Assembly: GCF_902806445.1 (NCBI RefSeq)
Contig: NZ_LR760298.1
Coordinates: 868,001-932,000 of the forward strand
DNA from: Listeria sp. PSOL-1
Lineage (GTDB): Bacteria; Bacillota; Bacilli; Lactobacillales; Listeriaceae
DNA: 64,000 nt
Reading direction: 5' to 3'
Shown: positions 1-64,000 of the stretch, piece after piece
How the letters are laid out: every line of letters starts with the position of its first letter
Numbering within the stretch: position 1 is the stretch's first letter
Notes under the pieces: model-generated
Databases searched by the model: none
What the model was told of the DNA's origin: nothing
Seen by the model: only the letters and a program-made list of their open reading frames with translations
Program-made: the position numbers and the translations under genes

Positions 1-1782
1 TTTATGCGTTTGTGCTTCTCGAATTTTATAGCCTAATTTTTCGTTCCGATCATCAATTTCAACACGGAATCCAGCACGTTGGAGTTGTTCTTGTACAGAT
101 TTTGCATAATCAAGATGCGATTCAACGTTGACAGGAACAATTTCCATTTGAATTGGTGCTAACCAGGTAGGAAATGCGCCTTTATATTCTTCAATTAAAT
201 AAGCGACAAAGCGTTCCATTGTCGAAACAACGCCTCGGTGGATAACAACAGGACGATGTTTTTCACCATCTTCACCAATATAAGTTAAATCAAAGCGTTC
301 TGGTAATAGAAAATCTAGCTGTACAGTAGAAAGCGTTTCTTCTTTACCGATTGCCGTTTTTACTTGAACATCAAGTTTAGGTCCGTAAAATGCTGCTTCA
401 CCTTCAGCTTCAAAGTAATCCATATTCATTTCATCCATTGCGTCTTTAAGCATTTTTTGCGCTTTTTCCCACATTGCATCATCATCGAAATATTTCTCGG
501 TATTTTCTGGGTCGCGATAGCTTAAACGGAAGCTGTAGTCCGTGATATTAAAATCTTTATATACTTCAAGAATAAGTTCAAGTACACGTTTAAATTCATC
601 TTTAATTTGATCAGGGCGAACAAAAACATGCGCATCATTTAAAGTCATCCCACGAACACGTTGTAAACCAGAAAGTGCCCCACTCATTTCATAGCGATGC
701 ATCAAGCCAAGTTCAGCAATGCGAATCGGAAGTTCCCGGTAACTATGAATATCATTTTTATAAATCATCATGTGGTGCGGGCAATTCATTGGACGAAGAA
801 CAAGTTCTTCATTATCCATTTTCATCGTTGGGAACATATCTTCGTGATAATGATCCCAGTGACCACTTGTTTTATAAAGTTTAACATTGGCCATAACTGG
901 TGTATAAACATGGTTATAGCCTAAGCGTTCTTCTTTATCAACAATATAGCGCTCAATGACGCGGCGAATGGTTGCGCCTTTTGGTAACCAAAGTGGTAAG
1001 CCTTGGCCAACTTCTTGTGAGTTAGTAAATAAATCAAGCTCTTTACCTAATTTACGATGATCGCGTTCTTTTGCCTCTTCTTGCATTTTCAAAAATTCTT
1101 TTAAAGCTTGTTTGTCGAAGAAAGCCGTACCGTAAATGCGTTGCAACATCTTATTATCGCTATTCCCACGCCAATAAGCACCTGCTACACTAAGAAGTTT
1201 GAATACCTGAATCTTACCGGTGGAAGGGACATGAATACCACGGCAAAGATCAAAAAATTCACCTTGTGTATAAATTGTTACGGTTTCGTCTTCAGGAATG
1301 GCTTCAATAAGCTCTAATTTGTAAGAATCATCAATCGCTTTAAAACGTTTAATCGCTTCGTTGCGTGATACAACTTCACGGGTAATAGGTAAGTTTTCAC
1401 GGACAATCGCTTGCATTTCTTTTTCAATGGTTGAAAATGATTCTTCACTAATGGTTTCTTCTGTATCAACATCATAATAAAATCCAGTTTCAATGCTTGG
1501 ACCAACGCCAAATTTAATATCTGGATATAGACGCTTTAACGCTTGAGCCATGAGGTGTGCTGTACTATGGCGCAAAATCCCAAGTGCTTCAGGATGGTCT
1601 GGTGTTATAATTTCAATTGCACCATCTTCTTCAATGGGTGTTACAAGATCAACTAAGCGGCCATTAATGCTACCTGCAAGGGCTTTTTTCTTTAAACTTG
1701 GGCTGATTGATTCAGCAATATCAGCAGTGGAAGCGCCTTTTTCAAAATCTTTTATCGCGCCATCTGGAAAAGTAATTTTCAT
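1..1782 (-). CDS. thrS: Threonyl-tRNA synthetase, C-terminus cut by window edge
   Basis: Charges tRNA-Thr with threonine in the cytoplasm. The 594 visible codons begin [10 protein letters not shown] at 1782 and read through base 1 without a stop, so about 45-50 residues of the anticodon-binding domain are missing. An N-terminal TGS domain (about 1-62) is followed by the editing domain with its HxxxH zinc motif (HSTAH, residues 72-76) and the CRGIH cysteine/histidine pair. The class II catalytic core carries motif 2 (the [15 protein letters not shown] segment) and motif 3 (MERF). An AGGAGT-type ribosome site precedes the ATG. Expression is controlled by the T-box leader just upstream. Confidence 0.96.
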
Positions 1783-1835
1783 TTTAATCTACTCCTTAAA
1801 TTTTTTTAAAAGTGAGGGACATTTTCCTAGAAAAA

Positions 1836-2090
1836 ACAAAAAAGCCCGCCCCAGAAATTGGGACGAGCTTGACTCGTGGTTCCACCCAAGATTTTAAACA
1901 ACGATGAATTAGGTTGTTTTCTCTTGTCGCCTATAACGGGAGCGAATCGTCTGATATTACTAGCACAAAAGCATTCCTATCAGAAGTTCAAAGGTGGTCC
2001 AAACCAAAAGGCTGATGCGGAGGTTCGCAGCTACTCCTCCTTCTCTTTCATCGCTCTTTAAGCAGGTTGTCCTTATCGTCACTTTTTATT
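1836..2090 (-). promoter_or_regulatory. T-box riboswitch leader of thrS
   Basis: On the minus strand the leader holds the canonical T-box GGGTGGAACCACG (1875-1887) before a G+C-rich terminator hairpin (about 1838-1872, arms AAGCTCGTCCCA and TGGGGCGGGCTT) that ends in a T-run. An AGTA...GAA S-turn-like stem I lies near 2020-2035, and an ACC threonine triplet at 2022-2024 is a possible specifier. T-boxes sense uncharged tRNA, which stabilises the antiterminator. The 5' boundary is approximate and I saw no clear promoter. Confidence 0.9.
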
Positions 2091-2141
2091 ATTACAATAA
2101 ATTATAAGCCTAGTTGATTCATTTTGCAAGTGCTTTTTAAA

Positions 2142-3065
2142 CTAACGGCGTCGATTTTTTCCTTCTAGCTCAAGTTCATCGGCTAAAAAGCGGATTCGTT
2201 CCATAATTCGTCGTGCTTTAAGCTTTTCCTCTGAGCCATTTTGTGAAAAAGTCAAATGATTTTCAAGCTGATTCATATTATAATTAGAAGAGAAAAATGT
2301 GGGTAGCTCTTCTTGCATCCTAAATTGAAGAATCGTGCCTAATACTTCATCTCTTGTCCAAGCTGTCATCGATTCTGCACCGATATCATCGAGCATTAAA
2401 ATTTCTGTTTCTTTAGCAAATTGAATTTTATCATCTACCGTATTGTTGGATATGGCTTGTTTAATCTCGCGCATAAATTCTGGCAAATAAACAAGCGTAG
2501 ATGTAACGCCACGTAACGCTAATTCCCGCGCAATAGCCCCTAATAAATAGGATTTTCCTGTTCCAAAACTGCCATGAATATATAAACCTTTAATCCGCGT
2601 ATTTGACTTTTCTTGATACGTGTGAATAAATTCATTGGCACTGACTAAAGCTCTAAGTCTAGAAGATTCATCTGTATAAAAATTTTCTAGCGAAGCTTCG
2701 ACAATCTGTTTTGGTATATAAAGTGAGCGAACGCGTTTTTCAATCGCTTTTCTCCGGTCAGATGCAATTTTTTCAGGCGTTGGATAATACGTTACTGTAA
2801 TAAACTCACCGCTAAGCACAAGTTTTGGCGCATAGCCAGGCATAAGTGTTGGCTCCTGCTCTTGCCATGCTTTATGTTGCGTCATAAATTCATATAGGTT
2901 AGAAATATTTTGGTTAATGATTGTATCTGACAGCTCAGATTGATGCGCCTTTAAAAATTGCTTGATTGGCTCATAGCGAAGAACGGCTTCCTTTAAAGAT
3001 TGATATCTTTGTTCAAAATTCTGATCTGCAAATAATTGTCCAAGCGTACGTTCAATGTTATCCAT
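2142..3065 (-). CDS. dnaI: Primosomal helicase loader DnaI
   Basis: AAA+ ATPase that loads the replicative helicase onto DNA, acting with DnaB and DnaD. The start chosen is the ATG at 3065 (307 aa), 8 nt after AGG of GAAAGGTAGG; a GTG three codons upstream sits too close to that site. Walker A GSFGTGKS is at about 165-172 and Walker B ILMLDDIGAE near 222-231. The N-terminal helicase-binding domain (about 1-105) contains no cysteine, and neither does the rest of the protein, whereas the B. subtilis protein binds zinc there. The gene lies 5 nt after dnaB, in an nrdR-dnaB-dnaI operon. The identity is clear; the zinc loss is the odd point. Confidence 0.95.
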   Translation of the reverse strand: MDNIERTLGQLFADQNFEQRYQSLKEAVLRYEPIKQFLKAHQSELSDTIINQNISNLYEFMTQHKAWQEQEPTLMPGYAPKLVLSGEFITVTYYPTPEKIASDRRKAIEKRVRSLYIPKQIVEASLENFYTDESSRLRALVSANEFIHTYQEKSNTRIKGLYIHGSFGTGKSYLLGAIARELALRGVTSTLVYLPEFMREIKQAISNNTVDDKIQFAKETEILMLDDIGAESMTAWTRDEVLGTILQFRMQEELPTFFSSNYNMNQLENHLTFSQNGSEEKLKARRIMERIRFLADELELEGKNRRR

Positions 3066-3070
3066 CTTGT

Positions 3071-4438
3071 TCACCTACCTTTCTTTAAATTTTCTTTGAT
3101 TTGACGCACTTGCTCTTCTAAAGCTAATTTTTCTTTTTCTGACATTTTCTCTTCTGCTGGTGTGACTTCTTCTCGGTCAAACCAATCAGGTAATACTTCC
3201 ACACGGTTATTTTTTTGATAGCTTGTCGTCTTAGGGCCTTCTTCTTTTAAGCGTTTGTATTTTTCGTGTTCACTAAGCGCTAGCTCCATGGCTTCTTTTG
3301 CTGTTTTTACTTTTTTTCGTTTCCAATGAGCAGCTATAGTCATCATATAATTACGCGCGATTTTGCCGTCCAATCTTAATAATACATATTCAATTAAGAC
3401 ATTCATGACCGGTTCTGGCAAATTTTGTTTGGTCATGACTTCCTCAATGACACGAAGATCGGTTTCAGCGGGGGTGGCTCCATCAGTTATATCCACTAAT
3501 AATTGAAATGGCGAGACATTTTCTAAGTAAACTTGTAAAGCTTCCTCATCGTTTAATTCGGTTTTATTCGGAGTGGCTTCATCTAAATTAAAGTCATGGA
3601 GCTCCGGATAAGCTTGGTGGTGCAAGCGATAATCATCGCGAACAATTTTGCGTAAATAGGCTAAATCAATATTCCCATCTCCAAGAATGGCTCGATATAA
3701 AAAGGAGACCATTTCTTTCTCATTGTATTGATAAATCGCATGAAGTTTTAAAATGGTCTGCTTGACTTCTGCGGTTATCTTATTACGAGCAATCATGTTT
3801 GGTGAAAGTAAATGAAAGAATAACGAAAAATCAAAATCGGCTTCTTCCTCCGAAAGCTCAATAAAAGGTGTTTTCGTCCGATTGATGGGTGTTTCATTTG
3901 TCTGCACGATTTCAGGAGCTTTTAAATTGCTATTGAAAGGAGAAAAGACATCTTGAAAGGAACGTGTTATCTCATGAAAATCTGGTTTGATTTCATGATC
4001 ATCAGAAAAAAATTTACGCAGTCGTTGATATTGTCTACTGCCAATTTTTCCGTATAAATAAATGTTAAGTAACCCATCCGAGAAAAAGCGATCTGGTGTG
4101 AGCGGCGGTATTAGTTCATAAATGTAATGACGCGCATCAGCTTCTGTTTTAATGTAAGACTTTAGTAAGCCAAGACCTTCTAACTTCAAACGCGCGCTAA
4201 AAAAATCTTTTAAACCAATATTTAATAAATTTAATAATTGCGTATGTGTATGTGCCTCGCTCCATAAGCGATTTTCTTCAATTTCTGTGGCTAGCGTTTG
4301 ATAAAGTGCTAGGCAATTTGAACCCATAAGTGGCTGATACAACATTGTGATCACTTTATAATCGTAAGAAGAAAGAACCCCATTTGATTTCACTTGATAG
4401 CTATCAAGCGGTTTCAGTTCCATCCAAAATTCAGTCAA
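3071..4438 (-). CDS. dnaB: Replication initiation / membrane attachment protein DnaB
   Basis: Primosomal protein of low-GC Gram-positives (not the helicase) that helps DnaD and DnaI load helicase and links the origin to the membrane. The best-supported start is TTG at 4438 (455 aa), 6 nt after AAAGGTG; a GTG at 4447 lies inside the ribosome site. The N-terminal part (LKPLDSYQVKSNGVLSSYDYKVITMLYQPL region) is a DnaB/DnaD winged-helix domain, and a DnaD-like helical domain ending near the conserved W-hydrophobic YxxxI-type motif follows around residues 290-390. The C-terminal 60 residues are charged and helical. It sits between nrdR and dnaI. Confidence 0.93.
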   Translation of the reverse strand: MTEFWMELKPLDSYQVKSNGVLSSYDYKVITMLYQPLMGSNCLALYQTLATEIEENRLWSEAHTHTQLLNLLNIGLKDFFSARLKLEGLGLLKSYIKTEADARHYIYELIPPLTPDRFFSDGLLNIYLYGKIGSRQYQRLRKFFSDDHEIKPDFHEITRSFQDVFSPFNSNLKAPEIVQTNETPINRTKTPFIELSEEEADFDFSLFFHLLSPNMIARNKITAEVKQTILKLHAIYQYNEKEMVSFLYRAILGDGNIDLAYLRKIVRDDYRLHHQAYPELHDFNLDEATPNKTELNDEEALQVYLENVSPFQLLVDITDGATPAETDLRVIEEVMTKQNLPEPVMNVLIEYVLLRLDGKIARNYMMTIAAHWKRKKVKTAKEAMELALSEHEKYKRLKEEGPKTTSYQKNNRVEVLPDWFDREEVTPAEEKMSEKEKLALEEQVRQIKENLKKGR

Positions 4439-4451
4439 TTGCCTCACCTTT

Positions 4452-4916
4452 TTAAACTTTCTTGTTTTTTCTCATTAAATCTTTTAATTCATCAACAAAG
4501 ACATTAATATCTTTAAATTGTCGATAAACAGAAGCAAAACGAACGTAAGCGACTTCATCAAGAAGCGCGAGTTTATCCATCACTTTTTCGCCAATTAAAT
4601 CAGAGGGGATTTCGCTATCGCCAATATTGCGTAATTCACGTTCTATTTCTGTGACAACTTCTTCTAATTGTTCAATGCTAACCGGTCTCTTCTCACAAGC
4701 ACGAATAATACCACGTCTCACTTTTTCACGGGCAAATTCTTCACGTGCACCATCTTTTTTTACAACAATTAATGGGCTTTCTTCTACTTTTTCAAAAGTG
4801 GTAAAACGAAAACTGCATTTTTCGCATTCACGCCTTCTTCTAATAGAATTACCATCATCAGCAGGTCTTGAATCAATCACTCTTGTCCCGTTGTACTTAC
4901 AAGATGGACATTTCAT
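4452..4916 (-). CDS. nrdR: Transcriptional repressor NrdR
   Basis: Represses ribonucleotide reductase genes in response to ATP/dATP. The 154 aa are family length. A zinc ribbon is formed by C3, C6, C31 and C34 ([14 protein letters not shown]), followed by an ATP-cone domain from about residue 49 to 139 ([20 protein letters not shown]). The ribosome site AGGAG lies 10 nt before the ATG. It is the first gene of the nrdR-dnaB-dnaI set and is followed by dnaB after a short gap. Confidence 0.97.
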
Positions 4917-4987
4917 CTCATTTCAACTCCTATCATTCGAAGCACTTCCGCCTTATTATATCATGAGAACTTTATTGCTGGCTATTT

Positions 4988-5584
4988 TTAGTTGGTTAGC
5001 TTGGCTAAAATGATATTAACTTGTTTTTCTGTGTCATTAAGGTCCCCATTATTATCAATAACATAATCAGCTCGCTTGCATTTTTCAGCAAGCGACATTT
5101 GGCTATTGATCCGAACGATCGCTTGTTTTTTATTTAAATGGTTTCTTGCAATCAAGCGGCTTAGTTGCACTTCTCTGCTTGTTTTCACAACGATAATTTG
5201 ATCAACTAGAGTTTCTAAATGGCTTTCAAAGAGCAATGGAATATCAAAAATAACGATGTTAGCACCACTTTGAAACAAATCATTTCTTTTAGCTAACATA
5301 TTGTCTTTTACAAGGGGATGAACGATTTTATTCAATGCCTCACGTTTCTTTTGGTCGTTAAAAATGAGCTCTCCTAAATAAGGTCGATTTAATGACCCAT
5401 CATCATTTAAGACTTCTTCACCAAAAAAAACAGCAATTTTTTTTAGGCCCACTGTTTCTTTTTGCACAACTTCTCTTGCTGCAACATCAGCATCAATCAC
5501 CGGTATTCCTTTATCTGAAAATAGGTTACTTACTGTTGATTTTCCGGTTGCAATAGAACCTGTTAGGCCAATTGTTTTTTTCAT
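4988..5584 (-). CDS. coaE: Dephospho-CoA kinase
   Basis: Last step of coenzyme A synthesis: phosphorylates the 3'-hydroxyl of dephospho-CoA with ATP. The 198 aa are typical. The P-loop GSIATGKS is at residues 9-16 and the DVAAREVV segment with the conserved D of the CoA-binding region follows near 33. It begins 12 nt after mutM, giving the order polA-mutM-coaE as in Bacillus and Listeria, probably one transcript. Confidence 0.97.
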   Translation of the reverse strand: MKKTIGLTGSIATGKSTVSNLFSDKGIPVIDADVAAREVVQKETVGLKKIAVFFGEEVLNDDGSLNRPYLGELIFNDQKKREALNKIVHPLVKDNMLAKRNDLFQSGANIVIFDIPLLFESHLETLVDQIIVVKTSREVQLSRLIARNHLNKKQAIVRINSQMSLAEKCKRADYVIDNNGDLNDTEKQVNIILAKLTN

Positions 5585-5596
5585 TTTTTCTACACC

Positions 5597-6418
5597 TCAT
5601 TTTTGGCAATATGGACAAAAATGCGTGCCTCTACCGTTTAATTTTATTTTTTCGATTGGCGTTTTGCATACGAAACAAGGCTCTCCTTTTCGTCCATATA
5701 CTTTTAGCTTATCTTGAAACTCACCCAGGCGACCTTCTGAATTCACATACGTACGAATCGTTGAACCGCCAAGTGCTGTAGCTTCTTTCAAAATAGCTTT
5801 TGTCGCTTCATAAATGCGGTTGATTTCTTTATCGCTTAATGAATGGCCTGTTCTTGTTGGCATAACCTTTGCCTGAAAACAAATTTCATCTGCATAAATA
5901 TTGCCTACACCAGCGACAAGGGATTGACTTAATAAAATGGTTTTAATCGAACGTGTGGTTTTTTTCAAACCAGTAGCAAAATCAGTTATTTTGAAGGTTA
6001 CTGATATCGGCTCTGGTCCAAGCTTTTGAATCGATTTTGTTTGTTCTTCTTGTTGTTTATGCGTCATTTCGATCGTTCCAAATTTGCGAACGTCTAAAAA
6101 GCGTAATTCAGTATGATCGGTAAAATGAAAGATAATATGTGTATGTTTCATTACTTCATCGGTTTCATGATTCAAACGAAACTTCCCTTCCATTCGTAAA
6201 TGTGAAATGAGCGTAGCATTTGTTAAATCAAATAGCAAAAACTTGCCTCTGCGTCTGACCGCTTCAAAGGTTTGGCCAACCAAAGCATGGACAAACTCAT
6301 CTGCGTTCATTCCTTGAACCATTTTTGGGACCTGGACGATAACCTGGTCAATGATTTTTCCAGGGATTAATTTTTGTAGTGTTTGTCTGACATTTTCCAC
6401 TTCTGGTAATTCTGGCAT
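5597..6418 (-). CDS. mutM: Formamidopyrimidine-DNA glycosylase
   Basis: Base-excision repair enzyme that removes 8-oxoguanine and formamidopyrimidines and nicks the abasic site. The 273 aa start MPELPEVE, where P2 is the catalytic nucleophile and E3 the acid. The C-terminal zinc finger has the two CxxC pairs (CFVC and CPYC). The helix-two-turn-helix LLSQSLVAGVGNIYADE is intact. It follows polA after 9 nt, which couples repair synthesis and base excision in one operon. Confidence 0.97.
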   Translation of the reverse strand: MPELPEVENVRQTLQKLIPGKIIDQVIVQVPKMVQGMNADEFVHALVGQTFEAVRRRGKFLLFDLTNATLISHLRMEGKFRLNHETDEVMKHTHIIFHFTDHTELRFLDVRKFGTIEMTHKQQEEQTKSIQKLGPEPISVTFKITDFATGLKKTTRSIKTILLSQSLVAGVGNIYADEICFQAKVMPTRTGHSLSDKEINRIYEATKAILKEATALGGSTIRTYVNSEGRLGEFQDKLKVYGRKGEPCFVCKTPIEKIKLNGRGTHFCPYCQK

Positions 6419-6427
6419 TTTATCCTC

Positions 6428-9061
6428 CTATTTTGCATCATACCAAGTATTTCCAAACGCGCTATCTACTTTGAGTGGCACGCTTAACGTTACTGCATTT
6501 TCCATAACATCAGGAACAATTTTTTGAAGTAGCTCGATCTCTTGTTCAGGCGCTTCAAAAATAAGTTCATCATGTACTTGTAAGAGAAGTCTGGCTTGTA
6601 AATTTTCTTTTTCCAAACGCTCTTTCATTAAAATCATGGCTTTTTTGATAATATCTGCTGCACTGCCTTGAATGGGCGTATTCATCGCAGTTCTTTCGGC
6701 AAAGCTACGAATATTGAAATTACGACTTGTAATTTCAGGAATATAGCGACGTCGATGTAAAATCGTTTCGACATAGCCTTTTTCTTTGGTAGAACGAACA
6801 ATTTCTTCCATGTATTCTTTAACAGCTGGATAGCTCACAAAATAACGGTCAATAAAAGCTTTTGCTTCTTTACGTGTAATTCCTAAATTTTGCGAGAGGC
6901 CATAATCACTGATGCCGTAAACAATTCCAAAATTAACAGCTTTTGCTTGACGTCGCATCAAAGCATCTACATCATTTTCTCCTACATGAAAGACATCCAT
7001 TGCTGTTTTCGTATGAATATCATAATCATGTTGAAAAGCATAAATCAAATCTTTATCTTGCGAAATATAGGCAAGAACGCGTAATTCTACTTGCGAATAG
7101 TCAGCTGAAAAAATCTTCCAATTGGGTTCACTTGGCACAAAAACTTCGCGAATTTTACGTCCTTCTGGAAGACGAATGGGAATGTTTTGTAAGTTTGGAT
7201 CCACTGAACTTAACCTTCCTGTCTGGGTTAGCGTTTGGTTGAACCGTGTATGGACTTTTTTAGTATTTTTATCGGTGACTTTTAGCAAGCCTTCGATATA
7301 TGTCGATTGTAATTTTCCAAGCTGTCTATGCGTTAAAATTTCATCAATGATTTCATGTTGTCCAGATAAACTTTCAAGAACATCAGCAGCCGTTGAATAG
7401 CCTGTTTTTGTTTTTTTGATCACAGGAAGCTTTAGATCTTCAAATAAAACGCTCCCTAATTGTTTTGGAGAGTTAATGTTAAATTCTTTCCCAGCAAGCG
7501 CATGAATAGAGATTTCGAGATTGGTTAAACGGCTTAATAATTCGTCTTTCATTTCTTCTAGACGTAATGTATCTACTTTTACGCCATAAATTTCCATTTG
7601 TGCTAAAACAAAACTAAGTGGTAATTCAAGTTCTTCCATTAGTTCAAGTTGTTTATTATTTTCAAGTTCAGTGATTAACGGTTCTGTGAGTTTTGCGATG
7701 GCGAATGCTTTACGAACAAGATGTTCTGCAACAATGTCTTCAGAAGGAATCTTTCGTTTTGCACCTTTACCGTAAACCGCTTCATCCGATTCAATATTTT
7801 CAAACTGATGTCTAGTGGCTACACTGTAAAAATCATCAATCGATTCAGATGGATTAAGCAGGTAAGAAGCAAGCATGATGTCAAATGTAATCCCTTGACC
7901 TTTGATGCCTAAACGATTTGTGCTAACTATAATTTTTTTAGCATCATACACTAATTTTGTTTGCTTTTCATCTTCTAACCATTTTTTGAAATCTGAACTC
8001 TTCAATGCGGTTTCCTTTGAAAAAAAGAAGCTGCCTTTTTCTGAATGAATCGCGATCCCAACAAAGTTAGCCGTATGATAATTGTCATTTTCAAGCTCGA
8101 TGTAAAGGGCTGTTTCTTTAGCAAAATGTTCAGCTTTAATTTCAGTCAAGATTTCAAAATCAGTCGCTTCTAATTTTGCTTTGTTTGTTATTTGTTCGCT
8201 ATCTTCAAAGTTTCTTAGCATTTGTTTAAATTCCATTTCTTTTAAAAAGGGAATGACTTTTTCTTCTTGATAGCCATTATATTTTGTATCTTTTAAGTTC
8301 ACCTCAATCGGGGAATCCGTGTGAATGGTTGCTAATTTTTTACTTAAAATTGCAGATTCTTTATTTTCTTCTACTTTTTCTTTTAATTTTTTTCCGGAAA
8401 TCTCATCACTATGTTCCAAAACAGATTCCACCGTGCCACCAAACTGATGTAATAATTTTAATGCTGTTTTTTCACCTACACCTGGAATGCCAGGAATATT
8501 ATCAGATAAATCACCCATTAATCCTTTCATGTCAATAATTTGATGAGGATGTAGGCCATATTTTTCCTGTAGTGTTTTAGGTGTGTTTTTTTCCATATCT
8601 GCAATGCCTTTTTTCGTAATATATACCGTTGTTTTCTCACTTACTAATTGTGTAAGATCCCGATCCCCAGTGATAATAACAATTTCAAAATCTTCTTTTT
8701 CAGCGCGATTTGTTAGTGTTCCAATAATATCATCAGCTTCATAATCAGCCAGTTCATAACGAGGAATATCATACGCGTCTAATAATTCACGAATAAAGGG
8801 AAATTGTTCAGAAAGCTCAGGTGGCGTCTTTTGGCGCCCGCCCTTATATTCTTTATATGTTTTATGTCTAAAGGTTGTTTTCCCAGCATCAAAAGCAACT
8901 AAGATATGATCTGGCTGTTCATTTGTAATGACATTATTTACCATCATCGTAAAACCTAAAATGGCATTAGTATGGATTCCTTTATGATTGGATAAAAGGG
9001 GTAATGCGTAAAAGGCTCGATTAGCAATACTATTGCCATCGATTAAAACTAATTTATTCAC
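6428..9061 (-). CDS. polA: DNA polymerase I
   Basis: Repair and Okazaki-fragment polymerase. The start chosen is GTG at 9061 (877 aa) because GAGGAGGAAA lies 7 nt upstream; longer readings would begin before this site. The N-terminal 5'-3' exonuclease (about 1-290) has the DGNSIANRAFYA and GDRDLTQL segments. The middle region (about 300-480) retains the 3'-5' exonuclease fold but not its acidic residues (YIELEN replaces the first D-x-E), as in the Bacillus enzyme. The polymerase domain has motif A DYSQVELRVLAYIS, motif B RRQAKAVNFGIVYG and motif C LLQVHDE. It is first of polA-mutM-coaE. Confidence 0.97.
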   Translation of the reverse strand: MNKLVLIDGNSIANRAFYALPLLSNHKGIHTNAILGFTMMVNNVITNEQPDHILVAFDAGKTTFRHKTYKEYKGGRQKTPPELSEQFPFIRELLDAYDIPRYELADYEADDIIGTLTNRAEKEDFEIVIITGDRDLTQLVSEKTTVYITKKGIADMEKNTPKTLQEKYGLHPHQIIDMKGLMGDLSDNIPGIPGVGEKTALKLLHQFGGTVESVLEHSDEISGKKLKEKVEENKESAILSKKLATIHTDSPIEVNLKDTKYNGYQEEKVIPFLKEMEFKQMLRNFEDSEQITNKAKLEATDFEILTEIKAEHFAKETALYIELENDNYHTANFVGIAIHSEKGSFFFSKETALKSSDFKKWLEDEKQTKLVYDAKKIIVSTNRLGIKGQGITFDIMLASYLLNPSESIDDFYSVATRHQFENIESDEAVYGKGAKRKIPSEDIVAEHLVRKAFAIAKLTEPLITELENNKQLELMEELELPLSFVLAQMEIYGVKVDTLRLEEMKDELLSRLTNLEISIHALAGKEFNINSPKQLGSVLFEDLKLPVIKKTKTGYSTAADVLESLSGQHEIIDEILTHRQLGKLQSTYIEGLLKVTDKNTKKVHTRFNQTLTQTGRLSSVDPNLQNIPIRLPEGRKIREVFVPSEPNWKIFSADYSQVELRVLAYISQDKDLIYAFQHDYDIHTKTAMDVFHVGENDVDALMRRQAKAVNFGIVYGISDYGLSQNLGITRKEAKAFIDRYFVSYPAVKEYMEEIVRSTKEKGYVETILHRRRYIPEITSRNFNIRSFAERTAMNTPIQGSAADIIKKAMILMKERLEKENLQARLLLQVHDELIFEAPEQEIELLQKIVPDVMENAVTLSVPLKVDSAFGNTWYDAK

Positions 9062-9144
9062 AGGGGATTTCCTCCTCATCGTCTTCTTCACTTGTTACTA
9101 TTTTATCACAAGAAAGAGTCTCACGGAAATAACGCGCACGCACT

Positions 9145-9175
9145 AAAAACGCAATGCCAACAAGTCAACATTGCG
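9145..9175 (-). terminator. Rho-independent terminator after icd
   Basis: On the minus strand CGCAATG and CATTGCG form a 7-bp stem around a 12-nt loop and are followed by TTTTTAG. It lies between the icd stop and polA, so citZ-icd and polA-mutM-coaE are likely separate transcripts. Confidence 0.8.
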
Positions 9176-9248
9176 CCCTAAAAAATAACGAATATTAAAT
9201 TAGAAAAACAAAATTACGAACTAGTTTTAAAAAAATAATTTTGCTTAT

Positions 9249-10514
9249 TTAAAAATTTTTAATGACTTCATCAGCAAATTCCGAACATTTCACTTCAGTT
9301 GCTTGATCCATTAAACGTGCAAAATCATAGGTGACAGTTTTGGCAGCAATCGCTTTTTCTAGCCCATTTGTCATCAAATGAGCAGCTTCGTTCCAACCAA
9401 TGTACGCTAAAAGAAGTGCTCCAGACAAAATAACAGATGAAGGATTTACTTTATCAAGGCCTGCATATTTTGGCGCTGTTCCATGAGTGGCTTCAAAAAT
9501 AGCATGACCCGTTGTATAATTGATATTTGCTCCAGGTGCAATACCAATTCCGCCTACTTGCGCTGCCAAAGCATCAGAAATATAATCTCCATTTAAATTC
9601 ATCGTTGCGACAACGTCAAATTCATCTGCACGAAGTAAAACCTGTTGTAAAAAGATATCCGCAATGGCATCCTTTATTAAAATTTTCCCTTCTGAAAGAG
9701 CTTCGGCTTGCTTTTGATCAGCTATCTCTTTTCCTTCTTTTGCTTTAATTTCTTCATATTGATCCCACGTAAAAACTTGATTCGGAAATTCTTTTTCAGC
9801 TAATTCGTAGCCCCACTTTTTAAAAGCTCCTTCGGTAAATTTCATGATATTTCCTTTATGCACAAGCGTAACTGATTTTCTGCCTTCATGGATGGCGTAC
9901 TGAATCGCAGCTCGTACCAAGCGTTCAGTCCCTTCTTTTGAAATTGGCTTAATTCCAATACCAGAAGTTTTAGGAAAACGAATGTTGTCAATCTTAAATT
10001 CATCTTGCAAGAAGCGAATGATTTTTTTAGCTTCAGGGCTTCCTTCTGCAAATTCAATGCCAGCATAAATATCTTCTGTATTTTCACGAAAAATAACCAT
10101 GTCAACATCTTGCGGTTTTTTAACAGGTGATGGAACGCCATTTACATATTTAACTGGCCGTAAACAAACATATAAATCAAGTGCTTGACGAAGTGCTACA
10201 TTTAAGGAGCGTATACCTCCTCCAATTGGGGTTGTAAGAGGCCCTTTTAATGCAATCAAATACTCTTTAATGACTGTTAATGTTTCTTCTGGAAGCCACT
10301 TACCTGTTTTTTTAAAAGCTTTTTCACCAGCTAAAACCTCTTTCCAAGAAATTTCTCGTTCACCTTGATAGGCATGCCAAACAGCTTGATCAATCACCCG
10401 TTTTGCCGCTTGCCAAATATCAGGTCCAATGCCATCTCCTTCAATAAAAGGAATAATTGGACAGTCAGGTATATTCAATTTACCTTTTGTAAATGTAATC
10501 TTTTTAGGTTGCAT
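9249..10514 (-). CDS. icd: Isocitrate dehydrogenase (NADP+)
   Basis: TCA-cycle enzyme converting isocitrate to 2-oxoglutarate, CO2 and NADPH. The 421 aa match the bacterial family, with the substrate-loop serine in [13 protein letters not shown], the metal aspartates near [15 protein letters not shown] and the cofactor segment [17 protein letters not shown] lies 7 nt before the ATG. It begins 16 nt after citZ stops, so the two form a citZ-icd operon feeding 2-oxoglutarate (glutamate) synthesis. The Listeria TCA cycle is known to be incomplete after this step. Confidence 0.97.
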
Positions 10515-10530
10515 TATTTTGCCTCCTTCG

Positions 10531-11655
10531 CTAATCCCTTTCTTCTATCGGCAAATATTGACGATCTTTCGGCCCCACATAAATTGCGCGCGGCCTAATT
10601 AAGCGATTATCACGATATTGTTCAAAGATATGAGCGAGCCATCCAGAAACACGACTAACTGAAAATACAAGTGTAAAAAGATCAACATCAATCCCTAATG
10701 CATGATAGACAGATGCTGAATAAAAATCAACATTTGGCCTTAAATGCTTAAGTTCCCATACAGCTTCTTCAATTTCAAGTGATAATTGAAACCATTTTTC
10801 CTCATTTTTTGCTTTTGCTAAATTTTCACTTGCAGTACGTAAATATTTAGCGCGAGGATCACCAGTTTGATAAACTCGATGACCAAAACCCATGATTTTC
10901 TGATGATGATTCACTTTATAACGAATATAATCTCGCACGTTAGAATCAGCACGATCAATTTCTTCTAACATATCAAAAACACGTTCATTTGCTCCACCAT
11001 GAAGCGGCCCCTTTAGCGCACCAATTGCTGCTGTAACACCAGAGTAAACATCAGAAAGCGTCGCAACACATACTCGGGCTGTAAATGTTGAAGCGTTAAA
11101 CTCATGATCCGCATGTAAAACAAGGGCTTGATTCATTGCATGCGTAGAAAGCTCATCTGCTTCTTCCCCAGTAATCATATAAAGGAAATTAGCGGCTATG
11201 CTAAGCCCTTCTTTTGGCATAATCGGATCTAGGCCGCGACGAATTCGTGAAAATGCAGCAACAAGTGTTGGCATTCTTGCTTGGAGGCGCAATCCTTTTC
11301 GGTAAACAGCTTCTCCATCATCCTTTTCTGCTTCATTATCAAATACGCCTAACATAGAAACCGTTGTCCTAAGTACACTCATCGGATGCAATTGTTGATG
11401 ATTTTGCATGCGCAAACTTGAAATGATTGTTTCAGGAACGACCATACTCGCTTGAAGTTCCTCTTTAAACTGAGTTAGCTCTGCTTGATTTGGCAAACGT
11501 AAATGCCAGAGCAAATAGATCACTTCTTCAAATGTGACATCATTTTCGACTAAATCATTAATATCATAGCCAACATACTTAAGTTTATCATCTATAATGG
11601 AACTAATTGAAGTTTCAGCTACATAAACATTTTCTAATCCTTTAGAAAGTGGCAT
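10531..11655 (-). CDS. citZ: Citrate synthase
   Basis: Condenses acetyl-CoA with oxaloacetate to citrate. The 374 aa are typical of the Gram-positive dimeric type I enzyme. Catalytic segments are visible: GPLHGGANE (histidine), GFGHRVY (histidine) and the aspartate of [10 protein letters not shown]. The ribosome site GGAGAGG precedes the ATG. Forms an operon with icd. A TTTACA/17/TATAAA promoter-like pair lies only about 10 nt before the ribosome site, too close to be convincing. Confidence 0.97.
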
Positions 11656-11697
11656 ATCGTTCCTCTCCTTTATAATGAAAAAGTATCTTTATGTAAA

Positions 11698-12162
11698 CTA
11701 CCGATGAAAAAGTGGGACAAGCTGCATCGCCATGTACGCAATGCCAGAAGCAATGACAGGACCAGCTGCAAGCCCTCGGAACAAAACAACCGCAAGAATC
11801 GTCCCAAACACTAAAGAAACTGTAATTTGTGGATCCCCTGCCATATAATCTACGCCTTTACGTGACAAAATCGAAACTAAAATACCAGCACCTAATCCGA
11901 TCCAACCAGCAGCAGATTTAAAGGACTCAAATAAATCCTTAAAACCAATTTGTCCTGTCGCAATTGGAATTAAAATAGCGATCGTTATAATGGTGACTCC
12001 CCAGTTGATTCCCTTTGCTCCAATTGCATCCATTACTTTCCCATCAAGGTGAAAAAGCTTTAATAAAATGACAACAGCAACAGCAATAACAAGCGAATTA
12101 TTTTTTGCAACTAATCCAAGAAGCAAAAACAAAAATAAAAACAACATACTTTCTGTAAACAT
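11698..12162 (-). CDS. ytwI: Small membrane protein, DUF441 (YtwI-like)
   Basis: Hydrophobic protein of unknown function with about four membrane segments and the glycine-rich GAKGINWGVTIITIAIL and GLGAGILVSILSRKGVD stretches typical of DUF441. The start chosen is ATG at 12162 (154 aa), 8 nt after GAAAGGTG; two ATG codons upstream at 12181-12183 overlap that site. It lies 42 nt before citZ on the same strand, as in other Listeria. Function not known. Confidence 0.85.
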   Translation of the reverse strand: MFTESMLFLFLFLLLGLVAKNNSLVIAVAVVILLKLFHLDGKVMDAIGAKGINWGVTIITIAILIPIATGQIGFKDLFESFKSAAGWIGLGAGILVSILSRKGVDYMAGDPQITVSLVFGTILAVVLFRGLAAGPVIASGIAYMAMQLVPLFHR

Positions 12163-12288
12163 ATAAGCGGCACCTTTCATCAACTAGAAGTAGTATAGCA
12201 TAAACCGTAAAGAAAAACTTATCTGAAGTTTTAAAATCTTATAAGAAAACGCAATTGCTTTAAATCTATGTTCGGCTCAAAGTCGTAT

Positions 12289-12666
12289 TTACATATCAAA
12301 GTAAATATGCGTATTTTTGATACTCTTTTTATTCAACCAGTTCGTTAATTTTGGCTTGATTAAATTCCTTACAAATGGAATAAAAAGAAATAAAGCGCAA
12401 ACGGTCGTCATTATGCCAGGAATAATAAAGCCGATCGCCGCAAAAATATAACAAATACCATCAAGTAAATATGGGGCTACTGTTCGGCCATCTCTTAAAT
12501 TGAACAAAAAATTGGCGCCTAGCTTTTTGATCATATAAATTCCAAGAGCGGTGGAAAGAACTTGAATGAGTAAAAGTGGTAAAAAACCCAACCATTTAAA
12601 CAACCAAACATAAATAATTAATTCAATAAAACCATAAATCGCCCAATATAATATGATTCGCTTCAA
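12289..12666 (-). CDS. fxsA: FxsA family membrane protein
   Basis: 125-aa membrane protein with the FxsA core: a first helix pair (about 5-45), a short loop with the G-x-Y-M segment, then the PYLLDGICYIFAAIGFIIPGIMT region and the C-terminal basic tail. E. coli FxsA relieves exclusion of phage T7 by F plasmid; the native role is not established. It sits between pyk and the DUF441 gene, as in Listeria and Bacillus (YtzA/FxsA). Confidence 0.85.
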   Translation of the reverse strand: MKRIILYWAIYGFIELIIYVWLFKWLGFLPLLLIQVLSTALGIYMIKKLGANFLFNLRDGRTVAPYLLDGICYIFAAIGFIIPGIMTTVCALFLFIPFVRNLIKPKLTNWLNKKSIKNTHIYFDM

Positions 12667-12736
12667 TTTGTTTCAACTCCAGTCCTGTATTGCTTTTTAT
12701 TATAACTTATTTTACTAAAATTCTAAAATATAACGC

Positions 12737-12797
12737 AAAAAAAACGAGTTTGAAACGTAACCGAGATTCCTCGTTTTACATCTCAAACTCGTTTTTA
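12737..12797 (-). terminator. Terminator of pyk; inverted-repeat family 2, copy 1
   Basis: Arms AAAAACGAGTTTGA (12740-12753) and TCAAACTCGTTTTT (12783-12796) pair over 14 bp and enclose a smaller CGAG/CTCG hairpin. The minus strand ends in a T8 run, so it can terminate pyk. Its outer arms closely match those of 41731-41850, including a compensatory base-pair change. Confidence 0.85.
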
Positions 12798-12806
12798 TGA
12801 CATCAA

Positions 12807-14564
12807 TTAATGGGTTGCTGTTTTTCCATTATAAACATTACCTTGACGAGCATCGACTGTGATTGTTTCACCGTCTTTAATACGTTTCGTCGCATCTTTT
12901 GCGCCGACAACAACAGGGATTCCTAAGTTGATGCCAACAACAGCTGCATGGCTTGTCAAACCGCCTTCTTCAACAATAACGGCGGCACTTTTCTCAAATG
13001 CTGGTAAAATATCTTTATCCGTTGTTTTAACGACTAAAATACCGCCTTCTTCAGCTTTTTTTAGCGCTTCTTCATTTGTATTTGCAACAATCGCTTTGCC
13101 GCTAACTGATGCGCGACCGATCCCTTGTCCTTTGACAACTTTTTCACCGATCAATTGAATTTTCATTAGGTTTGTTGTACCGCTCTCTGTTACTGGTACA
13201 CCAGCAGTGATGATAATTAAATCACCTTGTTTCGCGAGTCCAGAAGCAACAGATTCTTTGACAGCTAAATCAAACATATCATCTGTATTTTTAACCGGTT
13301 CAGCAAGACGAGCATAAACGCCCCAAGAAAGAGCTAATGCACGGCAAACATGAGCATTAAAAGTGACAGCTAAAATATGAGATTTGGGACGGTATTTTGA
13401 AATCATTCGTGCTGTATGCCCACTTTGAGTAGCAGCGACAATCGTTTGTACATCCAGATTTCGCGCTGTATGACCTACAGCTTGCCCAATCGCTTCTGTC
13501 ATGTCTGTATTTGCGTGCATTTTAAGCGCGAATTTATCTTGTGCGATTAATGCTTCTTCTGTACGTAAAGCAATTTTTGCCATCATTTGAACGGCTTCTA
13601 CTGGATAATCCCCAGCTGCTGTTTCTCCTGAAAGCATGATTGCATCTGTACCATCAAAAATTGCATTGGCCACATCAGATGCTTCTGCACGTGTTGGACG
13701 TGGATTACGTTGCATTGAATCAAGCATTTGCGTTGCGGTTACGACAGGTTTCCCTAGTTTATTACATTTTCTAATTAATTCTTTTTGGACGATAGGTACT
13801 TCTTCAGCTGGGATTTCAACACCAAGATCTCCACGAGCGACCATTAAGCCTTGGGAAACTTGCAAGATTTCATCAATATTATCTACGCCTTCTTGGTTTT
13901 CGATTTTAGGAATAATTTGAACATGTGTTGCATCATTGTTTTCAAGAATCTTTGTGATTTCAAGTACATCAGATGCACGTCGAACAAAGGATGCTGCAAT
14001 AAAGTCAATGCCTTGTTCTAAACCGAAGCGAATATCATTCGCATCTTTTTCGGTAATCCCAGGTAAATTAATTGAAACGTTTGGCACATTGACACCTTTT
14101 TTGTTTTTTAAGGTTCCAGGGTTTTGAACTTTTGTTACAAGCTCACGGTTAGCTGTGTCCTTTTCGATAACTTCAAGACCAATTAAGCCATCATCAAGTA
14201 AAATAATAGACCCTACCTCAACATCATCGAATAATTCTTCATAAGTAATCGAGAATTTCTCTTTTGTTCCTTCTACTTGTGTCATGGCAATACGGACAAC
14301 ATCGCCTTTTGCAAATTCTACTTTGCCTTCAGCCATGTCATGTGTCCGAATTTCTGGACCTTTGGTGTCTAATAATAGAGCAACCATTTTTCCAGCTTTT
14401 TCTGCAGCTTCACGTATATTTTTAATGCGAGCACCGTGCTCCTTGTAATCGCCATGAGAAAAATTAAGACGCGCAACATTCATACCAGACTCAATTAATT
14501 TTACTAGTGTTTCAACCGACTCACTAGCAGGTCCGATTGTACAAATAATTTTCGTTTTTTTCAT
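12807..14564 (-). CDS. pyk: Pyruvate kinase
   Basis: Final glycolytic step, PEP plus ADP to pyruvate plus ATP. The 585 aa include the usual barrel and effector domain ([20 protein letters not shown] with the catalytic lysine, [10 protein letters not shown]) plus the extra C-terminal PEP-utiliser-like domain found in Bacillus and Listeria (about 475-585) with the TSHAAVVG motif. AGGAGG precedes the ATG. A terminator follows pfkA, so pyk may have its own promoter in the 250-nt gap. Confidence 0.97.
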
Positions 14565-14629
14565 GTTTCTGATTCCTCCTAAAAAACTTACCTAATCGTT
14601 TATAGTATAATTATAAACACATCTTCTAC

Positions 14630-14658
14630 ATTTTACCAGCAAGACCTTTGTGATACAA
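14630..14658 (-). promoter_or_regulatory. Candidate SigmaA promoter of pyk
   Basis: Minus strand TTGTAT (14653-14658), 17 nt, TAAAAT (14630-14635), about 65 nt before the pyk start. Just downstream in the leader is a GTTTATA/TATAAAC inverted repeat (14598-14618). Consensus match only. Confidence 0.5.
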
Positions 14659-14782
14659 GTTATTTGTGAAAAATTTATCATAATTAAACAGCCAAGCCTC
14701 GCGAATAAAACTTTCAAAAAGTGCTTTGTATTCGTGTATGGAACGTCTTCACGATTTTAAATAAAATTATTTTTCGCACACG

Positions 14783-14809
14783 AAAAGCCACCTTAACCGG
14801 TGACTCTTC
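14783..14809 (-). terminator. Terminator after pfkA
   Basis: Minus strand AGTCACC, six-nt loop GGTTAA, GGTGGCT, then TTT. It lies just past the pfkA stop codon, so pyk transcription may be only partly dependent on readthrough from pfkA. Confidence 0.7.
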
Positions 14810-14813
14810 ACAA

Positions 14814-15836
<1,023 letters not shown>

Positions 15837-15956
15837 TTAAATGGGAAGCTCTATTTCAAGGTCCTTCTAAAACATTGAATATTGGTATGTGCACTCATGA
15901 ACAGAGAACCATTAAAAGGAGCCAATTGGTTTACATCAAAACAAGAACTTTATTTT

Positions 15957-15985
15957 AAAAAAGAAAGCGATTCCTCGCCTTCTTT
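15957..15985 (-). terminator. Terminator after accA
   Basis: Minus strand GAAGGCGA, loop GGAA, TCGCTTTC followed by TTTTTT. It overlaps the accA stop codon by a couple of bases and separates accDA from pfkA. Confidence 0.8.
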
Positions 15986-16937
15986 ACATTGTTTCAAAGA
16001 CACCGATTTGTTTATATTTATTGTAACGTTGATCAACCAACTGCTCTTTTGAAAAAGGGGTTAGTGTATGTAACGCTTTTGAAATCGTTTGACTAATAAA
16101 CTCTGCTTGTTTTTGTAAATCATGATGGGCGCCACCTTTTACTTCTTCAATAATGCCGTCTGTAATTCCTAAGTCAAACAAATCAGCTGCTGTAATCCGC
16201 ATCGATTCAGCTGCTTTTTTAGCTTGACTTGCATCTTTCCAAAGAATAGCTGCTGCACCTTCTGGAGAAATAACCGAGAAAACGGCATTTTCAAGCATAT
16301 AAATTTGGTTTCCAACACCAAGAGCAAGGGCTCCCCCGCTACCACCTTCACCAATAACAATACAAATAATCGGAACTTCCATATCACTCATTTCATATAA
16401 ATTACGAGCAATGGCTTCACTTTGTCCGCGTTCTTCCGCGGCTTTTCCGGGATAAGCTCCTTTTGTATCAATAAAACAAATAATGGGTCTCCCAAATTTA
16501 TTCGCTTGTTTCATCAGACGTAAAGCTTTGCGAAAGCCTTCTGGATGAGGCATACCGAAATTGCGATACAAATTATCTTTTGTATCTTTCCCGCGCTGAT
16601 GACCAATAACGGTTACAGGCATTCCTTTAAATTGAGCAATGCCTCCAACAATTGCAGGATCATCACCAAAAGTACGGTCCCCGTGAAGCTCCATAAATTG
16701 ATCAAAAATAAGAGGAATATAATCCCGTGTTGTTGGACGATCAGGATGACGTGCGACCTGGAATTTATCCCAAGCAGACATATTGCTATAGATTTCAGTT
16801 TCCAATTTCTGCAAGCGTTTCTCTAGCTTTTCAATTTCGCTTGTTAAATCGACTTCTGATTTTTCATTGTACTCCTTTAAATCAGCAATTTTATGACGTA
16901 ATTCAAGGATTGGTGTTTCGAATTCCATTTCATTCAT
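15984..16937 (-). CDS. accA: Acetyl-CoA carboxylase, carboxyltransferase alpha subunit
   Basis: With AccD transfers carboxyl from biotin to acetyl-CoA, giving malonyl-CoA for fatty-acid synthesis. The 317 aa show the family N-terminal coiled helix (about 1-45), the [14 protein letters not shown] segment and the crotonase-like core with [12 protein letters not shown] and [16 protein letters not shown]. Its start overlaps the accD end by 8 nt, implying coupled translation of equal amounts of the two subunits. Confidence 0.97.
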
Positions 16938-17814
16938 CCTCTGTTTTTACCTCCTCGTCTTCCAATTTCGTGTGCGTTTCTAATACAAAATGAAGTGCGT
17001 TTCTTAAATCAAGCCGATTTAAGACATCATCTAATTGTCCATGCTTTAATAAGAATTCAGCGGTTTGAAAATCATCTGGTAATTCCTCGCGTACAGTTTG
17101 TTCGATAACCCGTCGGCCAGCAAAACCAATTAATGCACCTGGCTCGGCAAAATTGAAGTCACCAAGGGATGCAAAACTAGCTGAAACCCCTCCTGTTGTT
17201 GGATGCGTCATAACAGTGATGCTAAGGCCTCCATGGTCACTAAAACGCTTAAATGCTGCAGAAGTTTTTGCCATCTGCATAAGTGAAACCATACCTTCTT
17301 GCATTCTTGCGCCACCTGAAGCTGTAAAAATGATAAATGGCACACGCGCCTTGTCAGCTTCTTCAACAGCACGAAGAATTTTTTCACCAACGACAGAACC
17401 CATACTCGCCATGCGAAAGCGTGAGTCCATTACAGCAATCACAAAAGGAAGTCCTTCAATTTTAGCATGGCCTGTTATAATGGCTTCGTTTAAATTCGTT
17501 TTTGCTTTATCTTTTTCTATGCGTTCCATATAATTATCAAATTGAAGTGGATTAGCCGTTGTCAAATTGTTATCCATTTCATTAAAAGAGCCGCTATCGA
17601 CTAAAAACTCAATTCGTTTAAAAGCATCAATGGTATGATGAAACCCGCAATGACTACAAACCATCAAGTTTTTTTCAAGCTCTTTTGTATACATGATTTT
17701 TTTGCAATTTGGGCATTTCGTCATAATCCCTTCTGGCACATCAGTCTTTGCACCGTTTACTGGGATTGTTGCATATTTTTTCTTCTTTGGTTTCGTGAAT
17801 AAATCTCCTAACAA
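16930..17814 (-). CDS. accD: Acetyl-CoA carboxylase, carboxyltransferase beta subunit
   Basis: Beta subunit partner of AccA. The start chosen is TTG at 17814 (294 aa, [14 protein letters not shown]), preceded 7 nt upstream by AAGGGAGGG; a longer in-frame reading to 17925 would add a hydrophobic segment unlike the family. An N-terminal zinc ribbon has CPNCKK and CSHCGF pairs, then the carboxyltransferase fold with [11 protein letters not shown] and [16 protein letters not shown]. The TTG start may tune expression. Confidence 0.95.
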
Positions 17815-17965
17815 AGATGAAACCCTCCCTTGCTTACACTTTACTTTTAACATAGTTAGACAATAAAAAAGAATAATGGCAATACACTTTGTTTCTATGA
17901 AAAAAGCTTTGGATAAAAACAGCAATCCTGCTAATGAAGAGTGATGTTCCTATTTTCCATTTTAA

Positions 17966-17974
17966 ACTATACCA
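17966..17974 (-). promoter_or_regulatory. Candidate extended -10 promoter of accDA
   Basis: Minus strand TGGTATAGT (TGn plus a 5/6 -10 box) about 150 nt before accD, with no clear -35. Position fits a leader for accDA downstream of dnaE-divergent sequence. Consensus match only. Confidence 0.45.
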
Positions 17975-18002
17975 CATTTCCCACTCTTTTAGGAAATGAA
18001 AT

Positions 18003-21000
18003 TTATTTTAAAATAACATTCTCATCCCCTAATAACTGCTTTAACTCCCGTAACAATGGTTCTGTTCCATCTACTGCAAACTTTTGTTGCAGCTCAATGG
18101 TTTGTTTTGTGTCTGCATGATGAACAATAACACGGTTTTCGCCTTTTGCAGTGATAAGCATGGCTTTAATCTCATCTAAAGTAACATTTCCAGTCATTTT
18201 AAGAAATAGACGTTTCGGGACAATCAGCTCATTTAGCGAAATGGCTTCTTGAACAATCGCTTGTAACTCTCCGTTTCTCTGGTCAATTTTAACTTTCAAA
18301 AAAAGTTTATCCCCTTTGTTTATCGCCTCGCCAAATTTACGATAACTTTCAGGAAATAACACGGCGCTGGTTTCTTTTGTGTTGTCACTAATTGTTAAAA
18401 AGCACATCGCCTCGCCTTTTTTTGTGCGAATGACTTTTTTATCGTGAACATAAGCACCAATTTGATAAACTTTCCCCTTTTTAACATTGACGATCGGCGT
18501 TGCTTTAAAATAATCAAGCTGGTCTTTATATTGATTGATAGGATGTGCAGAGACGTATTGTCCTGTGTATTCTTTTTCATATTCTAATTTGATATCTTCT
18601 GTGAGTGCGGTAATCTCTTTATAGCGCGGTTTTGGTAAAAAAACGTCATCGCCTTCAAATAAATTGATTTTCCCTTCATCGCTTCCAAGTAGCGCTTCAT
18701 AATTTAAAGCGGATTGAATCGAATTTTGTAAAGTAGCACGGTCTTTTCCAAATTCATCAAAGGCTCCCGAATAAATGAGTGCTTCTAAAACTGTTTCATT
18801 TAGCATTTTAGCTGGCATTCGCTCACAAAAGGTAAAAAAATCGTGGAAAGAACCATTTTTTTGTCGTTCTTCTAAAATGGCTTCAATAAACTTATTGGAT
18901 ACTTTGCGAATGATGCGAAAACTGTAACGAATCGCTGAGTTTCCTTCTACTTGAAAGAAAAGGTGGCTTTTGTTAATGCTTGGTGGCAGCATCTCAATTT
19001 GATATTTTTTCGCTTCTGTAATATATTGCGAGATTTTAGTATCATTTCCAAAAACAGAACTAAGTAAAGCGGCCATAAATTCAGCTGGGAAGTGCGCTTT
19101 AAGGTAAGCAAGCTGAAAAGCAATTTTTGAATAAGCAGCAGCATGACTTCGGTTAAAACCATAATTAGCAAACCGAACGATCATATCATAAACAGCGTTT
19201 GCACTTTCTTCAGCGTAACCTTTCTTTTTTGCACCGGTTACAAAGAATTGACGCTGTTCGTTTAAAACATCTGCTTTTTTCTTACTCACAGCTCGCCTTA
19301 ATAAATCAGCCTCCCCGAGCGTAAATCCAGCCATTTGACTTGCAACTTGCATGATCTGTTCTTGGTAAACGATAACACCATACGTTACCGCGAGTATTGA
19401 TTTTAAATCGGGGTGCGGATAATGAATGGCTTCTTTTCCTTGCTTTCTAGCAATAAATGTATCAATTTGTTCCATTGGTCCAGGACGATAAAGTGCATCT
19501 ACAGCAACAATATCTTCAAATCTGGTTGGTTTTAAATGGCGTAAAACACGCCTAATCCCATCTGATTCAAATTGGAAAACACCCGTCGTATCTCCAGATC
19601 TGAAAAGCTTCAATGTCTTTTCATCATCAAGTGGAATATCACGAATAGAAAGCTTAAGATCACGGTGATAATTCACTGATCGCAAAACACGATCAAGTAA
19701 GGACAAATTACGAAGGCCTAGAAAATCCATTTTAAGCAAGCCAATTTTCTCAAGATCACCCATAGCATATTGCGTTAAAAAAGCATCTCCGCTACCATTT
19801 TGAAGTGGGATTTGTTCAACAAGTGGTCGGTCACTAATGACTATCCCCGCAGCATGTGTCGAAATATGCCTTGGCAAGCCTTCGATTTGTGTAGCAATCT
19901 CCCAGATCATTTCGTTTTGTTTGGTTGAATGAATAAAATAGTCGAGCTTTGGGTTTAATTCTTTGGCTTTTTCAAGTGTTATTCCTAATTGATTTGGAAT
20001 TTGCTTAGCCCATTCAGCTAGTTCTATTGTATTTAGGCCAAATGTTCTCGCAGTATCGCGAATTGCCGCTTTAGCAGCGAGCGTACCAAATGTTCCAATT
20101 TGAGCAACATGTGCTGATCCATATTTAGAAACAACATAAGAAATAATATCATCACGCCGATTATCTGGAAAATCTAAATCGATATCAGGCATTGTAATGC
20201 GCTCTGGATTCAAAAATCGTTCAAACAAAAGCTGATAACGAATGGGATCCACATCTGTAATTTGTAAGACATAACTCACAAGTGACCCTGCTGCTGATCC
20301 TCTTCCAGGTCCAGTTAAAATCTCATTCTTACGCGCATATTTCATCACATCCCAAATGATCAAAAAATAATCGGCAAAGCCCATTTTATTAATAATATCT
20401 AATTCATACTCTAAACGTTGAACATACTCTTTTTCATGTAACCTTCGTTCTTTTAACCCTTGAAAAGCAATTTCATAAAGGACTTCTTCTGCTTTTTCAT
20501 TTTCTTGAAGTGGAAAACGTGGTAAAAGATGTTGATCAAGCTTAATTTCTACATGACAACGCGCAGCAATTCGCTCAGTTTCAAGTAGTGCTTTTTTTTC
20601 GATTTCAGTTGTGTACTGTTGTGCCATTTCATCTGGTGTTGCAAAATAAGCAGAACCAACAAGTGGCAAATTCATCCAATCAACGGTTGTATTATCACGA
20701 ATGGCTTCTAGTATATGAAAGCTTTGGACATCACGTGCATGAAGATAATGGACATTTTTACTCGCAACTAGCGACATCTCCATTTTATCCGCAAAACGGA
20801 TCATTTTCTGAGCTAAATCTGGGGAATCCTTTTGGAGTGTTAAATAAAAGTGATCGACACCAAATAACTGTTTAAAATAAGTGAAAACTTCCTTTGCTGC
20901 TGATTCATTTTCTTCTAGTAATAAATCTTCTAATTCACCTGTCACACCGGGTGTTAAAGCGATTAAACCTTCTTTATACGAAGCAAGCCATTCAAGCGGA

Positions 21001-21329
21001 AGTTCCTGCTTATCTTCACGTGTTTGGATGGCGCTTGCTATTTTAAGTAACTGATGGTAACCAAGATCTGTTTCAGCAAGGAGGACAAGTTCATAACTTT
21101 TTAAAGGATTAATGATACCGGGGATCGTGATGGTTATACCAATAATTGGTTTAATATCTGCTGCTAGGCACTTTTGATAAAACTCTAAGGCGCCATACAA
21201 GGCATTTTTATCTGTAATCGCTAAAGCTTGATAATTTGCTTCTTTAGCTTTTTTTATTAGGCGGTCGATTTGCGCTGTGCTTGATAGTAAATCATAAGCA
21301 CTTGCTACTTGTAAGTGAACAAATCCCAT
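18003..21329 (-). CDS. dnaE: DNA polymerase III alpha subunit, DnaE type
   Basis: Error-prone C-family polymerase that, in low-GC Gram-positives, extends primers on the lagging strand before PolC. The ATG at 21329 (1108 aa) is 8 nt after AAAGGA; an ATG three codons upstream is part of the ribosome site. An N-terminal PHP domain (about 1-210) begins FVHLQVASAYDLL. The catalytic palm contains GRGSAAGSLVSYVLQ and PDIDLDFPDNRR with its aspartates, followed by finger, helix-hairpin-helix and a C-terminal OB domain (about 950-1040). No proofreading exonuclease insert, which distinguishes it from PolC. Confidence 0.96.
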   Translation of the reverse strand: MGFVHLQVASAYDLLSSTAQIDRLIKKAKEANYQALAITDKNALYGALEFYQKCLAADIKPIIGITITIPGIINPLKSYELVLLAETDLGYHQLLKIASAIQTREDKQELPLEWLASYKEGLIALTPGVTGELEDLLLEENESAAKEVFTYFKQLFGVDHFYLTLQKDSPDLAQKMIRFADKMEMSLVASKNVHYLHARDVQSFHILEAIRDNTTVDWMNLPLVGSAYFATPDEMAQQYTTEIEKKALLETERIAARCHVEIKLDQHLLPRFPLQENEKAEEVLYEIAFQGLKERRLHEKEYVQRLEYELDIINKMGFADYFLIIWDVMKYARKNEILTGPGRGSAAGSLVSYVLQITDVDPIRYQLLFERFLNPERITMPDIDLDFPDNRRDDIISYVVSKYGSAHVAQIGTFGTLAAKAAIRDTARTFGLNTIELAEWAKQIPNQLGITLEKAKELNPKLDYFIHSTKQNEMIWEIATQIEGLPRHISTHAAGIVISDRPLVEQIPLQNGSGDAFLTQYAMGDLEKIGLLKMDFLGLRNLSLLDRVLRSVNYHRDLKLSIRDIPLDDEKTLKLFRSGDTTGVFQFESDGIRRVLRHLKPTRFEDIVAVDALYRPGPMEQIDTFIARKQGKEAIHYPHPDLKSILAVTYGVIVYQEQIMQVASQMAGFTLGEADLLRRAVSKKKADVLNEQRQFFVTGAKKKGYAEESANAVYDMIVRFANYGFNRSHAAAYSKIAFQLAYLKAHFPAEFMAALLSSVFGNDTKISQYITEAKKYQIEMLPPSINKSHLFFQVEGNSAIRYSFRIIRKVSNKFIEAILEERQKNGSFHDFFTFCERMPAKMLNETVLEALIYSGAFDEFGKDRATLQNSIQSALNYEALLGSDEGKINLFEGDDVFLPKPRYKEITALTEDIKLEYEKEYTGQYVSAHPINQYKDQLDYFKATPIVNVKKGKVYQIGAYVHDKKVIRTKKGEAMCFLTISDNTKETSAVLFPESYRKFGEAINKGDKLFLKVKIDQRNGELQAIVQEAISLNELIVPKRLFLKMTGNVTLDEIKAMLITAKGENRVIVHHADTKQTIELQQKFAVDGTEPLLRELKQLLGDENVILK

Positions 21330-21402
21330 GCAGCTCATCCTTTCTTTTTCATTTCTATTATATCTGGAATTTCAAAAAAAAGAAAGTTTGTTCGCGTCAC
21401 CA

Positions 21403-22338
21403 TTAAAACTGGTTACAAAGAGCAATGAGCTTGCTATGCATTTCTTCTATTTCTTTAACCGAGTGAATCGTCGCACCAGAAGCAAGGGGGTGTCCACCAC
21501 CGTGATACTCTTTAGCAAGCGTATTAATGATGGGCCCTTTCGACCTTAGTCTTGCTCGGATCAAATCTCCCTCTTGAATAAACATAATCCATGCTTTTAG
21601 ACCTTGTGCATTTTCAACAACTGAAACAAGGCTTGACGCATCTCTTGGATTTACTTGAAATTCTTCTAAAATCGCTTTTTCTAAAAAGATCGTTGCTGCA
21701 CCGCTTTCATCTATTTGAAAGTGTTCAAAAATGTAGCCAGCAAGCCTCATAATATTTACTGGTTGCTGGTACATCTCATTAAAAAGCGCCGGCCTATTAA
21801 ACGGGTAATCAACTAAAATCGCCGCAAGCCGCATTGTTTCTTTTGTTGTGCTCGGATAAAGAAAACGTCCTGTATCGCCAACAATACCCGCATATAATAA
21901 TCTGGCTGCTGTTTCATTTAATATTAGTTCAGTTTTAAAATTTTCATAAAAAGCCGTAATCATTTCGCTACAACTTGAAGCGCCTGTATTTATCCAAAGA
22001 ATATCGCCATAAGGATCATCATTTGGATGGTGATCGATTTTAATCAATTTTCCGCCTAGGGTAAAGCGTTTATCAGCAATTCTTGCGGTATTTGCTGTAT
22101 CACAAATAATAACAAGCGCATCTTTGTATACATCATCATCGATTACGTCTGGTTCACCTAAAAAAGCAAGGGACGCTTCTTTTTCACCAACAGAAAAGAC
22201 TTTTTTCTGAGGAAAGCTTGTCCGAATAATCTCAGCAAGTCCCATTTGAGAACCATATGCGTCCGGATCAGGCCTTTCATGACGATGTAAAATAATGGTT
22301 TGGTACTTTTTTATTTCATTTAATATCGCTTGCTCCAT
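21403..22338 (-). CDS. nrnA: Oligoribonuclease / pAp phosphatase NrnA
   Basis: DHH-family enzyme that degrades very short RNA oligomers from the 5' end and dephosphorylates 3',5'-pAp. The 311 aa include the DHH domain with HERPDPDAYGS, CDTANTARI and IDHHPNDD, and a C-terminal DHHA1 domain with GGGHPLASGA. It starts 22 nt after ytoI, with a GAGGT site. Equivalent to B. subtilis YtqI, with the same neighbours ytoI and dnaE. Confidence 0.95.
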   Translation of the reverse strand: MEQAILNEIKKYQTIILHRHERPDPDAYGSQMGLAEIIRTSFPQKKVFSVGEKEASLAFLGEPDVIDDDVYKDALVIICDTANTARIADKRFTLGGKLIKIDHHPNDDPYGDILWINTGASSCSEMITAFYENFKTELILNETAARLLYAGIVGDTGRFLYPSTTKETMRLAAILVDYPFNRPALFNEMYQQPVNIMRLAGYIFEHFQIDESGAATIFLEKAILEEFQVNPRDASSLVSVVENAQGLKAWIMFIQEGDLIRARLRSKGPIINTLAKEYHGGGHPLASGATIHSVKEIEEMHSKLIALCNQF

Positions 22339-22360
22339 TTGTTTTTACCTCAATTCTTGT

Positions 22361-23665
22361 CTAACGTTCCATCATTTGGCAGGTAACAATAGCTTTTCCT
22401 GCTAAAACACCTTCTAAATAAAGCTCAATATCTAATTTACAAGCTTTACGTCCCATTTCAAGTATACGGGGCATGACATACATCACAGCATCCATTTGAA
22501 CTGGCTTTAAGAAATAAAGCGTTACACTTTCAATGACAATATTTCTTTTTTTCATGGCATAAAGCTTTTGTTGAACCACATCACAGACGACTTGCATAAA
22601 GACACCGTAAGATAGGGTGCCAAGGGAGTTTGTCATTTGTGGTGTGACTTTAAAATCATAACCATTTTTTTCATGATGTTCTTCCAATTGGCCAGTAATG
22701 ATATCATCAATCGTTTCGCCAACTTGAGGTTGCTTTTGAATCATTTGCATGGCTTTTAAAATATCTTGCCTACTGACGATACCGATTAATGTTAAATCAT
22801 CTTTAACAACTGGGATTACCTCTATACTTTCCCAAACCATCATGTGAGAAGCAGAAGCAACACTCATTTTTCTACCCACAGTTAGCGGATTTTTCGTCAT
22901 GACACGTTCGATGGGTGTAGATGCCGTTTTTTCTAAAATATCCTTACTTGTTGCCATACCCATTAAACGCATATCATGCGCGACTATTGGAAAACGGCTA
23001 TGCCCTGTTTTTTCTTGTAAACGATGCCAATCCTTTACTTTTTGACCGACTTCAAGATAGGCTGTTTTTTCAAGAGACATTAAGATATCTTCTACTAAAA
23101 CTACTTCTTTTTTTATTAACTGGTCATAGATAGCCCGATTAATCGTCGTTGCTACAGTAAATGTATCGTAGGAAGTGGACAAGATTGGAAGCTTTTTCTC
23201 ATCAGCAAGCTTTTTTACCTCGCTACTTGTATCAAAACCACCTGTAATTAATACAGCCGCACCTAAGTTTAAAGCAAGTTCATGAGCAGACACTCGGTTC
23301 CCAACAATTAATAGATTACCGGATTCTGTATAGCGCTCCATTGCTTCGACGGTCATTGCTCCAATGACAAACTTGTTTAGTGACTTATACAGGCCTTCAT
23401 GTCCGCCTAAAACTTGCCCATCAATGATATTAACAATTTCAGCAAAGGTCAGCTTTTCGATACTATCTTTTTGCTTACGTTCAATTCGTAATGTGCCTAC
23501 GCGTTTAATCGTTGAAACAAAACCAAGCGCCTCTGCATCTTTAATTGCACGATAGGCTGTTCCTTCGCTAACAGACAAATTCTTTGCGATTTTACGAACT
23601 GATATTTTTTCTCCAACGGCAAGGTTTTCAATATATTTCAAAATCTGTTCATGTTTAGTTGCCAC
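22361..23665 (-). CDS. ytoI: Putative CBS-domain regulator YtoI
   Basis: Four-part protein: winged helix (about 1-60, SVRKIAKNLSVSEGTAYRAIKDAE), DRTGG domain (about 75-180), a pair of CBS domains (about 190-310) that usually bind adenosine ligands, and a hotdog thioesterase-like domain (about 325-430). GTG at 23665 (434 aa, ATKHEQILKYIENL) is chosen from the AGG site 8 nt upstream and resemblance to YtoI; a GTG three codons earlier is less well placed. Function is unknown; a nucleotide-sensing transcription factor is plausible. Confidence 0.9.
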   Translation of the reverse strand: MATKHEQILKYIENLAVGEKISVRKIAKNLSVSEGTAYRAIKDAEALGFVSTIKRVGTLRIERKQKDSIEKLTFAEIVNIIDGQVLGGHEGLYKSLNKFVIGAMTVEAMERYTESGNLLIVGNRVSAHELALNLGAAVLITGGFDTSSEVKKLADEKKLPILSTSYDTFTVATTINRAIYDQLIKKEVVLVEDILMSLEKTAYLEVGQKVKDWHRLQEKTGHSRFPIVAHDMRLMGMATSKDILEKTASTPIERVMTKNPLTVGRKMSVASASHMMVWESIEVIPVVKDDLTLIGIVSRQDILKAMQMIQKQPQVGETIDDIITGQLEEHHEKNGYDFKVTPQMTNSLGTLSYGVFMQVVCDVVQQKLYAMKKRNIVIESVTLYFLKPVQMDAVMYVMPRILEMGRKACKLDIELYLEGVLAGKAIVTCQMMER

Positions 23666-23692
23666 ATTTTTCACCTATCTCTATGTTATAAA

Positions 23693-24376
23693 TTATAATG
23701 CTATTTCCTCACCAATTTGCATTACTTTCCCAATTATTCCCTTACCTAAAGAAGCAACAAAAGCATCTGGATCTTGTTCAATCAGCGGGAAGGTATTGTA
23801 GTGCATTGGAACAACTTGTTTTGCTTGCAAGAAATCAGCCGCTATTTTTGCATCTTTTGGACCCATTGTAAAATTATCACCAATGGGTAAAAAGGCCAGA
23901 TCAAGCGGATTTAGTTCACCAATTAATTTCATGTCTGAAAATAAACCGGTATCTCCGGCATGATAAATATTTTTTCCTTCAATTTTAAAAATGATTCCTG
24001 TTGGTAAGCCAAGGTCAATCAATTTCCCATCGACTACTTGTGAGGATCCATGGAAAGCTTGTGTTAACTTAATGCTTCCAAAATCAAATGCTCTTTCCCC
24101 ACCAATATGAAGTGGCGCAACCTTTTCAACACCATTTAGATTTAAAAAAGTCGCCAATTCAACATTACAAATCAGTGTAGCGCCTGAGTTTTTGGCAATT
24201 TCAATCGTATCGCCAACGTGATCATCATGTCCGTGGGATAAAACGATATAATCAGGTTTTTGATCCGAAACCTTTAAGTCACACTTTGGATTACCAGAAA
24301 TAAATGGATCCACCAAAATGGTCTCTTGGTTGGTCATAATTTTAATACACGATTGGCCATGAAACGAAATTTTCAT
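23693..24376 (-). CDS. ytkL: Metal-dependent hydrolase YtkL (UPF0173)
   Basis: 227-aa metallo-beta-lactamase-fold protein. The metal motif [11 protein letters not shown] is near residues 47-57, further ligands are in YHAGDTGLF and PMHYNTFP. The substrate is unknown. An extended -10 (TGTTATAAT, 24414-24422) on the minus strand upstream may drive it. It is divergent from pepQ. Confidence 0.93.
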
Positions 24377-24522
24377 AAAATGACTTCCCTTCCAACTTTT
24401 AAATTATGTTCTTATTATAACATTTATAAATAAAAATCTCACATCATTCAAATCAACTGCATCAGCCTATCATTCATGTTATGATTACGCTAGAATTGAA
24501 ATATTTGAAAGAAGGCTGAACA

Positions 24523-25617
24523 ATGGAAAAAAAGATCAATCTTTTACAAAACTGGCTCGAAAAAGAACAAGCTGAAGTCGCTTTTATTACAAATCCTGAA
24601 AATATCGCTTATTTTGCAGGTTTTCATAGTGATCCCCATGAAAGAGTGCTCGGTTTAGCTGTCTTTAGCAATGAAACACCTTTTTTATTTACACCTGGGC
24701 TTGAAGTTGAAGAAGCCAAGCGTAGTGGATTTAACCACGCTATTTATGGTTATAGCGATACAGAAAATCCATTTGAAATCATCACACAACAAATCCAAAA
24801 CCGCGCAAAAAGCATAACCAAAATCGCCATTGAAAAGTCGCATATGAATGTAGGATACTATGAACAACTTGCAAAAAGCTTTCCCAACGCGAACTTCATT
24901 GATATTGAAAACAAAATCCAAATGACTCGTTTAGTAAAAACAAAAGATGAAATAAAAATTTTAAAAGAAGCGGCACTTTTAGCCGATGAAGCCATTCAAA
25001 TTGGAATAAATGAAATCGCAGCAGGTAAGACAGAAGCAGAAATTGTTGCTAAAATCGATTATGAAATGCGCAAAAAAGGCGTGAGTGGCATGAGTTTTGA
25101 AACAATGGTTTTAACTGGAAAAAATGGGGCTTCCCCACATGGCACTCCGGGAGACACCCAAATCCAAAAAGGCGATTTTGTTTTATTTGATCTTGGTGTT
25201 GTTCATAAAGGTTATTGTTCAGATACGACAAGAACGATCGCTTTTGGAGAAATTAGTACGCAGCAAAAAGAAATTTACGACACAGTCTTAAAAGCACAAC
25301 TCGCAGCCATTGAAAAAGTGAAAGCTGGTGCAAAAGCAAAAGAAATTGATTTAGCTGCAAGAAAGATTATTCGAGATTCAGGTTACGGGGACTACTTTCC
25401 TCATCGTTTAGGGCATGGGCTAGGCATGGGTGTCCATGAATTCCCTTCCATTACTGAAACAAACGAAATGCTGCTAACAGAAAACATGGTGTTTACGATC
25501 GAACCTGGGATTTACGTTCCCGGTGTTGCTGGTGTTAGAATTGAAGACGACATTGTTGTCACCGAAAATGGTTATGAAATTTTAACAGAGTTTCCAAAAG
25601 AACTTCAATATGTATGA
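24523..25617 (+). CDS. pepQ: Xaa-Pro dipeptidase (M24 family)
   Basis: Cytoplasmic metallopeptidase cleaving X-Pro dipeptides. The 364 aa carry a creatinase-like N-terminal domain (about 1-130) and the pita-bread domain with all five metal ligands: aspartates of FDLGVVHKGYCSDTTRT, histidine of GHGLGMGVHE, glutamates of IEPGIY and RIEDD. The ribosome site GAAGG precedes the ATG. It is one of the few plus-strand genes and converges on ald. Confidence 0.95.
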   Translation: MEKKINLLQNWLEKEQAEVAFITNPENIAYFAGFHSDPHERVLGLAVFSNETPFLFTPGLEVEEAKRSGFNHAIYGYSDTENPFEIITQQIQNRAKSITKIAIEKSHMNVGYYEQLAKSFPNANFIDIENKIQMTRLVKTKDEIKILKEAALLADEAIQIGINEIAAGKTEAEIVAKIDYEMRKKGVSGMSFETMVLTGKNGASPHGTPGDTQIQKGDFVLFDLGVVHKGYCSDTTRTIAFGEISTQQKEIYDTVLKAQLAAIEKVKAGAKAKEIDLAARKIIRDSGYGDYFPHRLGHGLGMGVHEFPSITETNEMLLTENMVFTIEPGIYVPGVAGVRIEDDIVVTENGYEILTEFPKELQYV

Positions 25618-25619
25618 CA

Positions 25620-25662
25620 AAAAGAGCTTGAGAGACATTAGTGTATCTCCCAAGCTCTTCCT
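25620..25662. terminator. Bidirectional terminator between pepQ and ald
   Basis: Arms AAGAGCTTG (25622-25630) and CAAGCTCTT (25651-25659) pair perfectly with an inner GAGA/TCTC extension, flanked by A-rich sequence on the left and a TCCTCCTTT tract on the right. Serves the convergent genes. Confidence 0.75.
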
Positions 25663-25665
25663 CCT

Positions 25666-26793
25666 TTAAGAGTGAACATTTTGTAGTAGAATACTCAACT
25701 CCTGATGTTCATAATCAAGTGCATCTGCTACTGCTTTATACGTTACATGGCCAGAAAATGTATTAACCCCTCGGTATAAATGATAATCATCCGTTACAGC
25801 CTTAATCAAGCCAAGATTTGCCAATTTCAATCCAAAAGTCAGTGTAGCGTTCGTTAATGCTGTTGTAGACGTTCTTGGTACAGCACCCGGCATATTCGCT
25901 ACAGCATAATGGACGACACCATGTTTTGTATAAGTTGGTTCATCATGCGTCGTTACACGATCTGTCGTTTCAAAAATGCCACCTTGATCAATCGCCACAT
26001 CTACAAGAACTGATCCTGGCTGCATTTGTTTAATGACGTCTTCTTTTACAAGTTTTGGTGCTTTTGCCCCAGGAATAAGAACAGCTCCAATTACTAAATC
26101 AGAACGTTTTACCGCCATTTCAATATTATAATCATTACTCATTAATGTTGTTGCCGCATTACCAAAAATATCATCTAATTCACGTAAGCGATTCAAATTT
26201 AAATCTAAAATCGTCACACGTGCGCCTAGTCCAATGGCTATTTTAGCAGCATTTGTTCCTGCCATTCCGCCACCAATAACGGTGACATTACTTCTTTCAA
26301 CGCCAGGTACAGCACTTAAAAGAACGCCCATCCCACCATTTATCTTTTGTAAAAATTGCGCACCAATTTGTGTCGCCATTCGTCCAGCAACTTCACTCAT
26401 TGGACTAAGTAGCGGTAATGAATGATCCTCTAATTCTACGGTTTCATAAGCGACACTATTTACTTTATTGTCAATTAACGCCTTGGTTAGTTCAGGTTCA
26501 TTTGCTAAGTGTAAATATGTAAATAGCAATAAGCCCTCTCTAAAGTATTGATATTCAGAGGCGATTGGTTCTTTTACTTTAACAACCATTTCTGCACTCC
26601 AAGCTTCCTTAGCTGTATCAACAATCGTCGCACCTGCTTTTTCATAATCATGATCATGAAAACTAGATCCTATGCCTGCTCCCTTTTCGATCAATACTTT
26701 GTGACCAGCATTTACATAAGATAATACGCTTGCAGGTGTCATGGCTACACGATTCTCGTTATTTTTAATTTCTTTTGGTACCCCTATAATCAT
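25666..26793 (-). CDS. ald: Alanine dehydrogenase
   Basis: NAD-dependent interconversion of L-alanine and pyruvate plus ammonia. 375 aa; catalytic lysine in VVKVKEP (about 75) and histidine in [11 protein letters not shown] (about 96), with a Rossmann [25 protein letters not shown] lies upstream of the ATG. A consensus cre site sits 20 nt upstream and a perfect palindrome just beyond, so CcpA control is likely. Confidence 0.96.
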
Positions 26794-26812
26794 ATGTTAC
26801 CCTCTCCTTTAT

Positions 26813-26827
26813 AGTAATCGCTTACAT
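26813..26827 (-). promoter_or_regulatory. Candidate cre (CcpA) site of ald
   Basis: Minus strand ATGTAAGCGATTACT fits the WTGNAANCGNWNNCW consensus at every constrained position. It lies immediately before the ald ribosome site, a position expected to block transcription. CcpA itself is encoded at 39264-40265. Confidence 0.75.
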
Positions 26828-26928
26828 TTCCTATGTTAACATAGATAATCCAAAATGAACAAATAGAAGGTTTTCGTTTTATAAAAAAGATTTTTATTAG
26901 GAACCGCTTAAGTGAAATCGTTTTGATG

Positions 26929-26952
26929 GTTGATTAAGTTAAAAAAGGGTAA
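26929..26952 (+). promoter_or_regulatory. Candidate SigmaB promoter of usp
   Basis: GTTGAT, 12 nt, GGGTAA, against GTTTWW-N12-15-GGGWAW. The -10 matches well and the -35 is weaker. It lies about 45 nt before the usp start. General-stress control fits a universal stress protein, but is only inferred. Confidence 0.45.
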
Positions 26953-26996
26953 AATAGAAATGACAAAAAAGATATTTCCTTTGGGAGGGATGTAAG

Positions 26997-27446
26997 ATGT
27001 TACAACAATACGAACGTGTACTTGTTGCTGTTGACGGATCAAAAGAGGCCGAAGCTGCCTTTAAAAAAGCGATACAAGTGGCTAAAAGAAATAATGCCGC
27101 ACTTGGAATTGTCAATGTCATTGATACTCGCGCCTTTTCTTCGGTAGCAAATTACGATACAAGCATGGCTGACAAAGCAACAGAATATGCAGATGAACTA
27201 CTAACTAGCTATAAAGAGGAAGCAACAAAAGCTGGTGTTAGTAATGTCGAAACTTTTATTGAATATGGCTCACCTAAAACAGCGATTACAAACGACGCTG
27301 CTCAAGCATTTAAAGCGGATTTAATTATGTGTGGGGCCACTGGTTTAAACGCGGTGGAACGCTTACTTATTGGTAGTGTATCACAACAAATTATTACACA
27401 CGCTCCTTGTGATGTTCTTGTTGTTCGGAGTGAAGAAGCAAAATAA
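26997..27446 (+). CDS. Universal stress protein
   Basis: 149-aa UspA-fold protein. The ATP-binding motif CGATGLNAVERLLIGSVSQ (G-xx-G-x9-GS) at about 121-139 is complete, and VLVAVDGSKEAE opens the first strand. Homologous to the L. monocytogenes Lmo1580 protein by position. GGGAGGG lies 8 nt upstream. Exact function unknown; family members aid survival under acid and oxidative stress. Confidence 0.94.
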   Translation: MLQQYERVLVAVDGSKEAEAAFKKAIQVAKRNNAALGIVNVIDTRAFSSVANYDTSMADKATEYADELLTSYKEEATKAGVSNVETFIEYGSPKTAITNDAAQAFKADLIMCGATGLNAVERLLIGSVSQQIITHAPCDVLVVRSEEAK

Positions 27447-27456
27447 CTTAAGTAAA

Positions 27457-27503
27457 AGAGCCTAGGACAGCGTGCGATTCAGCTATCATAGGCTCTATAT
27501 TTT
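27457..27503 (+). terminator. Terminator after usp
   Basis: Arms AGAGCCTA (27457-27464) and TAGGCTCT (27489-27496), then ATATTTT. Its loop shares the string TGCGATTCAGCTAT with the loop at 47220-47233, so it belongs to a repeated sequence. Confidence 0.75.
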
Positions 27504-27509
27504 GAAATT

Positions 27510-27584
27510 AAAGAGGTTTTTGCCAGAATTCGGAAAAAGAGCGTATGACTGTACGTTGGAGCCGGAAGTCTGATAAACCTCTTT
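27510..27584. repeat. Inverted-repeat family 1, copy A
   Basis: Long imperfect hairpin opening AAAGAGGTTTTTGCCAGA and closing TCTGATAAACCTCTTT, with a central GTATGACTGTAC hairpin and paired CGGAA segments. Copy B at 47301-47373 aligns along the whole length and copy C at 59920-59958 shares the outer stem. It sits between the convergent usp and ackA genes and can act as the ackA terminator. Confidence 0.8.
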
Positions 27585-27607
27585 CTTTATTTTGTTTATC
27601 TTCTAGA

Positions 27608-28804
27608 TTAAGCACGCTCATTTTTTATGCGTTCAACATCGCGAGCAATCATTAATTCTTCATTTGTTGGGACAACAAGTACTTTAACAGGAGAATGCGG
27701 ATAATTTAAGAATGCTTCTTCACCATGAACCTGATTTAATGCTGGATCCCAATATACCCCCATAAACTCTAATCCTTGCAACACTTTTTCACGAATAAAG
27801 GAGCTATTTTCACCAATACCTGCTGTGAAAATAATCGCATCAACCCCATTCATGCGAGCAGCATAAGAACCGATATACTTATGAATGCGATCTACAAAAA
27901 CTTCGAGTGCTAAATCAGCGCGCTCATTTCCTTTAGATGCCGCTTCTTCTAAATCACGAAGATCACTTGAAATTCCAGAAACACCAAGCATACCAGATTC
28001 TTTATTTAAAACATCGAGTACCTGTTCCGCTGTTTTACCCGTTTTTTCCATGATAAATGGAATAAGCGCAGGATCAATGTTTCCAGAACGAGTTCCCATT
28101 GAAACACCGGCAAGTGGCGTGAATCCCATAGAAGTATCAATCGATTTACCGCCTTCAATCGCTGCAATACTGGCTCCATTTCCTAAATGACAAGTAACTA
28201 AGCGTAATTTTTCAATCGGTTGCCCAAGTAGTTCTGCCGCACGCTCAGAAACATATTTATGACTTGTTCCATGAAAACCATATTTACGAATGCCATAATC
28301 TTTATAATAATGATATGGCAGGCTATAAAGGAAACTCTTAGGACTCATTGTTTGGTGGAATGCTGTATCAAAAACAGCAACCGAAATAACATCAGGTAAT
28401 ACCTTACGAAAGGCACGAATACCTGTAACATTTGCTGGATTATGAAGTGGTGCAAGTTCAGATAATGCTTCGATCGCTTCAATTACCTGATCATCAATAT
28501 AAACAGAATCTGGGAATTTTTCCCCTCCATGAACAACGCGATGCCCTATTCCGGTAATTTCATCATAAGCTTTAATAATATGATGCAAAATTAATTTCTC
28601 AAGGAGCATTTGTACAGCGACCTCATGATCGGGAATATCGATAACCTCCGTTATTTTTTCTCCATCTACAGTGATTGTAAAAATTGAATCCTTAAGACCT
28701 ATTCTTTCAACAATACCCTTTGTAATCACTTCTTCAGAGGGCATGTTATATAATTGGAACTTTAGTGATGAACTTCCCGCATTAATTGCAATTGTTTTTT
28801 CCAT
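27608..28804 (-). CDS. ackA: Acetate kinase
   Basis: Converts acetyl phosphate plus ADP to acetate plus ATP in overflow metabolism. The 398 aa include NAGSSSLKF at residues 7-15, [22 protein letters not shown] and TAGIGENS of the ASKHA fold. It starts 10 nt after ytxK ends and is probably co-transcribed with it, as in Bacillus and Listeria. Confidence 0.97.
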
Positions 28805-28814
28805 ATTCTTCTTC

Positions 28815-29825
28815 TCAATTCCCTTCCTGATTTTTCAATTTAAACCAATTTTCAATCTGTGCTAAAATCGGAGCCGTAATTTTTGGATCAGACAAGCTTG
28901 AAAGGTTGGCTAAAAGAACTTCCTGTGGTGGTTTTAATAATTCTGCCTTCTTTTGCAAAATCAAAATACTCTTTCGTGCTTTTTCGCTTTTGAAAAGTGT
29001 TTCTGGTAACTTAACAATCCCTTCTACATAACCATGTTTTTTAATGACGCGTTCTAATTCAGCAAAATCCCCTGTACTAAATAACGCATCTGGTACTAGG
29101 AAAAATAAATAGCCTCCTGGTTTAGTATAACGAAGGCCTTGCTCAATAAATAAGAAGTGCGCAAAAGAATGTCCATCATGTCGTTTTAATTCAAAAGCGC
29201 TTGCTCGTTTATCGTCTGGGTAATAACCAATCGGTAAATCACTAAACACAACATCTACCGGATCAACGAATAAATTGCTTAGACCATCCTGATGAAGGAG
29301 GCTTGTTGGTAGCTTTTGCAAATCTGAACTAACGAGTGCAAGCGATATTAATAATTCGTCAACTTCAACCCCCGTTGCCATGATTTCTTTCTGCCCATCA
29401 AGTCTTAACTGTCCGATAACCGTTGTCAGTAAATTCCCTGTTCCACAAGCTGGATCAAGTAAACTGATTTGTTTCTTTCCTGCGAGGGACTTTTCGACCA
29501 AGTACGCAATAATAAACCCGATCGAGTCAGGCGTCATTTGATGATTGGTTTGAATCCCTTGTTTCATCCCTTTTAAAAATGCAAGTTGAAGCCCTTTACG
29601 GATATCTTCAGCTGCAAAATGCTCAAGGTTAATTTTTTGATAGGCGAGAGAAAGTTTATTGACCTTTTCAGTAGGTAATTCTTCCTTCTGCAAAATTTCA
29701 TTCTGAAAAAGATTCTCGCTTGTCTCATAAACAGCTTCCAAGTAACTTATTTCAAGTTCATTTTGCAAAACAATAGCTGTTTCATCCAAGACTTGGAACA
29801 GTTCAGAGGTTTCTCCATTTGTCAA
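28815..29825 (-). CDS. ytxK: Adenine-specific DNA-methylase-like protein YtxK
   Basis: 336-aa SAM-dependent methyltransferase fold: motif [11 protein letters not shown] and motif [11 protein letters not shown] in place of the usual NPPY. The start chosen is TTG at 29825, 6 nt after AGAGGTG; a GTG at 29834 lies inside that site. The family is widespread upstream of ackA in Bacillales, its substrate is not known, and B. subtilis YtxK has been implicated in DNA methylation only weakly. Confidence 0.88.
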
Positions 29826-29867
29826 AAGTAACACCTCTAATTTCTTTCATTACTAATATCAAGGAAT

Positions 29868-29895
29868 ATTATACCTTATTTAAAGTGAAGTTAAA
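29868..29895 (-). promoter_or_regulatory. Candidate SigmaA promoter of ytxK-ackA
   Basis: Minus strand TTTAAC (29890-29895), 16 nt, TATAAT (29868-29873), about 40 nt before ytxK. The -10 is perfect and the -35 weak. Confidence 0.5.
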
Positions 29896-29969
29896 AGCAT
29901 TTTAGCTAAACAAACAACACAATCATGTTAAAGCAAAAGAAGGATTATCAAAACGCAGCTGACTACGAA

Positions 29970-30491
29970 TTATAATGCTTTTTTCCATTTACTATTTTCC
30001 TTCAAAAATCCTTCATGAATAACTGCTGTTTCTTCTATTAAATCTTGTATCCCTTGTTTGAAAGGTGTAAAAGCGACGACAAGATAAAGTGGCCAAATCG
30101 TTTTTAACACAAAGCGCAGTGCACCTTCACGAATGAAAACATTGCCCCATGTCAGCGTCTTCTTATCAGAGCGAATAACTTTTAAGCCAAATAACATCTT
30201 TCCAAGCGTTTGACTAAAAAATTTTGTCATTAAAATAAAGTAAAGCAAAAATAGTAATGTACTGAAAAACCAGTAGCTCGAAAAAAGACCATTTTGTGTA
30301 GGTAACTGAAACAAACGATACAACGAATTTAAAAAGATGCCATTACATGCTGCAATGATAAGTAAATCAAGCAAATAAGCACAAAAACGAATCCAAAATC
30401 CAGCAAAGTACACTTTAGCAAGGTCAGCAAATGGTTTTTCTTTGCTTACATAGTGATAAATTGGTCGTTCTTGTTTGACTGATTCTTCCAT
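29970..30491 (-). CDS. RDD-family membrane protein
   Basis: 173-aa protein with about three or four hydrophobic segments (starting around residues 28, 65 and 140) and the family hallmark arginine-aspartate pattern of the FWIRFCAYLLDLLIIAACNG stretch. GGGAGGG precedes the ATG. RDD proteins are putative transporters or membrane accessories, and this one has an adjacent sppA gene in Listeria and Bacillus (yteJ-sppA). No specific function can be assigned. Confidence 0.85.
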   Translation of the reverse strand: MEESVKQERPIYHYVSKEKPFADLAKVYFAGFWIRFCAYLLDLLIIAACNGIFLNSLYRLFQLPTQNGLFSSYWFFSTLLFLLYFILMTKFFSQTLGKMLFGLKVIRSDKKTLTWGNVFIREGALRFVLKTIWPLYLVVAFTPFKQGIQDLIEETAVIHEGFLKENSKWKKAL

Positions 30492-30503
30492 GTTTTTCCC
30501 TCC

Positions 30504-31520
30504 CTATCCGCCATAAAGATACATGATACGTGGAGCTTTAGCACTTCCTAATTGCTTCATCATCGTGATAATATCGCTATGATTTAAACCGCTAATTCTT
30601 TTAGCACTTGCTTCAAACAGCGATCCGATACCCGAATTTGATTCATAGCGAATGACACTTGCTCCCTTTAATTTGTTTTCTTTTTTAAGCGCATGAAGCG
30701 TATCTTCCTGGTAACCAAAATCGTCAATTAAACCAACCTTTTTTGCTTGCCTACCATCATAAATCCTGCCATCTGCAATTTTACGAACTTCTGCTTCTGA
30801 TAAATGTCTGCCAGCCATAACAACGTGTACAAATTCATTATAAGAATCATTAATCATATTTTGCAAAACTGTACGTTCATCTGTGGTCATTTTACGCGTC
30901 TCACTCATCATGTCTTTGTATTTACCACTTTTAATCGTATTTTCACTAATGCCAACTTTTTTCATTAATTCACTGTAATCATATCCTTGCATAATGACGC
31001 CAAGAGACCCTGTCATTGTTTCTTTGCTAGCAAAAATTTTATCAGCAGCAGTGGCTATATAATAACCACCTGAAGCAGCCATACTCCCCATTGAAACATA
31101 GATAGGAATTTTACGTTTCTTTTTTATTTGTACTAATTTATCATGAATTTGTGCGGATTCCATAACGCCGCCACCTGGTGAATTGATCGTAAGCAAAATT
31201 CCTTTTATTTCAGGCGTGTTTTGAATCGTTTCAAGCTGTTCCATAAAAAAAGAATGATTATACCCAGAAGAGCCTAGCGATAAGCTTGATTCTCCAGTAT
31301 CTTGAATGGTCCCATCTACACTTAACAGTGCGATCGCATTCTCATTCCCGTCCTCTACAACAACTTCACTTATTTCATCATCTGCTGAAAATAAATGACT
31401 AAGTAGCGAACCCTTTTTTTCTTGATCACTTGTTAGCATTGTTGTGGCAAGCTTCGTTATCCCACTTACAACCAAAAGCAAAGCAACCAGTCCTAGTGCA
31501 ATCCAACGTTTTGCATTCAT
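30504..31520 (-). CDS. sppA: Signal peptide peptidase SppA
   Basis: Membrane-bound serine protease cleaving remnant signal peptides. An N-terminal membrane anchor (about 4-25) leads to the peptidase domain, with the catalytic serine of SMGSMAASGGYY and catalytic lysine in SGKYKDMMSE. The short 338-aa form is Bacillus-type. The ATG at 31520 is preferred over 31523 for spacing to GGGGGAG. Partner of the RDD protein that follows 12 nt downstream. Confidence 0.93.
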   Translation of the reverse strand: MNAKRWIALGLVALLLVVSGITKLATTMLTSDQEKKGSLLSHLFSADDEISEVVVEDGNENAIALLSVDGTIQDTGESSLSLGSSGYNHSFFMEQLETIQNTPEIKGILLTINSPGGGVMESAQIHDKLVQIKKKRKIPIYVSMGSMAASGGYYIATAADKIFASKETMTGSLGVIMQGYDYSELMKKVGISENTIKSGKYKDMMSETRKMTTDERTVLQNMINDSYNEFVHVVMAGRHLSEAEVRKIADGRIYDGRQAKKVGLIDDFGYQEDTLHALKKENKLKGASVIRYESNSGIGSLFEASAKRISGLNHSDIITMMKQLGSAKAPRIMYLYGG

Positions 31521-31562
31521 CATTTTCTCCCCCTTTTAAAAAATTAATTTCTACAAATAAAA

Positions 31563-32774
31563 TTAAAATAAATCAGCAAATTCGTCTTTTATTTCTTGAT
31601 TTTGAGTCATTTCAACAGAAAATGTCACTGTGTTTTCAATCGCTTTTTGTAATAAGCTTTCAAAATCAATAAAACTTTCGTAGTACTCTACTTTTTCAAG
31701 TTTAGGTTTTGTTTTTGGCGCACTTGGTGTAAAAATTGTACAGCAATCTTCAAATGGTTGAATAGAAAGCTCAAATGTGTCAATTCTTTGTGCAATTTCA
31801 ATAATCTCATTTTTATCCATAGAAACAACGGGCCGAATAATTGGTGTATTGGTTACAGCGTTAATCGCGACCATACTTTCTAACGTTTGACTCGCTACCT
31901 GGCCTAAGCTTTCCCCATTTACAATCGCAAGTCCATTTCGCTTCGCACGGATTTGATCGGTTATTTGCATCATTAAGCGGCGAGTAACGGTCATAATATA
32001 ACTTTCTGGAATTTGTTTTTTTATCGCTTCTTGAATTTCTGTAAAAGGGACGATATTCATTTGGATTTGACCACTATAGTTGGTTAATTTCCGCGCTAAA
32101 TCAATGGCTTTTTGTTTTGCTTGCTCACTTGTATAGGGCGGACTATGAAAATGAACCGCTTCTATTTCCACACCGCGCTTCATTGCTAAGTAACCAGCAA
32201 CAGGGCTATCGATGCCACCTGAAAGCATTAGCATCGCTCGACCAGATGAACCAACGGGAAGACCACCACTTCCCTTTATTTGTTCACATGATAAAAAGAC
32301 GCCATCTTGTCTTACATCAATATTTAATTTCACATCTGGATTTTTGACGTTTACAGAGAGGTCAGGAATTTCTCTTAAAACATGTGCGCCGATTTCTTGG
32401 TTTAACTCATTCGAATCAAGCTCGAATGAATGATTACTTCTTCTAGCAGCCACCTTAAATGTTCCATCTTTTTGATGGCTATCTTTGACAAGTTGTGTTG
32501 CAGCTTCTTTTATTTGATCTAAACTTAAATCCGTTTTAACAACCGGGCTAAATGATTGAATTCCAAAAACAGATGTGAGACGCAGAAGAACAGCTTTATG
32601 ATCTGCTCCATTTAAGTAAAGCTGCATCCGGTCTCTTTCACCATGCACTTTCACTTCTTTAAAATCTTTGACCACACGTTTGACATTTTTGGCTAGCACC
32701 GCAACAAAACGTTTACGATTTTTACCTTTTGTTGAAAGCTCGCCATATCTAATTAATATTCTTTCAAATTCCAC
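31563..32774 (-). CDS. thiI: tRNA 4-thiouridylase ThiI
   Basis: Transfers sulfur to uridine-8 of tRNA. The 403 aa contain a ferredoxin-like THUMP region (about 60-165), then the PP-loop ATPase with SGGIDSPVAGY near residue 184. The rhodanese domain found in E. coli ThiI is absent, as in Bacillus. The GTG start directly follows the nifS stop codon, with GGTGA upstream, so the two are translationally linked and the desulfurase supplies the sulfur. Confidence 0.96.
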   Translation of the reverse strand: MEFERILIRYGELSTKGKNRKRFVAVLAKNVKRVVKDFKEVKVHGERDRMQLYLNGADHKAVLLRLTSVFGIQSFSPVVKTDLSLDQIKEAATQLVKDSHQKDGTFKVAARRSNHSFELDSNELNQEIGAHVLREIPDLSVNVKNPDVKLNIDVRQDGVFLSCEQIKGSGGLPVGSSGRAMLMLSGGIDSPVAGYLAMKRGVEIEAVHFHSPPYTSEQAKQKAIDLARKLTNYSGQIQMNIVPFTEIQEAIKKQIPESYIMTVTRRLMMQITDQIRAKRNGLAIVNGESLGQVASQTLESMVAINAVTNTPIIRPVVSMDKNEIIEIAQRIDTFELSIQPFEDCCTIFTPSAPKTKPKLEKVEYYESFIDFESLLQKAIENTVTFSVEMTQNQEIKDEFADLF

Positions 32775-33911
32775 TTATTTCACCACTTCATTTAATTTTT
32801 GGATCACATGCTTAAACGTTTGAACAAAAATTTCTGCCTCTGCTAATTGGTTTGTATAAGATAAACTAAGCCGAATTGCAGAAACTGCTATATGATCAGG
32901 TACACCCATCGCCCGAAGCGTACTATTTTCTAATTTACTACGAGAAGAACAAGCACTGGTTGTCGACAAAAAAATCTCTTCTTTCGCTAAAGCATGAACA
33001 AGAACTTCTCCTCGGTGTCCCTTTACTGAAAAACAAAGAATATGCGGTGCAGCAAAATTTTCTGATGTATGCAAAACAACATGGGGGATCTTTGTTAATT
33101 CTTGTCGCAAAAATCGCTGGATTGCTTTCATTTCATTTAAATGCTTCGCCATATTTTCTAATTCCAGTCGAAGTGCCTTTGCAAAAGCGACCGCCCCTGC
33201 TGTATTTTCCGTACCACTCCGAAGATCAAACTCTTGTCCACCGCCCCTTATTTCGCTATGAAGTTCTACATTCTTGCGTTTAACCAAAATCCCCGTGCCA
33301 TTTAAGCCATGTAATTTGTGTCCAGATATACTTAGCAAGTCAACATTTTTTAACTGTAGCGGAACTTTGGCAATTCCTTGTACTTGATCAACATGAAAAT
33401 AGGCATTGGTTTTTGTTTTTACTATTTCAGAAAGTTCTTCAATAGGTTGAATCACACCTACTTCATTATTGACATGCATGATTGAAACAAGAATTGTCTC
33501 TGCAGTTAATGCCTTTTCTAAGTCTAAGCAAGATACCCGTCCGTTTTGATCAACGGGTAAATAAGTGATGGTAAACCCTTCTAAAGCGAGCTCCTTCATC
33601 ACCTCTTTAACAGCGGGATGCTCAATTTCTGTTGTAATCATGTGTTTGCCTCTTGCAGAATAACGACGCGCGATGCCTTTGATTGCTAAATTATTGCTTT
33701 CTGTTCCGCCAGAAGTAAAAATAACTTCTTCTGGTTTCACATCAAGTAATTGAGCAGTTTGCTTACGTGCTTCCTCATGCAATTCTCTTACCTTTTGACC
33801 GAACTGATGGAGTGAAGACGGATTGGCAAAATAATGACTAGCTACTTTTGTGTATGTTTCAAGTACAGCCTGATATGGTTTTGTCGTTGCACTATTATCA
33901 AAATAAATCAT
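32775..33911 (-). CDS. nifS: Cysteine desulfurase (NifS/IscS type)
   Basis: PLP enzyme that removes sulfur from cysteine as a persulfide. The 378 aa start IYFDNSATTKPY; the PLP lysine is in SGHKLHG (about residue 200) and the catalytic cysteine in STTSACSSRSK (about residue 324). GGGAG precedes the ATG. Paired with thiI, it corresponds to B. subtilis NifZ, dedicated to tRNA thiolation. Confidence 0.95.
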   Translation of the reverse strand: MIYFDNSATTKPYQAVLETYTKVASHYFANPSSLHQFGQKVRELHEEARKQTAQLLDVKPEEVIFTSGGTESNNLAIKGIARRYSARGKHMITTEIEHPAVKEVMKELALEGFTITYLPVDQNGRVSCLDLEKALTAETILVSIMHVNNEVGVIQPIEELSEIVKTKTNAYFHVDQVQGIAKVPLQLKNVDLLSISGHKLHGLNGTGILVKRKNVELHSEIRGGGQEFDLRSGTENTAGAVAFAKALRLELENMAKHLNEMKAIQRFLRQELTKIPHVVLHTSENFAAPHILCFSVKGHRGEVLVHALAKEEIFLSTTSACSSRSKLENSTLRAMGVPDHIAVSAIRLSLSYTNQLAEAEIFVQTFKHVIQKLNEVVK

Positions 33912-34045
33912 AAAGTCTCTTCTCCCTGAACCAATATTTTATCCTATTTGTCAAACTAAAAAAGAGTTGGAAGAAAGACACAACAATCTCATCCTTTGTA
34001 AGGTTTGGCGAACTTAAAGAATGTTTTCACTCGATTTGTACGTAT

Positions 34046-35764
34046 CTATGCCATACTTTCTTCGGTAGAAATTTCTGCGGCATACATCTTTTCAATCTTT
34101 TTAAACGCGCCAGCTTCTACTTTTTCGAGTGCCGTTACTGCAATTTCAAGTGCTTTTTTATAATTAAAATCACGGTAAAAATGACTTTCAGCTTTATCAA
34201 GTTCAGCTTTTAATTCTGGGTTTTGTAATCGATAGCGATTAGCGTATTGAACCACATGTTCGACTAATCGAGCATTCTCGACCATTTCGTCCGCTCTTTG
34301 AACCAAATGCGACAAATCTTCATGTGCCGTGCGTAGCTTCTCTGTGACGGCTTTCATATCAAGTGGTTTTTCAGAAAGGCGTTCTTCAAGTGCAACAATG
34401 GAGGTTTCCATGTGATCTCGTAATGAAACGTATTCTTCTGGAAGACCTGGCAACCTCGCGCGACTTAGCTTGCGATTTAACTTAGTAATTTCACTACGCA
34501 TCCGCTTAGCTTCATTTTGCGCCTCTAGTTCATCTTTTCGAAGTGACCGTAAGTCTTCTCTTAATTGATCTTGTGAACTTGCTACTTGGTCTAAGGTCAC
34601 ATTGATTTCTTTTAATGTGTCACGTGCTGCTGAATAAGCAATTTCTAGATTGGAAAGCAAAGTAGTTAACTGATTCAAATTTTCTTTTTGTTCACTTAAC
34701 ATAGCAGAAGTCTTTAAATAGGCAGCTAACTCTTCTTCACTGATATGATAGGTTTGCTTCACTTCTGCGATTTGTTCCGCTAGTTCAGAAGAAACGTTCG
34801 TTTGCGCTTCTAAGCGATCAAAAATAATACTTCGGTTTTCTTTTACAAAAGCCTTAGCATCCACTTCCTGTTCTAACATATCATAAAATAAATTAATGAT
34901 CGTATGAAGCTCCTTTTTACCAACTTCGGCAACATCAAGTTCACGATCATGAATATTTTTTCGCAATTTCGCAATTTGCGCTTTCATTCGCTCTAGCTCA
35001 CGACTTAATTCAAGTTGTTCTAGGTAGTAACCTTTATGTACCATTTCATCGTAGCCAGCTTGAAGCTGTTTCAATTCATTGGGTAAAACAATCTCTGTCT
35101 CATGTAAAAGGCTTGGTATACGTTCGATTTGCTCGGAAATTAAGGCAACGTCTTTTTTTACACCGATGATTAATTCGCGTGCTTCTAAGTGATCGCCTTG
35201 ATCTGTTAACTCATCATAACGGTCAATCTCAAGCGTGATTTTATCTAGTTCATGCTTGACTGTTTCAAGTACATCGCCAAGTTTAAAGCCTCTAGCCAAA
35301 ACCTCTCGTTTAAGTTCAGAAAACTGTTCTTTTATCAAACGACTTTCTTCTGCGTTTCTTTCTTCACTTGTAAGAAGTTCACTCAAGCCACTAAGAATTT
35401 GATTTATTTGCCGCTCAATGATAGCAAGCATTTGACTGATATCATTTTCGCTTTTTGTTGCATCACGAAATTTATAACGATCCGTACTCATTTCTGCCTC
35501 TAAAATCACTTCTTCTACATCTGGAAAAAGCTTTGTTTCAATTTCATCCCAAGAAGAGCGCCATGATTCAAATAACTTTTCTGTTTCTCCTGTTAATTTT
35601 AATTTCTTCACTTTAGAAAGTTCGCTAATTACTGGGCGGTCCCGTAATTCTATTTTTTGTTCCTCTAACTCATTTATTCGCGTATAATGTTTTTTCTTCA
35701 AAAAATAACCGGCACTAAAAAGAATAATAACTAAAACAATAAAACCGATTAACAAATAAAGCAT
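34046..35764 (-). CDS. ezrA: Septation ring formation regulator EzrA
   Basis: Membrane-anchored coiled-coil protein that modulates FtsZ ring formation and cell division. The ATG at 35764 (572 aa, MLYLLIGFIVLVIILFSAGY) is set by GGAGG, a good distance upstream; a start seven codons earlier precedes that site. The first 25 residues are the membrane segment, the rest forms spectrin-like coiled coils (about 40-550). It follows nifS with a 134-nt gap. Confidence 0.95.
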   Translation of the reverse strand: MLYLLIGFIVLVIILFSAGYFLKKKHYTRINELEEQKIELRDRPVISELSKVKKLKLTGETEKLFESWRSSWDEIETKLFPDVEEVILEAEMSTDRYKFRDATKSENDISQMLAIIERQINQILSGLSELLTSEERNAEESRLIKEQFSELKREVLARGFKLGDVLETVKHELDKITLEIDRYDELTDQGDHLEARELIIGVKKDVALISEQIERIPSLLHETEIVLPNELKQLQAGYDEMVHKGYYLEQLELSRELERMKAQIAKLRKNIHDRELDVAEVGKKELHTIINLFYDMLEQEVDAKAFVKENRSIIFDRLEAQTNVSSELAEQIAEVKQTYHISEEELAAYLKTSAMLSEQKENLNQLTTLLSNLEIAYSAARDTLKEINVTLDQVASSQDQLREDLRSLRKDELEAQNEAKRMRSEITKLNRKLSRARLPGLPEEYVSLRDHMETSIVALEERLSEKPLDMKAVTEKLRTAHEDLSHLVQRADEMVENARLVEHVVQYANRYRLQNPELKAELDKAESHFYRDFNYKKALEIAVTALEKVEAGAFKKIEKMYAAEISTEESMA

Positions 35765-36023
35765 CAAAAATCCTCCAATCAACATGTACTATTTGAACTT
35801 AGTATATTTATTCATATTATGTATGTAACGCTGCGTTCCCCTCTATTTTACTTCTAACATACTGAGTATATACATTTTTTATTTTAACATGATTTTTCAA
35901 TAATTACTTCTTATATTCATCATTCTCTTAAATTTTTCTACTAAGGGACGGCTATTTTGTTTTTTATAGCGATATGATATAATTGAAAATATTTTATATT
36001 TCAAGAAAAGTGGTGTATAACAG

Positions 36024-36512
36024 ATGATTGAAGTCCCAAAATTCAACGGCACAAAAGAAGAAAATTACGCATTATGTTTGAAACAAATTAAAGCAATGAT
36101 TAACGGTGAGCCAAGTATCATTGCCAATTTAAGCAATGTAAGCTCGTTACTTAATCAAGCCTTAACTGAAATTAATTGGGTGGGCTTTTATTTATACGAG
36201 GAAACAAGCAATCAATTGGTTTTGGGCCCATTCCAAGGGCTTCCTGCATGTATCCGTATCCCACTTGGAAAAGGTGTTTGCGGAGTTGCAGCTGAAAGTG
36301 GTAAATCTCAAATTGTAGCTAATGTTAATGAATTTGACGGCCACATTGCTTGTGATGCTAAAACAAATTCAGAAATTGTTATCCCGCTTTTTAAAAATGG
36401 ACAACGAGTTGGCGTACTTGATATAGATAGTCCAAATATGAATCGATTTGATGAAACTGACCAAAAATGGCTTGAAAAAGTTTGTGAACTGTTAGTAAAT
36501 GAAATGCCGTAA
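36024..36512 (+). CDS. ytsP: GAF-domain free methionine-(R)-sulfoxide reductase
   Basis: Cytoplasmic enzyme reducing free Met-R-sulfoxide. The 162-aa GAF fold keeps the three cysteines in the fRMsr order: GLPACIRIP, GKGVCGVAA and HIACDAKT. Divergent from ezrA. The rpsD promoter begins five bases after its stop codon. Confidence 0.9.
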   Translation: MIEVPKFNGTKEENYALCLKQIKAMINGEPSIIANLSNVSSLLNQALTEINWVGFYLYEETSNQLVLGPFQGLPACIRIPLGKGVCGVAAESGKSQIVANVNEFDGHIACDAKTNSEIVIPLFKNGQRVGVLDIDSPNMNRFDETDQKWLEKVCELLVNEMP

Positions 36513-36516
36513 TCAG

Positions 36517-36545
36517 TTGACATTCGCTTGTTTTTCAGCTATACT
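36517..36545 (+). promoter_or_regulatory. Strong SigmaA promoter of rpsD
   Basis: TTGACA (36517-36522), 17 nt, TATACT (36540-36545). Consensus -35 and a near-consensus -10. The leader that follows is about 180 nt. Confidence 0.9.
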
Positions 36546-36552
36546 AAAATTC

Positions 36553-36730
36553 GTGTAAAATGCAGCTTGTATGAAATCTTGAAGTTGGTGTGTTGTTTAT
36601 CCCCAGAACACTGTGGTATATTGTGTAACCCTGCGGCTGCTAAGGTGAAGATATATAAAGATAAACTGCCCTAACCTCATGTCATACTCGTTTGTTTTAT
36701 GCTAAAACAAATTAAAGGAGGAGTCTATTA
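36553..36730 (+). promoter_or_regulatory. rpsD leader, candidate S4 autoregulatory element
   Basis: About 178 nt of untranslated leader between promoter and ATG, ending in GGAGGAG. In B. subtilis the rpsD leader binds S4 to shut down translation or transcription. I cannot fold the RNA here, so assignment rests on position and length. GC and sequence do not resemble a coding region. Confidence 0.5.
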
Positions 36731-37333
36731 ATGGCTCGTTACACTGGTCCAAGCTGGAAGATTTCCCGTCGTTTAGGGATTTCACTTACCGGCACAGGTA
36801 AAGAATTAGAGCGTCGCCCGTATGCTCCAGGACAACATGGTCCTAATCAACGTAAAAAAATGTCTGAATATGGTTTACAACAAGCGGAAAAACAAAAGTT
36901 ACGTCATATGTATGGCTTAACTGAACGTCAATTTAAAAATACGTTCTTAAAAGCTGGTAAACTTCCAGGTAAACATGGTGAAAACTTCATGATCCTACTT
37001 GAACAACGTCTTGATAATGTTGTTTATCGTATGGGCTTAGCGCGTACACGTCGCGCAGCACGTCAATTAGTAAACCATGGTCATATTTTAGTAGATGGCA
37101 AACGCGTAGATATTCCATCTTACCAATTATCTGTTGGTCAAGTGGTTTCTGTTCGTGAAAAATCTGCTAAAAACTCTGCAATCGCTGAAAGTATTGAAGT
37201 TTCAAGCTTCGTTCCTGAATATGTTACTTCTGATGCAGAAAAACTTACAGGCTCTTTAAAACGCCTACCAGAACGTTCTGAGATTGCTGCTGAAATTAAC
37301 GAAGCACTTATCGTTGAATTTTACAGCCGTTAA
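36731..37333 (+). CDS. rpsD: 30S ribosomal protein S4
   Basis: Primary 16S rRNA-binding protein that starts 30S assembly. The 200 aa start [19 protein letters not shown] and contain the S4 RNA-binding domain (about 92-155) with [40 protein letters not shown] lies upstream. It is monocistronic, with strong terminator downstream. Confidence 0.98.
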
Positions 37334-37341
37334 GGTTCAAG

Positions 37342-37378
37342 CTGTGATAATCATTTTTTGGTTATCGCAGTTTTTTTT
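37342..37378 (+). terminator. Rho-independent terminator of rpsD
   Basis: CTGTGATAATC, loop, GGTTATCGCAG followed by eight T. A strong terminator matching the high expression expected for S4. Confidence 0.9.
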
Positions 37379-37487
37379 ATGCGCTAAATGACAATTTTGT
37401 AAGCTAAACCAGCGTTTTTGTCATCTATTTCGCATGATTCTTTCCCCTAATATCTTTATAATATTAAAAAGGAAGAGGGTGACAAAC

Positions 37488-37838
37488 ATGAAAAAAGTAT
37501 TTATTGCGATTGCTATCCTTCTAGCTATTGGAGTCATTGCTTTCTTTTATCTCGATTTCAATCGCATTGGTGCCGAAAATTATTACCTAAAAGTCACAAA
37601 AGACGGAAAAGCAGCGGCCTTTACCGCGGATGATGGCCAAAAATTTATGAATTATAAATATCAACTAACAGGCTATAAAGACGATGGCACCCCCAAAAAG
37701 CTAGAATTCACAGCCCAGAAAAACTTACGAAAAAAAGCTTACTTAAAAATTTTCTATAAAAAAGGCAAAGGTGTTACTTCATATGAAGAAGTAAAGCAAA
37801 AAGAAATTCCAACAAAAGCTGCTAAACAGCTAGATTAA
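37488..37838 (+). CDS. YxeA-like secreted protein (DUF1093)
   Basis: 116-aa protein with a cleavable or anchoring N-terminal hydrophobic segment (about 5-22) and a small beta-rich domain (GAENYYLKVTKDGKAA, YKYQLTGYKDDGTPKKLEFTAQKNLRKKAYLKI) typical of DUF1093/YxeA. The ATG at 37488 has the GAAGAGGGTG site upstream; an earlier in-frame start has none. No lipobox cysteine. No function known; listerial homologues occur near bacteriocin-like and stress genes. Confidence 0.8.
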   Translation: MKKVFIAIAILLAIGVIAFFYLDFNRIGAENYYLKVTKDGKAAAFTADDGQKFMNYKYQLTGYKDDGTPKKLEFTAQKNLRKKAYLKIFYKKGKGVTSYEEVKQKEIPTKAAKQLD

Positions 37839-37842
37839 CGCT

Positions 37843-37879
37843 AAAAAGCAAGCAGATCCAAAGAATCGCTTGCTTTTTT
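37843..37879. terminator. Bidirectional terminator between YxeA-like gene and tyrS
   Basis: AAAAAGCAAGC (37843-37853) pairs with GCTTGCTTTTTT (37868-37879), A- and T-flanked, so works for both convergent genes. Confidence 0.85.
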
Positions 37880-39136
37880 CTAGAATTTTATAAGAAAGTA
37901 CTTTTTCTTTCCACGCCTAATAATAATAAATTTATTTTCAATTCGATCTGTTGCCTTGACGACTTTTTCTAAATTCTGGGTACGTTCACCATTTAAATAA
38001 ATCGCTCCATTCGCAATGTCTTCACGTGATTGTCGTTTAGAAGGTTCAATACCGAGCTCCACAAGAAAATCAACTAACAAAGCATCTTCATCAGCGGCTT
38101 CAAAAGTTGGTACCTCTTTAAATCCTTGTTCAATTTCACTTGCAGTAAGCGACTTTACATCACCGCTAAATAAGGCTTGTGAAATTTTAATTGCTTGTTT
38201 AAGCGCATTTTTTCCATGAATAAATTCCGTCATTTCGCTTGCAAGTGCTTTTTGAGCAGCACGTAGATGAGGTTCTTTTTCTACTTGTATGCTTAATTCT
38301 GCGATTTCTGTTTGCGATAAAAACGTGAAATATTTCAAATATCTAATCACATCGCGGTCATCTGTGTTGATCCAAAACTGATAGAACTCATATGGTGTTG
38401 TCTTTTCCGGATCTAACCAAATTGCCCCACCTTCTGTCTTCCCAAATTTTGTTCCATCAGCTTTAGTTAATAGCGGAATAGTTAAACCGAACGCTTTAGC
38501 ATTTTCGCCTTGTTTTTTACGAATTAAGTCAAGGCCAGCTGTAATATTTCCCCACTGGTCACTACCGCCAATCTGCAGCTTGCAGTGATGATGCTCATAC
38601 AGATAATTATAATCCATCGCTTGTAAAATTTGATAAGCAAATTCTGTAAATGAAATTCCTATTTCAAGACGACTGGCTACAATATCTTTAGCCAACATCG
38701 TATTCACATTAAAGTTCTTACCATAGTCTCTTAAAAAATCTAAAATACTAAGATCTTTTGTCCAATCATAGTTATTAACCATGATCGCTGCAGAAGCTCC
38801 TGTAAAGTCAAATATTTTTTCTAATTGCGCACGTAAACTAGCAACATTCTGATTAATTTGCTCAATTGACTGCAATTTACGCTCTTCTTTTTTACCACTT
38901 GGGTCCCCAATTGTTCCAGTAGCCCCGCCAACGACAATAATCGGCTTATGCCCATAATTTTGAAAGCGGCACAAAATCATAAAAGGAATTAAATGGCCAA
39001 TGTGCATTGAATCCCCAGTTGGGTCAATGCCACAATAAAGCGAAATCGCCTCTTTATTTATCAGTTCTCTTAAGCCGGTTTCATCCGTTTGCTGATAAAT
39101 CGCGCCACGCCATTCTAATTCATCAATAATGTTCAT
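37880..39136 (-). CDS. tyrS: Tyrosyl-tRNA synthetase
   Basis: Charges tRNA-Tyr. 418 aa with HIGH motif HIGHL, the Tyr/tRNA segment CGIDPTGDSMHIG and the KMSKS variant KFGKT. A C-terminal S4-like domain (about 350-418). GGAGA precedes the ATG. The upstream 127 nt contain a T-box-like fragment, but a full T-box leader is not visible. Confidence 0.97.
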   Translation of the reverse strand: MNIIDELEWRGAIYQQTDETGLRELINKEAISLYCGIDPTGDSMHIGHLIPFMILCRFQNYGHKPIIVVGGATGTIGDPSGKKEERKLQSIEQINQNVASLRAQLEKIFDFTGASAAIMVNNYDWTKDLSILDFLRDYGKNFNVNTMLAKDIVASRLEIGISFTEFAYQILQAMDYNYLYEHHHCKLQIGGSDQWGNITAGLDLIRKKQGENAKAFGLTIPLLTKADGTKFGKTEGGAIWLDPEKTTPYEFYQFWINTDDRDVIRYLKYFTFLSQTEIAELSIQVEKEPHLRAAQKALASEMTEFIHGKNALKQAIKISQALFSGDVKSLTASEIEQGFKEVPTFEAADEDALLVDFLVELGIEPSKRQSREDIANGAIYLNGERTQNLEKVVKATDRIENKFIIIRRGKKKYFLIKF

Positions 39137-39263
39137 TTTCTTATCTCCTTTTCAGTACGCAAAAAAATACGAAAAAGCATATTTTTGGGCGTGGTTCCCT
39201 TATTTATAACGTCAATAAACACAAAAAGGCATATGCATAATATTTAGCGTATCCATTTACAAA

Positions 39264-40265
39264 TTATCTTGTTGTACCGTACAATTTTTCATTATGTGGT
39301 AAAATCACTGTTTTTTCCTCAACGTCTTCATTGGTCATTAACTTTGTTAAAAGCCGCATCGCAACTGCACCGATATCATAAAGTGGCTGTACAATGGTTG
39401 AAAGCTGAGGACGCGCCATTAATGTCAATTTTGTATTATTACTAGTCATGACTTCAAAGTCTTTTGGTACCTGTATGCCTGCGTCAAGAACAGCATTTAA
39501 AATACCAATAGCAAGTTCATCATTAGTCGCAATAACGGCACTTGGTCTAACTTCTAGGCGATTTAATTTATCCCATACCTCAATACCTGCATCATAATGA
39601 TAACTTCCTGCTTCAACAACATATTGCTCGTTATATTCGATACCAGCTTCTTTTAAGGCTTCTTTATAACCTGCTAAGCGAAGTTTCCCATTGATCGGTT
39701 CATTTAATGCACCACTTACAAAAGCAATCTCTTTATGACCGTTTTTAATGAAGTGTTTAACAGCCGTTTTCGTAGCGGCTTGATAATCAATATTGACAGA
39801 AGCCACTTTTTGAGCTAAGTCTACCGCTCCCGCAAGAACAACTGGCGCAGGGGAACGTTCAAATTCTTCTTGTAATTGTTCTGTCACTCTCTCACCCATG
39901 TAAATAATTCCATCTACTTGTTTACCTAATAAAGTATTTAAAACTTGTAATTCCTTATCTTCATTTTCATCAGAGCTACTTAAAATAATATTATACTTAT
40001 ACATTGTAGCAATATCTTCAATGCCACGCGCAAGCTCAGCATAAAATACATTTGAAATATCCGGAATAATGACACCAACTGTTGTTGTCCGCTTGCTTGC
40101 TAAACCACGCGCTACAGCATTAGGACGATAGCCCAACTGTTTAATCACATCTAATACTTTTTTTCGTGTAATAGGTTTTACATTAGGGTTTCCGTTAACT
40201 ACTCGCGAAACTGTCGCCATGGAAACACTTGCTTCTCGGGCAACATCATAAATCGTTACGTTCAT
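39264..40265 (-). CDS. ccpA: Catabolite control protein A
   Basis: LacI-family global regulator that with HPr-Ser-P binds cre sites. N-terminal HTH (about 1-55, [23 protein letters not shown]), then periplasmic-binding-like effector domain. The ATG at 40265 gives 333 aa and matches known CcpA N-termini; an ATG one codon upstream (40268) is also possible. A SigmaA promoter and a cre-like site precede it, consistent with autoregulation. In Listeria CcpA controls ald-type catabolic genes and virulence indirectly. Confidence 0.96.
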
Positions 40266-40304
40266 CATCTTCACACTCCATCATAAAAAATTTCTATACC
40301 ACCT

Positions 40305-40319
40305 TGTAAACGTAATCAA
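40305..40319 (-). promoter_or_regulatory. Candidate cre site in ccpA leader
   Basis: Minus strand TTGATTACGTTTACA matches WTGNNARCGNWWWCA at 14 of 15 positions. It lies between the promoter and ccpA, consistent with negative autoregulation. Confidence 0.5.
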
Positions 40320-40335
40320 AGTTGTCCTCTATTGT

Positions 40336-40364
40336 ATAATACGCTAACTTTTTTCGTTATGCAA
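40336..40364 (-). promoter_or_regulatory. SigmaA promoter of ccpA
   Basis: Minus strand TTGCAT (40359-40364), 17 nt, TATTAT (40336-40341), about 70 nt before the start codon. Confidence 0.7.
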
Positions 40365-40432
40365 TGGTTTTCAACTTTTATTTTCATAGCAAACTAGTAT
40401 AGCTCTTTTTCAAACCAAATACCCTTTAGAAT

Positions 40433-40466
40433 AAAAAGGCAAACTCGCTTTAAAAAGCAAGTTTGC
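40433..40466 (-). terminator. Terminator after aroA
   Basis: Minus strand GCAAACTTGCTT, loop, AAGCGAGTTTGC followed by CTTTTTAT. Separates aroA from ccpA. Confidence 0.85.
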
Positions 40467-40491
40467 AAAAAGCCTAGCTTTATTTTACTTG

Positions 40492-41565
40492 TTATTTCAT
40501 TAAATTAGATGCCAAAATTTCCTTCCAGAAAGCGTCAAATTCTTGAATATCCATTTGTTGAGCAGAGTCAGATAAAGCAACAGCTGGATCAGGGTGAACC
40601 TCTGCCATAACGCCATCTGCACCAATTGCAAGAGCAGCTTTTGCGCATGGTAGCAACAAGTCTTTGCGCCCTGTTGAATGTGTAACATCAACCATAACAG
40701 GCAAATGCGTTTCTTTTTTCAAAATGGGAACAGCAGAAATATCAAGTGTATTTCGTGTTGCTTTTTCATATGTGCGAATGCCGCGCTCACAAAGAATGAT
40801 TTTGCCATTCCCTTGTGACATGATATATTCAGCAGCGCCAATGAATTCTTCAATTGTCGCTGATAAACCACGCTTTAATAGAATCGGTTTATCAACACGC
40901 CCAGCCTCTTTTAACAGTTCAAAGTTTTGCATGTTACGTGCACCGATTTGGATAACATCCACATATTCTAAAGCTGTCGCAATGTCAGCAGGTGTTACAA
41001 TTTCACTAATCACACCTAGCCCGTACTCTTCAGAAATTTGTTTTAAAATTTTGAGTCCATTAAGCCCGAGTCCTTGAAAATCATATGGACTTGTACGTGG
41101 TTTAAACGCACCTCCGCGAATAAGCTTTAAACCTTTTGCCTTAATCTCTTTAGCCACTTGAGCAACTTGTTCATAAGACTCAACAGAGCATGGCCCAAAT
41201 ACAAATACCGGTTTGCCATTACCAATTGATAAACCATTTACTTCAACAATTGTGTCTTCTTTTTTATTTTTGCGTGAAACAAGTAAGGCCTTAGAGTGGT
41301 CCTCTTCTTGTAGTTCTAAACTTGCTTTAAAAATCTGCTTAAATAAATGTTCAATCGTAGAATTCTCAAAAGGTCCATGATTGGCATCTACAATTTGATT
41401 AAGCATCTCTCTTTCACGCAAAGGATCAAATCGGAGAGAACCTTGTAAGCCTTTAATCTTTCCAATCTCTTGTATAACATCTGCACGTTTGTTAATTAAT
41501 TGAAGCAACTCAATGTTTAAGCGATTAACTTCATTTCTAAGTTGATCTAAATCTGTATTTGCCAT
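40492..41565 (-). CDS. aroA: Chorismate mutase / DAHP synthase fusion
   Basis: First enzyme of the shikimate pathway, with a regulatory N-terminal chorismate mutase (about 1-90, [35 protein letters not shown]) fused to a KDPG/DAHP-synthase barrel (about 100-357; [26 protein letters not shown]). 357 aa, as in B. subtilis AroA (AroG type). It feeds trp genes at the other end of the window. GAAGGGTGG precedes the ATG. Confidence 0.96.
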
Positions 41566-41625
41566 GCGATTTCCACCCTTCTAAGTTTACGATTCATCAT
41601 AAATCGGACATATCTTTTTATCTTG

Positions 41626-41706
41626 ATCACTTTTATGCTTAACCGCTTTTAACCATTAAAGTGATGCGTTATTTATTATAATAGCATCTAAAGGCATAAA
41701 ATGCAA
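41626..41706 (-). promoter_or_regulatory. SigmaA promoter and leader hairpin of aroA
   Basis: Minus strand TTGCAT (41701-41706), 17 nt, TATTAT (41678-41683). The transcribed leader carries an 8-bp inverted repeat, ATCACTTT (41626-41633) with AAAGTGAT (41658-41665), enclosing a smaller GGTTAA/TTAACC pair. The hairpin has no T-run, so it might be a control element, but there is no known partner. Confidence 0.65.
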
Positions 41707-41730
41707 GGAGTATACAACAAAAGAACGGCA

Positions 41731-41850
41731 AAAAATGAGTCTGAAACACAAACGAAACAAATCAGTGATAAACTTTTGATTTGTCTTGGCATCTATGCCA
41801 TATTTTCAAGATCAATATGGCTAAACTGTTCGCGTCTCAAACTCATTTTT
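41731..41850 (-). repeat. Multi-branched hairpin, family 2 copy 2; terminator of ytxH
   Basis: Outer arms AAAAATGAGTCTGA (41731-41744) and TCAAACTCATTTTT (41837-41850) enclose three smaller hairpins: ACAAATCA/TGATTTGT (41757-41784), GGCAT/ATGCC (41788-41799) and GCCATATT/AATATGGC (41797-41821). The last two overlap, so they are alternatives. The minus strand ends in T6 and can terminate ytxGH. Outer arms match 12740-12796. Confidence 0.8.
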
Positions 41851-41855
41851 ATTCA

Positions 41856-42362
41856 TTATTTTTTAGCAATCTTTTCTGCTTCTTTCTTGCCTTCTTTAAG
41901 TGTTTTTTTTGTATCTTTTTTAGCATCTTTTGCAGCTTTAGCAACATCTTCAGAAGCCGACTCGGCTTCATCTTTTACCTCGTTTGCGGCCTCTTTTACT
42001 GCTTGCTTATTTTCTTCAGCATGATCAACAACTTGTTCTTTTACTGCTTTGCCTTGTTTTGCAGTTGTATCAGCTAAACGAGTTGATCTATCTTTGACAA
42101 CATCAACAAGACCACTTGCTGTATCTACTAATCGGTCTTTCTTTTCTTTTGCTACGTTTCCAATTTCAATACCTTTTTCATAAGCAACGTCTTTTAGCTT
42201 CGTTCCTTTTTCTTTAAGTACGTCTACTTGGTCGTTTAAATCTCCGCGAAGTTCTTTACCAGATTTTGGTGCCAGAAGAAGTGCTGTCACGGAACCAACA
42301 ATTCCTCCAATTAATCCACCGATTAGAAAATCTTTTACATTCATACCGTCTTTATCTGCCAT
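41856..42362 (-). CDS. ytxH: General stress protein YtxH
   Basis: 168-aa protein with an N-terminal glycine-rich membrane segment (about 7-30, FLIGGLIGGIVGSVTALLLAP) and a long charged, alanine- and lysine-rich helical tail resembling a LEA-type stress protein (about 45-165). The ATG at 42362, 7 nt after GGAGGG, is preferred to 42365. Overlaps the end of ytxG, and both share the SigmaB-type promoter. Member of the YtxH/DUF948 pair seen in Bacillus. Confidence 0.9.
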   Translation of the reverse strand: MADKDGMNVKDFLIGGLIGGIVGSVTALLLAPKSGKELRGDLNDQVDVLKEKGTKLKDVAYEKGIEIGNVAKEKKDRLVDTASGLVDVVKDRSTRLADTTAKQGKAVKEQVVDHAEENKQAVKEAANEVKDEAESASEDVAKAAKDAKKDTKKTLKEGKKEAEKIAKK

Positions 42363-42816
42363 CATTAATCCCTCCAAATTCTGTTTCTTTAACTGCTTCC
42401 TTAGTGGATTTATTTGCTTTCATTTTATCTCGAAAAGCAAGAATTGAATTGCTTATAGAGACTGCTCGCGCAAGTTTTGTCTCATTATGTTGAACTTTAT
42501 TCGTAGCCAATTGTGTTAATTCACGAACAGATTGACTTAAGCCAAGTAAGGAAACCCCAACATCGCCAATTGCATCGAATACAGGATCCACTTTGGCAAC
42601 TTTGCCATTAACATCTTCTAGTAAATGATTTGTTTTATCGAGCATTTTTTGTGCCTGATCAGTAATTCCCTGTACTTCTACCGTCATTTTGTCGATTGAT
42701 TTACTTACTTCATCCATCGTTTGCGCAGTAGCCTTCAATGTTTTACTGACAGAAAGTGCAATTACAAATAATGCAATACCTGCAATTAATGCTGCAATAT
42801 ATAAAATAACAATCAT
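42352..42816 (-). CDS. ytxG: General stress protein YtxG (DUF948)
   Basis: 154-aa protein with one N-terminal membrane helix (about 1-22) followed by a long helix of the DUF948 pattern (QTMDEVSKSIDKMTVEVQG). The start chosen is ATG at 42816; the preceding ATG at 42819 and one at 42831 lie within or before GGAGG. First gene of a two-gene operon. In B. subtilis the ytxGHJ operon is under SigmaB and SigmaH. Confidence 0.88.
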   Translation of the reverse strand: MIVILYIAALIAGIALFVIALSVSKTLKATAQTMDEVSKSIDKMTVEVQGITDQAQKMLDKTNHLLEDVNGKVAKVDPVFDAIGDVGVSLLGLSQSVRELTQLATNKVQHNETKLARAVSISNSILAFRDKMKANKSTKEAVKETEFGGINDGR

Positions 42817-42843
42817 CATCCACACCTCCATATTCCTACTTCT

Positions 42844-42869
42844 TTACCCTAAGCTAAAGTATGTAAAAC
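42844..42869 (-). promoter_or_regulatory. SigmaB-type promoter of ytxGH
   Basis: Minus strand GTTTTA (42864-42869), 14 nt, GGGTAA (42844-42849). Nearly a full match to GTTTWW-N13-15-GGGWAW, 28 nt before the ytxG start. Strong inference of general stress control. Confidence 0.85.
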
Positions 42870-43215
42870 TTTTATTTGGAACCTTTGTCGTAAAACAAAG
42901 TTACCATTAGCTACATTTTAGCAAGGATACACTAAAAAAGAAACTAATATGGATTGTTCGTGTAAATGAAGAGATTTAGTCCATGAATGGTAGATTAGCA
43001 TTGATTTAAGGTTCAGCTGCCGTTATTGAACTACTCGCTTTTCAATTACTAGGATAGCAAATATTCATTTAATTTTAAGAGACAGAAAACTTTCTCGATT
43101 TAATCATGGTAGCCTGCAAAAAATAAAAAAAGCCTAGATATATAATGAAAGTGCTAGGACATAAAACGAATGAGCTCGTCTATGTCCAGACTTATTCTCG
43201 ATCTAGGTTTTTTAT
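42870..43215. other. Intergenic region upstream of ytxG and downstream of murC
   Basis: About 345 nt with no gene. The left part has an imperfect inverted repeat (AACCTTTGT 42880-42888 / ACAAAGTT 42895-42902) next to the SigmaB-type promoter. The right part (43125-43213) is a multi-branched terminator. The middle 200 nt is AT-rich with no RNA or promoter I can support. Confidence 0.6.
43125..43213 (-). repeat. Multi-branched terminator downstream of murC
   Basis: Outer stem from A7-GCCTAGAT (43125-43139) to ATCTAGG-T6 (43201-43213), enclosing GGACATA/TATGTCC (43157-43163 with 43181-43187) that in turn holds an ACGAAT/AGCTCGT hairpin. T-run on the minus strand. Its CTAGGACAT string resembles the usp terminator arm, so it belongs to the same general repeat type. 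Confidence 0.75.
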
Positions 43216-44550
43216 TTAATTAGCCGTCTGCTTTTTTAATGCAATAGGACTTTCATCAAGTATTTTCTCATAGGCTGCCTGAAATTTTTGCACATCTCCT
43301 GCGCCCATAAAGAGAATAACTGCATCTTCATATGGCAATAATTCTTCTGTATGATTTTCTTTCATAACATGATGTCCTTTTGTTTTCCGCGCAAGATCTA
43401 AAATAGATAAGTTCCCTGTTCTTTCACGTGCAGAAGCGAAAATATCACATAGGTAAACTTTATCAGCTAGATTAAGACTGTCCGCAAAGCCTTGTAAGAA
43501 AGCTTCCGTCCTTGTAAATGTATGTGGCTGAAAAACAGCAATGATTTGTTTATCAGGATATTTTTGACGTGCAGCATTCACAGTAGCTCGAATTTCAGAT
43601 GGATGATGTGCATAATCATCGACTAAAATTTGATGGGCTTTTTCAGTAATACTGAAGCGTCTTTTAACACCTTGAAATGTCTTTAATTCCGCTCGTACTA
43701 AATCCATACTTAAACCTTCATAATGACAAAGAGCGATAACGCTAAGTGCATTTAACACATTATGGTCACCATAAGTTGGGATTTCAAAAGTTCCTAAAAA
43801 TTCTTGCTCGTGATAAACATCAAAGGTTGTTCCTGTTGTTTTTTTGATAATTTTTTTTGCCTGAAACTCATTTTCTTCGCCAAACCCAAAGTAAATCGTT
43901 GGAATATCAAGTTCTAAACGACGTAGTTCTACATCATCACCAAGCGCAAAAACAGCTTTTTTCACCTGTTTTCCAAGCGTTTCAAACGCATTAAAAACAT
44001 CATTTACACTTTTAAAATAATCCGGATGATCCCAGTCAATATTTGTCATAATGGCATAATTTGGTTTGTAAGCTAAGAAATGTCGCTGATATTCACAAGC
44101 TTCAAGCGCAAAGTATTCAGCATTTTTTACACCTTTACCTGTACCATCACCAATTAAATAAGAAGTTGGACGAATCGACTCGAGTACATGCGCAAGAAGG
44201 CCAGTTGTCGACGTTTTACCGTGTGAACCAGTAATTGCAATACTTGTATAATCCTCAATAAATTGCCCCAAAAATTTATGATAGCGAACAACGGGTAAAC
44301 CAAGCTCTAATGCTTTTTTTATCTCTTCATGCGTATCAGGAAAAGCATTCCCAGCAATAATTGTTAGGCCCTCATGAATATTATCTTCTGAAAAAGGCAA
44401 AATTGGGATTTGCTTTTCTTCTAAAGCTTTTTGAGTGAAAAAATATTTTTCAACATCCGAACCTTGAATCTGATAACCTTTATCGAATAGGACTTGTGCA
44501 AGGGCACTCATCCCAGCTCCTTTAATTCCAATAAAATGATAAACTGTCAT
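43216..44550 (-). CDS. murC: UDP-N-acetylmuramate--L-alanine ligase
   Basis: Adds L-Ala to UDP-MurNAc, first peptide step of peptidoglycan synthesis. 444 aa with the Mur-ligase P-loop SHGKTSTTG (about 110-118), the N-terminal nucleotide-binding [18 protein letters not shown], and the C-terminal ligase domain [13 protein letters not shown]. No operon partner on its immediate right; a 266-nt gap precedes it. Confidence 0.97.
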
Positions 44551-44816
44551 ATCTAATCGGCCCCCATAAATTGATCTGGAAGAGGGTGTCTATTTACCTC
44601 AAAAATTGCTTAATAAAAGCAACTAAAAGTGGGAAAACAAAAACTGTTTTCTAGACATCATCTTACTTACTAAAATATTGTAACGTTACTGTAATAATTC
44701 ATTATAGCATTTTACTGGCAATATAAAAAATAATTGTCGTAATTCACGAAAAAGGTCGCACAAAAACGGTTTACAATTACCAGATAATGTTTTTAAGTGC
44801 GATTTTAGCACTAGGA

Positions 44817-46985
44817 CTAATAACTAATTATAGCTTCCTTTTTCTCTCGTAATTTTTCTAATTGTTCGCGTGTAATAATGACATCCCTAGGCTTAGAACC
44901 ATTTGTTCCAGAAACAATTTGTCTACTTTCAAGTGCATCCATTAAGCGCGCTGCACGGTTATAACCGATTCTAAAGTGTCTTTGAAGTAAAGACGTTGAA
45001 GCAGCATTTTGTTTCATCACAAAGTCACACGCTTCGTCAAATAATTCATCATCTTCTACGCGAGATACTTCTTTTGCTAGTAACTCTTGTTCTTCAAAAA
45101 GATAGCTCGGTTCGCCCTGCTCTCTTGCAGAAAGAACAACTGCATCAATTTCTTCATCGCTAACAAATGTCCCTTGCAAACGCACTGGTTTGTTTGCACC
45201 ATTTGCTAAAAAGAGCATATCCCCTCTTCCAAGTAGCTTCTCAGCGCCGCTTGAGTCAAGAATCGTACGTGAATCAATTGAACTCGAAACTGAAAATGAA
45301 ATACGAGTTGGAATATTTGCTTTGATTAAACCAGTAATGACATCAACAGATGGGCGTTGTGTGGCAACGATCATATGGATTCCACATGCTCTGGCTTTTT
45401 GAGCAATTCGACTAATGGCTTCTTCCACATCTGATGGAGCTACCATCATCAAATCAGCTAATTCGTCAATCACAATGAGTACATAAGGTAATTTTTCACC
45501 ACTATGATCAGGATGGCTAGCGTATTCATTATATTTTTCCATATTACGTACACCTGTATGAGAAAATAGCTGATAGCGGCGTTCCATCTCTTCTACAGCC
45601 CATTTTAAAGCAGCCGTTGCAGCTTTGGCATCGGTAATAACCGGACTGACCAAATGTGGGATTCGATTATATGGTGCAAGTTCTACCATTTTTGGATCGA
45701 TTAAAAGCAATTTTAACTCATCTGGTGTTGCTTTATATAGCAAGCTTACAAGCAGTGAATTGATGCATACACTTTTACCTGAACCGGTTGCCCCTGCAAT
45801 TAACCCGTGTGGCATCTTTTGTAAATCCGTAATAATTGGTGTACCTGAGATATCAAGCCCAAGTGCAGCTGTTAGTGGTGATGAATTATTTTGAAATAAA
45901 GCTGTATTCATAATTTCAGAAAGCATAACGGGTCGACTTCTGAGATTAGGTATTTCAATGCCAACTGTACTCTTTCCAGGAATAGGTGCTTCAATACGAA
46001 TATCTTTAGCAGCTAAATTTAATTTAATGTCATCTGTTAAGTTGGTTATTTTACTAACTTTAACTCCTTTTTCTGGCTGAACTTCAAAGCGAGTAACAGC
46101 GGGTCCTTGCGTTCGATTAACGACACGCGCTTTGACATTGAAATTTTGTAATGTTTCATTTAAAAGTACTTCTTGATGATCGAGCCATTTTTCATCATGA
46201 GTTGTTGTAACAGGAGGTGTTAATAAGCCAAAAGAAGGAAAATTATAATTGGATAACATTTGATTATTACCCTCTTTTTCTGCGTTTACTCCATTTTTTT
46301 CCAAATCTTGATTGACCATCATGACATTAAATGGAATGTGGCTTTTTTGTCTTGTTTCTGTCTGCTTTGTGAAAGACTTTACTTGTTCTTGGTCATTTGA
46401 CCGTTCTTTTTCTTTTGATTGAGCGTCTAAATTAGCTGGTTTTTCTTCTTTTTCAATGGAAACCATTTTATGCTGTTCATTTTTTTCAAAAGTTCGTTCT
46501 CTTTCGCTCTCCTTCACTTCTGAAATAATTTCTTCGATTTCAGGTAAAGACGTACTTTCTACATTGTTCTCTAAGTTGAACTCAAAATTGCTTGGGCGTT
46601 TGTTAAATGCAAATACTGGAGAAGGAACATCTGTTGCAGTAAAAGGGCTTTTTAATATTGGCTCAGCTTCTTGTGTGGGAGATATGTGCGTATCATGAGC
46701 AATATCTTGTATTTTTACAGTTTTTTTTGGTTCATCGGGTATCAGTGGAAAACGAAATTCTCCTTTTGGATATTGATACGTCATTTTTGTTTGTACCGTT
46801 CGTTTGCTTCGTTGTATGGTTTGCTGATGATTTCTCTGCTTCTCTTCGGCTACATGTAAATGTTTTACTTTATTTTTTGTTGCTTGCTCTGCTTTTTTAA
46901 TTGGCAGAATTTTTTTTGCTGGTTTTTCTACATATTCTTCTTCCGTTTCCATGTCTCCAAAGAAAAAGTCTTTAAACCATCCCAT
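44817..46985 (-). CDS. sftA: DNA translocase SftA (FtsK/SpoIIIE family)
   Basis: Soluble FtsK-like hexameric motor that helps move chromosome ends away from the septum. The ATG at 46985 (722 aa) lies 8 nt after AGGTG. No N-terminal transmembrane region is visible: residues 1-270 are charged, low-complexity linker. Then alpha domain (about 270-400) and RecA-like motor with Walker A GATGSGKSVCINSLLVSL and Walker B LLIDPKM, and a C-terminal winged helix (gamma, about 660-720). SftA of Bacillus is cytosolic; the missing membrane segment supports SftA over FtsK/SpoIIIE. Confidence 0.93.
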   Translation of the reverse strand: MGWFKDFFFGDMETEEEYVEKPAKKILPIKKAEQATKNKVKHLHVAEEKQRNHQQTIQRSKRTVQTKMTYQYPKGEFRFPLIPDEPKKTVKIQDIAHDTHISPTQEAEPILKSPFTATDVPSPVFAFNKRPSNFEFNLENNVESTSLPEIEEIISEVKESERERTFEKNEQHKMVSIEKEEKPANLDAQSKEKERSNDQEQVKSFTKQTETRQKSHIPFNVMMVNQDLEKNGVNAEKEGNNQMLSNYNFPSFGLLTPPVTTTHDEKWLDHQEVLLNETLQNFNVKARVVNRTQGPAVTRFEVQPEKGVKVSKITNLTDDIKLNLAAKDIRIEAPIPGKSTVGIEIPNLRSRPVMLSEIMNTALFQNNSSPLTAALGLDISGTPIITDLQKMPHGLIAGATGSGKSVCINSLLVSLLYKATPDELKLLLIDPKMVELAPYNRIPHLVSPVITDAKAATAALKWAVEEMERRYQLFSHTGVRNMEKYNEYASHPDHSGEKLPYVLIVIDELADLMMVAPSDVEEAISRIAQKARACGIHMIVATQRPSVDVITGLIKANIPTRISFSVSSSIDSRTILDSSGAEKLLGRGDMLFLANGANKPVRLQGTFVSDEEIDAVVLSAREQGEPSYLFEEQELLAKEVSRVEDDELFDEACDFVMKQNAASTSLLQRHFRIGYNRAARLMDALESRQIVSGTNGSKPRDVIITREQLEKLREKKEAIISY

Positions 46986-47300
46986 AATTATCACACCTAA
47001 TTATTAATTTCTTGTTTGATTCTACCAGACATTTTTAAAATAATCTATTGTTAGCTAATTAATTTGATAAAAAGAGTGGTTATAGACGCCAAAATAGTTG
47101 TAATACAGCGGGTTTCCCTGGTATAACTTTTACTTATTTTTCGTTTTCTCATACAAAAAAGTACATTTTTTTATTATATTGTGTACATTTAATTGAGTTA
47201 AAAAGAGTCTAGAACATCATGCGATTCAGCTATATTTAAAAAAATATAGCGTATGCTCTACATTCCGAACATGCCCAATCAATGGAAAGTGTTTACAATG
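46986..47300. other. Intergenic region upstream of sftA
   Basis: The stretch between sftA and ytpR shows no ORF. It has a weak extended -10 (TGGTAGAAT on the minus strand, 47019-47027), GTACA...TGTAC repeats around 47161-47187, and the GCTATATTT/AAATATAGC hairpin (47229-47250) with flanking GAGTCTAGAACA and TGCTCT arms that parallel the usp terminator. The family-1 repeat follows. Confidence 0.5.
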
Positions 47301-47373
47301 AAAGAGGTTTGCCAGAAGCCGGAATCAGAGCGTACGATTGTACGTGAGAATCGGAAATCTAGCAAACCTCTTT
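47301..47373. repeat. Inverted-repeat family 1, copy B
   Basis: Starts AAAGAGGTTTGCCAGAAGCC and ends TCTAGCAAACCTCTTT; contains GTACGATTGTAC as central hairpin, flanked by CGGAA/TCGGAA halves. It aligns along its whole length to copy A (27510-27584), with most differences in base-paired positions compensated. Lies just after ytpR and can terminate it. Confidence 0.85.
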
Positions 47374-47375
47374 CA

Positions 47376-48005
47376 TTATTTTGTGTCTGTTCCAGTAACA
47401 GGGAAAATATCGCCTATTTCATATTCATCACTTAGAACTAAAATGCCTTTCTCTTCTGGAGCTAAAGGAATAGCAAGTTCACGCGCTGCACACAGCATAC
47501 CAAATGACTCAATTCCACGTAAATTAGAGGGCTTAATAATCAAACCACTTGGCATGACAGCCCCTACTTTAGCGACAACTACTTTTTGACCAGTAGCCAC
47601 GTTTGGAGCGCCACAAACGATTTGGAGTTGCTCATCCTTTATATCTACTAAACAAATACTCAATTTATCAGCATTAGGATGTTTTTCTTTTTTGGTTACA
47701 TAACCTACAACAAATTTCGGTGTTAGATCAGCTACTAATGTGTCATCGAAGCCACTATGATGGATTACTTGATTGATTTTAAGAAGTAGCTCCTCATCAA
47801 GTGTTACTTTGCCTGTTTCAGTAATTTGAAGATATTTTGAACAATTGAAAATGTTGAATCCACTAAGTTCACCATTTTCTTGATTCATTATTTTAGCTAC
47901 ATCTCCTTTTTTGATAAAGGTTCTTTTCTCTCTTTCGACATCAGAAATCGCAACAATTAATGTGTCGCCGATGCCTTCCTTGTTATAAAATAAATTTACA
48001 ATCAC
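47376..48005 (-). CDS. ytpR: tRNA-binding domain protein YtpR
   Basis: 209-aa protein with an N-terminal region (about 1-85) and a C-terminal OB-fold tRNA-binding domain (about 90-200; FVVGYVTKKEKHPNADKLSICLVDI, NLRGIESFGMLCAARELAI) like the N-terminal EMAP/PheT-type domain. GTG start with GGAGTAAGAAAA upstream. Function unknown; first-principles role is RNA or tRNA binding. It is the last gene of the ytpPQR group. Confidence 0.9.
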   Translation of the reverse strand: MIVNLFYNKEGIGDTLIVAISDVEREKRTFIKKGDVAKIMNQENGELSGFNIFNCSKYLQITETGKVTLDEELLLKINQVIHHSGFDDTLVADLTPKFVVGYVTKKEKHPNADKLSICLVDIKDEQLQIVCGAPNVATGQKVVVAKVGAVMPSGLIIKPSNLRGIESFGMLCAARELAIPLAPEEKGILVLSDEYEIGDIFPVTGTDTK

Positions 48006-48010
48006 TTTTC

Positions 48011-48808
48011 TTACTCCTTTGGTCTATTTTTTGCCATAATAAAGATTGGTTCAAGTTTACCATGATGATAGACGAATGGTAAAGACGTAATCGGAACAAA
48101 GCCTTCTGCAAAGAATTGCATGGTCATATGTGCTAAAACATCGTATCCACTATCGTCCTTAATATCCGCTATGATTAAAACATCCTGATGCGGAATAGAA
48201 AGCACCATCTCCCCTTGGAATTGCTGCTTTAATTTTTCTAAAAATGGAGCATTTAGTAAGCGACTTGCATCATAGCCATCGTTAGCCCGCATGAAATAAA
48301 AATCATTTTTCCCAACATGATCTTTTTTTAGCGTTGTCTCTAATTTGCAGATATTATGAAGAGCTATTTTTTTAATATCTGAAATTTGGAAGTTCGCTTT
48401 GTTGATATCTTTTTCTGTAATAAAGCGATAAGCATGCTGGTTATCGAAGACATAATAAATCGCTGTCTCTGCTGTATGTTCGGTAGAAATGAATTTTTCA
48501 CCTTGTTTCGAGCTTTTTGGGAAAGAAGCTGCTCGTATGACAGGAAATATTTTTTCTGGATGTCCTTTTAAATCAACCACTAAATTTTCTGCTCTGAATC
48601 CTTCGTTGACATAATAAACGATATTTTGTAGCGCACTTTCGCCTTCTTCTTCAAAGCGGTGAATAATTTGGGGGATTTGCAAGGTGATCTTTTTATTTTG
48701 CTCCGTCACAACGAGTTGTTCTTTATCAGGTTGAAACAAAAAGGTGCGATTTTCGCCTTTGAGGCATGCTTCTAATTTCTCTTTCATCATTAAAGTCGTG
48801 ATCTTCAT
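48011..48808 (-). CDS. ytpQ: DUF1444 protein YtpQ
   Basis: 265-aa cytoplasmic protein; no known domain function. YtpQ-family segments such as MMKEKLEACL and FPVIRAASFPKSS are recognisable. Start ATG with GGGGGAT site. Located between ytpP and ytpR, as in B. subtilis and Listeria. Confidence 0.9.
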   Translation of the reverse strand: MKITTLMMKEKLEACLKGENRTFLFQPDKEQLVVTEQNKKITLQIPQIIHRFEEEGESALQNIVYYVNEGFRAENLVVDLKGHPEKIFPVIRAASFPKSSKQGEKFISTEHTAETAIYYVFDNQHAYRFITEKDINKANFQISDIKKIALHNICKLETTLKKDHVGKNDFYFMRANDGYDASRLLNAPFLEKLKQQFQGEMVLSIPHQDVLIIADIKDDSGYDVLAHMTMQFFAEGFVPITSLPFVYHHGKLEPIFIMAKNRPKE

Positions 48809-48820
48809 TTTATCCCCCGT

Positions 48821-49132
48821 TTAAAGCGCTGCTAAAAAATCATTAATTTGTTCTTTTGTTTTGCGTTCTTTACTTACAAAACGTCCAATTTCTTCATCAT
48901 CATCAAAAGCAACAAAACTTGGAATTCCAAAAATGGCGAGCTCTGAACAAAGGTCAATAAAGGCGTCACGATCAACAAGATAAAAGTTAAAATCTTGGTT
49001 TTCTTGTTCGATTTCAGGGATGGCCGGTTTAATAAAAAGGCAATCACCACACCAGTCAGCGCTAAACATGAAAACGTTCTTTCCTTGTGCTTTTATTTTT
49101 TTGAACTGTTCAACCGTTTCTAAATTTTTCAT
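48821..49132 (-). CDS. ytpP: Thioredoxin-like protein YtpP
   Basis: 103-aa thioredoxin fold with a WCGDC active site (about 26-30), cis-proline near 75 (IFGIPSFVAF). The CxxC motif indicates thiol-disulfide exchange. B. subtilis YtpP has been implicated in bacillithiol-related redox control. Upstream GGAGC site. Follows the broken small membrane-protein gene. Confidence 0.92.
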   Translation of the reverse strand: MKNLETVEQFKKIKAQGKNVFMFSADWCGDCLFIKPAIPEIEQENQDFNFYLVDRDAFIDLCSELAIFGIPSFVAFDDDEEIGRFVSKERKTKEQINDFLAAL

Positions 49133-49152
49133 AAAAATGCAGCTCCTTCACT

Positions 49153-49358
49153 CTATTTCTTTTTGCGTTCATATTTATAAAAATCAAAAGCACTAACAGC
49201 TAAAATTAAGATGCCACTACAAAATGACGTTATGATCCATCCAAAAGATGTCTGCTTAAAATAAGCCATTCGCATAAATGAGCAGGTAAAAAAACAAGTG
49301 AACTTATCACTAAAATACTGCCAAGCCAAACGACCGGTTGTTTTAACCATTTTTCCAT
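49153..49358 (-). pseudogene. Small two-helix membrane protein gene with frameshift at a T7 tract
   Basis: ATG at 49358 overlaps the ytoP stop as TGATG, so translation is coupled. The reading [20 protein letters not shown] runs to a stop at 49230 (42 aa). At a homopolymer of seven T (plus-strand A7 at 49288-49294) the other frame continues as FTCSFMRMAYFKQTSFGWII to the stop at 49153. One extra T would give a 68-aa protein with two membrane helices and a KYERKKK tail. It is either a true frameshift, a sequencing error, or slippage. I do not recognise the family. Confidence 0.6.
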
Positions 49359-50434
49359 CAGGCGTTATCTTTTATCGTTTCATAAGTTGTTTTATCGAGC
49401 GTTCGTATAATCGTTGTGATCATTTCTTTAGCAGCTACATAATCATCCATGTGCAAAATTGAATTAGAAGAATGAATATAACGAGCAGGAACACCAATCA
49501 CTGCGCTTGGAATTCCAGCTAGCGAAGTATGAACCTTCCCTGCATCTGTCCCTCCACCAGGGGAAATAAAATATTGATAATTAATTTTATTTGTTTCTGC
49601 TGTATCAAGAAGAAAGTCACGCATACCACGATGCATGATCATTGTCCTGTCATAAATACGCAGCAAAAATCCTTTGCCTAATTGTCCAAATTGTGTTTTG
49701 TCACCAATCATATCATTTGCAGGACTTGCGTCTAATGCAAAAAACAAATCAGGTTTAATCAGGTGTGCACTAACACCGGCACCTCGTAATCCTACTTCCT
49801 CTTGCACGTTAGCGCCAGCATAAAGCGTATTAGGTAATTTTTCACCCTGAACCTCTTTTAAAAGCTCAATGGCAAGCCCTACTCCATAGCGATTATCCCA
49901 AGATTTCGCCATGATTTTTTTCGGATTGGCTAGATGTGTAAACTCTGCAACTGGGACAACGAATTGACCAGGTTTGATCCCTAGTTTTAAAACATCTTCT
50001 TTGGAATCAGCGCCTATATCAATAAATAACTTTCCTATCTCAATTGGTTTTGCTTTTTCAGCAGCAGAAAGTAAATGCGGCGGAATGGAGGAAATAACAC
50101 CAATCACAGGACCGCTTTTTGTCATGACTTGAACACGTTGCGCTTGTATAACTTGCGGGCTTATACCACCAAGCGCCTCAAAATAGAGCATCCCATTTTC
50201 AGAAATTCGCGTAACCATGAAACCAACTTCATCCATATGTCCCGCGACTTGGATGCGTGGTCCTGATTCGCTACCATAACGCACACCAAAGATACCACCT
50301 AGCCCATCTTGAATGACTTCATCTGATAATGGTTGAATCATTTTCATAACATAATCACGAATGCGAAATTCATCACCTGGGGCACCCTGTAATTCAGTTA
50401 GTGTTTTAAACATTGATAACGTTTCTTTATTCAC
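49358..50434 (-). CDS. ytoP: M42-family glutamyl/leucyl aminopeptidase YtoP
   Basis: 358-aa metallo-aminopeptidase. Metal ligands in HMDEVGFM, the EEVGLRGAG segment with the catalytic glutamate, and [12 protein letters not shown] start 10 nt after AAAGGA. Upstream of and coupled to the small membrane-protein gene. Role in peptide turnover. Confidence 0.93.
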
Positions 50435-50613
50435 CTTTTAATCATCCTTTTCTCTATTTTCAGCTTTATTATAGCAGACTCTAGTGATAAAAACTGTTTT
50501 GTTGTTTTCATTTGAAAGCGTCTAACAAAAAACTTTTCATTCTTTTAAAGTATAGTATAATGATAAGTAGAAACTACAAAGCTTAATCGCAATAAAAACT
50601 AGGGAGGAATACA

Positions 50614-50925
50614 ATGAACTGGAAAACTTTTATTGCCGGATCTTTAGCAGGAGCGGCAGTCGGTCACTTAATTTATCATTATCTTTTAGAGGATAAAGCC
50701 ATCTCAGGCGATGTTATTTTAGAAAAAGTGAAAGAGGCGTTTAAAAAAGAAGGACCTATTGAAGGTTCATGGATTCAATTAAAAAAACAGCACTACAAAA
50801 AGTATGCCATTGACACTTTTGTTTACCATGGTGGCATTACCGCAGTTCGTGAAGGGGAGAAATTGCAATTTGAATTTATTGCAGATGTAAACACAGGTAC
50901 CATTATTGATGTTTATTTAACTTAA
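50614..50925 (+). CDS. ytzB: PepSY-like small protein YtzB
   Basis: 103-aa protein with an N-terminal membrane helix (about 4-26) and a PepSY-like domain (about 34-103; GDVILEKVKEAFKKEG and FEFIADVNTGTIIDVYL). GGGAGGA precedes the ATG. PepSY domains inhibit peptidases, so a link to the adjacent aminopeptidase is conceivable, but the two genes are divergent. Confidence 0.8.
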   Translation: MNWKTFIAGSLAGAAVGHLIYHYLLEDKAISGDVILEKVKEAFKKEGPIEGSWIQLKKQHYKKYAIDTFVYHGGITAVREGEKLQFEFIADVNTGTIIDVYLT

Positions 50926-50945
50926 TTGCTTTAGAAAAACGAAGG

Positions 50946-50998
50946 TAAAGCGGTTGTATTTGTGGAAATGATCAAAATCCACAAATACAACCGCTTTA
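50946..50998. terminator. Bidirectional terminator with 21-bp perfect stem
   Basis: Arms 50946-50966 and 50978-50998 are perfectly complementary over 21 bp with an 11-nt loop. Lies between convergent ytzB and the CsoR-like gene. The stem is unusually long and free of mismatches. TATC and TTTA ends follow. Confidence 0.85.
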
Positions 50999-51001
50999 TC
51001 T

Positions 51002-51247
51002 TTAGCGCAAAAATGAATCAATTTGTTTCTTCAAATCGACTTTATTGATTTTAGCACTAGTCGAGCTTGTAATTTGCTCTTCAAAAATGACTTTTTGCGT
51101 TCCTTCTAATGCTTTTTTTACTGCGCCTATTTGAATCATGATATCTGCTAAATCGCGTTCATCTTGAAGCATTGTTTTAATCGACCGAACGTGCCCTTCT
51201 ATTTTCGCCATGCGATGAATTATTTTTGTGCGTTTGATTTCGTCCAC
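51002..51247 (-). CDS. CsoR/RcnR-family (DUF156) regulator without metal ligands
   Basis: 81-aa all-helical protein with the family pattern MAKIEGHVRSIKTMLQDERDLADIMIQIGAVKKAL. Start GTG at 51247. It has no cysteine at all; the canonical first cysteine is L33 and the H-C pair is also gone. Histidines are only at 11 and 19. It could be a degenerate metal sensor or sense something else (persulfide and formaldehyde sensors also need cysteine). Its start region has a C-tract operator-like sequence, so DNA binding may remain. Confidence 0.75.
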   Translation of the reverse strand: MDEIKRTKIIHRMAKIEGHVRSIKTMLQDERDLADIMIQIGAVKKALEGTQKVIFEEQITSSTSAKINKVDLKKQIDSFLR

Positions 51248-51249
51248 GG

Positions 51250-51267
51250 ATACCCACCCCCCCTATA
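51250..51267. promoter_or_regulatory. Candidate CsoR-family operator
   Basis: ATACCCACCCCCCCTATA: a C-tract (G-tract on minus) flanked by AT-rich ends. CsoR/RcnR/FrmR proteins recognise G-tracts with AT flanks. It covers the ribosome site of the CsoR-like gene, which suggests autoregulation. Confidence 0.5.
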
Positions 51268-51363
51268 TTCAGAAGAACCCCTGGGCCGGGATAAAAAGTC
51301 TAGCAATGTCGACGGTCCTTAGGTTTCCTTTGATAAAAAAGCATTATACCCTGAAACATCCAT

Positions 51364-52212
51364 TCATTTCATTCGCTTTACTTCCTCCACCCGATTTCCA
51401 AAAACATCAAATTTAACAGCACGATAAAAATAGTCATGATAAAATAAAAACCAACTTTTCCCATCCATCCATTTGGTAAAGATTTCTTGTTTCTTGTAAA
51501 TTGAATCCATGGGATAATCATCATAAGCTGTGACCCAGAGCACATTTTGATGCGCGCTTGTTGGAAAAATATCACCCATGTGTATGGCACGCTCTCCATT
51601 TGTTTCGATTGTAACAACTGCGTGCCCAGCGCTATGGCCGCCAGTATGACGTAAACTGATACCAGGTGCAACTTCTTTATTTTCTTTAAAACAAACGATT
51701 TGCTCTTTAATTGCTTGGTAATTTTCTTCCCAATAGGTTGCCTTTGAACGGATATTTGGTTTTTGCATTTCTTGCCATTCTATTTCAGAAGTAATAATCT
51801 GAGCATTTTTAAAAAGGGAATGGTAACTCTTTTTTTCATGATCATAAGCGGTTAAGCCAAGAACATGGTCAAAATGAAGATGCGTCATTAAAACAAAATC
51901 AATCTCCTCTGGTGCAACACCAAGTGCAGCCAAATCTCTAATAACAGAAGATTCCGCTACTACGCCGTAATTTCTTTTCTGTTTATCAGTCAAACGCCCC
52001 TCGCCAAGCCCTGCATCAATTAGAAAATGCTTATTTTGGTAAGTAAAATACATTGGATCCGTAACGTTTAGGACTTGATTTTTATTATTTGCTGGATATT
52101 TCTTTTGCCAAAGCGCTTTAGGAACAACACCGAACATCGCTCCACCATCAAAACCAGTAATTCCTCCATTTAACCAATAAATAGTAATTTCACCTATTTG
52201 CAGTTTATCCAT
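51364..52212 (-). CDS. ytnP: Metallo-beta-lactamase-fold hydrolase, YtnP-like lactonase
   Basis: 282 aa. HLHFDH at 111-116 is the dinuclear zinc motif; later ligands in HTGGHSAGH, HMGDI and FYHDYF. B. subtilis YtnP is a quorum-quenching lactonase, but substrate here is not proven. GAGGTGG site upstream. Lies upstream of the CsoR-like gene (about 117 nt apart). Confidence 0.88.
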   Translation of the reverse strand: MDKLQIGEITIYWLNGGITGFDGGAMFGVVPKALWQKKYPANNKNQVLNVTDPMYFTYQNKHFLIDAGLGEGRLTDKQKRNYGVVAESSVIRDLAALGVAPEEIDFVLMTHLHFDHVLGLTAYDHEKKSYHSLFKNAQIITSEIEWQEMQKPNIRSKATYWEENYQAIKEQIVCFKENKEVAPGISLRHTGGHSAGHAVVTIETNGERAIHMGDIFPTSAHQNVLWVTAYDDYPMDSIYKKQEIFTKWMDGKSWFLFYHDYFYRAVKFDVFGNRVEEVKRMK

Positions 52213-52260
52213 TTTTACCCACCTCTTAGTTTACATAATATAATTATTGTTATCTTTTTA

Positions 52261-52296
52261 AAAAAATAGACCTTGCTTCGTGAAGAAACAAGATCT
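52261..52296 (-). terminator. Terminator after trmB
   Basis: Minus strand AGATCTTGTTTC, loop, GAAGCAAGGTCT followed by A-rich/T-run (ATTTTTTT). Confidence 0.85.
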
Positions 52297-52303
52297 AGAG
52301 ACT

Positions 52304-52948
52304 TTAATTTGCCTTAAAAGAAGCTTCCAACCGATAAATAGGATAGCCTTGTTTAGAGAATTTCTCCTCGTATTCTGTCATGATATTATCTTCAAACTGA
52401 CTTTGATGCAAATCTAATGAAACATATTGAAGTAAAAGGCCATACTCAGAAAAAGCTTGGAGTGTATATTCAAACAAACCGCGATTATCTGTTTTAAAGT
52501 GGATTTCACCTGATTGCGGTAGAAGATGTTGGTAAATTGTTAAGAAACGAGGATTGGTTAACCTTCGCTTAGTATGTCTTTTTTTAGGCCATGGATCAGA
52601 AAAATTTAAATAAATACGTTCGATTTCATCTGGTGAAAAATAATCAGTTAAGTTGCCTCCATCTACAGCAAGGAGGCGCAGATTTTTCACATCAGCGGCC
52701 AGTGCTTTATCAAGTGCAAGGACCAAAACACTTTCTACTACTTCAATTCCAATGTAATTAATCCGTTCATTTTGTTTCGCCATCCCAGAGATAAATTGTC
52801 CTTTGCCAGAACCAATCTCAATATGAATCGGATGATGGTTGCCAAATACTGTATGCCAATTTCCCTTTAGCTCTGTAGGATTTTGCACACAAATTTCAGG
52901 GTGTGCTAGTAATTTGTCTTTTGCCCAAGGCTTATGTTTTACGCGCAT
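52304..52948 (-). CDS. trmB: tRNA (guanine-N7)-methyltransferase
   Basis: Methylates G46 of tRNA. 214 aa, SAM-binding [15 protein letters not shown] and the [17 protein letters not shown] segment characteristic of TrmB. AAGGAG precedes ATG. Follows ytmP, as in Bacillus. Confidence 0.96.
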
Positions 52949-52959
52949 TTCATTTCTCC

Positions 52960-53727
52960 TTATTCGTTTGTGATACTTATTAACAGATGTTGTAGTTTTT
53001 CTTTTTCTGCAAAATGGTTTTTTGTGTGCAGTCTGTTAAGAATTTGTAAAAAGGCATACCACTTCAACTTTTGCTGGTAAGCTGCATCAAGGATAATTCC
53101 ACTAGAAGATAATAGCTCTTCCCATTTGTTTTTCGGTATGTATTGATAAAGAAGCATAGCCAGATCAATGGCCGGATCAGCCAGCAAAGCCTCATCCCAA
53201 TCAACAAGAAACATTTCGCCTGCTTCTGAGATAATCCAATTATTATGATGAATATCACCGTGGCAAACAGTATGGACTTCTTCAATGATTTCGGATACTT
53301 TTTCTTCTAAATAGCAGAGTGCGGCTTGTTCTACTTCAGTCAAAACAACAGGAAGTTTCTCTTTTAATCGTTCAAGCAAAATGGGTGCAGATAAATCACG
53401 ATCTTCAATTTTAGCAAGCATTGCTCGAAGTGGCTTGGATTGATGGATCTTAAAAAGGATTTCAGTCACACGTGGGTCTGTCATTTCATCAGCAGTTAAA
53501 ATATGAGCGTTAATCCATTTTTGAGCAGTGATAACATCCCCATTTTCAACGCGCCTTGTCCAAATTAACTTAGGGACAATTTTTTCAACAGAAAGCGCCG
53601 CTAAAAAAGGCGAGGAATTTCGTTTTAAGAAGAATTTCTCGTCCTTATGGATGGCTACAAATGCTTGGCCGGTCTCTCCACCAGCCGGACTAATATCATA
53701 TTCAGTTCCGAAAAAATAATCCTTCAT
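52960..53727 (-). CDS. ytmP: Aminoglycoside/choline-kinase-like phosphotransferase YtmP
   Basis: 255-aa APH-fold kinase with the Brenner motif [10 protein letters not shown] and the [15 protein letters not shown] segment binding magnesium. ATG at 53727 after AAGGTG. Substrate unknown; the nearest relatives include choline/thiamine kinase. Upstream of trmB. Confidence 0.88.
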
Positions 53728-53971
53728 AACAAAACACACCTTTTTCTTTTAGAACTTTTTCATTCATCCCAAAAGTAATCCTAAGAACGTTCAATGATTG
53801 TTGTTAAATTAAATTTTACTTCTCTTAACGGAGCAAGTCAAGTCAACATATGTTCGAATTTACTGCCTAAATAAAATAAACCAGCGATAAACACTCGCTT
53901 TACAAGGGCTTTTGAAGTTTTACATCTAAGCTCTGAAATTGAGATGTTTTCGCTTAATTTATCAACCATTT

Positions 53972-55420
53972 TTAAACTTGTTTTAGTCCATTTATTTTTC
54001 GCTTAATAAAAAGTGTTAAAACCGCAGCAACTGCTGATAGAATGGCAGCAACCATAAAGGCCATTTCGATACCATGAATAAGAACATGATTAGCAATTTC
54101 TTGTTTACTTTTTCCTGCTACCTCAGCCAACGTTAAATTTTTTGAAAAGCTTGTAGCGCTTTTTGACATGACTGTAATTAACGCAGCCGTCCCAATAGAT
54201 CCAGCAACTTGACGGGCTGTATTAAACATCGCTGAAGCATGACTTGCTGCACTTAATGGTAACGAATTTAAAGCAGCGGTTTGAAGCGGCATCATAACCA
54301 TTGCCATGCCACTAGCACGGATGGTTTGAACAATCACAACATACACAAGTGTTGTTTCTTCATCCAAATTGGTAAACATAAAGGTTGTAATGGTCATAAT
54401 AAGTAAACCAACAAACGACAAATACTTAGCGCCAAATTTGTCAAACATAGCTCCTGTAACTGGTGAAAGTAGTGCTGTCATAAAAGCACCAGGAAGAAGT
54501 ACTACCCCTGATTCAAGCGGTGAAAAGCCTCTAACATTTTGCAAAAAAATAGGAAGTAATAACATACCACCATAAAGGCCCATCATGACGAAAAAGCTGA
54601 TGGTTGTCGTTAAAGTGAATGTCACATTCTTGAACACTTTAAAATTAAGGAGTGGTGCCTTCCTTTTATCTTGGGTAGTGACAAAAAGTGTAAGGACAAT
54701 TAATCCAATGACAATAAAACCGGCTACTTTAAAGGTTAACCAATCATGATCCCCAGCATTACTAAATCCAAGTAATAAGCTACCAAAGCCAATCGTCGAC
54801 ATGATTAATCCCAGAATATCTAATCGTGGGAATGAACGTTTACCAACATTTTTAAGTAAGAATATCGCAACGATGATATCTAATACGGCAAAAGGAATAA
54901 TGATGAAAAAAAGATCGCGCCAATCGAAGTCTTGAACAATCCAACCAGAAAGCGTCGGACCAATAGCAGGCGCAAAATTCATTGCAAGTCCAATCAATCC
55001 CATTGCCCGACCACGTCTTTCTAGCGGGAATAAATTTAAAACGACAACTGTAAGTAAAGGCATAACGATCCCTGCTCCAATAGCTTGTATCATTCTTCCT
55101 GCGATTAACATCGGATAATTGAAAGAAAATCCTCCAATGAGCGTCCCAAGGGCAAAAGTCATCATTGCAAATAGGTAAAGTTGCCGTGTTGTAAATCGTT
55201 CAATCAAAAAAGCAGTGGTCGGAATCATCACGCCATTTACAAGCATGAATCCAGTCGAAAGCCACTGTCCTTGACTTGCAGTAATATTAAAATCACGCAT
55301 GATACTTGGTAAAGCAACATTCATTAATGTTTGGTTTAATATTGTTACAAAAGCGCCCATTAACATCACAATTAAAATTCCGTCTCGTTTTACAGCACTT
55401 GTTGAAGCTTTCATATTCAT
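53972..55420 (-). CDS. DHA2-family MFS drug exporter
   Basis: 482 aa, about 14 membrane helices, EmrB/QacA type. Motif A (FLIERFTTRQLYLFAMM region) and motif C GIGAPAIGPTLSGWI (AIGPTLSG). Starts within a 4-bp ATGA overlap with marR, so the regulator-exporter pair is one transcript. Position matches L. monocytogenes Lmo1617. Substrates unknown; export of antimicrobials is probable. Confidence 0.93.
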   Translation of the reverse strand: MNMKASTSAVKRDGILIVMLMGAFVTILNQTLMNVALPSIMRDFNITASQGQWLSTGFMLVNGVMIPTTAFLIERFTTRQLYLFAMMTFALGTLIGGFSFNYPMLIAGRMIQAIGAGIVMPLLTVVVLNLFPLERRGRAMGLIGLAMNFAPAIGPTLSGWIVQDFDWRDLFFIIIPFAVLDIIVAIFLLKNVGKRSFPRLDILGLIMSTIGFGSLLLGFSNAGDHDWLTFKVAGFIVIGLIVLTLFVTTQDKRKAPLLNFKVFKNVTFTLTTTISFFVMMGLYGGMLLLPIFLQNVRGFSPLESGVVLLPGAFMTALLSPVTGAMFDKFGAKYLSFVGLLIMTITTFMFTNLDEETTLVYVVIVQTIRASGMAMVMMPLQTAALNSLPLSAASHASAMFNTARQVAGSIGTAALITVMSKSATSFSKNLTLAEVAGKSKQEIANHVLIHGIEMAFMVAAILSAVAAVLTLFIKRKINGLKQV

Positions 55421-55857
55421 TTATTGGCTCCCTCTCTTTCTAAGATTGTTAAAATTTTATGATGGGTTTTTAGCATATTTTGCAATTCTTTTTCATCAAT
55501 TTCTAAAATGGGATCAAGTCTTTTGAAAAAAAGATCATAGGTTTCTGTTGCTTTTTGATCGCCCATTTCTGTTAACTTTAAATTTAAAGTACGTCGGTTT
55601 TGATCATTACGTGTACGCGATAAAAAACCTGCTTTAACTAAGCGATCGACAATACCTGAAACAGTGCTTTTTCCTAATTTCATCCGCTCAGCTAGCTCTC
55701 CTAATGTCAAATGTGGCTCCTTTTTAATTGTACTAAGTGCAAGTAACTGCATCACTGTAATTTCACGTCTACTTGCCTCTTCAGCAAGAAAATAATGCGT
55801 TTTTCGCTGGACTTCACGGAATGATAAAATCACTTCACGAACGAGTTTTTCATTCAT
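55417..55857 (-). CDS. MarR-family regulator of adjacent exporter
   Basis: 146-aa winged-helix protein (about 25-130; LTLGELAERMKLGKSTVSGIVDRLVKAGFLSRTRNDQNRRTLNLKLT). ATG at 55857 from the AAGGAG site; upstream in-frame starts lie in the operator and ribosome site. Coupled to the MFS gene, so it probably represses the pair. Confidence 0.93.
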   Translation of the reverse strand: MNEKLVREVILSFREVQRKTHYFLAEEASRREITVMQLLALSTIKKEPHLTLGELAERMKLGKSTVSGIVDRLVKAGFLSRTRNDQNRRTLNLKLTEMGDQKATETYDLFFKRLDPILEIDEKELQNMLKTHHKILTILEREGANK

Positions 55858-55876
55858 TTTTTGCATGCTCCTTTTT

Positions 55877-55947
55877 GTTCGCATAAAAACATTTCGCATA
55901 CGAACTATTATCGTATTAAATTATACGCCTTAAGGAAAAAAAGTCAA
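55877..55947 (-). promoter_or_regulatory. SigmaA promoter and MarR operator half-sites
   Basis: Minus strand TTGACT (55942-55947), 16 nt, TATAAT (55920-55925). Downstream, plus-strand TTCGCATA occurs twice (55878-55885 and 55893-55900) and the second is part of TTCGCATACGAA, a near-palindrome. The sites lie after the promoter, a natural repressor position. Confidence 0.8.
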
Positions 55948-55963
55948 CCCTCTTTCAGCACAT

Positions 55964-56003
55964 AAAAAAACCCCTTCAATCACTAAATTAGTTTTTGAAG
56001 AGG
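55964..56003 (-). terminator. Terminator after dat
   Basis: Minus strand CCTCTTCA, loop, TTGAAGGGG followed by TTTTTTT. Lies between the dat gene and the marR promoter. Confidence 0.85.
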
Positions 56004-56011
56004 ATCTATTT

Positions 56012-56881
56012 TTATTTAACGGCTTCAAATTCGCCGCATTGACGAATCACTTCTTGTTCATATAGTTCATGGAGACGCGCAGAAATCGGTCCACGCAAGC
56101 CATTCCCAATCACAGTACCGTCAATGGCCGTAATGGGTGTAATTTCTAAGGTTGTACTAGAAATGAAGACTTCATCTGCTCCATGTAAGTCAGCTAATGT
56201 AAAATCAGCTTCGTGCACGGTGATTCCATTTTTTCTAGCGACATCTAAAATAACTTGGCGTGTGATCCCATTTAAGATGAGATTATCTGATTGGTGTGTC
56301 CATAATTCACCATCTTTAATGATCATCACATTTGACGCGGAGCACTCCGTTACAATATCTCCTCGGTGTAAAATCGCTTCTAGCGCACCTGCTTTATGGG
56401 CTTTATTTTTTGCCATAATGTTTCCTAGTAAGCTGATACTTTTAATATCACAACGAAGCCAACGAACATCTTCTGCTGTAATTGCTGAGCCTCCAGAAAC
56501 AAATTTTTCCAAGTTACGTGGGACTTCTGTGGTTGACGCGGTAAGCACGCCTTCTAACGGAAAATCATCAGGAATAATATGATTACGTGGCATTTGAATG
56601 CCTCGTGAAACTTGCAAATAAACATTTCCAGTATGAATATCATTTTCTTTGACTAAAGTCGTAAGTAATTCACGCAACGTATCTTTGGAAAAAGGAATGG
56701 CTAGTTCGATTTTAGCCGCACTTTCATATAGACGGTCAATATGCTCGTTAAATGTGAAAAAACGGCGATTATATAGACGAACCACTTCATAGACCCCATC
56801 ACCAAATTGATAACCACGATCTTCTATGTCAACAAACGCTTGATCTCGCTCTAACAGTTGATCATTAACTAGTACTTTCAT
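56012..56881 (-). CDS. dat: D-amino acid aminotransferase
   Basis: PLP enzyme supplying D-glutamate/D-alanine for peptidoglycan. 289 aa with the PLP lysine in RCDIKSISLLGN (about residue 145). MKVLVNDQLLERD start. Corresponds to L. monocytogenes DaaA (Lmo1619). Next to pepV, as in Listeria. Confidence 0.95.
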   Translation of the reverse strand: MKVLVNDQLLERDQAFVDIEDRGYQFGDGVYEVVRLYNRRFFTFNEHIDRLYESAAKIELAIPFSKDTLRELLTTLVKENDIHTGNVYLQVSRGIQMPRNHIIPDDFPLEGVLTASTTEVPRNLEKFVSGGSAITAEDVRWLRCDIKSISLLGNIMAKNKAHKAGALEAILHRGDIVTECSASNVMIIKDGELWTHQSDNLILNGITRQVILDVARKNGITVHEADFTLADLHGADEVFISSTTLEITPITAIDGTVIGNGLRGPISARLHELYEQEVIRQCGEFEAVK

Positions 56882-57014
56882 TTCGAATCACTCCTAATTT
56901 CTGTGAAACAAAGGGTTTGAGCGCGCATGGATTGTACCTTACATGCACATACCTATGTCAGATTTTTTAATTGTGAAATGGATGGATTTCTCAAACACTT
57001 TTTAATTATACCTG

Positions 57015-58427
57015 TTATTTTGCTAGTTTGTAAAGCGCTTCAGCATAAATCGCTGTTGCTTTTAATAAATCTTCAAAGTAGCTAAATTCGTCTTTTTGGT
57101 GCATTGTATCTTCACGGCCTGGGAAAAGTGCTCCAAAAGCAACGCCTGTTTCTAAGTGACGTGCATACGTGCCACCACCAATAGCGAGAAGAGTTGCTTT
57201 TTCACCAGTTTGTTCTGTATAAACTTCTTGAAGTGTCTGGATAAGCGGATGGTCTTGTGGAACGAAAAGTGGTTTAGAATTACTGTAATGTGTATATTCA
57301 CCGCGATATTTAAGTACGGCTGGTTCCATCTTCTCTTTTAGTTCATCCATATTAGCTGTTACTGGATAGCGAAAATTTAGGCCATATTTGCCGCCATCTT
57401 GTTTACTGTAACGAATGATGCCGACATTCATTGTCAGTTCACCGCTTTCTTGGTCTTCATAGCGAATGCCAAGCTTAACTGAACGTGAATCAGCAAACAG
57501 ATAATCATGACCAAAAGTAACAAAATCTTTTGCACTTCCTGTTAAATGGAACTGGCTAAGAAAAGCAACTAAGTATAATCCAGCATTGATCCCATTTTTT
57601 GGCTCCATCGCATGAGCTGATTTTCCAACAAATGTAATTTCTATTTGATTATCGCTTGTTTTTACTTCACCACTGACTTCATGCTTGTCGAGAAATGCCT
57701 TGCATTCTTTTTCAAGTGTTAGAGGATCTTTGATACCTTCTAGAATGGCTTTCGCATGGTCTGGTACCATATTGTAACGTGCACCGGATTCAAAGCTAAT
57801 TAAATGGAAATCGGCCTCTTCCGTTTGCTCACCATTTTTAAAGGAAACATCAAGCTCGGAAATCCCTTTTTCAGCGTGAATAATCGGAAATTCCGCATCA
57901 GGAACAAACGCCATCGTTGGTTGTTCTTCTTTCTCAAAGTAGCGCTCTACACAACTCATGCCGCTCTCTTCATCAGAGCCGATAATTACACGAACACGGC
58001 GCGAAATAGGTAAATTAAGCTCTTTTAAGATTTTTAGAGCATAATAGCCAGCAATAGTTGGTCCTTTATCATCAGCAACGCCACGCGCATATAGCTTCCC
58101 ATCTTTTAAAATGGGATCAAATGGATCGTGGCTCCAGCCATCGCCAACAGGAACGACATCGACATGGCCTAAAACGCCAATTAGCTCTTTCCCTTCCCCG
58201 TATTCGATATGTCCAGCAACATGGTCGATTTCTTTTGTTTTGAAACCATCTTTTTCGCCTAGTTCTAACATGTAATGAAGCGCACGTAGTACATCCGGGC
58301 CAAACGGGGCATCTTCTGTTTTTTTACTATCATCACGAACACTTGGAATTTTAAGTAATCCTTTCAAATCTTTCAAAAAATCTTCTTTACGACTTTCTAC
58401 TTCTTTTTGCCAATCGATTTCACTCAT
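57015..58427 (-). CDS. pepV: Dipeptidase PepV (M20)
   Basis: Zinc dipeptidase with broad specificity. ATG at 58427 (470 aa) matches known PepV; a 20-codon extension upstream would be untypical. Metal site: GHVDVVPVGDGW, DDKGPTIAGYYAL and GSDEESGM. A GGAAGGA site lies 12 nt upstream. Confidence 0.94.
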   Translation of the reverse strand: MSEIDWQKEVESRKEDFLKDLKGLLKIPSVRDDSKKTEDAPFGPDVLRALHYMLELGEKDGFKTKEIDHVAGHIEYGEGKELIGVLGHVDVVPVGDGWSHDPFDPILKDGKLYARGVADDKGPTIAGYYALKILKELNLPISRRVRVIIGSDEESGMSCVERYFEKEEQPTMAFVPDAEFPIIHAEKGISELDVSFKNGEQTEEADFHLISFESGARYNMVPDHAKAILEGIKDPLTLEKECKAFLDKHEVSGEVKTSDNQIEITFVGKSAHAMEPKNGINAGLYLVAFLSQFHLTGSAKDFVTFGHDYLFADSRSVKLGIRYEDQESGELTMNVGIIRYSKQDGGKYGLNFRYPVTANMDELKEKMEPAVLKYRGEYTHYSNSKPLFVPQDHPLIQTLQEVYTEQTGEKATLLAIGGGTYARHLETGVAFGALFPGREDTMHQKDEFSYFEDLLKATAIYAEALYKLAK

Positions 58428-58522
58428 TAGCTTATTCAGTCCTTCCACAAAGTTCTTTTCCTTATCTATTGTAAACTGTTTTAACAACGGTTTAAAGCAG
58501 GAACTTTTCTATTTGTTAAAAT

Positions 58523-58936
58523 TCACCTGTTCATGAAGCCTCTAATCGCTTCAAAATCCCATCTTGCCATGCGCTCAGCAAAGACAGGCTCGATACTCGC
58601 TAACACTTCTTTTTCAAGCGGTAAAAACTGATATTCAATGTATTCATCAGATAATGTGATGACTTTTTCCTTTGGCATTTCAACAAGATAAAAAACACCG
58701 GTTAGCTGAAATTCAGGTAGAAAAATTTCCCATGTATCATATAAGATAAAAGGTTGTACTTCTAACATTGTATCAACTTTAACGCTACGATATAGACATT
58801 CAGCATGTGTTTCTCCGTATTTCATTTGACTTCCTGGCAAATCCATTTTGCCGTTTTCAGGTTGTGTTCTTTTTAAAGCAAGAAATTTTCCATCTTGAAT
58901 AATAACCGCTTTAACAGCGGGAATAACTGGTTTCAT
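58523..58936 (-). CDS. Degenerate Nudix-fold protein
   Basis: 137 aa with recognisable Nudix strands (VIPAVKAVIIQDGKFLALKR, LPGSQMKYGETHAECLYR). The box GX5EX7REUXEEXGU reads S36...E42...R50-S-V-K-V-D-T-M-L: both glycines and the REUXEE glutamates are lost, only E42, R50 and D55 remain. Probably catalytically dead or altered. Lies between pepV and nnrD. Confidence 0.8.
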   Translation of the reverse strand: MKPVIPAVKAVIIQDGKFLALKRTQPENGKMDLPGSQMKYGETHAECLYRSVKVDTMLEVQPFILYDTWEIFLPEFQLTGVFYLVEMPKEKVITLSDEYIEYQFLPLEKEVLASIEPVFAERMARWDFEAIRGFMNR

Positions 58937-59044
58937 TTTACAAAAATCCCTTCTTCCTTTAAGATAGGTATAATCCTTTTAGACATCTATTTTACCGTGT
59001 TCACTTAGAAAAAACAATTTACGTGAGCAGAAAGGAAGATTGTG

Positions 59045-59872
59045 ATGAAGAAAATCACGCCGAAACTTGTCTGTCAAGTGATTAAAAAAAGAGACGACGA
59101 GGCCTATAAGAGCCAATTTGGTAAAGTCCTTATTGTTGCTGGAAATAAAATGTATGGTGGCGCGGCGATTATGGTCGCACAAGGCGCAGTATATAGTGGA
59201 GCTGGATTAACAACGCTTGCTAGTGACGCTGTAAATAGGGCGGCACTACATGCTAGAATTCCAGAATGTATGTTTCTTGATACACAAGATCTGACTTTTT
59301 TAAGCGATGCTATTCCAACGTATGATACGATTGTTATTGGCTCTGGAATTGGGCTAGATGGACGAGCCTATGAATTGATGCAACTCATTCTAACAAGAGC
59401 AACAGCTAATCAAAACCTTGTCATTGACGGTGATGGAATCACGCTTTATGCTAAAGGAGATCTTCCTAAAACAAAAGCCCAGTTAATTTTCACACCGCAT
59501 ATTGGTGAATGGGAAAGATTGTTACAACTTGTACCAGATGCAAATAATAATTTAGAAGCTGCTCACCTATTAAATGGAATTGTTGTTTTAAAATCACATC
59601 GCACGAAAGTCTATGGCCAAGAAGAAACTTGGCAAAATATATACGGTTCTCCAGCCATGGCAACAGGTGGCATGGGAGATATGCTCGCTGGAATTATTGG
59701 TGGTTTATTGAAACAAACGGAAAAACCGCTTAGTGGTCTTCTTGCTGCTGTATTTTTCCATAGTTACATTGGTGATATTTTGGCGAAAAAGAAATTCGTT
59801 GTCTTGCCTACTGAAATCGCCGAACAATTACCAACGTATTTGAAGATATTTAGTGAAATGGAAGAGCAGTAG
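59045..59872 (+). CDS. nnrD: ADP-dependent NAD(P)H-hydrate dehydratase
   Basis: Repairs hydrated NAD(P)H. 275 aa, YjeF C-terminal domain of ribokinase-like fold with VIDGDGITLY and the catalytic-aspartate motif GGMGDMLAGIIGG. ATG at 59045, 8 nt after AAAGGA, chosen over a GTG one codon earlier. No epimerase (NnrE) domain is fused. Confidence 0.94.
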   Translation: MKKITPKLVCQVIKKRDDEAYKSQFGKVLIVAGNKMYGGAAIMVAQGAVYSGAGLTTLASDAVNRAALHARIPECMFLDTQDLTFLSDAIPTYDTIVIGSGIGLDGRAYELMQLILTRATANQNLVIDGDGITLYAKGDLPKTKAQLIFTPHIGEWERLLQLVPDANNNLEAAHLLNGIVVLKSHRTKVYGQEETWQNIYGSPAMATGGMGDMLAGIIGGLLKQTEKPLSGLLAAVFFHSYIGDILAKKKFVVLPTEIAEQLPTYLKIFSEMEEQ

Positions 59873-59919
59873 CGTTTTGACCTAAACAAAATAAATCGAT
59901 AACAAGCATTCGCGTGTTG

Positions 59920-59958
59920 AAGAGGTTTGCCAGACTCCCGGTTTCTGGCAAACCTCTT
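59920..59958 (+). repeat. Inverted-repeat family 1, copy C (short)
   Basis: AAGAGGTTTGCCAGA and TCTGGCAAACCTCTT make a perfect 15-bp stem around a 9-nt loop. The outer arms match copies A and B; the inner hairpins are missing. Downstream of nnrD, so it probably acts as its terminator. Confidence 0.85.
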
Positions 59959-59996
59959 GTCGTATTATTTCTAAATCACATGATCCAACCACAACA

Positions 59997-60042
59997 TAAA
60001 AAACGCCCCTAATTCCCCACAAAAAAGGAAACTAAAAGCGTC
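59997..60042 (-). terminator. Terminator after ytgP (murJ-type flippase)
   Basis: Minus strand ACGCTTTTAGTTTCC, loop, GGGGAATTAGGGGCGT followed by TTTTTT. Imperfect stem. Confidence 0.7.
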
Positions 60043-60051
60043 TTTCTTCTT

Positions 60052-61665
60052 TTAACGAACTCCTAATCGTTTACGTAAAGCCGTCCCACGTGGTCCAAAA
60101 AGTTTATCTGATAAATGCAATTTCAGTGCTAAGTACCCATAAACAAATATACCTACACCACCGCAAATCATTGTCAAAATTAAAGCTTGGAATTTATGAT
60201 CTGGGCTAATAAATGAACCAAAAATAAAGTAAGTAATCATGACCGCAATCGCCATAACGCCTGTAAGTACAAGGAATAATACGGCTCTTCTAAAAATTAA
60301 TGAGAATGAAAAATGAACATAATGTTTAATAATATAAAGCATAAAAATGCAAGAAACCGCATAACCAAGGCCTGTCGCAAGAATAGACCCTTTTGCTTCA
60401 AACAACATAATAAGTGGCATTTGCAACACTGATTTTGTAAGAAGACCAAGTAAAAGTCCTAAAACTGTATAGCGCTGTTCATCAATACCTTGAAGCACAG
60501 CAGCTGTCACGCTAAAGAGTGAGAAGAGTACAGCAATTGGTGCAAAAAATTGTAATAAATCAGTCCCTGCTTCACTTGCTTTAAAAAAAACGGTAAATAG
60601 TGGCCTTGCTAGTAATCCAATGCCAAAACAAGCAGGAATGGTCAAGAATAATAGAATTTGAAAAACATCATTTAACTGCCGCTTCACTTGTTTACGTTCA
60701 TTTCTTACATAAGCAGCTGTAACAAGAGGAACGAGTGCCATCGAAAAAGCAATGGCAAGCGTTCCAGGAATCATAATTAATTTTTGCACATCAAAATTGA
60801 TGATCGCAACATAAGAATTAACCTCTTTTGCAGTAATTCCAATGTACTCTAATACTCTGCCTAATGTAAATTGATCGACTAATTGATAAAGTGAAGTGGC
60901 CGATCCTACAATAATAAAAGGAATCGCCGACAAAATAATTTGTTTATAAAGCGTTGAAATGGAAACTCGTAATTCACTCCGGTCATGAATGAGCATCTCA
61001 TCAAGCTTTGATTTTCGACTAAAAAAGTACCATAAAAGAAGTAATAAACTAGCAAAAGCCCCAACAAAAGCTGAAAATGTCGCCATACTAATAGCGGTTA
61101 CTACACTTCCTTTTAAGCCGTAGATGATGATGAAAGTACTTAATAATAAGAAGAAAATCCGAACAACTTGTTCTAATACTTGTGAAATTGCAGAAGGCCC
61201 CATTGAATTATAGCCCTGGAAAAAACCTCTAAGTAAACTCATGACAGGAATAATAAGCAGTGCAAAACTTACCGCACGAATAACTTGAATGCCATCTTCT
61301 AAGCTATACCCCCCTTGAAGCTGCTGCATACTAGCAAGCACTGGGGCAAGAGCGTACATAACCACAAAACATAAAATCCCTGAAAGGATCATCAAGTAGA
61401 CACCCGTTTTAAATAAGCGTCTACCAATCGCATATTCTTCCATGGCATTATACTTGGCAATATATTTCGCAACGGCAAGTGGAATCCCTGCTGTAGCTAC
61501 ACTTAAAAATAATTGATACGGCACATAGCCAAAATTATATAAAAGCGCTGGTTTATCTCCACCAATAATGGCATAAAATGGTATAACATATAAAATCCCT
61601 AACACTTTAGAAATTAACGTACCAAGCGTTAAGATAAAGGTACCTCTTAGTAGTTTTGACCCCAT
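60052..61665 (-). CDS. ytgP: MurJ-type lipid II flippase / polysaccharide exporter (MOP superfamily)
   Basis: 537-aa protein with about 14 membrane segments of the MATE/polysaccharide-transporter fold. ATG at 61665 or TTG at 61668; the AAAGGAAG site supports either. Homologue of B. subtilis YtgP, a functional lipid II flippase in complementation tests. Peptidoglycan export is likely, but substrate is inferred. Confidence 0.88.
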   Translation of the reverse strand: MGSKLLRGTFILTLGTLISKVLGILYVIPFYAIIGGDKPALLYNFGYVPYQLFLSVATAGIPLAVAKYIAKYNAMEEYAIGRRLFKTGVYLMILSGILCFVVMYALAPVLASMQQLQGGYSLEDGIQVIRAVSFALLIIPVMSLLRGFFQGYNSMGPSAISQVLEQVVRIFFLLLSTFIIIYGLKGSVVTAISMATFSAFVGAFASLLLLLWYFFSRKSKLDEMLIHDRSELRVSISTLYKQIILSAIPFIIVGSATSLYQLVDQFTLGRVLEYIGITAKEVNSYVAIINFDVQKLIMIPGTLAIAFSMALVPLVTAAYVRNERKQVKRQLNDVFQILLFLTIPACFGIGLLARPLFTVFFKASEAGTDLLQFFAPIAVLFSLFSVTAAVLQGIDEQRYTVLGLLLGLLTKSVLQMPLIMLFEAKGSILATGLGYAVSCIFMLYIIKHYVHFSFSLIFRRAVLFLVLTGVMAIAVMITYFIFGSFISPDHKFQALILTMICGGVGIFVYGYLALKLHLSDKLFGPRGTALRKRLGVR

Positions 61666-61779
61666 CAATTAAAAACTTCCTTTACAATTAAATTAACAGT
61701 TCACTGTTTACTTTACCATTTAATGATTTAAAAAAAAAGAACTAACTGCTAATTTTGTGAAGAAAATAACTACAGGAAT

Positions 61780-62538
61780 TTATTTACTTGTAGCTGCTTT
61801 TAAAAAGTTCTCTAGTTCTGCCTGTTTTCCTTGATGAAACATTTGCACGATTTTACTCCCAATCACCACTCCGTCACAAACCTCAGAAAAAAATTGAATA
61901 TGCTGCAATTCTGAAATACCAAATCCAGCAAGCACAGGCACACTACTCACTTCTTTTATATAAGCTAAATGTTTTTTTAAGTCATGATGAAAGCTTTTTC
62001 GTTCTCCAGTGATCCCGTTAACCGTCACGGCATAAATAAAACCTTCTGCTTGCTTAGCTACTTCTTCAATGCGCTTAGTCGGACTTGTTAACGATATAAG
62101 TGGAACGAGCGCCACATCACTTTCTGCTAAAAACGGTGCAAACATGGTTTGGTGTTCAAATGGTAAGTCTGGAATAATCACACCTTTTATTTGCGTGTTC
62201 TTTGCCATTGTCACAAATTTTTCCAAACCATAACGAAAAATAGGGTTAAAATAGCTCATGATAATAAGCGGAACCTTCACTTGGCTTTTAGCTAGAACCG
62301 TCAATATTTTTTCCAGTGTAACCTGATGACTTAAAGCACGAAGACCTGCTGCTTGGATGACAGGCCCATCTGCTACTGGATCAGAAAATGGGACGCCTAC
62401 TTCAATGGCTACCGCCCCATTTTTTTCTAGAAAAAGAAGCTGCTCTTCCAAATGATCTAACCCTGTATCTCCTGCCATAATGTATGGAACAACAAGTGGT
62501 TTATGGGAACTTTGCAATTGTTTAGTTAACGTTTTCAT
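61780..62538 (-). CDS. trpA: Tryptophan synthase alpha subunit
   Basis: Cleaves indole-3-glycerol phosphate. 252 aa; [19 protein letters not shown] holds the catalytic glutamate and aspartate. Overlaps trpB by 4 nt. Last gene of trpFBA, with ytgP downstream. Confidence 0.97.
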
Positions 62539-63734
62539 GCTTTTTCACGCTCCATTTTTGCTTTTATTTGGTCAATATCTTTATCTCCCCGGCCAGATAA
62601 ACAAACAATAATGCTTTCATCTCTTTTCATTTTACGAGCTAATTTAACAGCAAAACTAATCGCATGTGAACTTTCAAGTGCAGGAATAATCCCTTCTGTT
62701 TCACATAATAATTGAAAGGCCAAAAGAGCGTCATCATCTGTTGCAGAAACATATTTTGCTCGGCCGATTGTATGAAAATAACTATGTTCTGGCCCGATAC
62801 CTGGATAATCTAATCCCGCTGAAATAGAAAAAGCTTCAAGGATTTGCCCGCTTTCATCTTGTAAAACATCCATCATTGCACCGTGTAAAATTCCTTTTTC
62901 CCCTTTAGCAATCGTGGCTGCATGTTGATTTGTATCTAATCCTTTTCCAGCAGCTTCTACACCATACATTCTGACTGTTTGATCGTTTACAAACGGATAA
63001 AACAAGCCCATCGCATTGCTTCCCCCACCAACACAAGCAACAAGCGCATCTGGCAATTTATTTTCAAACGCTAGATGTTGTGTTCTTGCTTCACGGCCAA
63101 TGACACTTTGAAAATCGCGAACCATTTCTGGAAATGGATGCGGTCCAAGAACAGAGCCCATAATGTAATGCGTATCTTCTACATGACTTACCCAATAACG
63201 TAAGGCCGCATTCACTGCGTCTTTTAGCGTTTTGCTCCCTGAGGCTACACTAATTACTTTTGCACCTAAAAGTTCCATTCGAAAAACATTGAGCTGTTGC
63301 CTTTTGACATCTTCTTCCCCCATAAAAATAGTGCACTTCATATTAAATAAAGCTGCAACAGTCGCTGTCGCCACCCCGTGTTGCCCAGCACCTGTTTCTG
63401 CAACGATCTTTTCTTTTCCCATTTTTTTAGCAAGGAGAATTTGGCCCATTGTATTGTTGATTTTATGTGCCCCTGTATGATTTAAATCTTCTCGTTTTAA
63501 GTAAATTTTGGCACCGTTAGCATGCGCGCTTAGCCTCTCAGCAAGATAAAGTGGTGTTTCTCGGCCTACATAATGTTTTAAATAAGCGTTTAACTCTTCT
63601 TTAAATGTTTCTTCGTTTTGGGCATTCTTGTAGGCTTCTTCTAATTCAGTGATCGCATAAATTAGCGAATCTGGTACAAACTTCCCGCCAAAGTCACCGT
63701 AAAATCCTTGTTTATCTGGCATTTTATAATTCAT
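62535..63734 (-). CDS. trpB: Tryptophan synthase beta subunit
   Basis: PLP enzyme joining indole and serine. 399 aa; PLP lysine in HKINNTMGQ, phosphate loop GGGSNAMG. Overlaps trpF by 11 nt and trpA by 4 nt, so translation is coupled. Confidence 0.97.
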
Positions 63735-64000
63735 TTTCTGACTCCTTTACTGCTTTTATAAAAGCGTTTATTTTTTGAGGGTCTTTTTGTTGATTCGTTT
63801 CGACACCGCTAGAAACATCGACTGCCAGTGGATGGAAATAATGGATAGCCGCTTGAACGTTCGCTGCTTGTAATCCGCCAGCAATGATTAATCTTTCTTT
63901 TGGAAGTATTGCTAAGTCGGTTTTATCCCAGCTAAAAGTTTTACCGTCTCCTGGCGTAGGAGCATCTAGTAAAATCATGCTCTTTGGATAATCACCTATC
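63724..64000 (-). CDS. trpF: Phosphoribosylanthranilate isomerase, N-terminus cut by window edge
   Basis: C-terminal about 90 residues ([18 protein letters not shown]..., [31 protein letters not shown]) of the TrpF barrel. The frame remains open to base 64000, so the start is outside. The DVSSGVE phosphate-binding motif is intact. Overlaps trpB. Confidence 0.95.

What the first reader, a model, noticed from the sequence alone, without database searches (positions are those of the whole stretch)
27510..27584. Family 1 repeats: long structured inverted repeats at three unrelated loci
Copies at 27510-27584, 47301-47373 and 59920-59958 share the AAGAGGTTTGCCAGA outer arm. A and B also share the internal GCGTAYGAYTGTACGT hairpin and flanking CGGAA segments, with many differences in paired positions. 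C keeps only a perfect outer stem and a 9-nt loop. This looks like a dispersed non-coding element with an internal-deletion form, not three independently evolved terminators. Simple terminators would not need the conserved inner hairpins.
Basis: seen in the sequence. Interest (0 to 1): 0.75.

Follow-up and report, generated by a model that had tools for sequence, protein, structure and literature searches.

The report
Hairpin elements nesting at gene ends
The three repeats belong to a family of about ninety mobile-looking, hairpin-forming DNA elements that sit mostly at the ends of genes in this Listeria relative, and a sister family elsewhere in the group carries a copy of a local, terminator-like hairpin on each side.

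Summary
A, B and C are three of 94 non-overlapping matches in this 2.1-Mb genome, remnants of a ~150-240-nt element; C is reversed. The core is a long hairpin with strong covariation; mid-stem is hypervariable yet complementary, tip and outer segments conserved. By simple ORF calling 93 of 94 copies have a gene ending towards them, 46 between convergent genes. Of 118 relatives nine match, all in sister genus g2, whose named carriers are Listeria. At site A relatives carry an unrelated short terminator-like hairpin.

A sister family with the same tip has direct repeats on both sides in 22 of 30 loci, against 0 of 870 control pairs; 15 are complete hairpins. The tip also occurs in Alphaproteobacteria and a Legionella plasmid.

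Best reading: non-autonomous, MITE-like elements homing to terminator hairpins, replacing or duplicating them, now decaying here and perhaps serving as two-way terminators. Closest mechanism: IS1272-type stem-loop transposition; closest repeats: pneumococcal SPRITE and BOX. No mobilising enzyme was found; IS30 transposases are absent here and in seven other carriers.

The parts
27457..27496 (+). Copy A, left-end module: short hairpin AGAGCCTAGG...CATAGGCTCT; resembles the left end of copy B
   Evidence: sequence; fold -17.8 kcal/mol, z -3.99; shared TGCGATTCAGCTAT (by itself that 14-mer count is not strong, 2 of 100 shuffles reach 3)
27510..27584 (+). Copy A, core hairpin
   Evidence: R1 match 27483-27610, E 1.2e-11, not in training set
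27541..27556 (+). Copy A, conserved apical hairpin GCGTATGACTGTACGT
   Evidence: apical motif conserved in A2 and in family T
27588..27600 (+). Copy A, degenerate right-end remnant
   Evidence: read by eye against the alignment of 30 copies
47204..47234 (+). Copy B, left-end module AGAGTCTAGAACATCATGCGATTCAGCTAT
   Evidence: alignment
47229..47250 (+). Copy B, side hairpin GCTATATTT-AAAA-AAATATAGC
   Evidence: fold
47301..47373 (+). Copy B, core hairpin
   Evidence: z -7.00; R1 match 47246-47395, E 4e-25, in training set
47376..47395 (+). Copy B, right end; it encodes the stop codon (47376-47378) and last residues of the minus-strand gene 47376-48005
   Evidence: compared by eye with right ends
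59884..59918 (-). Copy C, right end (element in reverse orientation)
   Evidence: R1 match 59959-59891 minus, E 2e-7
59920..59958 (-). Copy C, core stem (15 bp perfect) with the inner hairpin deleted to a 9-nt loop
53876..53984 (-). Possible fourth, degenerate copy
   Evidence: R1 with filters off, E 0.0014; sequence; weak

Best explanation
The repeats are copies of a non-autonomous, hairpin-forming interspersed element (MITE-like). SHOWN: multi-copy, dispersed, structured with covariation, lineage-restricted, mostly at gene 3' ends; one orthologous site in the sister genus holds either the element or a short terminator-like hairpin; a sister family with the same apical motif has a copy of a local hairpin on both sides. 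INFERRED: a trans-acting transposase or other structure-specific enzyme recognises the element's hairpin (apical motif AGCGGAG-YGTAC-N4-GTACRTGAG and/or terminal repeats) and joins it at the foot of a terminator hairpin. Depending on the side attacked, the target hairpin is duplicated (family T) or lost and replaced (family 1, the window's family), as in the published model for IS1272. INFERRED: in this genome the copies no longer move. They decay by deletions between CCGGAAG repeats and by arm mutations, many restored by compensatory or template-switch changes, and persist where a two-way terminator is useful, often between convergent genes.
For: 94 copies, 47 on each strand. Gene context by simple ORF calling: 46 convergent, 47 co-directional, 1 divergent, against 5 convergent of 53 gaps in a hand-picked window gene list, Fisher p 6e-7; sense 25, antisense 22. 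Covariation over 58 sequences: 97.5% of cells paired against 90.0% shuffled, 231 double-change cells against 64, 0 of 500 shuffles as high. Relatives: 10 of 119 genomes match at E <= 0.01, namely this one and nine of sister genus g2 (stricter filters); a laxer search of the 24 other g1 genomes found none below E 0.0146. Site A: 14 of 22 relatives' loci keep usp beside ackA, none has the element; a short hairpin with T tail is seen by eye in 13 and one gap is partly N. Element-for-hairpin swap in g2: L129 against L125 and L102. Family T: direct repeats of >= 14 bp at or near the element ends in 22 of 30 loci, 0 of 870 mismatched pairs; 15 of 22 repeats fold as complete hairpins; insert length 165-177 in 16 of 22. 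Mechanistic precedent: IS1272 papers.
Against: No helper transposase was found: IS30 was sought and is absent from G000, G009, G020, G022, G027, G031, G032 and G034; IS1182 was not sought. Family 1 itself shows hardly any target duplication: flanking direct repeats of >= 12 bp in 2 of 77 copies here and 3 of 71 in g2 (controls 0 and 0.3%), only L123's 18 bp being long. So its mobility rests on dispersal, one swapped site and the sister family. In g2, 12 of 15 tested family-T loci lack repeats of >= 14 bp. The simple terminator scan calls no terminator in the elements A, B or C (it allows loops of 3-8 only); in C's gap it calls an ordinary one at 59999-60045, so there the element is not the only hairpin. 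In g2, conserved segments at shared sites change less than the stem and G-T exceeds A-C (173 to 4), which hints at function per copy, not pure parasitism. In g2 some copies lie in leaders, 5' of genes.
Confidence: 0.66

Rival explanations
1. A functional structured RNA (cis-regulator, processing site such as an RNase III substrate, or small RNA) kept by selection at each site.
For: Covariation; in g2 U-G wobbles are conserved on one strand: G-T 173 against A-C 4 cells, and 19 against 3 outside the five columns where wobble is the rule; tip and outer segments nearly fixed at shared g2 sites while the stem changes in 6 of 9 pairs; copies inside a T-box leader, 22-23 nt 5' of tmRNA and 28-30 nt 5' of a TPP riboswitch (positions).
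Against: Orientation to the upstream gene is even (25 against 22); about half the copies lie between convergent genes; in this genome, outside four conserved wobble columns, G-T and A-C are about equal (38 and 33, from the table); many copies lack the tip; no Rfam match to the element.
Confidence: 0.14
2. A DNA site for a host protein or for chromosome organisation (REP/BIME-like), spread by recombination or copying.
For: Conserved tip and outer segments, dispersed on both strands.
Against: Copies are heavily truncated and vary in length; long RNA-like stem with wobbles; sister family has target-site duplications.
Confidence: 0.08
3. Ordinary intrinsic terminators that converged independently.
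For: Positions at gene 3' ends; terminator-like hairpins at the same place in relatives.
Against: Sequence identity far beyond a stem-loop; 116 arm matches against 4; conserved tip and flanks.
Confidence: 0.02
4. A long-resident family inherited from the Listeriaceae ancestor and lost in most of genus g1, with little recent movement of family 1.
For: A 29-nt relic (BLAST E 6e-3) beside a side-hairpin-like stem between sdaAA and sdaAB of L. monocytogenes; many g2 sites shared between species. Compatible with the main reading.
Against: This genome falls inside g1 in the DnaE tree, with moderate support, so several losses are needed; only 27 locus pairs share a flanking gene with g2 copies and none shares both flanks; R1 does not match the relic.
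Confidence: 0.1

Closest known systems
Pneumococcal SPRITE, BOX and RUP repeats (PMC3049150; passages and section 6 read)
   Same: Small interspersed, folded, intergenic; enriched between convergent genes (SPRITE 15 of 30); SPRITE close to gene 3' ends and thought co-opted as terminators.
   Different: No sequence relation was tested; here the stem is hypervariable with compensation, a tip motif is conserved, and the sister family duplicates whole hairpins at its target.
IS1272 / TnSha1 stem-loop-replacing transposition, IS1182 family (PMC5678879: abstract, passages, sections 21 and 24; PMC4923244: passages)
   Same: Targets hairpins, several of them terminators, without sequence specificity; target stem-loop lost, no duplication (family 1-like); the model predicts whole stem-loop duplication if the other foot is attacked (family T-like).
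   Different: IS1272 carries a transposase; these elements carry none, and no IS1182 search was made.
IS1630, IS30 family (Calcutt 1999, seen only as a title in the references of PMC3317919, with its 16-26-bp duplications in a passage)
   Different: Autonomous; no IS30 transposase in G009 or G022, which hold the cleanest duplications.
Template-switch evolution of hairpins (PMC8794818; abstract and start read)
   Same: Explains multi-base compensatory changes in one step, as in the stem here.
   Different: A mutational process, not an element.

Membership tests
MITE (non-autonomous transposable element) | Multi-copy, short, non-coding, dispersed | tested here: met
   94 copies
MITE (non-autonomous transposable element) | Terminal inverted repeats | tested here: inconclusive
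   GAGTCTGGGACA/TGTCCCAGACTC seen by eye at the ends of fuller copies; flank test shows only a weak excess of inverted repeats >= 10 bp: 8 of 77 and 5 of 71 against 5% and 2.6% in controls
MITE (non-autonomous transposable element) | Target-site duplication | tested here: not met
   Family 1: repeats >= 12 bp in 2 of 77 and 3 of 71 copies, only L123 long. Met in sister family T
MITE (non-autonomous transposable element) | Ends matching a resident transposase gene's element | tested here: inconclusive
   IS30 absent in 8 of 14 genomes incl. this one; 40 left-end pattern hits in G009 and G022, 30 viewed, all followed by family-T-like sequence, 28 by motif and 2 by eye; other transposase families not searched
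IS1272-type stem-loop-replacing element | Target hairpin lost and replaced, no duplication | tested here: inconclusive
   One g2 site and site A agree; filled and empty states are too diverged to show the junction; C's gap keeps another terminator-like hairpin
IS1272-type stem-loop-replacing element | IS1182-family transposase | not tested
IS1630-like duplication of hairpins | Variable-length hairpin duplicated at both ends | tested here: met
   Family T only: repeats in 22 of 30 loci, 15 of them complete hairpins
SPRITE/BOX-like repeats | Enrichment between convergent genes | tested here: met
   46 of 94 against 5 of 53
Intrinsic terminator | GC-rich short hairpin followed by a T run | tested here: inconclusive
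   The scan calls none in A, B or C, but it allows loops of 3-8 only and C's loop is 9
Any Rfam family | Match at gathering score | tested here: not met
   0 in window; only neighbouring RNAs in other loci; at E <= 5 one miRNA model touches L034's copy, 23.9 bits against a cut-off of 100

The most novel reading that the evidence does not exclude
Family 1, family T and the look-alikes in Sphingobium, Rhizobiales, a Legionella plasmid and viral contigs are one trans-phylum class of structure-homing elements. They share a hairpin tip (CCGG-AGCGGA-GCGTAC-N4-GTACGT-GAGCA-CCGG) recognised as RNA or single-stranded DNA by an unidentified mobilising enzyme. They use host terminator hairpins as landing sites, replacing them, duplicating them or sitting in their loop, and renew their own stems by template switching, so that insertion leaves transcription termination intact.
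Probability: 0.3. Interest if true: 0.88.

Novelty: new variant of a known kind. Interest (0 to 1): 0.7.

Why it matters
Copying the host terminator to both sides would let a mobile element insert beside genes without disturbing them, a neat answer to how repeats spread in compact genomes. The families give natural material for two open questions: how structure-guided transposition chooses between replacing and duplicating a hairpin, and whether perfect long stems evolve by template switching (constant tip and flanks, changing stem, many sites, several species). If the tip motif is one element class across phyla, it is a repeat family without an Rfam entry that can distort terminator, sRNA and riboswitch-leader annotation.

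Tried and rejected
Independent terminators: rejected. Known RNA family: no Rfam match to the element. Phage, plasmid or virus origin of family 1 or T: no match in viral contigs to the Listeria-type tips, nor in phage or plasmid records at E 1e-5; weaker limits gave the hits. Hypervariable stem captured from the target site: own flanks are no closer than other copies' flanks (6.72 against 6.76 of 9, 58 copies). Strand bias with respect to genes: none. Target duplication in family 1: hardly any. IS30 helper: absent in 8 of 14 genomes. Family T inside this genome: of 18 R2 hits the two viewed are family 1. R2 counts in g2 mix both families: 4 of 39 hits score 81-125 bits and 35 score 30-53, mostly at family-1 positions. 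Weak R1 hits (E 0.0146-1) occur in 14 of 24 other g1 genomes; I viewed those in G009 and G022 only. Literature: none seen to describe the element, in listings only: 20 of 49 papers, 15 of 24,317, 4 of 4, 5 of 5, 15 of 56 for tip-motif strings; passages of PMC3019230 have nothing. Subscription papers are mostly not in that library.

Full report
WHAT IS THERE. The three hairpins are real. Each is part of a larger element. The alignment of 30 copies from this genome gives, in order: a left end (AAGAGTCTRGGACATCATGCGATTCAGC...), a side hairpin, an outer segment (AAATCGAGCGAAAGCGTTTGTATT), a variable stem, a tip (AGCCGGAAGCGGAGCGTACGACTGTACGTGAGAACCGGAAG), the second stem arm, an outer segment (AATGCGAGCGCTTGTCGCCGATTTAT) and a right end (TTTTGTGTATG, then CAGACTC in fuller copies). 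Copy A keeps the left-end module as its own hairpin and the core. Copy B keeps most modules, its right outer segment being largely gone, and its right end supplies the stop codon of the minus-strand gene at 47376. Copy C lies in reverse orientation and has lost the tip. A fourth, weak candidate is at 53876-53984 (E 0.0014).

HOW MANY. The arm 15-mer with up to 2 mismatches occurs 116 times against 4 for the reversed pattern. Covariance model R1, built from 29 copies, gives 140 hits at E <= 1 in the genome, 94 non-overlapping, 47 per strand. Of 1082 candidates of the first look 150 were scored, so 94 may be a lower bound; the weakest few may be chance. Of the 94, 30 have a full loop, 37 a shortened one, 2 a longer one, and in 25 both arms were not found.

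WHERE. With simple longest-ORF calling, 46 copies lie between convergent genes, 47 between co-directional genes and 1 in a divergent gap. In a hand-picked gene list of the window 5 of 53 gaps are convergent, two of which hold a copy; Fisher p 6e-7. Orientation to the upstream gene is even, 25 against 22.

STRUCTURE. On 58 sequences (23 from this genome, 35 from the sister genus; chosen for full length) the named 48-pair structure has 97.5% paired cells against 90.0% in shuffles, and 231 double-change cells against 64; none of 500 shuffles reaches any of the five measures, and every slid control is far lower on paired cells. The structure was derived from one of the sequences, which favours it on paired cells. 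The middle of the stem (columns 27-33) has mean column identity 0.73-0.76, against 0.94-0.99 for the left outer segment and 0.90-0.94 for the tip. In the sister genus G-T pairs outnumber A-C 173 to 4 (19 to 3 outside five columns where wobble is the rule), so one strand is the structured one; in this genome 103 to 34, and about equal (38 to 33) outside four conserved wobble columns. I read this as strand-specific constraint in the sister genus, relaxed here. Nine pairs of copies at sites shared between sister-genus species were compared: the stem differs in 6, strongly in 2 (L086/L117: stem 11 of 32, tip 0 of 42; L098/L195: stem 8 of 32, tip 4 of 42), and not in 3. Replacement by another copy cannot be excluded at L098/L195. 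Template switching (PMC8794818, abstract and opening text) would explain such paired multi-base changes.

WHO HAS IT. Among 119 genomes searched, 10 match at E <= 0.01: this one and nine of genus g2, the nine listed. The tip pattern of 21 bases in named contigs hits 34 stretches, all titled Listeria: cornellensis, portnoyi, rocourtiae, newyorkensis, rustica and grandensis; several are identical to g2 loci. The four g2 genomes searched more fully give 35-53 hits at E <= 1e-4, both strands counted. The 24 other members of this genome's own genus have none below E 0.0146 with laxer filters; 14 of them have weak hits up to E 1. In a DnaE tree this genome falls inside that genus (long branch, moderate support), so losses or transfer are needed. 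An L. monocytogenes record holds a 29-nt relic beside a side-hairpin-like stem between sdaAA and sdaAB (BLAST E 6e-3, and R1 does not match it), which favours loss. This genome's own name is not given by any search.

SITE A IN RELATIVES. Of 22 relatives' loci around ackA, 14 keep usp next to it. None of the 14 has the element; 13 show a short hairpin with a T tail, and one gap is partly N (read by eye). In the sister genus, L129 (newyorkensis) has the element where L125 and L102 have a 40-nt terminator-like hairpin. Other sister-genus copies sit inside a T-box leader (L101, L121), 22-23 nt before tmRNA (L102, L125, L129) and 28-30 nt before a TPP riboswitch (L118, L109), with element positions. 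At C the gap also holds a scan-called terminator at 59999-60045 for the minus-strand gene, so C did not replace every hairpin there.

A SISTER FAMILY. Weak tip-only hits in G009, G022 and G032 led to family T. It has the same tip motif, different outer sequences and a right end CANNCTGA. The left-end pattern has 40 hits in G009 and G022, of which 30 came as loci. In these, 22 have direct repeats of at least 14 bp at or near the element's ends, against 0 of 870 mismatched pairs; 15 of the 22 repeats fold as a complete hairpin, four more (L329, L333, L347, L351) look like parts of one broken by a mismatch, and three do not; the insert is 165-177 nt in 16 of 22. That the hairpins are host terminators is judged by eye from their T tails and place. 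In the sister genus the same test on 15 loci gave 3 with repeats of 14 bp or more: L291 (21 bp), L309 (24 bp) and L290, whose 15 bp are the element's own right-end sequence; 12 have none (five of the 24 loci given had no tip match and were dropped, four were G009/G022). Model R2 finds 70 matches in G009, 27 in G022, 20 in G020, 4 and 6 in the two g3 genomes, and 23-81 in the nine g2 genomes, where family 1 cross-hits are mixed in. I did not view the g3 matches.

WIDER. The 47-nt tip region of family T matches intergenic places in plasmids of Sphingobium, Agrobacterium, Ensifer, Phyllobacterium, Legionella and others, best E 3e-4 and 1e-4 in two queries with a limit of 10, so the lower rows are weak. 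R2, made from Listeriaceae only, matches all 8 such loci tested (four alphaproteobacterial, one Legionella, three viral contigs) at E 1e-15 to 3e-7; they were chosen for the tip, so this is partly circular. R1 matches them more weakly, E 1.2e-5 to 0.58. In the four alphaproteobacterial loci the cap is alike while the base stems differ and pair.

MECHANISM. The published IS1272 model says: attack at the 3' feet of the target hairpin loses it, at the 5' feet duplicates it, at the loop duplicates the loop (PMC5678879, passages). TnSha1/IS1272 targets were hairpins, several of them confirmed terminators, with deletion and no duplication (PMC4923244, passages). IS1630 is titled as duplicating inverted repeats of variable length (reference in PMC3317919). 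Family 1 looks like loss, family T like whole-hairpin duplication. This is an analogy: no transposase was tied to either. IS30 was sought in 14 genomes and found in 6, not in G000, G009, G020, G022, G027, G031, G032 or G034. IS1182 could not be sought.

VERDICT. A real, large family of mobile-looking hairpin elements, not seen described in the searches made; a new variant of a known kind. Terminator function in the window is plausible and untested; the simple terminator scan, which allows loops of 3-8 only, does not call A, B or C.

Noticed in passing
L328-L357 (G009, G022): Family T: structured elements, insert mostly 165-177 nt, with a copy of one hairpin on both sides (repeats in 22 of 30 loci, 15 complete hairpins).
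   Followed up: yes
L360-L367: The same hairpin tip in intergenic regions of alphaproteobacterial plasmids, a Legionella adelaidensis plasmid and three viral contigs; in the four alphaproteobacterial loci base stems differ but pair.
   Followed up: partly
L101 7610-7990, L121 1157-1537: A family-1 core sits inside a T-box leader in two Listeria species, which still scores as a T-box.
   Followed up: partly
L111 3080-3153, L120: Longer sister-genus variant: 74-nt insert in the inner arm; several copies about 220 nt long.
   Followed up: partly
L358 2960-3060: Relic of the element between sdaAA and sdaAB in L. monocytogenes.
   Followed up: partly
L123 about 640-900: The only family-1 copy with a long repeat (18 bp, AAAAAGGAGGCCTTTTAG) on both sides.
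   Followed up: partly
L286 1329-1501: A family-T element abuts an M-box riboswitch.
   Followed up: no
window 50938-51003: Long near-perfect hairpin downstream of the plus-strand ORF ending at 50925; weak R2 hit, E 0.0034; probably a plain terminator.
   Followed up: no
whole genome G000: 2.10 Mb against 2.6-3.2 Mb in 24 congeners: a reduced genome holding many copies of this repeat.
   Followed up: no
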